From the NCBI GenBank assembly GCA_013297675.1, contig JAAFHZ010000024.1, forward strand, positions 1 to 43,252: 43,252 bases of DNA, given 5' to 3'. Under the pieces are notes generated by a model that was given only the letters and a program-made list of their open reading frames with translations, did not search any database and was not told the origin of the DNA. Position numbers and translations under genes: made by a program. This document shows, in pieces, positions 1 through 43,252 of this stretch. Each line of letters starts with the position of its first letter. The stretch's first letter is position 1. This DNA comes from Synechococcales cyanobacterium bin59.metabat.ball.084 (GTDB lineage: Bacteria; Cyanobacteriota; Cyanobacteriia; Cyanobacteriales; Chamaesiphonaceae).

Positions 1-322
1 CCAGTCCTTCACTGAATATATCTAGCAAATCAAACTGGAGTGGAATTACTAAGTTGCCGGTGAGATCGATCGCCCCCCATTGATGACCGATACGAACACT
101 GGCTAAACCTTCAGAGAACTTGCCTGTACAATCAAACTGCGGCGGAATAACCATTTCCCCAAGATGGTTAATGAAACCCCACTTATCACTAACTTTCACC
201 TCTGCTAGCCCTTCGCTAAACCAACAGGCACAATCAAATTGCGGCGAAATCACAATGCCAGAAGCGTCAATAAAACCCCAAAGATGGTGATCATCTTGAA
301 CAGGCCATAGATATTCAGTCAT
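1..322 (-). CDS. WG-repeat protein, C-terminal end cut by window edge
   Basis: Reading on the minus strand from an ATG at 322, the frame stays open to base 1. The visible 107 residues contain three WG (KWGFI-type) repeats in a row: WGFIDASGIVISPQF, WGFINHLGEMVIPPQF and WGAIDLTGNLVIPLQF, each followed by an F-S-E-G-L-A-type turn. WG repeats form solenoids of beta-hairpins and occur in bacterial proteins of mostly unknown function, often as protein-interaction modules. There is no signal peptide at the start (MTEYLWPVQ), so a cytoplasmic location is likely. The downstream end lies outside the window, so the number of repeats and any further domain are unknown. The neighbouring gene diverges from it 69 bases away. 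Confidence 0.8.
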   Translation of the reverse strand, partial: MTEYLWPVQDDHHLWGFIDASGIVISPQFDCACWFSEGLAEVKVSDKWGFINHLGEMVIPPQFDCTGKFSEGLASVRIGHQWGAIDLTGNLVIPLQFDLLDIFSEGL

Positions 323-391
323 AACAAGGTTACAAATTGCCAATAATATTTTAACATGATCAAGAGTTAGCAAATCACCAAAAGTGTATTC

Positions 392-943
392 ATGAATATT
401 AAGCAAACAGAAGGTTGGCTAGAAGCTTTAGAACCGATCGCCACAGAAGTAATTTATCTTAGACAAGACTTAAAATCTGAAATGGGTGAGATGAGAGAAT
501 ACGTCTCTCAACAGTCCCATCTCCAAGACTTATTACAGAAAGAGCTAAGTAACTTCATCAATGTTATGGAGAGTTATTCTCCAACTCAAGGTCGTAAGTC
601 TGTACAAGAAATGAAAAGTATCGTTGAACAGATTAGCCTTAAGACCAAGCAAATCCAAACAGCGCTGCCCGAAGAAAAAATTTCTGAGATGCATATTAAG
701 TTGGGAAAACTCGACAGCGCAATTTCTCAGCTCCAAAAAGAAGTTCATCAACAAAGCCTGCAACTTGCCGATTTCCCTAGTTGGAAACTAGTTATTCAAA
801 TGGCTTTTTTACTTGCTTTCTTGATGTCAGCTTCAATGTTTGGCTCATATTATCTAATGATACCGAGCAATAACTCTTTAGAGAAAAAGATTGATCAAGT
901 GAACAATCGCAATGAGCAAATTTGGAAAAAAATAAAAAAATAA
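392..943 (+). CDS. Hypothetical coiled-coil protein with one membrane segment
   Basis: A 183-residue protein from an ATG at 392. Residues about 15-125 are rich in Glu, Lys, Gln, Leu and Ile in heptad-like spacing and probably form a long coiled coil. Residues about 131-155 (WKLVIQMAFLLAFLMSASMF and following) are a single hydrophobic segment. The last about 25 residues are basic (EKKIDQVNNRNEQIWKKIKK). The layout, a long helical domain, one membrane span near the C-terminus and a short charged tail, fits a membrane-anchored scaffold or an element-encoded accessory protein, but I recognise no family. It is followed by about 130 bases without a gene. The minus-strand frame inside it is a shadow. 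Confidence 0.6.
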   Translation: MNIKQTEGWLEALEPIATEVIYLRQDLKSEMGEMREYVSQQSHLQDLLQKELSNFINVMESYSPTQGRKSVQEMKSIVEQISLKTKQIQTALPEEKISEMHIKLGKLDSAISQLQKEVHQQSLQLADFPSWKLVIQMAFLLAFLMSASMFGSYYLMIPSNNSLEKKIDQVNNRNEQIWKKIKK

Positions 944-1072
944 GGTGTGTATTATTCTGCGCTCTTTACTATGATGAGTTTTTCAGGTTAAGATTTGAAT
1001 TGGCCATCAGCAAAACTGATAGAGTCTTAGCACATCATTCCCCTTTGATTTGACAGTACAATAGCTTTATAA

Positions 1073-1471
1073 TTAATTAAAAAGGTCTAGTGGAAAATGA
1101 CCGTGAGTGCCATTATAACCATCGGCTAAATCTGATTGAAAAGACACCAAGCCACCCCGATAATCACCTTGGTAAGTATCAATATATAAGCGGTTCGATC
1201 GAGGATTATACTTCAAGTAAACCGATCCACTAATAGTTGGCAATGCTGTTGCTAGATCTGCCGTAATATCATAGCCAAAATATTTAGCATAGCTATGCAA
1301 TGCCGTTAAGCCTATAGCCTGATCATCAGCACACATCCCGATCGTGTGATAGTCCGCAGCCTCAGTGAGTATCTGTAGCGATTGGCGGATTGCTGCTCGT
1401 TGCTCAATGCTGGCACCAGCCCCCAGATCTTGTAATTTACGGAGGGCTTGGTCTGCTTCTGGAATAGTCAT
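1073..1471 (-). CDS. DUF1824 family protein
   Basis: A 132-residue soluble protein starting MTIPEADQALRKLQDLGAG. The central part (ADYHTIGMCADDQAIGLTAL) and the C-terminal part (SGSVYLKYNPRSNRLYIDTY, then YRGGLVSFQ and HGHFPLDLF) match my memory of DUF1824, a small family largely confined to cyanobacteria whose function is not known. It lies 7 bases downstream of speA on the same strand and is probably co-transcribed with it. There are no membrane segments or signal peptide. Assignment is from recalled sequence features; the function is open. Confidence 0.75.
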   Translation of the reverse strand: MTIPEADQALRKLQDLGAGASIEQRAAIRQSLQILTEAADYHTIGMCADDQAIGLTALHSYAKYFGYDITADLATALPTISGSVYLKYNPRSNRLYIDTYQGDYRGGLVSFQSDLADGYNGTHGHFPLDLFN

Positions 1472-1478
1472 AGATTTC

Positions 1479-3485
1479 TTAATCTCGGGGAGGTGGTGAT
1501 AAGTAAGTATAACGCCCTAAGCTGCTCTCGTAGTTCTGCATCAGTCGCTGGGATTCTTGGAGGGTGATGCGTTTTTCTTGCAGGGCTTGCTCAGATTTTT
1601 TGCGGATATTTTCCATCAAATCTTCTGCGTCATACTGCACATAGCCTACCACTTCCTTCATGGTGTCGCCTTTGACCACATGTTCAATTTGATAGCCTTT
1701 AGGGGTGAGTTTGATATGTACTGCGTTAGTATCACCAAAAAGATTGTGCAGATTGCCCATGATTTCTTGATAGGCACCAGCCAGGAATAAACCCAGATAG
1801 TAGGGCTTATGCTTTTTCAAAGAATGGAGTTCTAAGACGGGCTTCACATCGCGCAGGTCAATAAATTGGTCGATTTTGCCGTCACTATCACAGGTGAGAT
1901 CAGCTAGAATGCCCCGCTGGGTCGGTTCTTCGCCGAGGCGATGGATGGGCATAATCGGGAAGAGTTGATCGATCGCCCAGCTATCGGGAGCTGATTGAAA
2001 TACTGACATATTGACGTAGTAGATCGAAGACATCATTTGCTCCAATTCTTCTAGGTCATCGGGCACATAGTCTTCGTCATTGATGATGTCTAAAATTTTC
2101 CGGCAGCAGGCCCAGTAGAACTGCTCGGCGCGGGCGCGTTCAGAGATGCTCAAGTAGCCCAAGTTAAAGCGGTTTAGGGCTTCTTCTTTAAATTGGGTGA
2201 CATCGTGGTAGGCTTCTTGAAAATTTTCGAGGTTGATGGTGTTGTAGATTTCCCAGAGGTTGCGAATGATGGCGTGTTCATTCTCATTGGGAGGATGGGG
2301 AAGTTCACTGCGCACCTCGCTGCTGCCCAAGACATCAAAAATTAAGACAGATTGGTGAGAGACCACAGCTCGACCGCTTTCACTGACTAAAATTGGCACA
2401 GGTACTTTCTTTTCGGCACAGGCATCTTTAACTTCCGCCACAATGTCGTTGGCGTAGTTTTGCATGTTGTAGTTTTTGGAGGCGTGGAAGTTGGTCTGGG
2501 AGCCGTCATAGTCCACACCCAAACCGCCGCCTACATCTAAGTAGCGCATGTTGGCACCCAACTGGGCTAGCTCGACATAAATTTTGCTGGCTTCGATGAT
2601 CGCTTCTTTGATCACCGAAATTGAGGAGATTTGGGAGCCGATGTGGAAATGCAGCAACTGCAAACAGTTCAGCATTTTGGCTTCGCGCAGCCGATCGACC
2701 ACCATAATAATTTCAGGGATAGTCAGGCCAAACTTCGCTCGATCGCCGCTAGAACCGCCCCAGCGTCCCATGCCTTTACTGTTGAGCTTAGCACGCACGC
2801 CCAGGTTTGGTTCAATGCCCAAAGATTGGGCGGCTTCGATCGCGATTTCGACTTCTTCTACTTGCTCCAACACAATGATCGGAGTTTGACCGAGCTTCTG
2901 CGCCAGCATGGCGGTTTCGATATATTCCCGATCTTTATAGCCATTGCAGATAATCAGGGAGCCAGGGTTATCGAGGGTGGCCAGGGCAATCATTAATTCT
3001 GGTTTAGAGCCAGCTTCGAGGCCAAACTGGAAGGGTTTGCCAAACTTTACTAAGTCTTCGACTAAATGGCGCTGCTGGTTACATTTGATCGGAAATACGC
3101 CTCGGTAGCTGCCGTCGTAATTGTAGCGGGCGATCGCCTTGGCAAAAGAGGCATTCAGGCGCTCGATGCGGTCTTCTAAAATATCAGAGAAGCGGATGAG
3201 TAAGGGAAGAGCAAGGTTGCGATCGCGGAGAGCATTGACCAGTTCAAATAAATCTAGAGAGCCGCCTCGATCGCCTCGGGGAGAGACGGTGACGTGACCG
3301 GCAGCGTTGATCGAGAAGTAGGGTTCGCCCCAACCTTTGATGCGGTATTGGTTCTCGCTGTCTTCGATCGACCAGGAGCCATGTTTGGGTTCTTTGTGCT
3401 TTTTCTTCTTTTTGGCGGAGGTAGGTGGCTCAGGTACATTAATAATCTTGGCGATTTCTTCGACCCTAGCTAGTTCTAATCCCAT
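1479..3485 (-). CDS. speA: Biosynthetic arginine decarboxylase (PLP-dependent)
   Basis: A 668-residue enzyme of the SpeA family, converting arginine to agmatine and CO2 as the first step of putrescine and spermidine synthesis. It has the usual length for the long bacterial form. Visible marks are the PLP-binding lysine motif GVFPIKCNQQRHLVEDL (K134), HFHIGSQ, the glycine-rich phosphate loop GGGLGVDYDG, and a late substrate/PLP motif containing DLTCDSDGKID. The N-terminus carries a lysine-rich stretch (residues about 25-34) ahead of the conserved start of the domain (WSIEDSENQYRIKGWGEPYF), which looks like a short lineage-specific extension. The ATG at 3485 has a good Shine-Dalgarno sequence (GGGAGG) about 8 bases upstream. 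DUF1824 follows directly. Cyanobacteria use this enzyme both for polyamines and as an arginine catabolic entry. Confidence 0.97.
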   Translation of the reverse strand: MGLELARVEEIAKIINVPEPPTSAKKKKKHKEPKHGSWSIEDSENQYRIKGWGEPYFSINAAGHVTVSPRGDRGGSLDLFELVNALRDRNLALPLLIRFSDILEDRIERLNASFAKAIARYNYDGSYRGVFPIKCNQQRHLVEDLVKFGKPFQFGLEAGSKPELMIALATLDNPGSLIICNGYKDREYIETAMLAQKLGQTPIIVLEQVEEVEIAIEAAQSLGIEPNLGVRAKLNSKGMGRWGGSSGDRAKFGLTIPEIIMVVDRLREAKMLNCLQLLHFHIGSQISSISVIKEAIIEASKIYVELAQLGANMRYLDVGGGLGVDYDGSQTNFHASKNYNMQNYANDIVAEVKDACAEKKVPVPILVSESGRAVVSHQSVLIFDVLGSSEVRSELPHPPNENEHAIIRNLWEIYNTINLENFQEAYHDVTQFKEEALNRFNLGYLSISERARAEQFYWACCRKILDIINDEDYVPDDLEELEQMMSSIYYVNMSVFQSAPDSWAIDQLFPIMPIHRLGEEPTQRGILADLTCDSDGKIDQFIDLRDVKPVLELHSLKKHKPYYLGLFLAGAYQEIMGNLHNLFGDTNAVHIKLTPKGYQIEHVVKGDTMKEVVGYVQYDAEDLMENIRKKSEQALQEKRITLQESQRLMQNYESSLGRYTYLSPPPRD

Positions 3486-3732
3486 GTGATAATCCCTCCC
3501 AAAAGCGTTGGCGACATTAAGTGTAACCGATAATTCTCGGGTTCGACTCTCCTTGGTATGATACCCACAAAAATTTTGTTTTTGAAGATGGCTTGAGGGC
3601 TTGCTGGTGATTTAGGCTGAGACGAACTCTTCGATTGTCTTTCTATGCCGAATCAATGGCAAATAATAACAAAAATATATAGGCTGTAGACAGAGGAAGG
3701 TATTATTAGGTTACTGCCCCAAAAACAAAAAA

Positions 3733-3972
3733 ATGAACGAAGATATCCAGAAGCTCCATATCCAAGCTGGACTAGTAATTGGGCAAGAGAAAATTTGCGG
3801 CAAAAAAATAAATTACGCTACTGAAGACAAGGCTGCTGCTTATGCTGAGCAAATGAATAGTAAGGCTAGCACCAGAAATACTCTAGAGGGTTATCCTTGT
3901 GCTTTTTGTCAAGGTTGGCATGTGGGGAAAGAAATGAGCCGATCGGAGCTAGAAAGTTATCTTCTAGATTGA
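3733..3972 (+). CDS. Small Cys/His protein of unknown function
   Basis: A 79-residue protein. The C-terminal half holds YPCAFCQGWHVGKE, with Cys-x-x-Cys followed by Gly-Trp-His. I have seen this pattern in short bacterial proteins that read YPCxFCxGWHxG, probably a small metal-binding fold. The N-terminal half has KICGKKINYATEDKAAAYAEQMN, an adapter-like helix. No role can be assigned. The gene stands alone: 247 bases from the divergent speA start and 300 bases before purL. No convincing ribosome binding site precedes the ATG; the leader is A-rich. Confidence 0.6.
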   Translation: MNEDIQKLHIQAGLVIGQEKICGKKINYATEDKAAAYAEQMNSKASTRNTLEGYPCAFCQGWHVGKEMSRSELESYLLD

Positions 3973-4272
3973 TTAATCTAGTGATGCTGGCTGTTTAAGA
4001 CCATCTATGACATATTCTCTATTTGCAATTTGGCTCTCTGGAAATATTACTCTGAGAACAATTCATTTCTAGAGCAATTTTCGGAATGGAAATTTATGTA
4101 CTATACGCATTACATATAGCTGATTTCTCTCTGAAGGTGTAAAGAACAAACAGATTTCAGACCTGTAGATCTTTATAGATCTTTTAGGTGTGATTCCTTT
4201 CGGGACGCGCATAGCGCGATCGGCTAACAGAGCGCTATACTATCCATGTTTTCCGCCCTGCTTTATTTACCT
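3973..4272. other. Intergenic region upstream of purL
   Basis: Three hundred bases with no gene that I can support. The first 180 bases are AT-rich and featureless. An AGATCT pair separated by TTAT lies near 4168-4183. The last 75 bases are GC-richer and hold the overlapping short hairpins described separately at 4206-4237. No tRNA cloverleaf or known riboswitch pattern was recognised. Confidence 0.5.
4206..4237 (+). promoter_or_regulatory. Overlapping short inverted repeats in the purL leader
   Basis: CGCGC (4206-4210) pairs with GCGCG (4214-4218) around a 3-base loop. TAGCGC (4212-4217) can instead pair with GCGCTA (4232-4237). The two pairings share bases and exclude each other. The segment lies 36 bases before the chosen purL start. 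It may be an attenuator-like leader, or a copy of a dispersed GC-rich palindromic repeat of the kind common in cyanobacteria. There is no T-run after either stem. Confidence 0.3.
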
Positions 4273-6588
4273 ATGACAGCCTCCCCCTTCTCACCCGCAG
4301 AAATCGCCGCCGAAGGCATCAAGCCCAACGAATACGAAGAAATAGTGCAGCGTTTGGGTCGCCATCCTAACAAAGCCGAGCTGGGGATGTTTGGGGTCAT
4401 GTGGTCTGAGCACTGCTGTTATAAAAATTCTCGTCCCTTGCTTTCGCAGTTTCCGACCACCGGCGATCGAGTCCTTGTCGGTCCGGGCGAAAACGCCGGA
4501 GTTATCGATCTTGGCCACGGTTTACAGCTAGCCTTCAAAATCGAATCTCACAACCACCCTTCTGCCGTCGAACCATTTCAAGGTGCGGCTACCGGTGTGG
4601 GTGGCATTTTGCGAGATATTTTCACCATGGGGGCAAGGCCGATCGCCGTTCTCAACTCTCTGCGCTTCGGATCTCTGGATGATGCTAAGACCCGCAGACT
4701 GTTTACTGGAGTCGTTTCTGGCATCAGCCACTACGGCAATTGCGTTGGGGTACCCACTGTGGGCGGCGAAGTGTATTTTGATGCTGCCTACAACGACAAT
4801 CCATTGGTTAACGCCATGGCCTTGGGCTTAATGGAAACTGCCACCATTGTTAAATCTGGGGCAGCAGGCATCGGCAATCCGGTGCTGTACGTTGGTTCCA
4901 CTACCGGGCGGGATGGCATGGGTGGCGCTAGTTTTGCCAGCACTGAACTGAGTGAAGCATCTTTAGATAACCGGCCAGCGGTGCAAGTTGGCGATCCGTT
5001 CTTAGAAAAATCTCTAATCGAAGCCTGTCTAGAAGCCTTCAAAACCGGTGCCGTCGTCGCGGCTCAAGATATGGGCGCTGCCGGAATTACCTGCTCGACT
5101 TCCGAGATGGCTGCCAAAGGCGGTGTCGGCATTGAATTTGACCTGGACTTAGTGCCAGTCAGAGAGAGCGGCATGGTGCCTTATGAATACTTGCTGTCGG
5201 AATCTCAAGAGCGGATGTTGTTTGTGGCGCACAAAGGCCGTGAACAAGAGCTGATCGATATCTTCCAGCGCTGGGGTCTACAGGCGGTGGTCGCTGGAAC
5301 CGTGATTGAAGAGCCGATCGTCCGTATTTTATTCCAGGGAGAAATTGCCGCCGAGGTTCCTGCTAGTGCTCTGGCAGACAATACCCCTCTCTACCCCCGT
5401 GAACTACCTGCCGAACCCCCAGCTTACGCGCAGCAGGCTTGGAAATGGCAAGTTAGCAGTTTACCTGTGGCTACCACCGCCGGAATTACAGTCGGAATTA
5501 AGGATCAAAGCTGGTCACAGATTTTGTTGACACTGTTAGATGTGCCTTCGATCGCCTCTAAACGCTGGGTCTATCGCCAATACGATCACCAAGTTCAAAA
5601 TAACACCGTACTCTTACCGGGTGGAGCCGATGCCGCCGTTATCCGCATTCGGCCTCTCGAACAAATCCAAGACCTCACCACCGACCTGAGCAAAATCAAT
5701 ACCGGCGTTGCCGCCACAGTAGATTGCAACTCCCGCTATGTGTATCTGCATCCTTACGAGGGAGCCAAAGCCGTAGTGGCTGAAGCCGCCAGAAACCTGA
5801 GCTGTGTGGGCGCTGAGCCGGTAGCTGTCACCGATAACTTGAACTTTGGTAGCCCCGAAAAACCTACTGGCTATTGGCAGCTAGCCGAAGCCTGTCGTGG
5901 TTTGTCTGAAGGCTGTAGCGCCCTGAGTACGCCGGTAACTGGTGGCAATGTTTCGCTCTACAACGAAACTTTTGATGCCAGTGGTCAACCTCAGCCCATT
6001 TATCCTACGCCAGTGATTGGCATGGTGGGTATTATTGATGATCTGGGTAAAATCTGTGGTCAGAGCTGGCAACATGCCGGTGATTTAATTTACTTACTAG
6101 GTGCTAACACTAAGCCCCAACTAGGAGCCAGTGAATATCTGCATACTGTGCATCAAACCGTGGCCGGGATGCCCCCAGCGATCGATTTTTCTTTAGAGCT
6201 AAAAGTTCAAGCAGCCTGCCGTTATGGTATTCGCCAGGGTTGGATTAAGTCTGCTCATGATCCCGCTGAAGGTGGCATTGCCGTAGCACTGGCTGAATCT
6301 TGTATTGGCCTGGGTTTAGGTGCCATAGTTCAACTGCCCAGCCTGGGACTCCGCCTGGATGAAGATTTCTTTGGTGAAAGCGGTGCCAGGATTTTGGTAT
6401 CGATCGACCCTAAAAACCGCAGTGCTTTTGAATTATACTTACAGTCCCAGTTAGCTGCTGATTGGTTGCAGGTGGGTACTGTTGGTGGTGATCGGCTGCA
6501 AATTACTGCTCAAGAAGGCTCGATCGATCTCAGCTTAGCTGATATTACTCAGAGCTGGAGTATGGCGCTCGATCGGCGGTTAGCCTAG
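4273..6588 (+). CDS. purL: Phosphoribosylformylglycinamidine synthase, large subunit
   Basis: PurL of the small (about 770-residue) type, which works with separate PurS and PurQ to convert FGAR to FGAM in purine synthesis using ATP and glutamine-derived ammonia. Neither partner is in this window. Conserved marks are [58 protein letters not shown], and in the second half [21 protein letters not shown] and [19 protein letters not shown] chose the ATG at 4273 ([15 protein letters not shown]) because family members start close to this point; an in-frame ATG at 4246 would add nine residues. Neither has a clear Shine-Dalgarno sequence. The next gene starts 22 bases downstream on the same strand. 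Confidence 0.97.
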
Positions 6589-6610
6589 TGATCTGAGCAA
6601 AAGTTACCCC

Positions 6611-7510
6611 ATGAAAAAATATTGCTACAGTAATAAAATCCCTTTTTGGGGCTTAGTGCTACTATTTCTCTGCGCCACGATCGGAGCTATAGCGATCGGT
6701 ACCTTAGCTTTTGGGGTTTCTAGAACAGTTTATTTGGTGGTGTTGTTTCCGCTGTTAATGGGCTTAGCGGGCGGTTGTCTAAACCTGTGGGCGATCGGAC
6801 GCGGCAAGATTCGGAATCCGGGGATTGCTACGATGAGCGGTTTACTGACCGGATTAGTGATTTATGGGGTCTTTTTATACGGCGGCTATTTGCTCTATCG
6901 CTCCGAGAAAATTGGTTGGGCAGAAGGAGCCTCGCCAACCGAAAAGGCCGAAGTATCCGCCGATTTAGATCGATCGATTGTCGATAACACTGGTTATTCT
7001 GGCTTTTTGGGATATTTACATCAGCAATCTAAAAATGGGGTGGTGATTGTGGGGAAAAAAACCAGTGACAGCCCACCAATTACGGTGAAAGATCGAGGAG
7101 TGTGGCTGAATTGGGTACTCGAACTCTTTACTATTTGTGGCATCACTACTTTAATGAGTCGCTGGCGAGTTTCGGCTCCTTTTAGTGAAACGACTGATCG
7201 CTGGTTTAATCGCGCCGATCGGCTAGGTACTATTGCTAAAAGCGACATTAATCAAGCCCGTCACGTTTTAGATGAAGGCCGGTTAGAAGATTTTATTGCT
7301 TTGGTGCAAATCAAAGGTCAGTTAGTCGCCGGGGGATGGGAAGTACATTTCAAAAGATGCGATGAAAATTTTGAAGAAGTCGCTCTTACCCTGGGCAAAG
7401 CCGTAGTGATTAGGCGCAAGCTAAAATTGCGCCAGCAGCAGGCTTGGATTTTAGATCGATCGGATTTGGATGAAGTAGCGGCGGCTATGCGGAAATATCA
7501 CCAGGCATAG
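6611..7510 (+). CDS. Hypothetical membrane protein downstream of purL
   Basis: A 299-residue protein. Hydrophobic segments lie at about residues 13-35, 39-61 and 73-96, with a possible fourth at about 165-182. Between the third and fourth is a hydrophilic loop (about residues 100-160). After residue 190 comes a soluble, charged C-terminal domain (about 110 residues) with ARHVLDEGRLEDFIALVQIK and a basic stretch VVIRRKLKLRQQQAW. I do not recognise the family. The 22-base gap from purL suggests co-transcription, but nothing in the sequence links it to purine synthesis. It is convergent with the ABC exporter gene, 60 bases away. Confidence 0.6.
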   Translation: MKKYCYSNKIPFWGLVLLFLCATIGAIAIGTLAFGVSRTVYLVVLFPLLMGLAGGCLNLWAIGRGKIRNPGIATMSGLLTGLVIYGVFLYGGYLLYRSEKIGWAEGASPTEKAEVSADLDRSIVDNTGYSGFLGYLHQQSKNGVVIVGKKTSDSPPITVKDRGVWLNWVLELFTICGITTLMSRWRVSAPFSETTDRWFNRADRLGTIAKSDINQARHVLDEGRLEDFIALVQIKGQLVAGGWEVHFKRCDENFEEVALTLGKAVVIRRKLKLRQQQAWILDRSDLDEVAAAMRKYHQA

Positions 7511-7570
7511 ACCGTGGTTGAACTCCCAGAAATCACAGTCCATCTATCATATAGTTTTGGAATGGGACGA

Positions 7571-9313
7571 TTAACTTAACATTTCCTCCAATTGATTTTG
7601 ACTCCAAAGCCATTGATATAAACCGGGCTGATTAATCAGCTCACTGTGAGTGCCAGTCTGCACGATTTCACCTTTATCCATCACCAAAATTCGATCGGCC
7701 AAAGCTGCCGCCGAAAGCTGGTGAGAAACAAACAGCACGGTTTTTCGCTGAGTACCTGCTGCCAAGTTCTGCAAAATTGTTGCCGCTGTTTGGTTGTCTA
7801 CGCTAGATAGTGCGTCATCTAAAATCAAAATCTGGGCATCAACCAACAAAGCGCGGGCGATCGAAGTGCGCTGTCGCTGTCCACCAGAAAGCGTGATGCC
7901 GCGTTCTCCGACCAGAGTTTCATATTGGCGCGGAAAATTCATTACTTCCGGGTGAATTTGGCTCTGTTTAGCGGCGGTTACTACCTGAGTGTCATCAGCT
8001 AACGGATCACCATAGCGAACATTGTTAGCAACTGTAGTACTAAACAAAAAGCTCTCTTGGGGCACAAAAGTAATCGATCGACGCAGACTTTCTAAAGTCA
8101 AGGCGGTGATATCGGTATCATCAAGAAATAGCTGACCTGCTTTGACGTTTAGCAGCCGAGGAATAGCATTGACTAAGGTAGATTTCCCCGAACCGATCGG
8201 TCCAACAATCGCGATTCTTTCTCCGGGACTAATCACAAAATTCACGTTGCGCAAAGCAGGCTGCTCTGCTCCAGGATAAGTAAACGATAGGTTTTGAGCA
8301 GTAATTTTACCCATCACTTGGCCCGAATCAATGCTGTTGAGAGTATCAAAAATCTGTGGCTCAGCAGCCATAATTGATTCCACTCGATCGATGCTCACTT
8401 CGCCCCGCTGGAAAGCAGTAATGGTAAAACCAAGTAGTGCGGTAGGAAAAATTAAATTTTGGGCATAGATGATCATCGTCAAAAAATCACCCACCTGAAT
8501 TTCGCCGCTAGTAATCGCCTTGCTGCCCTGCCACAGCAGCACCAGCAGACTAATGGAGGCCAACCCTTGAATAATCGGAAACACCGTATTTCGGGATTGG
8601 GCTAGACGCAAATTAGATTCAAACACTTTGGCATTTAATTTGGCGAAAGCCTGTCGCTCGTTTTCTTCTTGGGCATAAATTTTAATCAGCGTAATGCCGC
8701 TCATGTCTTCTTGAATCAGCTCACTCAAGTCTGAAAGTTTCTCTTGTACTTCTACCTGTTCTTCGCGCAATCTACCGCTAAATAGCTGCACGGTAATCAG
8801 CATTACTGGATAAATTGCCAATGCTAGCAAGGTTAGCCGCAGGCTAATCGAGAGCATGGCGGGCAGGGTAAAGGCGTAAGCAAAAATAATATTGAAAATA
8901 CTCAGCAGCGAGAAACCCATCAAGCGCATGATATTTTCTACGTCACTGGTCGATCGATTGATCAGATCCCCCACAGTAGTGGTAGAAAAGTAGGCTCCAT
9001 CCAGGTTAGAAATATGCTCAAAAATCCGTTGCTTTAGATCAGCCTGTACTCTTCGTCCAATTCCAAAAATCAGCAGCCGCGAAATCATCCGCACCACCCA
9101 GACGATCGAGGCTAAGCAGATGGTGAGTATGGCGAGGTTAACGATGTCGGTGTAATTGAAACCTGCTTTGAGCTGGTTGATCGCGTCTTTGATCAGCAGG
9201 GGAATCCAGACGCTGAGCAGGTTGACGATCAGCAATGCCCCAACTCCTTGCCAGACGGTTAGCCTGTAGGGATAAAGGTATTCGATGAGTTTTTTAAGAC
9301 GTGGATTGGCCAT
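7571..9313 (-). CDS. ABC exporter half-transporter (membrane and ATPase domains fused)
   Basis: A 580-residue type IV ABC half-transporter of the MsbA/multidrug exporter class. The N-terminal about 310 residues form the six-helix membrane domain. The C-terminal nucleotide-binding domain has Walker A GPIGSGKSTL, the signature LSGGQRQRTSIARALL, Walker B ILILDDALSSVD and the H-loop FVSHQLS. It should work as a dimer, exporting a lipid or hydrophobic substrate that the sequence does not reveal. A longer frame reaches 9382 but would overlap the upstream gene; the ATG at 9313 (MANPRLKKLIEYLYPYR) fits the usual start of the family and leaves 52 bases after the DUF4058 gene. The order DUF4058-ABC on one strand may be an operon. 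Confidence 0.9.
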   Translation of the reverse strand: MANPRLKKLIEYLYPYRLTVWQGVGALLIVNLLSVWIPLLIKDAINQLKAGFNYTDIVNLAILTICLASIVWVVRMISRLLIFGIGRRVQADLKQRIFEHISNLDGAYFSTTTVGDLINRSTSDVENIMRLMGFSLLSIFNIIFAYAFTLPAMLSISLRLTLLALAIYPVMLITVQLFSGRLREEQVEVQEKLSDLSELIQEDMSGITLIKIYAQEENERQAFAKLNAKVFESNLRLAQSRNTVFPIIQGLASISLLVLLWQGSKAITSGEIQVGDFLTMIIYAQNLIFPTALLGFTITAFQRGEVSIDRVESIMAAEPQIFDTLNSIDSGQVMGKITAQNLSFTYPGAEQPALRNVNFVISPGERIAIVGPIGSGKSTLVNAIPRLLNVKAGQLFLDDTDITALTLESLRRSITFVPQESFLFSTTVANNVRYGDPLADDTQVVTAAKQSQIHPEVMNFPRQYETLVGERGITLSGGQRQRTSIARALLVDAQILILDDALSSVDNQTAATILQNLAAGTQRKTVLFVSHQLSAAALADRILVMDKGEIVQTGTHSELINQPGLYQWLWSQNQLEEMLS

Positions 9314-9365
9314 GATAAAGTCGAGGTGGTCAATACAGTTTAGCGGAATTGGCATCCCGAAAGCT

Positions 9366-10148
9366 TTATGACAAGCAACCATTTGCTCTCAAAAGGGAAA
9401 TACTCCACGCTCGATCTTCTGCTGACAGGGCAGGGATAGGGTCATTGTTATAGTCGAGCACAAATTCATAGCCTGCTCGATCGTAAACAACGTCTAATAG
9501 TGAACGTAGATCAATAGTGGGTTCTAATTCCTGCTTACGGAGTGGCAAAGCAAAACAAGGAATAAGATCGCGCAAGTTAAACCCATAGAGTTCAGCTTTG
9601 GGGCGTAACTGACTACGACTGCTCAAAATACGATAATTATAGGCAGGAATGTTGCCATGACAAGGCATCGTATCACCCAGGCGCAAAAGATCAATTTCAA
9701 CCAAATTGGTCAAACTAGTTAAGACATCTTCGCGCTTTGATAAATAAGCATCCAACCCTTTACCAGGACGCTTGTTAGCAGGAGAAAGAACTTCAATTAC
9801 TGTGACAACTTCTCCTGTCGCAATTTCTCTAATTTCCAGATAGCCTTCTTTGATCTCAAATGGCATTGGAATTGTCACTGTCAATGGTGTTGCAGCCGGT
9901 ACAACAGCTACCGCAGTGCTGCCAGTATTAGTTTGTTTAAATTGCCCAATGGTCACATCAGGAATCCCTACCAATACAGCACTATCTTCGGTGGTGTAGT
10001 ACACCCGCTTTTCCACCGCAGCCCGATACTTCGGCAAAAGCTGCGGGTTCAGGGTTTCAGCCAAAATACCAATCAACAGATGATGAACTTCTGTCCAGAA
10101 TTCAGGATTTTCTAGGTAGGGATTCATCCCAGGAAATGGTGAGGGCAT
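9366..10148 (-). CDS. DUF4058 family protein
   Basis: A 260-residue protein starting MPSPFPGMNPYLENPEFWTE, the characteristic opening of DUF4058, a family abundant in cyanobacteria and planctomycetes with no established function. The middle section with EIREIATGEVVTVIEVLSP and the stretch YLSKREDVLTSLTNLVEIDL resemble nuclease-fold (Uma2/PD-(D/E)xK-like) architecture, with E/D-x-E/K spacing around VIEVLSPANK. That comparison is my inference and is not proven. There is no signal peptide. The start is well set by the conserved N-terminus. Such genes are often present in several copies per cyanobacterial genome. Confidence 0.85.
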   Translation of the reverse strand: MPSPFPGMNPYLENPEFWTEVHHLLIGILAETLNPQLLPKYRAAVEKRVYYTTEDSAVLVGIPDVTIGQFKQTNTGSTAVAVVPAATPLTVTIPMPFEIKEGYLEIREIATGEVVTVIEVLSPANKRPGKGLDAYLSKREDVLTSLTNLVEIDLLRLGDTMPCHGNIPAYNYRILSSRSQLRPKAELYGFNLRDLIPCFALPLRKQELEPTIDLRSLLDVVYDRAGYEFVLDYNNDPIPALSAEDRAWSISLLRANGCLS

Positions 10149-10250
10149 AGCTTTAGTAAGTCCTGATGAGGATCTGACCTATCCATGATAACAGCTACTT
10201 TGTGCTGCCGAAATGTTTTCAACGACAGCCAAGAAAAATTCCAACAACTG

Positions 10251-10775
10251 CTAAACCGCGACTTCTGGTAAATCGGCTAGAAACTCTCCAATTTCATAGG
10301 CCAAATCCTCATGATATTCCTGTTCGATCGGCGTGGAACCCAAGCTGGGGATTTTGAGCTGTTCTCCATCATGCATCACAATCGTAATATGATGATGACC
10401 TTTGCCCATGAGGTCTGGCTCTCCGTCTACCCATAGTTGCCACACATCATAGATCGATCGACGAACTACCCGCTTACGTAGCAGTGTGCGGGTAGTAAAA
10501 CAAAACACTCCCAGCTCTTTATCAAAATAATAAGCTAGATAAAATGTCGTCCACCAAGATACTAAAATAAATAAAACACCACCTACTGCTACCAACAATA
10601 GACCGATCGTACCCCCGGTAGCTGCCGGGAAATCGGCTAGTTCGTAGCGAAACAGATAAATTAAGCCTGCACCAACTGATAATAAAACTACGCTAAACAA
10701 AACAGTTACCAATACTACTAGGCGATCAGTAGCACGAACTTCTAAGTAATCAGGAGTATGGCGATAAATTTTCAT
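10251..10775 (-). CDS. Hypothetical two-TM protein
   Basis: A 174-residue protein from an ATG at 10775. After about 17 N-terminal residues come two hydrophobic segments (about residues 19-42 and 53-80) joined by a short loop. A soluble region of about 90 residues follows, including FDKELGVFCFTTRTLLRKRVVRRSI and a late HHHITIVMHDGEQLKIPSLG. A membrane hairpin followed by a beta-rich domain resembles bacterial PH-like membrane proteins, but I cannot confirm a family. It lies 102 bases upstream of DUF4058 on the same strand. The tail is acidic (ADLPEVAV). Confidence 0.65.
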   Translation of the reverse strand: MKIYRHTPDYLEVRATDRLVVLVTVLFSVVLLSVGAGLIYLFRYELADFPAATGGTIGLLLVAVGGVLFILVSWWTTFYLAYYFDKELGVFCFTTRTLLRKRVVRRSIYDVWQLWVDGEPDLMGKGHHHITIVMHDGEQLKIPSLGSTPIEQEYHEDLAYEIGEFLADLPEVAV

Positions 10776-11147
10776 AGGTTTCAGTTAACACCAATGATTC
10801 GAGGTGATCAAAATCGCTTAACATTACTTTCTTCCAGCTATTGCTATTGGTTTCCGCCAAAAACTAAAAACCGAATGAGTCTGTGCGCATTGAATATAAA
10901 GAAAGGGTGACAGGGAGAGCAACAATACTATGTTTGTAGAGTTATTCCCACGATCACTGTGAAATTCAATGAGGCGATCGATCCCACCAAGTTAATTTAC
11001 CCTGACTACCTGGGGCGCAGATAGAATTTTAGTAAAATTACTTATTTTGCAGTTTCTTGGTGCTTCCTCTTGCAAATATTATTTTTTGTCGTAAATAACC
11101 TGCTGAACCGAGGGAATAATGAGAATGGACTAATTATTCTGAAAATC
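10776..11147. other. Divergent intergenic region
   Basis: About 370 bases between two divergent genes. It must hold the promoters of both, but I see no motif strong enough to name. It includes several HIP1-like CGATCG cores near 10977-10983. The frame of the next gene runs open upstream to a TTG at 11070, which I do not take as the start. No RNA gene was recognised. Confidence 0.4.
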
Positions 11148-12560
11148 ATGTTGATTTCTTGGTCGGTGCTAAAGAGATCGAAATTCTGGCTATTGCCAAT
11201 TTTGTTGCTAGTGGCCGGATTAATTATCTGGATGAAGTCACAGCCCGCTCAGACTTTGACCAAGCTTTTACCATTGCCCCAACATACCCAAATTCAAGCT
11301 TTTTTTAATCAGAATCCCGTAAACAGCTACCTGGAGCCATATCGAGGGATTCAACGACCTGGGGATGATTTGGAGTCGATTATTATTGCCGAGATCGATC
11401 GAGCAGAACAGTCGATCGACATTGCCATACAGGAATTAAAGCTGCCTCGAATTGCTTGGGCTTTAGCAAAACGTCAACAGGCTGGAATTAAAGTGAGAGT
11501 AGTACTAGAGAACAACTACAGTACAAGCTGGAGTACTTGGACAGCTGCTGATGTTGCAAAACTTTCTGATCGGGAGCGCAGCCGCTATCAAGAATTTGTT
11601 AAGTTGGTGGATATTGATGGAAATGGTCAACTTAGCGGGGTAGAAATCGATCGACGAGATGCCCTCAAGATTTTAGCAAATGCCAATATTCCGATTATTG
11701 ATGACACTGCGAACGGTTCCAGCGGCAGCGGTTTGATGCACCATAAGTTTATGGTGGTAGATAGTAAAAAAACCATCGTTACTTCAGCGAATTGGACACT
11801 CAGCGATGTGCACGGCGATCTAAGTCGGCGGGAGACGCGAGGAAATTCTAATAATTTGCTGGTGATCGATAGTGTGCCGGTGGCTCAAATCTTTGCTCAG
11901 GAGTTTAGTTTGATGTGGGGTGATGGCCCTGGTGGTTTGCCCAATAGTCAGTTTAAGGCGGGTAAACCCGAGCGGCCAGCAGTAACTATTCCAGTAGGTG
12001 ATAGTCAGGTAACTATCCACTTTTCCCCCTCTGCCAAAAGTCAAGATTGGGCAACAACTACTAATGGTTTGATCGGTCAGGTTTTGGGTCGATCGCAGTC
12101 TCAGCTCGATTTGGCATTGTTTGTATTCTCAGAACCCCAGCTTGGTGAGGTGTTGGAGACTAGTTCGGCGCGTCAGGTGCCCGTGCGACTGTTGATCGAT
12201 CGAGAGTTTGCCTATCGTCCTTACAGTCAAATGTTGGCGATGTTGGGGGTGACATGTTCATCTAGTAATCGTCGTGCTTGGGCAAAACCAATTACCACTG
12301 CTGGAGTCCCCGAGCTGCCCTCGGGTGATTTGTTACACCACAAATTTGCTGTAATCGACAAATCCCTGGTCATCACGGGTTCTCATAACTGGTCAGCAGC
12401 CGGAAATTATAAAAATGATGAAACTTTGCTGGTGGTCGCCAGCCCGGTAGTTGCCGCACATTTTCAGCGAGAATTTGATATCTTGTATCGATCGGCTAAG
12501 TTCACACTGCCAGCAAAGCTCCAGAATTGTAGCAGATCCATAAGCGGGCAAGAGGAATAA
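11148..12560 (+). CDS. Membrane-anchored phospholipase D-like protein with EF-hand loop
   Basis: A 471-residue protein of the phospholipase D superfamily with two HKD motifs: HHKFMVVD (H198, K200, D205) followed by TSANW, and HHKFAVID (H397, K399, D404) followed by TGSHNW. Members hydrolyse phosphodiester bonds in lipids or nucleic acids; this layout, with the motifs in two half-domains, is also found in nucleases. The N-terminus has one hydrophobic signal anchor (residues about 12-29), putting the catalytic domain outside the cytoplasmic membrane. Between the fold's first strands and the first HKD is DIDGNGQLSGVE (residues 155-166), a textbook 12-residue EF-hand calcium loop. The ATG at 11148 is preferred to an upstream TTG at 11070. 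The gene converges with a kinase gene 3 bases away. Confidence 0.88.
   Translation: MLISWSVLKRSKFWLLPILLLVAGLIIWMKSQPAQTLTKLLPLPQHTQIQAFFNQNPVNSYLEPYRGIQRPGDDLESIIIAEIDRAEQSIDIAIQELKLPRIAWALAKRQQAGIKVRVVLENNYSTSWSTWTAADVAKLSDRERSRYQEFVKLVDIDGNGQLSGVEIDRRDALKILANANIPIIDDTANGSSGSGLMHHKFMVVDSKKTIVTSANWTLSDVHGDLSRRETRGNSNNLLVIDSVPVAQIFAQEFSLMWGDGPGGLPNSQFKAGKPERPAVTIPVGDSQVTIHFSPSAKSQDWATTTNGLIGQVLGRSQSQLDLALFVFSEPQLGEVLETSSARQVPVRLLIDREFAYRPYSQMLAMLGVTCSSSNRRAWAKPITTAGVPELPSGDLLHHKFAVIDKSLVITGSHNWSAAGNYKNDETLLVVASPVVAAHFQREFDILYRSAKFTLPAKLQNCSRSISGQEE
11610..11645 (+). other. Predicted EF-hand calcium-binding loop within the PLD-like protein
   Basis: The 12 codons encode D-I-D-G-N-G-Q-L-S-G-V-E. 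Positions 1, 3, 5, 9 and 12 of the loop are Asp, Asp, Asn, Ser and Glu, the canonical calcium ligands, with Gly at 6 and Leu at 8 as expected. Flanking residues (ERSRYQEFVKLV and IDRRDALKIL) could form the two helices. Confidence 0.75.
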
Positions 12561-12563
12561 TAA

Positions 12564-14024
12564 TCACGGCATGTAAAGATCTAACAGCATCGAAACTTCT
12601 GCAGCTGGATCTAACTGTTTTAGATGTTCATTAATTTCCCCGGTCAGCCACAGACGCTCAGCAAAATCTAGATACTTACCAAAAGAATAAGGCCGAAAAA
12701 AGTGGCCGCTGTGATGACTCGACTCGCTACCATAATATTGTCGCCCCGCTGTAGCAAACTGCACTCCCCCCCCTAAACTTAAGGCACCAACTTGCTCACA
12801 GCTCACTGCTCTAATAGCATGGAGCGGCAACATTCGCCGATTAACAACCAGTCCATCTAATCTAACGGTATAAATTGCCGCCTGATCATTTACTACGATC
12901 TCGTGTTGAGACATCACTGCACCAAAGTATTGCCACAGTATACAGACCATCCAAGGAGCTATTGGCACCCAAATCGCCATACAGATCGCAATAACCCAAG
13001 TTGGCAATACCGCCGCGAACATTAACCAAGAACAAAATGCCACCATCAAGCTCAAGGACATAGCGGTAAAAAAAGTCTTTTTGCTACTGCGGGTCGCCAA
13101 CCAAATTGGTGGCACCACTATTTTCATAGTTTCGCCTTGTTGGACAATTTTGGCGATCGGCCTTTTCGGTCTGGGAGCTTTTGCCACCGCATTCCCTTGC
13201 AGACAGTCTAAAGCCAAAGCAGCACTGCGGTAGCGGTCTTCTGGCATGGGTTCTAGCAAACCATCCAGCCAATTGGCAAAATCTGCTGAGGTTTTTACTT
13301 TGCTGCGGAAATCTATTTTCATTTTCTTCACTGGCAAATCAGCCGGATCTTGACCCGATCGCAGATACAGCAAGGTTGCCCCCAAACCATACAAATCGGT
13401 CGCCAGCACCGCCTGCCCCCGAAACTGCTCGGGAGCCATGTAGCCATAAGTACCGACAATCGTACTGCCACCAGTAATAGTGAGATGATAGGTATCTCGT
13501 ACCGCCCCAAAGTCTACTAAATAAATTACTCCCGACTCAGTTCGTAAAATATTTTGAGGCTTCAGATCACGATGGATAATCGGGGGGGTGAAATTTTGCA
13601 AGTATATTAAAATATCTAGAAGCTGAATAGCAATTTGCTGTAGCTCTTTTTCGCTAAAGATATATCCTTGCTCGATCCAAGCCGTTAAAGGTTGACCAGG
13701 CGCAATCTCTTGCACTAAGCAAAAAGCTTCTTCCCCAGCAATTGGAGTACGAAAGAAATCCAAATATTTGGGGATAGCCGGATGATCTAGCTGTGCTAGA
13801 ATTTTGGCTTCTCGCTCAAATAGCTCTAGTGTTTTCCAGTCAGCCATTCCCTGAAGACTTAATACCTTAATGGCAACTTCAACATCTGTTTGCAGATCTA
13901 AAGCTCGATAAGTCTTACCACTACCGCCTTCTCCCAAAAGTTCTAGAATACGATACTTATCATGTACATTTGGCATGATCGAATTTTTCTCTAGAGGAGA
14001 ACTAACTGAAGCCGTGTCTTTCAT
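12564..14024 (-). CDS. Ser/Thr protein kinase with C-terminal membrane hairpin
   Basis: A 486-residue eukaryotic-like kinase. The glycine loop is GEGGSG (31-36), the ATP lysine K53 in VAIKVL, the partner glutamate E72 in FEREAK, the catalytic loop HRDLKPQN (from 151) and DFG at 171-173. The activation segment ends with VGTYGYMAPEQFRG. All catalytic residues are present, so it should be active. After about residue 315 come two or three hydrophobic segments, then a soluble tail of about 110 residues (VNDQAAIYTVRLDGLVVN and following). The start codon shares its A with the last base of the upstream kinase stop (TAATG), which implies coupled translation. An alternative start is M17 (MPNVHDKYRILE). 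Confidence 0.92.
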   Translation of the reverse strand: MKDTASVSSPLEKNSIMPNVHDKYRILELLGEGGSGKTYRALDLQTDVEVAIKVLSLQGMADWKTLELFEREAKILAQLDHPAIPKYLDFFRTPIAGEEAFCLVQEIAPGQPLTAWIEQGYIFSEKELQQIAIQLLDILIYLQNFTPPIIHRDLKPQNILRTESGVIYLVDFGAVRDTYHLTITGGSTIVGTYGYMAPEQFRGQAVLATDLYGLGATLLYLRSGQDPADLPVKKMKIDFRSKVKTSADFANWLDGLLEPMPEDRYRSAALALDCLQGNAVAKAPRPKRPIAKIVQQGETMKIVVPPIWLATRSSKKTFFTAMSLSLMVAFCSWLMFAAVLPTWVIAICMAIWVPIAPWMVCILWQYFGAVMSQHEIVVNDQAAIYTVRLDGLVVNRRMLPLHAIRAVSCEQVGALSLGGGVQFATAGRQYYGSESSHHSGHFFRPYSFGKYLDFAERLWLTGEINEHLKQLDPAAEVSMLLDLYMP

Positions 14025-16741
14025 TATTCTACTCCTTTTGAATTACGGCGTTCCATCTCACATTGAACAATAAAGTCACGTACTTGAGAAGTCTCAACAT
14101 CATCAACTAGTGGCACCATATCTAAAGCCGTTTCACCATTTTTATTTAATAAATTAAGGTCTGCTCCTGATGTAATTAGCAGCTTAATTAGTTCGGTTCT
14201 GGCAACTGTTCTGCTCCCAACATTGTGTAAATTTTCGCGCAGTTCTCGATATAAAATCGTGTTTCCATTAACATCTTGTTTATTAATGGATTTAGCATTT
14301 TTGCCAAGTGATAGCAAGATTTGCATAGTACTGATTGGAATTCCATGACCCTGAGCAGCGATCGATAAAGGACTTTCTTCAGCATTATTTAACTCCGAGG
14401 ACTTCCAGCCATAGCTCATCATTCGCTGCATGAGTGGAAGCAGATCTTTCTTGGCCACTAGATGTAGAGCTGTCTCACCATCCTTATTTTTTAATTGAGG
14501 ATTTGCTTTTTGGCTGACTAACAGATCCAGAACATGCAATGCTAATGAATTTTGTTTTGTACAATTCAGAGCTGGATTATCTAAGTTATGCAGTCGGTGT
14601 AAGGCCGTATCACCATTCTTATCAGCTAGGTTAGGATCAGCCCCCCGCCCCATCAGCAATCCAATAATTTCTTTTGCTTTGCTTTTTGCTGCTGTCGCAT
14701 CAGCAAGATTAGATGGGTTGTAAGGATAAACTGAGGGAGAAGCAAATGTGGAATGGTGATAAATTGCTGAATATGTGCTTGGCATAGAATCAGCAGCGCT
14801 AAGAGCTACAATTAGCGGTGTTTGACCCAATTTATCGGGGGTGTTTACGGTTGGCACCTTGTCTACCAAAAGCTTTACAAAATCGACTTGCCTGTTTTCC
14901 ACAGCGCGAATTAGCAAGGTTTGACCCTGAAGATTTCTGGCATCAACTTGCTTAGTTTGATTCAGTAGTTCCTCAAAAAGTATTCTGTTATTGCTCTGTA
15001 AGGCAGTATGAATAGGAACATCACCGCTATCGTTGAAAGCATTAAAATCTACTTTTGCATCAGTTAATTCCTGAGCAATTTCTAGCACAGCTTGCTCTGA
15101 ATATAATTTTTCATCGCCATATCCACCAGCATAAGGTGAGTATTTTTCATCATGATACTCGTTAATAAAGGACTTTCTTTCTTGATAAGGATAACGATGC
15201 CAAGCTAACACGTGCCATAGATTAGAATTATGGCGATCGGTAGTGTGCGGATCGGCTCCCCTTTTTAGTAAATCTTTGACTGCTTGAACATTGTGGGTCT
15301 TCACAGCTACCAATAACGGGGACTCGCTAAAACTATTGAGAGCGTTTAGATTGGCCTTGTAATCTATCAACAGGTGCAGAAATTTCGATATTTCTTGATC
15401 AGGACAACCAGAATTGATTTTTTTATCTCTCAAATTTGTCTTATCCACCTCTGCTTTATTGATCAAACCCATCTTTTTATCAACTAAAAAAGTCAGATCA
15501 GCAGATTTCTTCGCAGTAAATTCTGGAGTATTTTGATACCTGTTGACCACTTGATGCAGCGGGGTCGCCCCCTGATTATTGGGTTCATTAGGATTAGCCC
15601 CACGTTTCAGAAGATTTCTGGCAATATCTATCTGGTTGTGTTCGATCGCGCAATGTAGCAGAGAGCCATGATGGTATCCATCAAGTTGACCATCATAGAT
15701 GGTTACATTGGCATTAGCGCTACCGCCATGATTGAGGTACTCATTTAAAGGCACCAAATCATTTTGTTGAATCGCGGTACAGAGATCGCGGGGTTGTAAA
15801 CCAATCAAAGTTAAAAAGGCATAGCGATATTGGTAGCTTACCGGCAGAGCAAATATCGAGACGGCCAGCACCGCCGCCGCACCGCGCCAGGGAAAGCCCA
15901 CTTTGGCACCAGTTTGTACCCGAAAACGCTGTTCTTTGCGCAGAGCCTGTAGAGCCGCTCCCGCCGAGGCAAATCGATCGGCAGTATCTGGCTCTAGCAT
16001 CATTTCTAGCCAGTCGGCAAAGTGGTTAGCAATGTTTACATGACCACGGAAACCAATTTTTAACCGTTCCTGGGGTAAATCCGCAGGCGATCGATGGGTC
16101 AACAAGTACAAGAGAGTGGCACCTAAACCATAGAGATCGCTACTAGGCACAGCCATCCCCCGAAACTGCTCGGGAGCCATGTAGCCATAAGTGCCTGCAA
16201 CAGTACTACCCTTCATTAAGGTATTGTGGTATACATCTTGCACTGCCCCAAAGTCCACCAAAAACACCTGACCGTCATCGTTGCGAATAATGTTGTGGGG
16301 CTTAATATCTCGGTGGATTAACGGCGGAGACTGCTGATGTAGATACTGCAAAATGGCCAAAAGCTGACTGGCAATATCCCGTACTTCTGCTTCGGTGCCC
16401 AGCCAGCCATCTGTTACCCAGCCGGTCAAAGGTTTGCCAGGAGCCAACTGCTGCACAATATAAAAAGCCCGATTACTGGGCGTATCCACATGAAAATACT
16501 CTAGATACTGAGGAATTTGGGGATGACTAAGTTGGGATAAAACCTTGGCTTCGCGCTCGAAGAGTTCTAGCTGCTTCCAATCATTCAGGTGGCGCAGAGA
16601 AAGAATTTTAATCGCGACCTCGGCTCCATCACCAATCCGAGTTGCGCGGTAGGTGCTGCCGCTGCCGCCAGAACCCAACAGTTCGGCCAGTTGATAGCGT
16701 TCGGCAATAATACTGCCAGTCAGTGAATTAGCGACTTCCAT
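14024..16741 (-). CDS. Ser/Thr protein kinase with ankyrin-repeat C-terminus
   Basis: A 905-residue protein. Residues about 15-270 are an intact kinase: glycine loop GSGGSG, K45 in VAIKIL, E64, HRDIKPHN (143-150), DFG (163-165) and GTYGYMAPEQFRG. A hydrophobic segment follows (about 286-302). The rest, to the C-terminus, is a run of about ten ankyrin repeats, seen as SLLHCAIEHNQIDIARNLLK, then RGANPNEPNNQGATPLHQVV, GADPNLADKNGDTALHRL and NGETALDMV. The kinase therefore lies on one side of the membrane and the ankyrin solenoid on the other, or the span is a peripheral helix. The ATG at 16741 is chosen because GGGGAGA precedes it at good spacing; the frame extends only to a TTG upstream. It overlaps the next kinase gene by one base. 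Confidence 0.93.
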   Translation of the reverse strand: MEVANSLTGSIIAERYQLAELLGSGGSGSTYRATRIGDGAEVAIKILSLRHLNDWKQLELFEREAKVLSQLSHPQIPQYLEYFHVDTPSNRAFYIVQQLAPGKPLTGWVTDGWLGTEAEVRDIASQLLAILQYLHQQSPPLIHRDIKPHNIIRNDDGQVFLVDFGAVQDVYHNTLMKGSTVAGTYGYMAPEQFRGMAVPSSDLYGLGATLLYLLTHRSPADLPQERLKIGFRGHVNIANHFADWLEMMLEPDTADRFASAGAALQALRKEQRFRVQTGAKVGFPWRGAAAVLAVSIFALPVSYQYRYAFLTLIGLQPRDLCTAIQQNDLVPLNEYLNHGGSANANVTIYDGQLDGYHHGSLLHCAIEHNQIDIARNLLKRGANPNEPNNQGATPLHQVVNRYQNTPEFTAKKSADLTFLVDKKMGLINKAEVDKTNLRDKKINSGCPDQEISKFLHLLIDYKANLNALNSFSESPLLVAVKTHNVQAVKDLLKRGADPHTTDRHNSNLWHVLAWHRYPYQERKSFINEYHDEKYSPYAGGYGDEKLYSEQAVLEIAQELTDAKVDFNAFNDSGDVPIHTALQSNNRILFEELLNQTKQVDARNLQGQTLLIRAVENRQVDFVKLLVDKVPTVNTPDKLGQTPLIVALSAADSMPSTYSAIYHHSTFASPSVYPYNPSNLADATAAKSKAKEIIGLLMGRGADPNLADKNGDTALHRLHNLDNPALNCTKQNSLALHVLDLLVSQKANPQLKNKDGETALHLVAKKDLLPLMQRMMSYGWKSSELNNAEESPLSIAAQGHGIPISTMQILLSLGKNAKSINKQDVNGNTILYRELRENLHNVGSRTVARTELIKLLITSGADLNLLNKNGETALDMVPLVDDVETSQVRDFIVQCEMERRNSKGVE

Positions 16742-17324
16742 AATTCTCCCCAAAAAAATTGTGAATTATTAACAAATTGGGATGGCTAACATCCTTTAAC
16801 GTGCTTTGACTGATCACAGTCAACCGAATAGTGGTCATCTGCGCCAGTTTTTGGGCAACAAGCCCGAGCGGCTAGATTCCAGAAGCCTAGAATAAATCTT
16901 TATCCTAGCAGTACATATCCATTGATCTTCTCGGAACAATGGGAACACTTTCATACTTTAGCGAAAATTCCTGGAGTTCGTGAAGTATTTTGCAGTATAA
17001 ATCACCTCAAATAATATTTTTTTTCAAAAAATATTCAATAAATATCTGTGGCGCTCAATGTTTCGTGGCAAGTGCAAAATAATTACATTGTTGGCAGCAA
17101 TTCCAAATGCTGTTTAGTGCTTTTGAATTTGGAATTGCTGGCAGATACTGGAAAATGCTGTGAAATTGGCCAAATGATGCGAAGATGGAAACTTAAATAT
17201 TGTTTACTTTTCCCCTAATATCCCAGCCTTAGTTACGGGCATTTTAAGCTAAGTAAGATTTCCTGCTTTGAACTGCTCCAGCAAAGCAGCGGATTCTAGA
17301 TCTCATCCTAGTATTTCTCCCTCA
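16742..17324. other. Divergent intergenic region before the TamB-like gene
   Basis: Nearly 600 bases with no gene that I can support, AT-rich in its middle part (poly-T and poly-A runs near 17017-17030). It holds a strong inverted repeat at 17095-17140, described separately, and should carry the promoters of the kinase operon and of the TamB-like gene. No tRNA or known regulatory RNA was recognised. It is the longest gap without any gene trace in the window. Confidence 0.5.
17095..17140. repeat. Perfect 14-bp inverted repeat with 18-base spacer
   Basis: CAGCAATTCCAAAT at 17095-17108 is the exact reverse complement of ATTTGGAATTGCTG at 17127-17140. A few more bases pair outside the arms if one mismatch is allowed. 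It lies 185 bases before the TamB-like start. There is no T-run after it, so it is more likely an operator, an RNA structure in a leader or a mobile-element trace than a terminator. Confidence 0.7.
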
Positions 17325-20300
17325 ATGGGTATTCTACCGTCCAAAATCGATCAACCAGCTTCTACCCCAGAGGATCGATCGACTCCAACGTCGATCGGTT
17401 CTGTCCGACCTAACTGGATGGGTACTGCCGCTAAAATCACTGCTGGCTTTTTGGGGTTGGGCTTGTTGGGTTTTATCGGAGCCAGCATTTGGGTTGCCAC
17501 TAACTTATCGCCAACTATCGCCCGCGAACTCACCAAAGCCCTCGATCGACAAGTGGCCATTGGGCCAGTAGAAAATATTGGCTTTAACGAAATTAACTTT
17601 GGAGCCTCTAGTTTAGCGGCCAACCCCGACAGTCCAAATAAAGTAGCCGTCAAAGCGATCAAAATTAGCTTTGATCCTCTGGCAATTTTGTGGCAAAAAA
17701 CCATCAAACCCGCTATTACCCTGGTGGAGCCAGATTTACACCTAGAACAATCTGCCAGCGGGGATTGGTTGCGCTTAAAACTGCCACCCGCTGCACCCAA
17801 CAAACCAGGAGATTTTCGCACCGAAATTCAGGCTCTGCGGGTGCAAAAAGCCCGAGGTACAGTAATTCCTTATCAAGCTAACGGTTTACGACAGCCTATT
17901 GAGTTTCAAAGCACCGATTTCAATGCCAACTTCAACCATCGAGATCAGGCGATCCAACTGATTAACTTTGATGGCAAAAGTCAAATTGGTAAAGACGCCA
18001 AATTAGCTCTGCGGGGTAGCACCTCACCGATCGAGCGCACCATCAATTTAGAGATAGCAGGTCAATCACTCAACGCCAAACAAGTCAGTAACCTGGTCAA
18101 AATTCCGGCGGTAGATTTTCGCAGTGGCATAGTGGGCGGTAATCTCAGCCTCAATATTCAACCAAATAAGCCCCTAGAAATACAGGGTAAAGTCCGCGTA
18201 GATCAAGCCGCTATTCAAGTAATTCAAGTGCCAGAGCTGTTTACTAACACCAGCGGTGACTTGCAAATTTCTTCCCAGGACGTGAAATTAAGCAACGTCT
18301 CTACCTTATATGGTCAGGTGCCGGGACAAATTACTGGCTCGATCGATTTTACTAAAGGCTATGACCTCCGCGCAAAAACTGCTGTTTTGCCAGTGACCAA
18401 GCTCCTAGAAACTCTCAAGATCAAATCTCCGGTGTTTTTGGCAGCACAGTTACAATCTGACCTTACTCTCACCGGGCAGTTGCAGCAGCCGATTTTTGCC
18501 GGTAAAGCCCAAGCCATTGGAGCTGCTCAAGTCGATCGATTAACTATCAATCAATTACAGGGCAATTTTTCCTTGGCAGATGGCAATCTTCAGTTCAATC
18601 AAATTAGCGCCACCCCCACTAGCGGCGGCACGGTTACTGGCAATGGTGCAATCTCGCTCACAGAATCGACTACCCCCACAGTTAACTTCAAGCTGCAAGG
18701 CAACAAGCTGCTAGCTGACGTTTTAGCTCAGTCCTATCAACAAAAACTCCCGATCGCCTTGGGGGTAGTCAACGGCAGCGCCCAAGTTACGGGGCCAGTA
18801 GATCAGATCAAAACCACCGTCCAAGTCCAAGCCCCCCAAGCTACTTATCCGCTCAATGCTCAAGTAGGCATTGCCGCTGATGGGTCAATTACGGTCGATC
18901 GAGCGAAATTTCAACTGGCTGGCCATGATATTACCGGCACAGGCAGCAGCAAACAAGGTCTCTGGCAGGCGCGCCTCCAGGTACCAGCAATACCTAGTCA
19001 GCAATTAGCCGCGATCGCTAAAATCCAAGATTTACCGGCTTTTTTAAAAGGTAATGTTCAAGGTGATCTCCAGCTCAATGGTTCTGTCAACAACAGCGCC
19101 AGCCTGAGTGGTCAAGGACAACTACAGCTCCAAACTGCCGGTGGCCGAGTCTCTGCCACCAACTTTGCCCTGAATCAAGGCAAGTGGCAAGCCGATTTGC
19201 AGACGGCGGGATTAATGCTGGACAAAATTGATCCCCAAATTCCAGGACAACTTACTGGCAAATTTAAGGTGAGCGGTGATACTGCCAACTCTTCACCGGC
19301 AGCGATTACCGCCCTAGGCAATGGAGCCGTAACTCTACCCGATGGCAAAATTACTGGCCAGAATTTATTACTAAGTCAGGGCAAGTGGCGAGGTGATTTT
19401 AGTGCCGAAAGCTTTGATATTTCTAAACTGGCTCCTCAAATCGGCGGCAAACTCAGCGGTAAGTTTCAAGCTAGTGGTGATGCCAGTAAATTTACGCCAG
19501 CCACGATTTCGGCTAGTGGAGCTGGCACCGTTGCCTCAGCCCAGGGTAAAGTTACCGGGCAAAATTTACGATTGCAGGCCGGTAAGTGGCAAGGAGATTT
19601 TAGTAGCGAAAGCTTTAATATTGCGAAGCTGGCTCCCCAAGTAGGCGGTAATCTGAGCGGTAAGTTTCAGGCCAATGGCGACCTAGAGAGCAGCAATCTG
19701 AACAATATTATTGGCAGCGGCTCTGGCCGTCTGCGCCTAGCTGATGGCGAACTAGTCGGTAAAGATCTGCAATTAAGCGGGGGCAATTGGCAAGGTAATC
19801 TAGCAGTAGCAAAAGTACCTTTGGGTAGATTGTCACCCAATATCCCCAAAACTTGGCAAACGGCGCTACTAGATGGCAATTTGCAGGTGGCTGGTTCGAT
19901 CGATCACCCCGAACAAGCTTCAGTACAAGGTGATGCTGCTGTTAAATTGGGCAATGGCCAAATTACAGCCAAAGATATTCAAGTCGGTGCAGGGCGTTGG
20001 CAGGGGTTGGTGACTTTGCAATCGATCGAACTCAATCAGCTATCGCTCCCCCAAAAACTGCCTGCTGGTCAGGTTGATGGTACTTTTCAGTTAGCTGGAT
20101 CATTAGATCAGCCTCAATTAGAAACCGCCACAGGCAGTGGCAAATTGCGCTTGCCAGGAGCTTTACTGGTAGCCAACCAGCTAGAAATCAAGGGTGATGA
20201 ATGGCGGGGTCAGTTTCAAACCAACAATTTGGCCGTGGGACAGTTCGCCAGCTTACCGCCGAATTTGAGGGGGATTCGAGTTAGCAGCAGCTTTGATTTG

Positions 20301-23300
20301 AGCGGTAATCTCAAAAATATTCAACAGGTCGATGGCGGCGGTAGTGGCAGGGTGGTGCTGGGCAACAGTACCGTTGCTCTCCAAAAATGGCAGTTGAACA
20401 AAGGCAATTGGCAGGTGGCTGCTAGCACTACAGGTTTATCTTTGGGTGCTTTGGGTACAGCGGTACCAGATAACTTACAGGGTGGAGTCTTTAAAGGAAA
20501 CGTGGATCTCAGTGGTTCTCTCGCGAAACCGCAGCTTACGGCGATTAGTGGCCAGGCCAGTGGAGAGTTAGCAATTTGGGGTGGTGCTATTGCTGTTGCA
20601 CCCGTGCAAATTGCCGATGGTCGTTGGCAAAGTAGGGCAATTACTGTGCGCAATATTAATTTGGCTAATGTCGCAAACAACAATATTCGGGTGCTAGGAG
20701 GTCGAGTTTCTGGCACGGCACAGGCAACTGGTCGCCTCGATCGATTTGACCTGAAGGATTTGCAAGTAGATAGTAACGTGCAACTCAGTGGGTTGTCACT
20801 CAAGCCCAATTTAGCCGGAGCTATTTCACCTCTACCACCGATCGATCTAGCGGGACCGGCGAAAATTATTAATGGCAAAATTGACATAGATTTAACTGAT
20901 AAGAATAATTCATTATCTATACATTCCGATGATCGAACAGTGAAATTTGCTGGGCGGTTAGCAGACATTCCAGCAGAGAGTCTAGCCAGTGGTCAGTCAA
21001 CGACGATCGAAGCAGAGGGTGAAATTAACAGTAAGCTGTTACGGTTAACGGCTAGAGGTGTGCCGATCGATCTAGTTACCAGCTTTTTACCGCCCTTGCC
21101 CCAAATTAAAAAGCAAGAACTTAAAGGAATTGTGGGTGGTGAGTTAAGCATTGATTTGTCTAATGGTAAGCTTGCTAAAATCGAAGGCACAAATCTATCG
21201 ATCGATAATCCCCAAATCGGTATTCTTAAAGGTGATCGGCTGCAAAGTGGCAGCGTGAGCTATGCTGATGGTACTTTGACTGTGCGGGATGGAATGTTTT
21301 TACGAGATAAGAATATTTACTTAATTGACGGTAGAATTTTTACCAAAGCTCAACAGCCTGAATATCAACTATCAGTTAAAGTCGATAAAGGGAAATTAGC
21401 TGATGTGAGTAATTTGTTTCAGATTTTTTCACTGGATGATGTAATTAATCCTTTTGGTGAGCGGGGCTATGGTCGAGCGACAGATCTGCAAGCAAAAAAA
21501 GTTGGTAGTGATGTACTCACGCTCCAAGATCAAGTCGATCGACTCTCTGAAGTCCGTCGCTTGCAGGGTATTCAAGCTGAAAAAGCCGAAGAAAACCCCC
21601 TGCCCGATCTGCGTAAATTAGATGGTGATTTTCAAGGGACAATCGTAATTAACAATGCGGCAAAGCAGGGCGTTTATGCTAGCTTTGATGTGAACGGTGA
21701 AAACTGGACAGTAGACCAATATAAATTATCTGGAGTTAAGTTGCAGGGACGCTGGCAAAACAATTTGCTGACTATCTCAGATATATCATTAAATTCTACT
21801 AACTCTCAAATCCAGCTCACAGGAGAATTTGCTAGAGATCGACAAAATGCCATTATTAAAGTTAATAATTTTCCGGCAGAACGCTTAAACAAATTGTTTG
21901 GTCTGCCGATCGAAGTAGCTGGGGACGTAGATTTGAAGGCTCAGTTAGGTGGAGCTTTCTTTGATCCTCAACTCTGCGGTAATGTAACTATTGCTAGAGG
22001 CAAACTAAATCAATTTGATGTCCCAGAAATTTATACTGACTTTAATTATAATAATGCTAGGCTCGGATTTAACAGTATTTTTAGAACGAGTATTGCAGCA
22101 GACAATACAAAAGAATTATTGCCAAAAGATATCTGCCGCAACACTATTTCTTTAGCCAGTGGAGAAAATGAACCACTGCGAATTGCTGGCAGTGTGCCTT
22201 ACCAGCTACCTTTTGCCCAAAAGTCTCCCGACAATCAAAACTTTAGTATTAACCTAAAAGTACAAAATAAGGGCATGCAAACTCTATCCACTCTAACCCA
22301 ACAGCAGCTAAATTGGGTAGATGGTGATGGCCAAATCAACGTTTTACTTAAGGGACAGATCGATCGAACAGGCAATCCCAAAAATGTCACGGCTAGAGGT
22401 GATGCCACGATCGCTAATGCTGTTTTACAAGCTGCTGCTTTACCAAGTAATTTGACCGGAGTAAATGGTCAAGTCAGCTTCGATTTAGATCGGGTAAAAG
22501 TTGATAACTTTCAAGGTAAATATGGCAACGGCGAAATTGTTGCTCAAGGCAGTATTGCGATCGAAAAACCATTGGAATTACCAGATCCTCTGACTGTAAA
22601 TCTAGATAAAGTTCAGATTGATCTCAAAGATCAATATCAAGGTGGGGTTTCTGGCCGTTTGTTATTAGGCAACGGTACAATTTTAGCCCCGCGTCTAGGT
22701 GGTGAAATAAAGCTTAGCAATGGCAAGATTTCATTACCCGAAACTCCAGCAGCAGGCAGCGCATCATCTAATCCCCCCAATGATACTGACTCCGCCTTAC
22801 AGTTCAAAAGCTTAGATTTATTATTGGGCGAAAATGTTCAGGTAGAAAAATCACCAATTTTGAGCTTTTTAGCCACCGGCAAAGTGAACTTAAATGGTTC
22901 GATAAACAACCTTCAGCCAGAAGGATTAATTCAGTTAGGGCGTGGACAAATTAATTTGTTTACTACTCGTTTTCGTCTCACTGGTAATGAGAACACTGCC
23001 CGTTTTACACCCGAGCGAGGTGCTGATCCGATCGTTAATTTACAGCTTAGTACTAAGGTTTTAGAAACATCTCGTCTACCCAGTATAAATAGCTCGAATG
23101 AGCGAATTGATATTGATCGTCGTAACTTATTTAGTACCAACTTTGGGGCGGTACAAACGGTACAGGTAGATGCCAAAGTCAACGGAGCTGCATCCCAAGC
23201 CACTAATTTGATCTCTTTAACTAGTACTCCTAGCCGCAGTCAAGATGAGATTTTATTGCTGTTAGGGAATGGTTTAGGCCGCATTTCACCAAATGAAAGT

Positions 23301-23627
23301 GGTCTATTAAATTTTGCTGGCTCTACGGCGATCAATTATGTGCAAGATATTGTGAGTGATTTACTAGGTCTGAGCGACTTTAGGATTTATCCGGCCTTAA
23401 CCACTCAGCAAGGACAAAATAATACTACTTCTACCTTAGGGGTTGCCGCAGAACTGGGGTTAGACTTAAATAAAAATGTTTCGGCTTCGGTGTTTAAAAT
23501 TCTGACCAGCGGCGAAGCACCTCAATATAGCATTAGATACCGGATCAGCGATCGATTGCTGCTGCGGGGGTCTTCTAATTTGTTAAATGAGAGCAGAGCG
23601 ATTTTGGAGTACGAGAACCGATTCTAG
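17325..23627 (+). CDS. TamB/TIC236-like envelope biogenesis protein (DUF490)
   Basis: A 2100-residue protein. One hydrophobic segment near residues 36-58 (KITAGFLGLGLLGFIGASIW) anchors it in the inner membrane. The rest is a long, beta-rich periplasmic chain, ending in a TamB-type C-terminal domain with VDAKVNGAASQATNLISLTS and SQDEILLLLGNGLG. TamB proteins form a hydrophobic beta-taco spanning the periplasm and are linked to outer-membrane protein and lipid transport; the chloroplast relative TIC236 links the two import translocons. The middle carries tandem modules of 67-71 residues beginning G-K/N/R-W-x-G/A. The frame opens at a TTG at 17268, but the ATG at 17325 is the first ATG. The gene lies alone on the plus strand and is the longest in the window. 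No Omp85-family gene is next to it in the window. Confidence 0.93.
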   Translation: MGILPSKIDQPASTPEDRSTPTSIGSVRPNWMGTAAKITAGFLGLGLLGFIGASIWVATNLSPTIARELTKALDRQVAIGPVENIGFNEINFGASSLAANPDSPNKVAVKAIKISFDPLAILWQKTIKPAITLVEPDLHLEQSASGDWLRLKLPPAAPNKPGDFRTEIQALRVQKARGTVIPYQANGLRQPIEFQSTDFNANFNHRDQAIQLINFDGKSQIGKDAKLALRGSTSPIERTINLEIAGQSLNAKQVSNLVKIPAVDFRSGIVGGNLSLNIQPNKPLEIQGKVRVDQAAIQVIQVPELFTNTSGDLQISSQDVKLSNVSTLYGQVPGQITGSIDFTKGYDLRAKTAVLPVTKLLETLKIKSPVFLAAQLQSDLTLTGQLQQPIFAGKAQAIGAAQVDRLTINQLQGNFSLADGNLQFNQISATPTSGGTVTGNGAISLTESTTPTVNFKLQGNKLLADVLAQSYQQKLPIALGVVNGSAQVTGPVDQIKTTVQVQAPQATYPLNAQVGIAADGSITVDRAKFQLAGHDITGTGSSKQGLWQARLQVPAIPSQQLAAIAKIQDLPAFLKGNVQGDLQLNGSVNNSASLSGQGQLQLQTAGGRVSATNFALNQGKWQADLQTAGLMLDKIDPQIPGQLTGKFKVSGDTANSSPAAITALGNGAVTLPDGKITGQNLLLSQGKWRGDFSAESFDISKLAPQIGGKLSGKFQASGDASKFTPATISASGAGTVASAQGKVTGQNLRLQAGKWQGDFSSESFNIAKLAPQVGGNLSGKFQANGDLESSNLNNIIGSGSGRLRLADGELVGKDLQLSGGNWQGNLAVAKVPLGRLSPNIPKTWQTALLDGNLQVAGSIDHPEQASVQGDAAVKLGNGQITAKDIQVGAGRWQGLVTLQSIELNQLSLPQKLPAGQVDGTFQLAGSLDQPQLETATGSGKLRLPGALLVANQLEIKGDEWRGQFQTNNLAVGQFASLPPNLRGIRVSSSFDLSGNLKNIQQVDGGGSGRVVLGNSTVALQKWQLNKGNWQVAASTTGLSLGALGTAVPDNLQGGVFKGNVDLSGSLAKPQLTAISGQASGELAIWGGAIAVAPVQIADGRWQSRAITVRNINLANVANNNIRVLGGRVSGTAQATGRLDRFDLKDLQVDSNVQLSGLSLKPNLAGAISPLPPIDLAGPAKIINGKIDIDLTDKNNSLSIHSDDRTVKFAGRLADIPAESLASGQSTTIEAEGEINSKLLRLTARGVPIDLVTSFLPPLPQIKKQELKGIVGGELSIDLSNGKLAKIEGTNLSIDNPQIGILKGDRLQSGSVSYADGTLTVRDGMFLRDKNIYLIDGRIFTKAQQPEYQLSVKVDKGKLADVSNLFQIFSLDDVINPFGERGYGRATDLQAKKVGSDVLTLQDQVDRLSEVRRLQGIQAEKAEENPLPDLRKLDGDFQGTIVINNAAKQGVYASFDVNGENWTVDQYKLSGVKLQGRWQNNLLTISDISLNSTNSQIQLTGEFARDRQNAIIKVNNFPAERLNKLFGLPIEVAGDVDLKAQLGGAFFDPQLCGNVTIARGKLNQFDVPEIYTDFNYNNARLGFNSIFRTSIAADNTKELLPKDICRNTISLASGENEPLRIAGSVPYQLPFAQKSPDNQNFSINLKVQNKGMQTLSTLTQQQLNWVDGDGQINVLLKGQIDRTGNPKNVTARGDATIANAVLQAAALPSNLTGVNGQVSFDLDRVKVDNFQGKYGNGEIVAQGSIAIEKPLELPDPLTVNLDKVQIDLKDQYQGGVSGRLLLGNGTILAPRLGGEIKLSNGKISLPETPAAGSASSNPPNDTDSALQFKSLDLLLGENVQVEKSPILSFLATGKVNLNGSINNLQPEGLIQLGRGQINLFTTRFRLTGNENTARFTPERGADPIVNLQLSTKVLETSRLPSINSSNERIDIDRRNLFSTNFGAVQTVQVDAKVNGAASQATNLISLTSTPSRSQDEILLLLGNGLGRISPNESGLLNFAGSTAINYVQDIVSDLLGLSDFRIYPALTTQQGQNNTTSTLGVAAELGLDLNKNVSASVFKILTSGEAPQYSIRYRISDRLLLRGSSNLLNESRAILEYENRF
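19179..20640 (+). repeat. Tandem 67-71 residue modules inside the TamB-like gene
   Basis: The module starts G-K-W-Q-A-D-L, G-K-W-R-G-D-F, G-K-W-Q-G-D-F and G-N-W-Q-G-N-L are spaced exactly 201 bases (67 codons) apart. Further starts (GRWQGLV, DEWRGQF, GNWQVAA, GRWQSRA) follow at slightly longer spacing. Each module runs through a K-F-x-x-S/N-G-D turn and a G-K-V/I-T-G-Q-N-L strand. Adjacent copies near 19380-19690 are still close at the DNA level, which points to recent unequal duplication. Confidence 0.8.
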
Positions 23628-23781
23628 ACCCGTCAATCGCGCTCTATATCGGCGAGAATTTTTGCCCAGTACTATTGCTCTAATCGATCGAGCCTTTGAA
23701 GCGTTACAAGACTGCTCGTTAACTGGAAAAAGCAGCCCAGATATCTTATTCTGACTGGTAGGACACCTGAAGGCACTGCTC

Positions 23782-24690
23782 ATGAATATCCCCACAATCA
23801 ATTCTACTTCTGACCAACTGGTAAAGACTCACACCTACAACTGGCAATGGCAAAATCAGAATATTGCGGTGGTTTACGATGTGCAGGGCATTTCTCAGCC
23901 CCAATCACTATTGTTGCTCCCCGCTTTCAGCACGGTTTGTAGCCGTACCGAAATGGCCGAAATTGCCCGTACCTTATCTGCTCACTACCAAGTAACCACC
24001 CTCGATTGGCCGGGATTTGGTGACTCCGGGCGACCTCGGGCATCATATGAACCTGGCTTTTATCAACAATTTTTGACCGATTTTGTGCGTGATTGTCTAC
24101 CTCATCCCAGCAGTATCGTAGCAGCAGGACACACCGCAGGCTATGTACTACAGTTAGCCCAGACTCAGCGGGACTGGTGCGATCGCCTAATTTTAGTTGC
24201 CCCCACCTGGCGCGGTCCGTTACCTGCAATGATGAGCGGCCAAAAACCCTGGTTTAAGTTTTTACGAAGTCTCGTGCGCACTCCGCTGTTGGGGCAAGCT
24301 CTCTATGGCGTTAATACCTCCAAAGGCTTCTTAGACATGATGTATCGTCGCCATGTATATGCCAACCCCGATAGCATTACCCCGGAACTGATTGCAACTA
24401 AACGTCAAATTTCCCAGCAGCCCGGAGCAAGATTTGCCCCAGTGGCTTTTGTGACGGGCGGTTTAGATCCAGTAATCGATCGAGCAAGTTTCCATCAGCT
24501 TTGTCAAAATTTACAAATTTCTGTGATCATCGGTGCCGATAGTCCGCCCAAGTCTTTGGCTGAAATGCGATCGCTAGCCGAATTACCCGGAGTAACCAGT
24601 GTGACTTTGCCAGGAACCTTAGGAATGCATGAAGAATACGCACCCTTGGTAGCCGCAGAAATTAGCAACATGTTGGGAGTGGCCAATTGA
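23782..24690 (+). CDS. Alpha/beta hydrolase with Thr at the nucleophile position
   Basis: A 302-residue alpha/beta-hydrolase-fold protein. Visible elements are LDWPGFGDSGRP after strand 4, the nucleophile elbow AAGHTAGYV (G116 to G120), a late acid in VTGGLDPVID and the histidine in LGMHEEY. The elbow normally reads G-x-S-x-G; here residue 118 is Thr, encoded by ACC. The protein may be a slow or altered hydrolase or a non-enzymatic relative. Conserved elements otherwise look intact, so it is not obviously decaying. A GAAGG sequence lies about 9 bases before the ATG. Its stop overlaps the start of the DUF6816 gene (TGATG), indicating an operon. Confidence 0.85.
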   Translation: MNIPTINSTSDQLVKTHTYNWQWQNQNIAVVYDVQGISQPQSLLLLPAFSTVCSRTEMAEIARTLSAHYQVTTLDWPGFGDSGRPRASYEPGFYQQFLTDFVRDCLPHPSSIVAAGHTAGYVLQLAQTQRDWCDRLILVAPTWRGPLPAMMSGQKPWFKFLRSLVRTPLLGQALYGVNTSKGFLDMMYRRHVYANPDSITPELIATKRQISQQPGARFAPVAFVTGGLDPVIDRASFHQLCQNLQISVIIGADSPPKSLAEMRSLAELPGVTSVTLPGTLGMHEEYAPLVAAEISNMLGVAN

Positions 24691-25436
24691 TGCGCTGGCC
24701 GATAGCAATTTTTTTAGCTTTAGCAATTCTGTGGTTTGCTCCAGAGGCCATGGCCACTAGCTTACCTCAGCGCATTGCCGAATTTCCGCGCTGGTCTTTA
24801 GGAACAGGTTTAATCAGAGAAGGAGATCTAACTTATCCAGACTGGTTTGCCGGAGAATGGACTGCCACTAGTATTTTGCGAGAGCAAGTGGCTCCTTTAG
24901 CACCAGACCTTATGACTCCTGGTTTTGAACAAAATCAAGCAAATATCGATCGGCCTTACAGCTTTCAAGTGCGTTTTGGTTCAGCAACTAACACCGTAGC
25001 TCCAGGGATTACGGTAGCAACCGATAAATCTGTAAAAATCACCAGCGATCGAACATTCAACGGTGAACAGATTGCTAATGCTTACTTGGGAGCCAATGCA
25101 GTCAAGTCTATTCAAACTATTCATCAACCTCGGGTAGTCCAAATCACCCAACTACAGAATGGCACCGAGTTACGATCGACTGTCAGTGGATATTTGAGTG
25201 AATTGCTCGGGGGTGACAGCTTTGCTACTACCGAAATTGACCAACAGGTTTTTCAGGGTAAAACTACTTATTTAAACACAGTAGAGACTACGACTAATTA
25301 CCATTTAATTAATCAGCATCACATTGCTGCTGAGCAAGTGACTGCAATTTATTTGTCACCTCAAGATCCAGATTATTTTAAGGCTTTGCAACGTCCAGTA
25401 GCTCTCTATCGCTACACTTTGGAGTTGAAATCATAG
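24690..25436 (+). CDS. DUF6816-type lumenal protein
   Basis: A 248-residue secreted protein. Residues 1-21 are a Sec signal peptide (MRWPIAIFLALAILWFAPEA, then MAT). The mature part contains LTYPDWFAGEWTATSILREQ, VAPLAPDLMTPGFE and RPYSFQVRFG, matching my memory of DUF6816, a family shared by cyanobacteria and plant chloroplasts (thylakoid lumen). Its molecular role is not established. Start: ATG at 24690, sharing its A with the upstream TGA; a TTG one codon earlier would add one residue. Translation is probably coupled to the hydrolase gene. It converges with the beta-CASP gene 11 bases away. Confidence 0.8.
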   Translation: MRWPIAIFLALAILWFAPEAMATSLPQRIAEFPRWSLGTGLIREGDLTYPDWFAGEWTATSILREQVAPLAPDLMTPGFEQNQANIDRPYSFQVRFGSATNTVAPGITVATDKSVKITSDRTFNGEQIANAYLGANAVKSIQTIHQPRVVQITQLQNGTELRSTVSGYLSELLGGDSFATTEIDQQVFQGKTTYLNTVETTTNYHLINQHHIAAEQVTAIYLSPQDPDYFKALQRPVALYRYTLELKS

Positions 25437-25447
25437 TCAGAAAATTG

Positions 25448-27961
25448 TTAATCAATATCTTCATCATCTTCTATGGAAAATTGAGTTTCATTTGCCAGAG
25501 TTACCTGTCGTTGAAATTCTTGACATTTACCCAGTGGATCAACATTTTTACCATATAGTGGGCTATTGGTTTCCCGGCAAGTAGAGCCATTAAAAGACAG
25601 GCAAGCGGCGCAGCAGTCAATTTCGGCAATTAAAGCTGGATCAATATCATGGGTCACTACACTAGCTGCCCGTAGCTCCAATACCCCTTTTTTGCTCCAT
25701 TGAGCTTGCAAAGTACCAGTAGTAGTTAATCTCTGCCAACGCGGATCAGCTAAAACCGGCTCGGGCACTCGTAGCCACATGCCATCATATTCGGCTTCTA
25801 CTTCCACCTCAAATTCTTGCAGGGCATCAACCCGAGCCAATTGCTGCATCGATAAATGCTCTGGTGGTACTCCAAAAGAAATAGTATCCCCCAGCTTAGG
25901 AATATGAATCCAATAGCGATCGCGTAAATCACCGGCATTTGATAACTGACGCAGGGCATAAGGTGAACCATGCACCAAAATCAAATGCTTGGGAGCCACC
26001 CGATGAATTACTTGAGTTAAGCCTACTCGATCGGCATGGGCAGACAAATTAAACTTGCGCACCTGACAGCGCACGGTCAACTTTGTACCATCTAACTCAA
26101 TCTCTGTCCCTGGCTCTAACCCCTGCAAGAGCCTGCCGGGTGACTCCTCATCGGTATAGCCCGAAATAAACACCGCCGCATTTTGGCGCTCTAACAAAAT
26201 CTTGCCATAGTACACGCTCGCTCCCCCAGACATCATCCCGGAGCTAGCGATAATTACCGAAGGCTTGGCCATAGCCAAGGGTCGCTCCCGAGGATTATCG
26301 ATGCAAATAATTGGAGGCGTAGCGCTAGCATCAAAGAATGGATCTTTTCTGCCAGTTTTAGCAAAATTGGCCACTGCTTTGGGCAGCAAAGTCAAATTAT
26401 CTTGAAAAACATTGGTGACTGGTCGCACCAAGCCATCTACATATACCGGAATTTTGAGACTATGAAACAGTGCGCTGGTGCGAATCGCTAAAATAATTTC
26501 TTGGGCGCGTCCTAGGGCAAACGCTGGAATTAACACATTGCCGCCCGCTTGCACTATTTCGGCGATCGCCTGCAACAGTTCACCTTCTTGGCTGCGCCGG
26601 GAAGGATGCACATCGCTGCCGTAAGTAGACTCAGTAATGAGCATTTCGGCTGGGGGCAAATCGGCTAGCTGTAAGCCATCGGTGGTGCGGCTAGAAGTGG
26701 TGTTGTAGTCGCCGGTATAAAGCAGTGATCGATCGCCGTATTCCAAATAAATACAAACAGCTCCCACAATATGACCAGCCGGAATAAACCGCACTTTTAA
26801 CCCCGGCAAAGGATAAAAATCTTCTAAAGTTTTTTGAGTTTGTAAATGAAACAAAGTGGCATAGAGATCGCTTTCATCAAATAGCGACTCAAAATCTTCG
26901 TTGAGTTCTTGCACTTTCAAGCAATCAGTGAGCATTACTTCGGCAATTTCTTTGGTGCCAAAGCTACAAATCATCGGAGTTGCCCCAAAGCGACGATGAA
27001 ATACGGGTAAAGCGCCGATATGGTCTTGGTGAGCGTGGGTAATTAGTATAAGGTTGGGATTTTTGATCAGATCAAATTCTGGTAATGGCTGGCTGCCCTT
27101 AGGGCGAGTGCCAGCATCTAAAATTACTTCGTAGGGACCAATTTCGACTCGAAAACAAGAAGCACCAATACTACGGGCAGCGCCAAGGGGGGTGACATGT
27201 AATCGTTCTTGTTGTTCATTCGCCAGGGGCAGCTCAGGAATTGTTTGCTGATAAGCAACTTCTGCTTCTTTGGTGCTGGCGTTGACCATGACCCGAGTGG
27301 TGATGGTACCGGTGGTGGCCAACCATTCCCAACGTCGCTTACGCACTGTAAGTTGAGACAACTGCCAATTGGCTTGACCGGTTGCTTGTAGCAGTGCCGC
27401 TTGGGCAATTTCGGCGAGTTCTGGAGTGCGTCGATCGAACTGTTTGTCATCCAGGCTCAGTAGTGGTTTTGGAGGCTTTTGCCCTCCACTGGGTGCCCCT
27501 GTGATGGCAGCAAGCTGTGCAGTTTGGATTTTGATGCGACCATTGATTAACTGAGCGCGGATAGTTATGGTGTCTGATTCTAGAGCATCAAATAAGTCGA
27601 TCGGAAAGTCGCTCACGGTAATTTTGATGCTAGAACCATCGGCTTGTTCGATCGCCACCAAAGCAGTCTTTTTCTTTTTGGCAACCTGGGTGACGCGACC
27701 GACAATATGCCAACCATCAGGCTCTGGAGTATTTACTTCTGCAACAATCTGTAAACGAGTTACTTCACCAGTGGAAGCAGTTTGAGGCAATACTTGCCAT
27801 TGGCAAGCTTGGGGCGATTCTTTGGCAATATTGCTGGCTCTAATGCAGGAGCCGTCGGGTAGATGCAGTTGAAACTTTTGCTCTCGATCGCGGGTGATGC
27901 GGCCAGTGACGATACCTAGGCAATGGTGATCCACATGGGGCTGATCGGTATTGATAGGCAT
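25448..27961 (-). CDS. Beta-CASP metallo-beta-lactamase-fold nuclease with N- and C-terminal extensions
   Basis: An 837-residue protein of the beta-CASP family, which cleaves RNA. The metallo-beta-lactamase motifs are THAHQDHIGALP (from residue 308), AGHIVGAVCIYLEYGDRS and YTGDYNT; the beta-CASP motifs are SGYTDEESPG, FNLSAHADRVGL and LVHGSP. The order matches the KOG1137/CPSF-like type rather than RNase J. Residues 1 to about 240 form an extension with two small beta-barrel-like segments (from GIVTGRITRDR and HIVGRVTQVAKK), perhaps nucleic-acid binding. The last about 60 residues hold a Cys cluster (CCAACLSFNGSTC, then GKCQEF), likely a metal site. It lies downstream of a PCP_red minigene on the same strand. 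The substrate is unknown. Confidence 0.9.
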   Translation of the reverse strand: MPINTDQPHVDHHCLGIVTGRITRDREQKFQLHLPDGSCIRASNIAKESPQACQWQVLPQTASTGEVTRLQIVAEVNTPEPDGWHIVGRVTQVAKKKKTALVAIEQADGSSIKITVSDFPIDLFDALESDTITIRAQLINGRIKIQTAQLAAITGAPSGGQKPPKPLLSLDDKQFDRRTPELAEIAQAALLQATGQANWQLSQLTVRKRRWEWLATTGTITTRVMVNASTKEAEVAYQQTIPELPLANEQQERLHVTPLGAARSIGASCFRVEIGPYEVILDAGTRPKGSQPLPEFDLIKNPNLILITHAHQDHIGALPVFHRRFGATPMICSFGTKEIAEVMLTDCLKVQELNEDFESLFDESDLYATLFHLQTQKTLEDFYPLPGLKVRFIPAGHIVGAVCIYLEYGDRSLLYTGDYNTTSSRTTDGLQLADLPPAEMLITESTYGSDVHPSRRSQEGELLQAIAEIVQAGGNVLIPAFALGRAQEIILAIRTSALFHSLKIPVYVDGLVRPVTNVFQDNLTLLPKAVANFAKTGRKDPFFDASATPPIICIDNPRERPLAMAKPSVIIASSGMMSGGASVYYGKILLERQNAAVFISGYTDEESPGRLLQGLEPGTEIELDGTKLTVRCQVRKFNLSAHADRVGLTQVIHRVAPKHLILVHGSPYALRQLSNAGDLRDRYWIHIPKLGDTISFGVPPEHLSMQQLARVDALQEFEVEVEAEYDGMWLRVPEPVLADPRWQRLTTTGTLQAQWSKKGVLELRAASVVTHDIDPALIAEIDCCAACLSFNGSTCRETNSPLYGKNVDPLGKCQEFQRQVTLANETQFSIEDDEDID

Positions 27962-28010
27962 GTGCTTTTGTGGTGAGATGTTGATGGATCTGGTTAATGG
28001 ATCTGGGAGT

Positions 28011-28166
28011 TTAGCCGAACTTGCTCTTAGCTTGCAAGTATATATCTACGTTGATTTCGGTTGCGCCCATTTCTTCAGCGAGTTTTTCGATTTTTTTGCG
28101 GGCGGCAGGGCGAACAAAAAAAGGGATTTCTTTCAGTTTGGCTTCGGCTTCAGCAGTCCAGTTCAT
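28011..28166 (-). CDS. Stand-alone PCP_red-domain protein (51 residues)
   Basis: A 51-residue frame from an ATG at 28166 to a TAA at 28011-28013. It starts MNWTAEAEAKLKEIPFFVRP and ends VDIYLQAKSKFG. The whole protein corresponds to the PCP_red domain, found at the C-terminus of the ChlB subunit of the light-independent protochlorophyllide reductase (WTPEAxxxLxxIPxFVR, then E-x-x-G-x-x-x-I-x-V). Cyanobacteria and other phototrophs also have it as a single small protein of unknown role. It lies 39 bases after the HDAC-type gene and 49 bases before the beta-CASP gene, all on the minus strand. The match is by memory but extends over the full length. Confidence 0.85.
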   Translation of the reverse strand: MNWTAEAEAKLKEIPFFVRPAARKKIEKLAEEMGATEINVDIYLQAKSKFG

Positions 28167-28205
28167 GATGTTTCTTTGGTAATATCTGGTATGTATTTTA
28201 GGGGA

Positions 28206-29123
28206 TTACAGTCGATATTGGCGATAGACTTCAGCAGCGGCACGGAATACCAAGGAATGTCGATCGACCAAGCTTCTTAAATCTGCCGCATAGCCACCAC
28301 CGATTGTATACACTACCGGGTAGCCGCCTTTGGCACAAGTACTTAGCACCTGCATATCTCGACAGAACAAACCCCGATCGGTCAAGGCCAATTTACCCAA
28401 TAAATCACCGCTATGGGGATCTACTCCGGCATCATAGACCACTAGGTCTGGCTGAAAATCTTTGAGCAGATCTGGCAGGTATCGATCGAGAGTTTGTAAA
28501 TATTCCCCGTCTTCCATGCCCTCGGCTAAGGGCACATCTAAATCGCTCTGCTGCTTAGTTCCCGGAAAATTCACCCCGCAGTGCATCGAAAAAGTGAACA
28601 CGTTGGGTTCATCCTGAAAAATTACCGCCGTGCCATCCCCTTGATGAACATCTAGATCCACAATCAGCACTCGCCGCACCAAACCCTGAGACATCAAAAC
28701 TTTAGTTGCCGTAGCCAGATCATTGAAAATACAAAACCCCGAACCGTAATCGGGAAAAGCATGATGAGTACCACCAGCCGAATTACCCGCCATACCATAT
28801 TCCAATGCCAACCTGGCCGCTAAAATCGTGCCACCCAAGGCAATCTCAGTGCGATGCACCAGTTCTTTACTCCAGGGCAAACCAATCCGCCGCATGGCCT
28901 TAGGATCGATCGAGCCATTTTGGTAAGACTGCACATATTCTGGGGTATGCACCAGCTCAATCCAGGCCGGAGGTGGTGCAACTGGTTGATAAACTCGCTG
29001 GGCACTCACTACTCCATCAGCCAACAACAAATCGTGCAGCATTCCAAACTTGGCCATCGGGAATCTGTGCCCCAAAGGTAGAGAAGTAACATAGTCGGGA
29101 TGATAAACCAACGGTGGAGACAT
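28206..29123 (-). CDS. Histone deacetylase-family amidohydrolase
   Basis: A 305-residue zinc deacetylase of the HDAC/acetylpolyamine amidohydrolase superfamily. Visible active-site features are the His pair at 120-121 in GGTHHAFPDYGSGFC, the zinc ligands D158 and H160 in VDLDVHQGDGT, D235 in GVDPHSGD and a late GGGYAADL tyrosine. All are intact, so it should be active. Bacterial members remove acetyl groups from polyamines, small amines or protein lysines; the substrate here is not predictable. The start MSPPLVYHPDYV is a normal family start. It heads a minus-strand run with the PCP_red and beta-CASP genes and diverges from the CyanoP gene with 50 bases between them. Confidence 0.93.
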   Translation of the reverse strand: MSPPLVYHPDYVTSLPLGHRFPMAKFGMLHDLLLADGVVSAQRVYQPVAPPPAWIELVHTPEYVQSYQNGSIDPKAMRRIGLPWSKELVHRTEIALGGTILAARLALEYGMAGNSAGGTHHAFPDYGSGFCIFNDLATATKVLMSQGLVRRVLIVDLDVHQGDGTAVIFQDEPNVFTFSMHCGVNFPGTKQQSDLDVPLAEGMEDGEYLQTLDRYLPDLLKDFQPDLVVYDAGVDPHSGDLLGKLALTDRGLFCRDMQVLSTCAKGGYPVVYTIGGGYAADLRSLVDRHSLVFRAAAEVYRQYRL

Positions 29124-29173
29124 GCAAAAAAGCTTATACTAACTCAAGGAATTATTTATTTACAAATCTACAG

Positions 29174-29716
29174 ATGCTTCGACGAATTGCCAAACTTTTA
29201 ATTATCCTGGCGATCGCCCTTCAGATCACCATTGCTCCCGCTGCTGCCGCCAGTTTAAAAGGCCATATTGATATCCCTGACGGCTACAAGTTTTTGTATC
29301 CTAATGGTTGGGTAGAGGTGCCAATTAAAAGTGCTGCTGACACCATTTATCACGACCTAATCGAACCAACTGAAAGCGTCAGCGTGGTAATTAGCCAAGT
29401 TCCTGGCAACAAGCAGTTAGTAGACTTAGGTACGCCCAGCGAAGTTGGTCAAAAATTGGGTCGCACGGCGATCGCCCCCGAAGGCTCTGGTCGCCAAGCT
29501 GAATTAACTAACGCAGAGTCTGCAGAAGTTCAAGGCAAAACCTACTATTACCTAGAATACTTGGTTAAAAATGGCGATCAAAAGCGTTATAACCTGGCCA
29601 GCGTGGTGGTTAGTCGCGGTAAATTATTCACCTGCAATGCCTCCACCACTTCCAAAAGATGGTCGCGCATGAAAAGTACTCTAGAAGAAATGATTCATTC
29701 CTTCAATGTCGCCTAA
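29174..29716 (+). CDS. CyanoP (PsbP-like) photosystem II assembly protein
   Basis: A 180-residue protein of the PsbP family. After a signal peptide (residues 1 to about 26, [16 protein letters not shown]) comes the PsbP fold: [15 protein letters not shown], then [19 protein letters not shown], the long stretch ending [19 protein letters not shown] and the C-terminal [12 protein letters not shown]. Cyanobacterial CyanoP acts early in photosystem II assembly on the lumenal side. Its best-known representatives are lipoproteins with a Cys after the signal; this one has no lipobox Cys. The ATG at 29174 is preferred; a GTG at 29114 would add 20 residues before the signal and is implausible. Its end overlaps the Maf gene by 11 bases. 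Confidence 0.9.
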
Positions 29717-30299
29717 TCTTCCCCCTTTAGTATTAGCTTCGGCCTCGGCTGCCCGCCGCCGGATTTTAAAATCCGTCGGCATCGAGCCGATTATCGAAAT
29801 CAGCGATTTTGATGAAGACAGTATTCAGATTGCAGAACCTCAAAAGCTGGTGACAGCCTTGGCTCTGGCCAAAGCCAGCACAGTAGCCGATCGATTGCGC
29901 TACGACCACTGTATCGTTTTGGGCTGTGATTCGATCTTGTGGTTCGATGGCCAAATTCAAGGCAAACCACCCAATGCTCACACGGCGATCGAACGTTGGC
30001 AAAAGATGCGCGGATCAAGCGGTGCAATTTATACCGGTCATGCTACGATCGATCTCCAAAAGCAGCGAACTATTGTGCGCTGTGGTATTACCAAGGTCTA
30101 TTTTGCTCAAGTGACCGATCGACAAATTGCGGCCTATGTGTCTACTGGAGAACCGCTGAAGTGTGCTGGAGCTTTTGCCTTAGAAGGCATTGGTGGTATG
30201 TTTATCGAAAAAATCGAGGGCTGCCATACGAATGTGATCGGACTGAGTTTGCCATTGGTTCGATCAATGTTCACAGAACTTGGCTATGAAGTTATCTAA
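29706..30299 (+). CDS. Maf-like nucleotide pyrophosphatase
   Basis: A 197-residue protein of the Maf family, house-cleaning nucleoside triphosphate pyrophosphatases that hydrolyse non-canonical or modified NTPs. The start [17 protein letters not shown] is the family's signature (usually LILASxSPRRRELL). The catalytic Asp lies in [18 protein letters not shown], and the later [13 protein letters not shown] is also conserved. The substrate subclass cannot be fixed, though the DS after GC is unlike the usual ADT. The ATG at 29706 overlaps the end of the CyanoP gene by 11 bases, pairing it with a photosynthesis gene. The end is 27 bases before the next gene. Confidence 0.92.
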
Positions 30300-30326
30300 C
30301 GTAGACAGCGGCTGCTGTTCATTCCT

Positions 30327-31760
30327 ATGAATCTCAATCAAGAATTTCATGCCCACTTGCAAGCAGGTCGCTTAACAGATGCGATCTCCTTAGTCGTGGG
30401 TCAGTTAGTAGAACTAAAAATTACTACCAAGGCTAGCTCTGGCCGCTTACATACCACCGTAGACTTATTAAATGGCCAAATTACCAATACGGTAGATCCC
30501 GCTTTTTTTAGTGACAAGGCTTCTCAGAAACTATTAGACTTCCACACCAACCAAATTGCCGCAACTTCTCAAGTCGTGCGGGAACAATTGCGCAGCCTGC
30601 AAGAATTGTTACAGGCTCTAACTCCCCCAGAAGTATCTCAAGAAAACATTAAACTAATTGCGATTACTGAAGGTGCCGAACCAGTGAACACCTTAGCTAC
30701 ACCCGCCATTATTAGCGCTCAAACCAGTGATACTCTCCCAGTTACTTTGACCGAGACTTTTCTATCCATCCCAGAGACATCTCCTGAGATAGTAGCCCCT
30801 GAACCCGTAGCTCAGCCGGAACCACCGGTAGCTAAAATCCCTGAATCCGTAGCTCAGGCGAAACAACCGGTAGCTAAAGTTCCTGAACCCTTAGCTCAGC
30901 CGGAACCACCAGTAGCTAAAGTACCTAAACCCACAGCTCAGCAGGAACCACCGGTTGCGAAAGTTCCTGAGCGTCACCAGATCTCCGAGCCAGAAGATGA
31001 TTTTGACATCACTGCTGCTGACTTAGAACCATTATCTGCAAAATCCTCAGTCAATGATCGCTTTGCTCCCGTAGCATCTTGGTCTGAAGCAGAACATGTC
31101 AAACTTCCAGAATCTCCACCTGCTGTTAAGCCAGAGTCACGAGCAGGTATCGCTAGTGGTTTAGCGGCAGCCTTGGCTCAAACTAGCGCCCTCGATCCAT
31201 CTGAGGCGGCAGCTATTCCCAACAAATTTGATCAAGCCCTGCGATCGGCTGGCGTGCGTTCAACCCCCGAAGAAGATCCCCACCCTTTTGCTACCAGCAA
31301 ATCTGTGATCGAACCAATCATTAATCAGCCGATTAACAAGTTAGGGACTGACAAGTTAGAGATTGACAAGCCAGTAATTGATCAGCCGACAGAACCGATT
31401 CCGCGCCAAGAACTCATCGATTTGCTCCGGGAATCGGAAGATGATTGGGATGAATGGCTGTTGGAAGAAGATAGTATCCTTTCTGAACTATCTGATGTCA
31501 CCAAAGACAAGCTGCCAGATCTGGAATCTCATTGGTTATCTGCAGGGGAATCTGGAGCTACTAACAGCTCGGTATCGGTTAAATCTTCCCCTGCAGAATG
31601 GGAAGAGTTTATGCCAGAATATCCTGAAGTCAACACAGTAGCTAGTAAAAACCAAGCCAATGTGGAGCGCTTTCGCCAAAACTTAGTCAATGACCCACAG
31701 TTAATGAGCGAACTCTTAGCCGAACTAGATGATTTAGAAGAAGGTAAGTCTAAGCTTTAG
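30327..31760 (+). CDS. Hypothetical Pro/Glu-repeat protein with acidic C-terminus
   Basis: A 477-residue protein of three parts. Residues 1 to about 100 look folded and helical (NQEFHAHLQAGRLTDAISLV, TVDLLNGQITNTVDPAFF). Residues 159-214 are four copies of a 14-residue repeat of the form E-P-x-A-Q-P-E-P-P-V-A-K-x-P, an extended, flexible rod. Residues 215-477 are acidic and low-complexity with some Trp (DDWDEWLLEEDSI). No signal peptide or membrane span is visible. I do not recognise the family. The layout is typical of a tether or scaffold protein. The gene follows the Maf gene by 27 bases and overlaps the convergent coaE end by 11 bases. Confidence 0.7.
   Translation: MNLNQEFHAHLQAGRLTDAISLVVGQLVELKITTKASSGRLHTTVDLLNGQITNTVDPAFFSDKASQKLLDFHTNQIAATSQVVREQLRSLQELLQALTPPEVSQENIKLIAITEGAEPVNTLATPAIISAQTSDTLPVTLTETFLSIPETSPEIVAPEPVAQPEPPVAKIPESVAQAKQPVAKVPEPLAQPEPPVAKVPKPTAQQEPPVAKVPERHQISEPEDDFDITAADLEPLSAKSSVNDRFAPVASWSEAEHVKLPESPPAVKPESRAGIASGLAAALAQTSALDPSEAAAIPNKFDQALRSAGVRSTPEEDPHPFATSKSVIEPIINQPINKLGTDKLEIDKPVIDQPTEPIPRQELIDLLRESEDDWDEWLLEEDSILSELSDVTKDKLPDLESHWLSAGESGATNSSVSVKSSPAEWEEFMPEYPEVNTVASKNQANVERFRQNLVNDPQLMSELLAELDDLEEGKSKL
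30801..30968 (+). repeat. Four tandem 42-bp repeats in the Pro/Glu-repeat gene
   Basis: Four in-frame units of 14 codons read EPVAQPEPPVAKIP, ESVAQAKQPVAKVP, EPLAQPEPPVAKVP and KPTAQQEPPVAKVP. The third and first units are the closest in DNA. Copy number may vary between strains. Confidence 0.9.
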
Positions 31761-32322
31761 CAATAATTTGTGCAATCAAGTCAGCGGTGGTGCCAGAATT
31801 ATCTAGCACCACATCTGCTAGGCGTACTTTAGCAGCCAAAGGCATTTGACTCTTAATTCTGGCCTGAGCTTGCTGAAGAGTGAGCCGGTTACGATTTTGG
31901 AGCCGATCGAGCTGCTGTTGAGGACTGCAAGTTACCACCCAAACTTCGCTGACCATTTTTTGTAAATTGGCTTCAAACAGCAACGGAATCACCGCTACTG
32001 CGGTATCGGTGATTTTAGCTAAATCTTGGGCAAAACACTGCCGCACATAAGGATGAATGATCGATTCTAGCCATTGTCGCTCGTTAGCATAGGTGAAAAT
32101 AATCTCCCCTAACTTGGCGCGGTTTAAGGTGCCATCGGTCAATAAAACCTCTGATCCATACCGATCGATGATCGCCGCTGCGCCAGCAGTTCCGGGCAGC
32201 ACCGCTGCTCGGGAATAAATATCTGCATCAAAGACCGGCCAAAAATATTCCTGAGCCAAATAATCTGACACCGTACTCTTACCAGTGGCAATGCCCCCAG
32301 TGAGTCCAATCACCCGCGCCAA
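31750..32322 (-). CDS. coaE: Dephospho-CoA kinase
   Basis: A 190-residue kinase catalysing the last step of coenzyme A synthesis (phosphorylating the 3'-hydroxyl of dephospho-CoA). The P-loop GGIATGKS (residues 9-16), the DADIYSRAAVLPGTAG motif that follows, and VIPLLFEANL fit the family. The start codon is TTG at 32322 (MARVIGLTGG); there is no ATG in this stretch. A GAGGTGG sequence lies about 8 bases before it, supporting the TTG. A GTG three codons later is the alternative. The upstream gene's TAA is immediately adjacent, so translation is probably coupled. The C-terminus converges with and overlaps the repeat-protein gene. Confidence 0.94.
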   Translation of the reverse strand: MARVIGLTGGIATGKSTVSDYLAQEYFWPVFDADIYSRAAVLPGTAGAAAIIDRYGSEVLLTDGTLNRAKLGEIIFTYANERQWLESIIHPYVRQCFAQDLAKITDTAVAVIPLLFEANLQKMVSEVWVVTCSPQQQLDRLQNRNRLTLQQAQARIKSQMPLAAKVRLADVVLDNSGTTADLIAQIIAKA

Positions 32323-32850
32323 TTAAGTTGCCACCTCAGACACTTCAATCACTCGACCTGTATAATCTTTCACCAAAAAGTTCAAAGGCTTTTCACCACG
32401 AATCTTGTGCTGCACGCCTCGGCTTTGAATGCGCAGCAAAATCATTTCTAAGCACTCTCGATCGAAGCACACATGCCGATCGCGTTCTCGTTCACCCAGG
32501 CTAGCACCAGTGACAACATGAAGCTGGGTATTTTTCTTGAGCTGATACCACAAGCCATCTGAGGGTCGATTGCCGCGCACTGCCGCCCGCCCCATTGGTG
32601 CCGCCAAATAAATTGGATCGATGCCTGCTGCCCCAATAGTCTGCTCGTAATCGTAGTAATAGTGCAACGGCACATCGGCCACCGACATATTGAGTACCCC
32701 CTCATACAAATCTCGGGCAGACTGTAAATCGGAGACCATTAAGGTATGAACTTTAGGAGCACTGGTCAAAAACATCCACATGGCTACTGCGTAAGCAGCC
32801 AGGAGCATGACCATGATGCCTTGGGTAGAAAGCAGACTATCAAGCGGCAT
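32323..32850 (-). CDS. VOC/glyoxalase-like protein with N-terminal membrane anchor
   Basis: A 175-residue protein. Residues about 10-30 (GIMVMLLAAYAVAMWMFLTS) form a hydrophobic anchor. The rest matches the vicinal-oxygen-chelate fold: KVHTLMVSDLQSARDLYEGV is a typical first beta-alpha-beta unit, then HYYYDYEQ, and near the end HKIRGEKPLNFLVKDYTGRV, ending IEVSEV. The family includes glyoxalases and ring-cleaving dioxygenases, but I cannot name a substrate. The conserved pattern suggests a cyanobacterial membrane-linked VOC family. It lies directly upstream of coaE with no gap between its stop and the coaE start. Confidence 0.7.
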   Translation of the reverse strand: MPLDSLLSTQGIMVMLLAAYAVAMWMFLTSAPKVHTLMVSDLQSARDLYEGVLNMSVADVPLHYYYDYEQTIGAAGIDPIYLAAPMGRAAVRGNRPSDGLWYQLKKNTQLHVVTGASLGERERDRHVCFDRECLEMILLRIQSRGVQHKIRGEKPLNFLVKDYTGRVIEVSEVAT

Positions 32851-32948
32851 AGATTTCTGGGTGAAGGTCTAAGTACTACTCAGTATATATCGCTTTATTA
32901 TCCAGGACTGGCAAAGGGCAATCTGTCTTAAGTTTGCAGGAGCCAATT

Positions 32949-34163
32949 CTAGCTAACCTGTTGAATAATATATTTATTCATGATCGAGAAAATCTTTTGC
33001 TGGCTCAGGGGCTTAGTCACATAGTCCACTGAACTACTGCGTAATCGATCGAGCAGGCTATCACTTTTGCTCAATACGACGATGGGGGTGTTTCTGAACT
33101 TGGTAGTCCGTCGCAGTCGCTCACAAAAGTCTTGAGTGTTAAAGGTTGCCGAAACATTGTCTAACAAAATTAGATCTGGAGAGCATTTCAAAAAGGCAAT
33201 AAAGGCTTCAGTAGATTCTTTGAGGTTTAAGTACTCATGTCCAGCTTTTTCCATCACATTTTGAATCGCCGAAGACTCCGAAGAGTTCCGGGAAATATGA
33301 GCAATTAGCTTTCTGCTGAACAAAGCTGAGGTTAAAGAGTAATCAATAAAAAAGTCTGTGACACCTACTTCTTTAATTTCGGTACTCAGACTCTTCTCAA
33401 TTAGCTCAATGTCAGTTGTCCGGCGCAGCGACAACGCATTTTTTTTGCAGAGGCCGAGCAAAGATTTAGCTAAAATTTTGATATCTTCATCTATTTTAAT
33501 TGCGATATCTCGAAGCGTCCGATCTTCTTCTAGCAACAAGATGAGTTTTTGATAGGTTTTGATTGGTAGCGTATTTTGGAGCAAATCCATATCATCAATC
33601 TTTGGTGATAAATGAGGAGAGTATTTGATCAAGCCCCCAGAATGCCAAGATTTGAACTGGGCAAGGGCATTTTCTACTACTATGTCTGGCTTCATCATAA
33701 TAGCCGGAACATTGGAGTCTTGCAGCAAATCACTTTCTAGAATATAAGATAGCTGTGGTTTATGAGCAATATTAGCAATTGTCTCATAGTGCAAAATGTC
33801 AAAGATAACTTCGATTAAGCTACCCATTAAAATTCCTTCAGCCTGTTCTCGATCGAGATAGCGGTTAGCCAGTAAGTCGCCGATCGCACAAAAGCTTAAG
33901 TTGTTAATACTGAGGGAAGTAAGCACATTGTGTTCTATTTGTTCGGGCAACTCAATGCGCTGCTCTGAAAATTGCCGCCGGAGACGGCGCAGGGGATGAA
34001 CACCAGCACTGTCACCGATTAATCTTCCTCGGTAGAAGAAGATATTCCAACAATGTCCTTCTAGAGTATCAACGCTATCACCGTTGAGGTTGATAGCGCA
34101 AAGTTTGCCAGTGAAGCGCTTGTCGCGGCAAAATTTAAGCTGGTCGAGAATTCCTGATGGCAT
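32949..34163 (-). CDS. PATAN-domain response regulator (PatA-type)
   Basis: A 404-residue protein. The N-terminal part (residues 1 to about 260) is a PATAN domain (DUF4388-type), recognisable by MPSGILDQLKFCRDKRFTGK and WNIFFYRGRLIGDSAG. The C-terminal about 125 residues are a receiver domain. Its candidate phosphoacceptor is the Asp of DLILLDN, with the Ser of PIVVLSKSD and the Lys of YVTKPLS downstream. The usual Asp pair near the start of the receiver is reduced to FIDYS, so phosphorylation may be weakened. PATAN-REC proteins act in phototaxis and cell differentiation in cyanobacteria. The gene stands alone with 98 bases to the VOC gene and 123 to DUF3531, on the same strand. Confidence 0.82.
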   Translation of the reverse strand: MPSGILDQLKFCRDKRFTGKLCAINLNGDSVDTLEGHCWNIFFYRGRLIGDSAGVHPLRRLRRQFSEQRIELPEQIEHNVLTSLSINNLSFCAIGDLLANRYLDREQAEGILMGSLIEVIFDILHYETIANIAHKPQLSYILESDLLQDSNVPAIMMKPDIVVENALAQFKSWHSGGLIKYSPHLSPKIDDMDLLQNTLPIKTYQKLILLLEEDRTLRDIAIKIDEDIKILAKSLLGLCKKNALSLRRTTDIELIEKSLSTEIKEVGVTDFFIDYSLTSALFSRKLIAHISRNSSESSAIQNVMEKAGHEYLNLKESTEAFIAFLKCSPDLILLDNVSATFNTQDFCERLRRTTKFRNTPIVVLSKSDSLLDRLRSSSVDYVTKPLSQQKIFSIMNKYIIQQVS

Positions 34164-34286
34164 GGCAGTTGCTTGTGTAATCTGAAGGATGATGGCACTA
34201 GTCCGAATCTAACACTGTGCAAATTTGCCCTGAATCCGGGAAAACACGGATCTTTGTGACATGGATTTCAACTGCTTCAGTAGATT

Positions 34287-34757
34287 TCATTTGAAGTGCG
34301 TTGAATTAGCGTCTTCATTTTCATAGAACAAGGCTTGCTCATCACCTTCATCGATCGGCCAGTCTTCATTTTCACCGCCAATGATCAGTCGATCTAACTC
34401 TAAATACTCTTTGCAGAGGGTTTGCAGTGAGTTAATCAAAATATCTAGGGCGATCGCGTCACTGGTACCTAAATCAAACCAGCAGCGCCCCCAAGTGCCC
34501 AAGTACTCTACATCTCCCATATTGTGCATCAGCGATACCATGCTGTTGTGGGAGTTGTCGTAATCTAAGTAACTCAGGTCTAGGCCAGTTTCTTGCACCT
34601 GCATGTTTTCGGCGTTGAAGGCTCCCAGCTTACCTAAGAAAAACCAGGAAGCAAAAAGCTCTCCAATTAGATCCATTTCCTTGCTAGATGGTACTGTCTT
34701 GAATTCCAGCCAAAACCACACATTAAACGGATTAAATTCCCGAAAAGTAACTTCCAT
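34287..34757 (-). CDS. DUF3531 family protein
   Basis: A 156-residue soluble acidic protein. It begins MEVTFREFNPFNVWFWLEF and contains WFFLGKLGAFNAENMQVQ, DLSYLDYDNSHNSM and GTWGRCWFDLGTSDAIALD, followed by LIIGGENEDWP. This matches my memory of DUF3531, conserved in cyanobacteria and chloroplasts, with no established role. The pattern is nearly complete along the chain. There is no signal peptide. On its upstream side lies the degraded 34.8-35.2 kb segment. Function unknown; a role in plastid-type biology is plausible from its distribution. Confidence 0.85.
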   Translation of the reverse strand: MEVTFREFNPFNVWFWLEFKTVPSSKEMDLIGELFASWFFLGKLGAFNAENMQVQETGLDLSYLDYDNSHNSMVSLMHNMGDVEYLGTWGRCWFDLGTSDAIALDILINSLQTLCKEYLELDRLIIGGENEDWPIDEGDEQALFYENEDANSTHFK

Positions 34758-34867
34758 AAAAACATAATTTCCTAAATTGCCCTTTTATTGTAAGGCCGCA
34801 GTGGGGTTCTATCGACCTTATTGCAAGCATCGTTTGAATAGTGCGGGATGCGGGAAACTCAGTGGCG

Positions 34868-34915
34868 ACCTGCCAGACAAGTGCCCGAAAGAGTTCGGGC
34901 ACTTGTCTGGCAGGT
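34868..34915. repeat. Perfect 22-bp inverted repeat with 4-base loop
   Basis: The arm at 34868-34889 (starting ACCTGCCAGACAAGTGCC) is the exact reverse complement of the arm at 34894-34915 (starting TTCGGGCACTTGTCTGGC), with AGAG between them. A 22-bp perfect stem with a 4-base loop is too long for a normal terminator. It lies just before the element-end-like sequence described next, and the two may be parts of one decayed mobile element or its RNA. Confidence 0.95.
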
Positions 34916-34949
34916 GAGGTTGCCTCAGGTGCGTGCGTGGCACGTCACG

Positions 34950-35016
34950 GAAAGAAACAGAAATACTAGTTGTGAAGCTAGGGAATCTCAGTGGCTTCAG
35001 CCCTGAAAGTAGTCAA
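34950..35016 (+). mobile_element. Decayed right end of an IS200/IS605-type element (tentative)
   Basis: The sequence from about 34950 to 35016 has the layout I know from right ends and guide-RNA ends of IS200/IS605/IS1341 elements in cyanobacteria: a CAGAAA-rich run, a small CTAG...CTAG hairpin (34966-34981), then GGGAATCTCAGTGGCTTCAG (34981-35000), a short imperfect stem and a terminal AGTCAA. The usual form is GAATCCC-xxx-CTTTAGxxx-GGGxxGTCAA. No tnpA or tnpB gene is present within reach on either side, so if the reading is right this is a non-autonomous or decayed copy. Confidence 0.5.
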
Positions 35017-35029
35017 TCATTCGCTTATC

Positions 35030-35194
35030 CAACCGCCTTACGCAGCCATGCTAGCTCACTAGATTGAAATACACGGGAGGATAATCGTCGATGACTATTT
35101 CTGGTTCCGCGATCAAGAAAATCCGTACACTATCAATTTTCCCAAATATGGCGATCTCACCAGTCCTGAAGAAATCATCTTAGATGATCAATCA
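35030..35194 (+). pseudogene. Remnant of oligopeptidase B (prolyl oligopeptidase family) N-terminus
   Basis: In one plus-strand frame the translation reads QPPYAAMLAH, a stop, then IEIHGRIIVDDYFWFRDQEN and P. This matches the N-terminus of oligopeptidase B (typically PPxAxxxPHxxEIHGxxRVDDYYWLRDRENP). It continues into FPKYGDLTSPEEIILDD, which corresponds to a region about 70 residues further along in the intact protein (CRKxGSLxAPEEILLD). A stop codon (35060-35062) plus an internal deletion make this a pseudogene fragment; the remaining about 600 residues are not here. It begins 14 bases after the IS-like end. Recognition is by eye. Confidence 0.6.
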
Positions 35195-35398
35195 GGAAGA
35201 ATGCTGAACTTTATTGTCCGCTATTACTATAAGTTTGTTGCCTGCTTCATTACCATTAACGACTTCAACAATCTTACTCAAATCTTCATCGAACAAGTAG
35301 GGGCAAGCTGTTTTCAAATTATCTAAAAACTGTTCTGGTGAGATCGTCTCAAAGTGATTGAAAAATACTTTCTCAAATTCTTTAGGATCTAAGGGCAT
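35192..35398 (-). CDS. Small hypothetical protein
   Basis: A 68-residue frame starting MPLDPKEFEKVFFNHFETIS and ending IVIADNKVQHSS. It is acidic and helical in the first half, with one short beta-like segment (GNKLIVIADN) near the end. No family recognised. The start is 2 bases after the stop of a small upstream frame, which would fit coupled translation. It borders the degraded oligopeptidase B remnant on its downstream side and may itself be part of an inserted cassette. Confidence 0.45.
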   Translation of the reverse strand: MPLDPKEFEKVFFNHFETISPEQFLDNLKTACPYLFDEDLSKIVEVVNGNEAGNKLIVIADNKVQHSS

Positions 35399-35400
35399 AG

Positions 35401-35580
35401 CTAAATATCATCCATTGTGAGTATACATAACTCTTCAATTAAGCGTGAATCCAAAATCGCGATTTGGATATGGGTAAGGTCGTAAATTGCCGAGGTTGGA
35501 AAAATTCTGTCACCTTCTACAAATGCCGATCGAATTGAGGAAATCCGATAATCAGAAGAACTATTAAATGTTTTTACCAC
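35401..35580 (-). CDS. Possible small gene, or 5'-truncated remnant, before the 68-residue gene
   Basis: An open minus-strand frame ends with TAG at 35401-35403, 2 bases before the next ATG. It has no ATG; a GTG at 35580 would give 59 residues (MVKTFNSSSDYRISSIRSAF through LCILTMDDI), but the frame runs open further upstream into the tkt terminator. The sequence has protein-like features (SSIRSAFVEGDRIFPTS, then THIQIAILD), resembling small cyanobacterial proteins with the pattern YRxPSxxxAFxEG...HIQIxVR, family not named. It may be a real short gene or a decayed one cut by the tkt terminator. Confidence 0.4.
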   Translation of the reverse strand: MVKTFNSSSDYRISSIRSAFVEGDRIFPTSAIYDLTHIQIAILDSRLIEELCILTMDDI

Positions 35581-35621
35581 ATAGTTGAAGAATGAGCAGT
35601 CTAGTCGATGAGCTTTGGAAT

Positions 35622-35648
35622 AAAAAAAGGTGGGAATGCACCCACCTT
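35622..35648 (-). terminator. Rho-independent terminator of tkt
   Basis: On the minus strand AAGGTGGG (35648-35641) pairs with CCCACCTT (35634-35627) around a 6-base loop, followed by a run of T (plus-strand A-run at 35622-35628). It lies about 20 bases after the tkt stop. Confidence 0.85.
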
Positions 35649-35667
35649 AGTCATTCAATTAGAATTT

Positions 35668-37668
35668 CTAGCCCAATAATGCTTTAGCCTTAGACATTAC
35701 GTTATCTAACGTAAAGCCAAACTTTTCTAAACAAACGCCACCAGGAGCCGAAGCACCAAAAGTGTCAATGCCAATCACATCACCTTCGGTGCCCACAAAG
35801 CGGTGCCAGCCCATAGTAGAGCCAGCTTCGACCGAAAGACGCTTGGTAACGGCTTTGGGCAGAATAGATTCTTTGTAAGCAGCATCCTGCTCATCAAACA
35901 GCTCCCAGCAAGGCATCGAGACTACCCGCACTTTTTTGCCCGCAGTGCGTAACTGCTCAGCCGCCTTGATACAAAGATCTACTTCCGAACCAGTACCGAT
36001 CAAAATCAGCTCTGGAGTACCTTCGCTATCGGAAGCCACATAGGCACCCTTAGCAACAATATCAACCGAAGATTTCTCTAGGTTTACCAAAGCTTGGCGA
36101 GAGAGAGCCAAGAGCGTAGGGCGCTTGCGGTTAGCCATGGCTACTTTGTAAGCACCAGAGGTTTCGTTGCCATCGGCGGGGCGAATTACTAACAAGTTCG
36201 GAATTACCCGCATGGCAGCAACGGTTTCTACGGGCTGGTGAGTCGGTCCATCTTCACCAAGTCCGATCGAGTCGTGGGTCATGACATAAATCACCCCAGC
36301 TTCCGATAAAGCCGAGAGGCGGATGGCTCCGCGCATATAGTCGGCAAACACCAAGAAAGTAGCACAGTAAGGAATCAAGCCGGAGTTGTGCAGCAAGATG
36401 CCGTTACAAATCGCCCCCATGGCGTGCTCCCGCACTCCAAAGTGAATGTTGCGGTTACTATAAGCACCTTTTTGGAAGTCGCCGCTGCATTTCAACTCAG
36501 TCAAGTTGGAGTGAGTTAAGTCTGCCGAACCACCGATTAACTGTGGTACGACAGGAGCCAAGGCATTCAAGCATTTTTCGGAATGCTGACGGCTGGCCAA
36601 GCCTTTATCTGCGGCAGTATATTTTGGTAAGCTATCTGCCCAACCAGCCGGTAATTCGCCGCTGAGATAAGCATTAAATTCTTGGCCTTCTGCTGGATAC
36701 TTGGCCACGTAGTCAGCCAAAATTTTATTCCAAGCCGCTTCATCAGCGGCTCCGCGATCAACGGCGCTCATGTTGCTATAAACATCAGCAGGAACTTCAA
36801 AAGGAGGATGTGTCCAGCCCAGATTTTCGCGGGTTAGTTTAATTTCTGCTTCGCCTAAAGCCGCACCGTGAATGCCAGCAGAATTAGATTTATTCGGGGA
36901 GCCATAACCAATAATGGTAGTGACTTTGATCATGGTGGGCTTGTCCGTAACAGCCTTGGCCTGTTCGATCGCCTTGGCAATGCCAGCCAGGTCTTGGTTG
37001 CCATCGGGTACGTGCAGTACATGCCAGCCGTAAGCTTCAAAGCGCTTGCTGACATCTTCGGTAAAAGCTACGTCCGTGCTGCCATCAATCGAAATATGGT
37101 TGTCATCATACAAGGCAATCAGTTTGCCCAAGCCTAAGTGACCAGCCAAAGAGCAGGCTTCACCAGAAATCCCTTCCATGTTGCAGCCATCACCCATTAG
37201 TACATAGGTGTAATGATCTACTAGCTTCGCATCGGGCTTGTTGTATTTAGCGGCCAAGTGGGCTTCGGCGATGGCTAAGCCCACACCGTTACAGATTCCC
37301 TGACCCAATGGGCCAGTGGTCACTTCCACCCCAGCGGTCACAAAATTCTCGGGGTGGCCAGGAGTCTTGGACTCCCACTGGCGGAAATTTTTGATGTCGT
37401 CGATGGTGACGCTATCGAAGCCGGTCAAATGTAACAGAGCGTAGTGCAACATACAACCATGACCAGCCGATAGGATAAACCGATCGCGGTTAAACCACTG
37501 GGGGTTTTTGGGGTTGAAATGCATTTGTTGCCAAGTAACATAGGCCATGGGAGCAGCGCCCATCGGCAGACCGGGGTGGCCGGACTTGGCTTTCTCGACT
37601 GCGTCGATCGCCAGAAAACGAATGGCGTTAATTGAAAGTTGTTCTACAGATTGGGCGGTGACAGGCAT
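35668..37668 (-). CDS. tkt: Transketolase
   Basis: A 666-residue thiamine-diphosphate enzyme of the Calvin cycle and pentose phosphate pathway, moving two-carbon ketol units between sugar phosphates. The conserved pattern is complete: [36 protein letters not shown], the ThDP-metal motif [20 protein letters not shown] with DDNHISIDG, and [17 protein letters not shown] in the pyrimidine-binding domain. The length and start ([20 protein letters not shown]) are standard. It is followed by a clear terminator and is divergent from hli, with 258 bases between the starts. In cyanobacteria this single gene normally serves both carbon fixation and heterotrophic flux. Confidence 0.97.
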
Positions 37669-37832
37669 GACTTTATATAGGGGGTGTATATTCTGCGATG
37701 GGCAACATGGCTAGGCTGGAACAAGACTTCCAGCCAATTTTCACACTATCATCCCACTAGGTGGAGTGTTGAGCAAGAATGTCGGGCAATTGTAACAAAA
37801 TAAAAATGGCTCTCCGTAAAGGATTTTGAGTA

Positions 37833-37887
37833 TTTGTAAAGAAGATATGAGTATTTACTTGACTTTTTGTAAAGTTTCCGTTACATT
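37833..37887 (+). promoter_or_regulatory. hli promoter with repeated TTTGTAAA elements
   Basis: TTGACT (37859-37864), a 17-base spacer and TACATT (37882-37887) form a good sigma-70-type promoter for hli, giving a leader of about 30 bases. TTTGTAAA (reverse complement TTTACAAA) occurs at 37833-37840 and 37866-37873, exactly 33 bases apart, and GTTACATT at 37880-37887. Each resembles a half-site of the cyanobacterial high-light element HLR1 bound by RpaB ((G/T)TTACA(T/A)(T/A)), although no pair has the canonical 2-base gap. Confidence 0.5.
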
Positions 37888-37926
37888 AAGATACATAAGC
37901 CAAATACATAAATACCCAACATCACC

Positions 37927-38136
37927 ATGAAATCTAGAACTTTTACTGACAGCGACGGCAGAGAAAACGTTTTTGCTTTGGAACCCAAGATGTATACCAC
38001 TGACGGCCCTCAAGCTGGTTGGACTGAGTATGCCGAAAAGATGAACGGTCGTTTGGCAATGATTGGTTTTGTTTCATTGTTGGCAATGGAAGTTATTAGC
38101 GGCCACGGCATCGTTGGCTTTATCACCAATCTGTAG
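37927..38136 (+). CDS. High-light-inducible protein (one-helix chlorophyll-binding)
   Basis: A 69-residue Hlip/SCP protein. The membrane helix (about residues 38-60) carries the Lhc-type motif [12 protein letters not shown], with E37, N40 and R42 as chlorophyll-binding and helix-pairing residues. The N-terminal 36 residues are hydrophilic and cytoplasmic, and the tail ([11 protein letters not shown]) is short. Such proteins associate with photosystem II assembly intermediates and chlorophyll synthase, dissipating energy and binding chlorophyll under high light. It should be inducible by excess light, consistent with the promoter described. A terminator follows about 40 bases after the stop. 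The N-terminus resembles HliC/HliD-like or longer forms, but the exact class is uncertain, so no symbol is given. Confidence 0.93.
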
Positions 38137-38174
38137 GTTTGCCCCAGAGATATCCATCTCTCAATAAATTTTAT

Positions 38175-38211
38175 AAAACCCCGACCCTAGCGCTCTCAAG
38201 GTCGGGGTTTT
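38175..38211 (+). terminator. Terminator after hli
   Basis: AAAACCCCGACC (38175-38186) pairs perfectly with GGTCGGGGTTTT (38200-38211) around a 13-base loop. T-rich sequence on both sides makes it usable in both directions. Confidence 0.85.
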
Positions 38212-38254
38212 GCTGAGATCATAAAAAATGCCCTCCAGTTTTTCGATGGTTAGC

Positions 38255-38294
38255 AAAGCAGGTTCCTGAGTAATGATGCTCAAGAACCTGCTTT
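38255..38294 (-). terminator. Inverted repeat between hli and the haloperoxidase gene
   Basis: AAAGCAGGTTCCTGAG (38255-38270) pairs with CTCAAGAACCTGCTTT (38279-38294) at 15 of 16 positions, with an 8-base loop. It follows the stop of the minus-strand haloperoxidase-like gene by about 47 bases. A clear T-run is lacking, so its role as a terminator is tentative. Confidence 0.45.
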
Positions 38295-38340
38295 GGGTTA
38301 AAAATCATTTAGCTTATAATGCTGAAGATTTCTAAATTAC

Positions 38341-39654
38341 TTATCGGTAAAGACTAGCAACTTTTTTGGCGATCGCCTTGCCCACTTTTTCGCCTCCATC
38401 AGCATCAAACCTCCAATGTACACCCAAATAAATACGGCTAATATTGTTATCTTCGATCGCCTTTCGTAGATTAAAAGACAAGTTGTATTTAGGACGAGTA
38501 GTACCAGTGTTATCAGTAGTTATGCCGTTAAGTTCATCAGAAACAAAGTTCACCTTAACATCCTCTGGCTTTTTATCGAGCAAGGCCGCTACTGTCTCAA
38601 AACAAGCAGCACCAAAAGTAGCATGTCCAGAAGGATAAGCCGGAAAGCCTGGGGTGCTATTGTTTGCTGGTCTACTCATTGGGTTACTATTCGGTGCGCC
38701 CAAAGGCAACCAAAAAGGATCACCTTCTGTCCCATTATTGTTATCACCTTTACCAGTTGGTCCCCAACCGGCATCTGCTTCCCGAATTCCCACTACTGGC
38801 CGCCAAACATCATATCGATACTTCCACAACCAGGCCGCAATCCCAGCATCAGCCATTGCTACGTTAGCAGCGGTGAGAATTCTAATTTGCTTTTCGTGAG
38901 CCAGTTCTTTAAAGCCAGTAATCGCTCTGACCACCTGGTTATATAGCCGGGGTGGCACACCAATTTTGTTAGCTCCATCGTAAGCCCAAAAAAGGCCAAT
39001 CACGGCTTTTTCTGGATCTTCTTCTGGCAGATTATCTCTGCCGTCTTCGATCACTTCACAAAAAGCTTCTGCGTATTCTGAGCTGTTTAATGCCGGTGGT
39101 ACTCCTAAAGGAGCATCGGTTTCAACATTGGTTAAAGCAAACGGCACTACCTGCCCCCAAGTACGACCCAAAGCTTGTTGACCAGGGCTTTGTGGATCGG
39201 GGCGATGCCTGCCTGGTTCTTGATTAAACAAACTATCCAGTTGTGGCAACTGAGAACCATCGGCAGCTCTCTGTTTAATCCAAGCTTCAGCGACTTGTTC
39301 TCCGTATTTAAAAGCTGCTTCATTAGATTTACCTAGTTTAGCTGCTTCTTGAGCAATAAAATCTTTGGCATCTGGGTAAAGAAGTGTTGCAGCCCGAAAA
39401 CCAGCACCTAAAAGTGCAATTGCTCCAGTCTCTTCTTTATTATCTAAGCCTGCCGGTAGAGGAGGAATACTTTTGATTTTAGGGGTGAATTTTTTGGTCA
39501 CTTGGGCATAGGCATCGTGGGCAGCAAGATGGATAATTGCTAATGCCCGCGAGGTTTTAGTTGGCCCACCATTAGTAGGAGTATTCGGTGGCGATTTACT
39601 AAAATCCATAGCAACTAGCTGAAGAGATAAATCATTGATCAGTAATATGTTCAT
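38341..39654 (-). CDS. Vanadium-dependent haloperoxidase-family protein
   Basis: A 437-residue protein of the vanadium haloperoxidase/PAP2 superfamily. The vanadate-binding residues are visible in YDVWRPVVGIR, PAYPSGHATFGAACFE and RIYLGVHWRFDADGGEK, the last containing the active-site histidine. The N-terminus holds TSRALAIIHLAAHDAY, typical of bacterial VHPO-like enzymes. It should catalyse halide oxidation with hydrogen peroxide or, as some relatives do, phosphate ester hydrolysis; the sequence does not decide. There is no signal peptide, unlike many secreted haloperoxidases. A GTG three codons upstream at 39663 is the alternative start. The gene stands alone, 138 bases after the RibD-C gene's end. 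Confidence 0.88.
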   Translation of the reverse strand: MNILLINDLSLQLVAMDFSKSPPNTPTNGGPTKTSRALAIIHLAAHDAYAQVTKKFTPKIKSIPPLPAGLDNKEETGAIALLGAGFRAATLLYPDAKDFIAQEAAKLGKSNEAAFKYGEQVAEAWIKQRAADGSQLPQLDSLFNQEPGRHRPDPQSPGQQALGRTWGQVVPFALTNVETDAPLGVPPALNSSEYAEAFCEVIEDGRDNLPEEDPEKAVIGLFWAYDGANKIGVPPRLYNQVVRAITGFKELAHEKQIRILTAANVAMADAGIAAWLWKYRYDVWRPVVGIREADAGWGPTGKGDNNNGTEGDPFWLPLGAPNSNPMSRPANNSTPGFPAYPSGHATFGAACFETVAALLDKKPEDVKVNFVSDELNGITTDNTGTTRPKYNLSFNLRKAIEDNNISRIYLGVHWRFDADGGEKVGKAIAKKVASLYR

Positions 39655-39792
39655 GAGATTCACAGATTATAGATTATTGGAACTTCAAACCGACTTATTT
39701 AGTGATGAGATGTATTGAGTAGGATGCAATACTACAAACAGCCTACAATCTACTTATCTATAATTCCAGAAAATATTAATTCTGATTTTTCC

Positions 39793-40458
39793 CTAGGAAA
39801 TGGTAGTTGAGCGAGGTATGATTCGCCGGTAATGAAGAAATATCTCTTGATCAATAACTTGATGATTGATCAACTCTAATTGGTGCGGCATCTTTAGCCC
39901 CCGGCCATCACAAGCAGTCGGTGCGGCGGCGCTGCCCAAAACCCAGGGGCAAATGGTGAGATGGAACTCATCGATAAGATCTTGCTCCCAAAGAGCGGTG
40001 GCGATCTCCGAGCCGCCGAGAATACAGAGCCGATCGATCCCCAAATTTGCTAATTCTAACCAGGCTCTCTGCCAATCGATATCTTGACCATTACTAATCT
40101 GTAGAACTCGATCGAATTCTTTGCCCTCAACATCTGCTGTGGTCAACAACCAGCGAGGCACCGGCTGCCGAAAAAACCTTAAATCTGGATCGAGATGGCC
40201 ACTGCGCGAACAGACAATCTGGATTGGCTGTGGGGCTTGACCTTGCTGTACGCGGGCTTGAATTAATTCAGGATCTAGCACCCGCATCGTAGTGCCATGA
40301 ATGCGCAGCGTTCCTGCCCCAATTAACACCGCGTCAGCCTGGGCTACTTGCTTTTCTAAATGACGAAAATCTTGGGGTGAGCTGAATTTGGCGGGCGATC
40401 GACTCCCATCAGCAATCTTGCCATCAGCAGTCATGGCCAACACCAAAGTACTAATCAC
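39793..40458 (-). CDS. RibD C-terminal/dihydrofolate reductase-fold reductase
   Basis: A 221-residue protein of the RibD-C family, NAD(P)H-dependent reductases sharing the dihydrofolate reductase fold. The start STLVLAMTADGKIADGSRSP, the motif AQADAVLIGAGTLRIHGTTM, and CILGGSEIATALWEQDLIDE with FHLTICPWVLG near the end are characteristic. It lacks the deaminase half of full-length RibD, so it is a stand-alone reductase whose substrate (a ribosylamino-pyrimidine or a pterin) is not set by sequence. The start is a GTG at 40458 overlapping the gcvT stop (GTGA), implying coupled translation. The next ATG, at M9, would remove conserved residues. Confidence 0.88.
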   Translation of the reverse strand: MISTLVLAMTADGKIADGSRSPAKFSSPQDFRHLEKQVAQADAVLIGAGTLRIHGTTMRVLDPELIQARVQQGQAPQPIQIVCSRSGHLDPDLRFFRQPVPRWLLTTADVEGKEFDRVLQISNGQDIDWQRAWLELANLGIDRLCILGGSEIATALWEQDLIDEFHLTICPWVLGSAAAPTACDGRGLKMPHQLELINHQVIDQEIFLHYRRIIPRSTTIS

Positions 40459-41543
40459 ACCTGCTGTGTCTCCATGCCTCTTTTATAAAAGGGCTTCTTC
40501 ACCACCCGCGCTGGATATTGCTGACCTCTGATTTCGATCGATAATTCCTGACCTAGTTTACTCAAGGCCGTAGGCACATAACCGAGGGCGATCGGCTTAC
40601 CTAAAGTAGGTGAAAGCGTTCCACTGGTAACAATCCCAGCCTGCTGCCCCTGGTGATAAATTAGGTAATCATGCCGCGCAATGTGTCGTCCTTCTAGCTC
40701 CAGACCTACTAGCTTGCGCTGTAAGCCTTGCTCCTTGGCCGCAACCAACACATCACGGCCAATAAAATTGGGTTTGTCTAAATGCACCAACCAATTTAAA
40801 CCGGCTTCTAGAGGATTAATGGTACGGCTTAATTCTTGACCATATAAGCACATCGCTGCTTCTAAACGCAGAGTATCCCGTGCACCCAAGCCGCAAGGAG
40901 TCACACCAGCAGCAATCAGCTCCTGCCATAATTTCACAGCTACTACCGGCGGCACCATTATCTCACAGCCATCTTCACCGGTATAGCCAGTCCGAGCAAT
41001 AAAAGCCTCGCTGCCATAGACTGGAACTCGGCAGTGACCGAAGTTGGGCAGATGCTCTATCTCACCATCCACAAAACCCTGCAAAATATGCACTGCCCGA
41101 GGACCTTGTACAGCAATCAAAGCCAAATCAGCCGACAGATCCTGGATGTTAGGAAGATGTGAACGCAGCCATTGTAAATCGTGATCTTTAGTCGCGGCAT
41201 TCACAATCAAAGTTACTTGACCAGCCGCTTCTAAGTAAACAATAATATCGTCAATCACCCCAGCTTGCTCATTCAACAAAACGGTGTACTGAGCCTGTCC
41301 CACTTGCAGCTTACTCAGATCGGAAGGCACCAATTGCTGTAGCAAGCTAATGGAATTGGGATCTGGCAAGAAAAATTTCCCCATGTGAGAAATATCAAAC
41401 ATCCCAGCATTATTTCGCACGGCCTGATGTTCATTGGTTAAGCCGCTGAACTGTACCGGCATTTCCCAACCAGCAAAGGCGGTCATTCTGCCCTGGAGTT
41501 CGATCGACTGTTGATAAAGAGGGGTGCGCTGGAGTTGGGTCAT
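40455..41543 (-). CDS. gcvT: Aminomethyltransferase (glycine cleavage T protein)
   Basis: A 362-residue T protein of the glycine cleavage system, which transfers the aminomethyl group from the H protein to tetrahydrofolate, releasing ammonia and methylene-THF. Typical marks are FAGWEMPVQFSGLTNEHQAV, the GMFDISHMGKF segment, YTVLLNEQAGVIDDIIVY, and later TGYTGEDGCEIMVPP and CGLGARDTLRLEAAMCLYGQ. The P, H and L partners are not in the window. In cyanobacteria it is central to photorespiration. The start ATG at 41543 is standard. A RibD-C reductase gene overlaps its stop by 4 bases. Confidence 0.97.
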   Translation of the reverse strand: MTQLQRTPLYQQSIELQGRMTAFAGWEMPVQFSGLTNEHQAVRNNAGMFDISHMGKFFLPDPNSISLLQQLVPSDLSKLQVGQAQYTVLLNEQAGVIDDIIVYLEAAGQVTLIVNAATKDHDLQWLRSHLPNIQDLSADLALIAVQGPRAVHILQGFVDGEIEHLPNFGHCRVPVYGSEAFIARTGYTGEDGCEIMVPPVVAVKLWQELIAAGVTPCGLGARDTLRLEAAMCLYGQELSRTINPLEAGLNWLVHLDKPNFIGRDVLVAAKEQGLQRKLVGLELEGRHIARHDYLIYHQGQQAGIVTSGTLSPTLGKPIALGYVPTALSKLGQELSIEIRGQQYPARVVKKPFYKRGMETQQV

Positions 41544-41669
41544 AATATTTCAGGAGAAAGACTCCACATAATTATGACATTGATAATGTAGACCTTAGTA
41601 ATTTAAAAAAACTATGATTTTTAAAAAACTATGGCCTTGATGCTGTCGATCACTTGAGGTTTCTGGCTA

Positions 41670-42221
41670 CTAGCCGGAAGCAGATAGATTTTTTTTGAAG
41701 GCAGTCCGGGTTTCCCAGTTACACAAACACCACAAACTTAAAGCGCCGGGCAGAAAGAAAATAATACTCAAGATATAGACAACCGAAAGGCCAACCGCCA
41801 TTTGCCAAGCACGTTTCCGCAGACGAACCAACTCTACTGCCAGAGCCTCAATCACCAGTCCACCAATGCTAATACCTGCAATTAACCACAAAATGCGCAC
41901 AGTTTCTTGCCAAGAAACACGGGTAAATTGACCGCTCAAAACATGCTTAACTACGCCATTAGCATCCTGAAAAATCATCGCTACAAAGACATAGAGATAT
42001 ATAGCTTGACCGACTGGCCAACTCAGTTTGCCTATTTTATCTAAGTACCAAAGACCAGCGATAATTACAGCTAAAGCCAAAGCATTCCACCAAAAGCTCG
42101 GACTGATCACAATCTGAGCAGAGTGTTTGATTGCACTGGACATGGTTAAAAAAGCCAAGATAATCGGCACCGATCGCATTGTCCAAATAGCAACAGTCAA
42201 GGTGGCAGGAATTTTAGGCAT
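41670..42221 (-). CDS. Hypothetical multi-pass membrane protein
   Basis: A 183-residue protein with about five hydrophobic segments: near residues 9-29, 43-60, 68-86, 110-131 and 138-160. The first is TVAIWTMRSVPIILAFLTMS, the third lies in VGQAIYLYVFVAMIF, and the last runs into YILSIIFFLPGALSLWCLC. The loops are short; the longest, about residues 87-107, includes HVLSGQFTRVSWQE. I do not recognise the family. The ATG at 42221 is preferred to a GTG three codons upstream. It lies between gcvT and ileS on the same strand, separated by 126 and 91 bases, and no functional link is evident. Confidence 0.6.
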   Translation of the reverse strand: MPKIPATLTVAIWTMRSVPIILAFLTMSSAIKHSAQIVISPSFWWNALALAVIIAGLWYLDKIGKLSWPVGQAIYLYVFVAMIFQDANGVVKHVLSGQFTRVSWQETVRILWLIAGISIGGLVIEALAVELVRLRKRAWQMAVGLSVVYILSIIFFLPGALSLWCLCNWETRTAFKKNLSASG

Positions 42222-42312
42222 GGGAATCACTCAGATGCGACCCCTCTATTTTCTGGACTGATTACCCCAGATCCGGAATATTCCGTGAGGCTGAGACATA
42301 GCGAGGGTAATT

Positions 42313-43252
42313 TTAGAATTCGCCAGCTAAAGCACTGACACACCGATCGCAGATAGCCGGATGCTCAGAGCTAGCGCCCACAGTTTCTGAGTAATTCCAG
42401 CAGCGATCGCACTTATGACCATCAGCTTTCAGTACCCCAATTTGGATACCGTGACTTTCGCCAGTAAAATCTGCTCCAGTAATCTCTGGCACCAGTTTGA
42501 CCTGAGAAACCAAGAAGAAATAGCGCAGCTCATCGATCGCATTATCACTCTGGCCAAAACGCAATAGTTCTTGGTGAATTGCTGGATCTGAAGTACTTAA
42601 CAATACTTGGGCTTCTAAGGAAGAACCAATCAGCTTTTCCATCCGGGCGTTATCTAAGATTTTGTTTACCCCATCCCGCAAATCTTGGAGTCGTTGCCAG
42701 GTGTCTTTTAATGCTGGCTGCGACCATTGAGGATCAAGCTTGACCCAGCCCGATTCAAACACCGACTCATGCGATTTGGGGTAAGGCAAATATTGCCAGA
42801 TATCCTCTGCCATGTGGCAAAGTACCGGGGCGATCGCCTTAGCTAAATTCTCTACAATCACGGCCATTACTGTTTGGCAACTGCGGCGGCGCTCGTTATC
42901 TAAAGCGCTGATGTATAAGCGATCTTTAGCGATATCTAAGTAAAAGTTTGACAGATCAACTACACAGAAATTTTGAACAGCTTGGAAAAACCGATAAAAT
43001 TGATAGCTATCAAAAGCAGATGTAATTTCACTGAAAACTTCAGTTACCCGGTGCAACATATATTGGTCTAGCTCAGAGAGCCGATCGAACGGCACCGCCT
43101 GAGTCGCTGGATCAAAGTCATGCAAGTTACCCAACAAGAACCGCGCGGTATTGCGAATCTTACGGTAGGAATCAGACATCTGTTTCAAGATGCTCTTACC
43201 CAAACGTACGTCGCTAGCATAATCCACCGAAGACACCCACAGGCGCAGCACA
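42313..43252 (-). CDS. ileS: Isoleucyl-tRNA synthetase, C-terminal part (cut by window edge)
   Basis: The last 313 or so codons of a class I isoleucyl-tRNA synthetase. The frame starts outside the window. The visible part is the end of the catalytic core and the anticodon-binding region: VSSVDYASDVRLGKSILKQM, SDSYRKIRNTARFLLGNLHD and FDRLSELDQYMLHRV. The very C-terminus has the zinc-binding pattern CDRCWNYSE ... CDRC, as in bacterial IleRS with the C-terminal zinc finger. The KMSKS loop and editing domain lie upstream, out of view. Charging tRNA-Ile is its role. The stop at 42313 is followed by 91 bases to the next gene. Confidence 0.96.
   Translation of the reverse strand, partial: VLRLWVSSVDYASDVRLGKSILKQMSDSYRKIRNTARFLLGNLHDFDPATQAVPFDRLSELDQYMLHRVTEVFSEITSAFDSYQFYRFFQAVQNFCVVDLSNFYLDIAKDRLYISALDNERRRSCQTVMAVIVENLAKAIAPVLCHMAEDIWQYLPYPKSHESVFESGWVKLDPQWSQPALKDTWQRLQDLRDGVNKILDNARMEKLIGSSLEAQVLLSTSDPAIHQELLRFGQSDNAIDELRYFFLVSQVKLVPEITGADFTGESHGIQIGVLKADGHKCDRCWNYSETVGASSEHPAICDRCVSALAGEF

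Follow-up and report, generated by a model that had tools for sequence, protein, structure and literature searches.

Nearest in kind to the protein encoded in the window (the whole 43,252-nucleotide stretch of cyanobacterial DNA that was analysed) are the Family 3 lytic transglycosylases (E. coli MltB/Slt35 and P. aeruginosa SltB1-3), cell-envelope enzymes in whose catalytic domain a single EF-hand is likewise inserted (PMC12547810). That paper cites a study whose title reports calcium to be important for their stability; later authors argue that the Family 3 EF-hand mediates interactions and is not purely structural (PMC12547810). These enzymes have a lysozyme-like catalytic domain unrelated to the PLD domain found here, and the loop of the pseudomonal SltB enzymes has 17 residues, against 12 in the window protein (PMC12547810). 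They are therefore an analogue only, although one that offers a works-like precedent for a calcium clamp: the EF-hand would be used much as in the Family 3 enzymes, on an enzyme of the PLD superfamily.

The catalytic part has relatives of its own. Among solved folds, the best match to our structure model is Serratia plymuthica phospholipase D (SpPLD, 7e0m; Z 32.6, rmsd 3.1 Å over 328 residues, 16% identity), in a tie with PLD3 (Z 31.8) and followed by PLD4 (31.4) and vaccinia F13 (30.6); by sequence, the closest PDB entries are MitoPLD/Zucchini, Nuc and NucT. SpPLD has two HKD motifs with GS behind the first, as in the window family. It has a predicted signal peptide and no anchor, and the word ‘calcium’ is absent from the main text of its paper.

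PLD3 and PLD4, which are lysosomal 5′ exonucleases, resemble the window protein in their N-terminal anchor, non-cytosolic catalytic part and two motifs per chain (Z of about 31), at 17–20% identity. In PLD3, Mn2+/Mg2+ is bound 20 Å from the active site, coordinated through water by an oxidised cysteine; no mention of an EF-hand was seen there (PMC10783504). The second motif of PLD3 is HKE (Glu423), whereas that of the window protein is HKD, with D404 invariant in 99 aligned rows. NucT, Nuc and Zucchini/MitoPLD have one HKD motif per chain and are dimeric, in contrast to the two motifs per chain seen here. NucT is periplasmic and membrane-associated, has an extra loop that borders the active groove, and is active independently of cations (PMC5714352). 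GPI-specific phospholipase D, with its Dx[DN]xDG motifs, was set aside as a separate, beta-propeller case (PMC3123361).

The window protein and its EF-hand

The gene occupies positions 11148 to 12560 of the forward strand. Translation gives 470 residues and a stop, not the 471 residues of an earlier note on this DNA, and an alternative upstream start (TTG at 11070) would give a protein of 496 residues. Pfam PLDc_2 matches in two stretches with 142.8 bits, and the PLD active-site motif is matched as well. HKD motif 1 lies at residues 198–215 (H198, K200, D205, N215; positions 11739 to 11792) and HKD motif 2 at residues 397–414 (H397, K399, D404, N414; positions 12336 to 12389), and the columns of both are invariant across an alignment of 99 rows, made of the window row and 98 of 102 references (L001, L070, L074 and L098 were left out). 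With two HxKx4D motifs and a modelled PLD fold, the window protein is a PLD-superfamily phosphodiesterase that has both HKD motifs in one chain.

A hydrophobic stretch at about residues 13–29 (positions 11184 to 11234), behind basic residues, reaches a mean hydropathy of 2.18 in the best 18-residue window of the N-terminus, where a lipobox is absent. The earlier note's description of a membrane-anchored PLD-fold protein thus agrees with the predicted anchor and the PLDc_2 and HKD matches. By a simple scoring rule, 35 of 98 relatives with the EF-hand have lipobox-like cysteines (six of the 98 are too short to judge), as do all 26 relatives that have lost the loop and four of six that have lost the whole insert. 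An anchor and a lipobox alike would leave the enzyme held in the membrane with the catalytic part outside the cytoplasm.

The loop DIDGNGQLSGVE (residues 155–166) lies at positions 11610 to 11645, exactly where the earlier note had placed it, with D1, D3, N5, S9 and E12 at the five calcium positions and E166 as loop position 12. It is thus a canonical loop of 12 residues, with ligands at 1, 3, 5 and 9 and an acidic residue at 12. A PROSITE-type EF-hand signature matches once in the six-frame translation of the window, at this loop. When the residues of the 31 open frames that are at least 150 residues long are shuffled, 0.03 matches are expected in a window; of 20,000 shuffled versions of the window protein, 25 contain the signature. 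A chance match was rejected on the basis of the shuffles and of the conservation of the ligands throughout the family. The single signature match in protein and window also means that a second EF-hand was not found. EF-hands are usually, though not obligatorily, paired.

Curated profiles were less responsive. Pfam makes no EF-hand call in the whole window protein at E≤10, and the fragment alone misses the EF-hand cut-off (E=0.059; 13.4 bits against 25.4). Across the 99 family rows at E≤1, EF-hand_5 matches 45 (best 1.2e-4) and EF-hand_1 matches 40 (best 1e-3); unrelated names appear at similar E-values, such as APOBEC_C in 13 rows (best 8.6e-4), so that the Pfam scores are not decisive by themselves. 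Calmodulins and a Cdc31-like protein are weak matches (E 0.22–0.86) to the part of the family profile that spans the E helix and the loop, and an unrelated mannitol dehydrogenase scores E 0.22 alongside them.

Conservation of the ligands is more telling. D1, D/N3, D/N5 and E12 are each present in 98 of the 98 rows with the EF-hand, a class for which D1 and E12 served as the definition, and the acidic positions that the earlier note had asked homologues to keep are thus retained. Position 9 is S, T, D, N or E, and position 8 hydrophobic, in 95 rows each, and the complete signature is matched by 66. Loop positions 2, 4, 7, 10 and 11 are less conserved in these rows than 73–93% of the protein's sites. 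Compared with a genus mate at 88% identity, the window protein differs at five of 12 loop residues (positions 2, 5, 7, 10 and 11), and the sole change to a side-chain ligand, N to D at position 5, keeps the ligand. No decayed loop was found among the 32 other family rows, in which the loop residues are wholly absent.

AlphaFold2, given the 99-row alignment, returned a model with a mean pLDDT of 93.5 and a pTM of 0.89. Its order is a strand (115–120), a helix (141–154), the loop, two helices (164–170 and 172–178) and the HKD1 strand (201–204), with pLDDT of 96–98 over the blocks that cover residues 141–180. The E helix (residues 141–154, positions 11568 to 11609, pLDDT 96–97) and the F helix region (residues 164–178, positions 11637 to 11681, pLDDT 98) would thus frame the loop as a helix-loop-helix, with 141–154 and 164–170 as the predicted flanking helices that the earlier note had named as a check; sequence and model agree with its placement of the loop between the early strands and the first HKD motif. 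In canonical EF-hands the F helix begins at loop position 10, as it does in the model. The EF-hand passes every sequence and model test that we ran, except for the curated profile call.

Distribution, loss and gene neighbourhood

The gene is widespread among related cyanobacteria. A homologue is present at E≤0.001 in 58 of 60 relatives, the window's own genome included, and in 97 of the 105 genomes of the window's order within a 386-genome draw of the phylum (E 2.5e-87 or better; presence of the loop was not part of this count). One of the 97, in G419, has internal stops, and the DprA match of that genome falls below the cut-off. Genome contigs were also scanned with six peptide patterns, none of them within residues 130–168, and among the best 80 of 135 relatives, which were kept, the scan yielded cyanobacteria, five Bdellovibrionota MAG contigs, the locus L100 and the distant rows L105–L110.

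A first alignment showed the loop in 77 of 97 distinct family rows and its absence from 20. The extended set has 130 family rows, of which 98 bear the loop, 26 have lost the loop and six have lost the whole insert, as well as 15 rows from outside the family; these figures are not prevalences, as 40 regions were hand-picked from the 386-genome search for families and odd match patterns. Nineteen rows were left out of the extended set by hand, in addition to rows identical in the kept columns: the fragments L045, L070, L074, L098, L117, L151–L153, L163 and L164, the first five of which have intact loops, and the distant or partial rows L105, L107, L160–L162, L169–L171 and L173.

The insert spans approximately residues 130–168 (positions 11535 to 11651), and alignment columns 122–186 hold 65 residues with it and 29 without. 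It is absent from the 15 outside rows and from the insert-lost family, in which about 36 residues have been removed; the loop-lost picocyanobacterial clade lacks a net 14 residues compared with picocyanobacterial rows that have the EF-hand. A FastTree tree computed from the columns outside the insert requires three changes between presence and absence of the EF-hand within the family, and four when all four states are told apart. Twenty-five of the loop-lost rows cluster together (support 94), nested inside the EF-hand rows, and the six insert-lost rows make up a second group (support 97). This nesting indicates loss for the two groups, but not for the remaining loop-lost row, L119, which stands alone on a long branch with unsure placement. 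The insert was therefore probably gained at the root of the family or close to it, with some three losses thereafter.

Both HKD motifs, with N allowed for D, are intact in 96 of the 98 EF-hand rows (the other two lack the columns of the second motif), in all 26 loop-lost rows, in all six insert-lost rows and in all 15 outside rows. EF-hand rows (L069, L072, L085) and loop-lost rows (L079, L094, L104) share an upstream neighbour 141–243 bases away, which supports the orthology of loop-bearing and loop-lost genes.

Judged from these alignments, the EF-hand is a long-standing trait, kept by selection, in a cyanobacterial PLD family. The earlier note's view of an EF-hand in a PLD protein as uncommon holds for the superfamily at large, as far as it was searched, but not within this family, where the EF-hand is the rule. 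Among the titles listed in searches of open-licence PMC papers, none describes this protein, an absence that is not proof.

Outside the cyanobacteria, EF-hand PLD genes occur in the Bdellovibrionota contigs L068, L071, L073, L076 and L080, all of them MAG contigs, which the tree joins in a single group (support 100) at the end of a long stem. Their position in the tree suggests transfer, possibly involving predators. The loop-lost PLD of L100, from a MAG with the label Bifidobacterium breve, groups with picocyanobacteria in the tree and is probably contamination. Neither a phage nor a plasmid origin found favour: one distant phage record has 26.9% identity, and 160 plasmid records are all below 60%, the best of them from Vibrio at about 30–31%; the aligned Vibrio row, L175, lacks the insert. 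Of nine loci taken from viral contigs, two (L176 and L177) contain EF-hand PLD genes, and since the compared stretch of L176 is identical to L120, a row from a cyanobacterial genome, L176 is probably chromosomal carry-over.

No partner gene emerged from the neighbourhoods. Among the unannotated neighbour clusters, the most widespread one other than the PLD gene itself reaches 16 of 75 loci, its members shown being picocyanobacteria. In the window, two adjacent Ser/Thr protein kinase genes lie at positions 12564 to 16753 of the reverse strand, the second of which (14024 to 16753, reverse strand) has ankyrin repeats behind the kinase domain, and an open frame of 2119 residues occupies positions 17268 to 23627 of the forward strand. 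Elsewhere in the same genome, a single frame of 779 residues holds two EF-hand-pair matches above the cut-off (L185 and L186; G000:C188:30863-31252, reverse strand).

Substrate and the role of calcium

The reading that we hold with moderate confidence is that of a membrane-tethered phosphodiesterase that faces the periplasm, with an EF-hand that binds one Ca2+ as a structural clamp and a substrate that is likelier nucleic acid. By sequence, conservation and model, the insert of about 36 residues, behind the strand that precedes HKD1, forms a canonical EF-hand, and to judge from its ligand set it very probably binds a single Ca2+. With the N-terminus in the cytoplasmic membrane and the enzyme towards the periplasm, a compartment rich in calcium, the lone EF-hand would be largely occupied, and would serve mainly as a clamp on the segment that runs into HKD1.

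As to the substrate, nucleic acid is the probable choice, and phospholipid a possible one of clearly lower likelihood. Nucleic acid is favoured because of the sequence relatives and the GS/TS element behind HKD1: TS or GS directly follows the motif in the family, and GS in that place has been named as the nuclease form (PMC8004604). The same GS is found in the phospholipase that matches the fold best, and the tie between that phospholipase and PLD3 makes the substrate reading less settled. A phospholipase or lipid-modifying PLD that acts on membrane lipids, its EF-hand aiding contact with the membrane, would suit the SpPLD match and the membrane tether; we regard it as somewhat unlikely, given that the nearest solved relatives by sequence are MitoPLD/Zucchini, Nuc and NucT and that the nucleases PLD3 and PLD4 match the fold equally well. 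More specific assignments were not reached: the best score against the NCBIfam NucT equivalogs was 68 bits (cut-off 297), and on their NCBIfam scores the defence genes DISARM DrmC (62.4 bits against a cut-off of 133) and DpdK (far below its cut-off) were rejected.

For calcium, the choice between clamp and switch turns on several observations. A single EF-hand that is mostly filled outside the membrane points to a clamp rather than a switch, and the clean loss of the loop from proteins with intact catalytic motifs, together with the calcium-rich compartment, argues for a structural role. We also count for the clamp the model of the loop-lost Cyanobium protein L094, in which AlphaFold2 retains the flanking helices (98–110 and 115–121), at block pLDDT of 79–89 and from a thinner alignment of 37 rows. 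Since NucT is cation-independent, a role in stability fits better than one in catalysis. Loss of the module also fits a loss of regulation, and a putative calcium switch of the kind that the earlier note had placed next to the catalytic pocket, in which the entry and exit of Ca2+ would move the segment into HKD1 and toggle the enzyme with external calcium, could draw on the canonical 12-residue loop with both helices, on the invariance of positions 1, 3, 5 and 12, and on a location from which movement could reach the active site. Such a switch is nonetheless unlikely in our judgement, as the EF-hand is unpaired in a calcium-rich compartment and loop-less orthologues keep both catalytic motifs.

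Co-occurrence with ComEC and wider meaning

A more specific proposal gives the protein a part in DNA uptake, as a nuclease that would act next to ComEC in the periplasm. NucT, the PLD nuclease described above as periplasmic and membrane-associated, has been implicated in Helicobacter transformation (PMC5714352). ComEC (PF03772) and the PLD gene were sought in the same 386 genomes, with tallies for order and class counted by hand. In the window's order (105 genomes), both genes were found in 95, the PLD gene alone in two (G146 and G314), ComEC alone in three (G104, G197 and G361) and neither in five (G035, G164, G187, G222 and G304), a co-occurrence with a Fisher p of 1.2e-5 when kinship is ignored. 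In the rest of the class, 56 genomes have both, one has ComEC alone (G300), none has the PLD gene alone and at least 13 have neither (12 listed as negative for both genes, plus G285).

Control genes (KaiA, secretin, psaA/psaB and DprA) were checked in 24 chosen genomes. KaiA was found in all five genomes of the order that lack both genes. G035 and G164, which belong to one genus, have kept secretin, PsaA/PsaB and DprA as well, which counts in favour of the uptake role. G187, G222 and G304 are degraded genomes: none yielded secretin or a DprA match above the cut-off, and psaA/psaB gave no match in G187 and only broken ones in G222 and G304. Two further genomes were not scored as cases of PLD decay because their control genes are broken (KaiA and DprA in G351, secretin in G293).

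Against a role in uptake, the five genomes represent only two lineages, the class genomes that lack both genes are of 1.6–1.9 Mb, and each gene occurs without the other in some genomes. Among the unannotated neighbour clusters, no gene indicates DNA uptake, and the words ‘nuclease’ and ‘phospholipase’ are absent from the main text of a genome-wide screen for transformation in Synechococcus elongatus (PMC7125226). The co-loss with ComEC is a weak lead, at most suggestive and confounded by genome reduction, and the uptake nuclease itself seems to us quite unlikely. Its most elaborate form, in which a Ca2+-dependent periplasmic nuclease would process incoming DNA beside ComEC, coupled by its EF-hand to external calcium, with loop-lost lineages independent of calcium, is very unlikely. 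That the loop is a chance look-alike, or no longer binds calcium, is less credible still: the missing Pfam call and the complete signature in only 66 of 98 EF-hand rows speak for it, but ligand positions that are fixed while adjacent ones vary freely, the modelled helix-loop-helix and the chance expectation of 0.03 matches speak against it.

With the structural clamp as the preferred reading, the family joins two well-known modules, the catalytic fold of the PLD superfamily and one EF-hand, and its gene is widespread in the window's order. Co-loss with ComEC supplies a concrete, though weak, first lead on the function of that gene. The relatives that lack the loop or the insert and retain both catalytic motifs amount to a natural deletion experiment, and natural pairs of EF-hand and loop-lost proteins make the question ‘clamp or switch?’ directly testable in what would be an extracytoplasmic enzyme.
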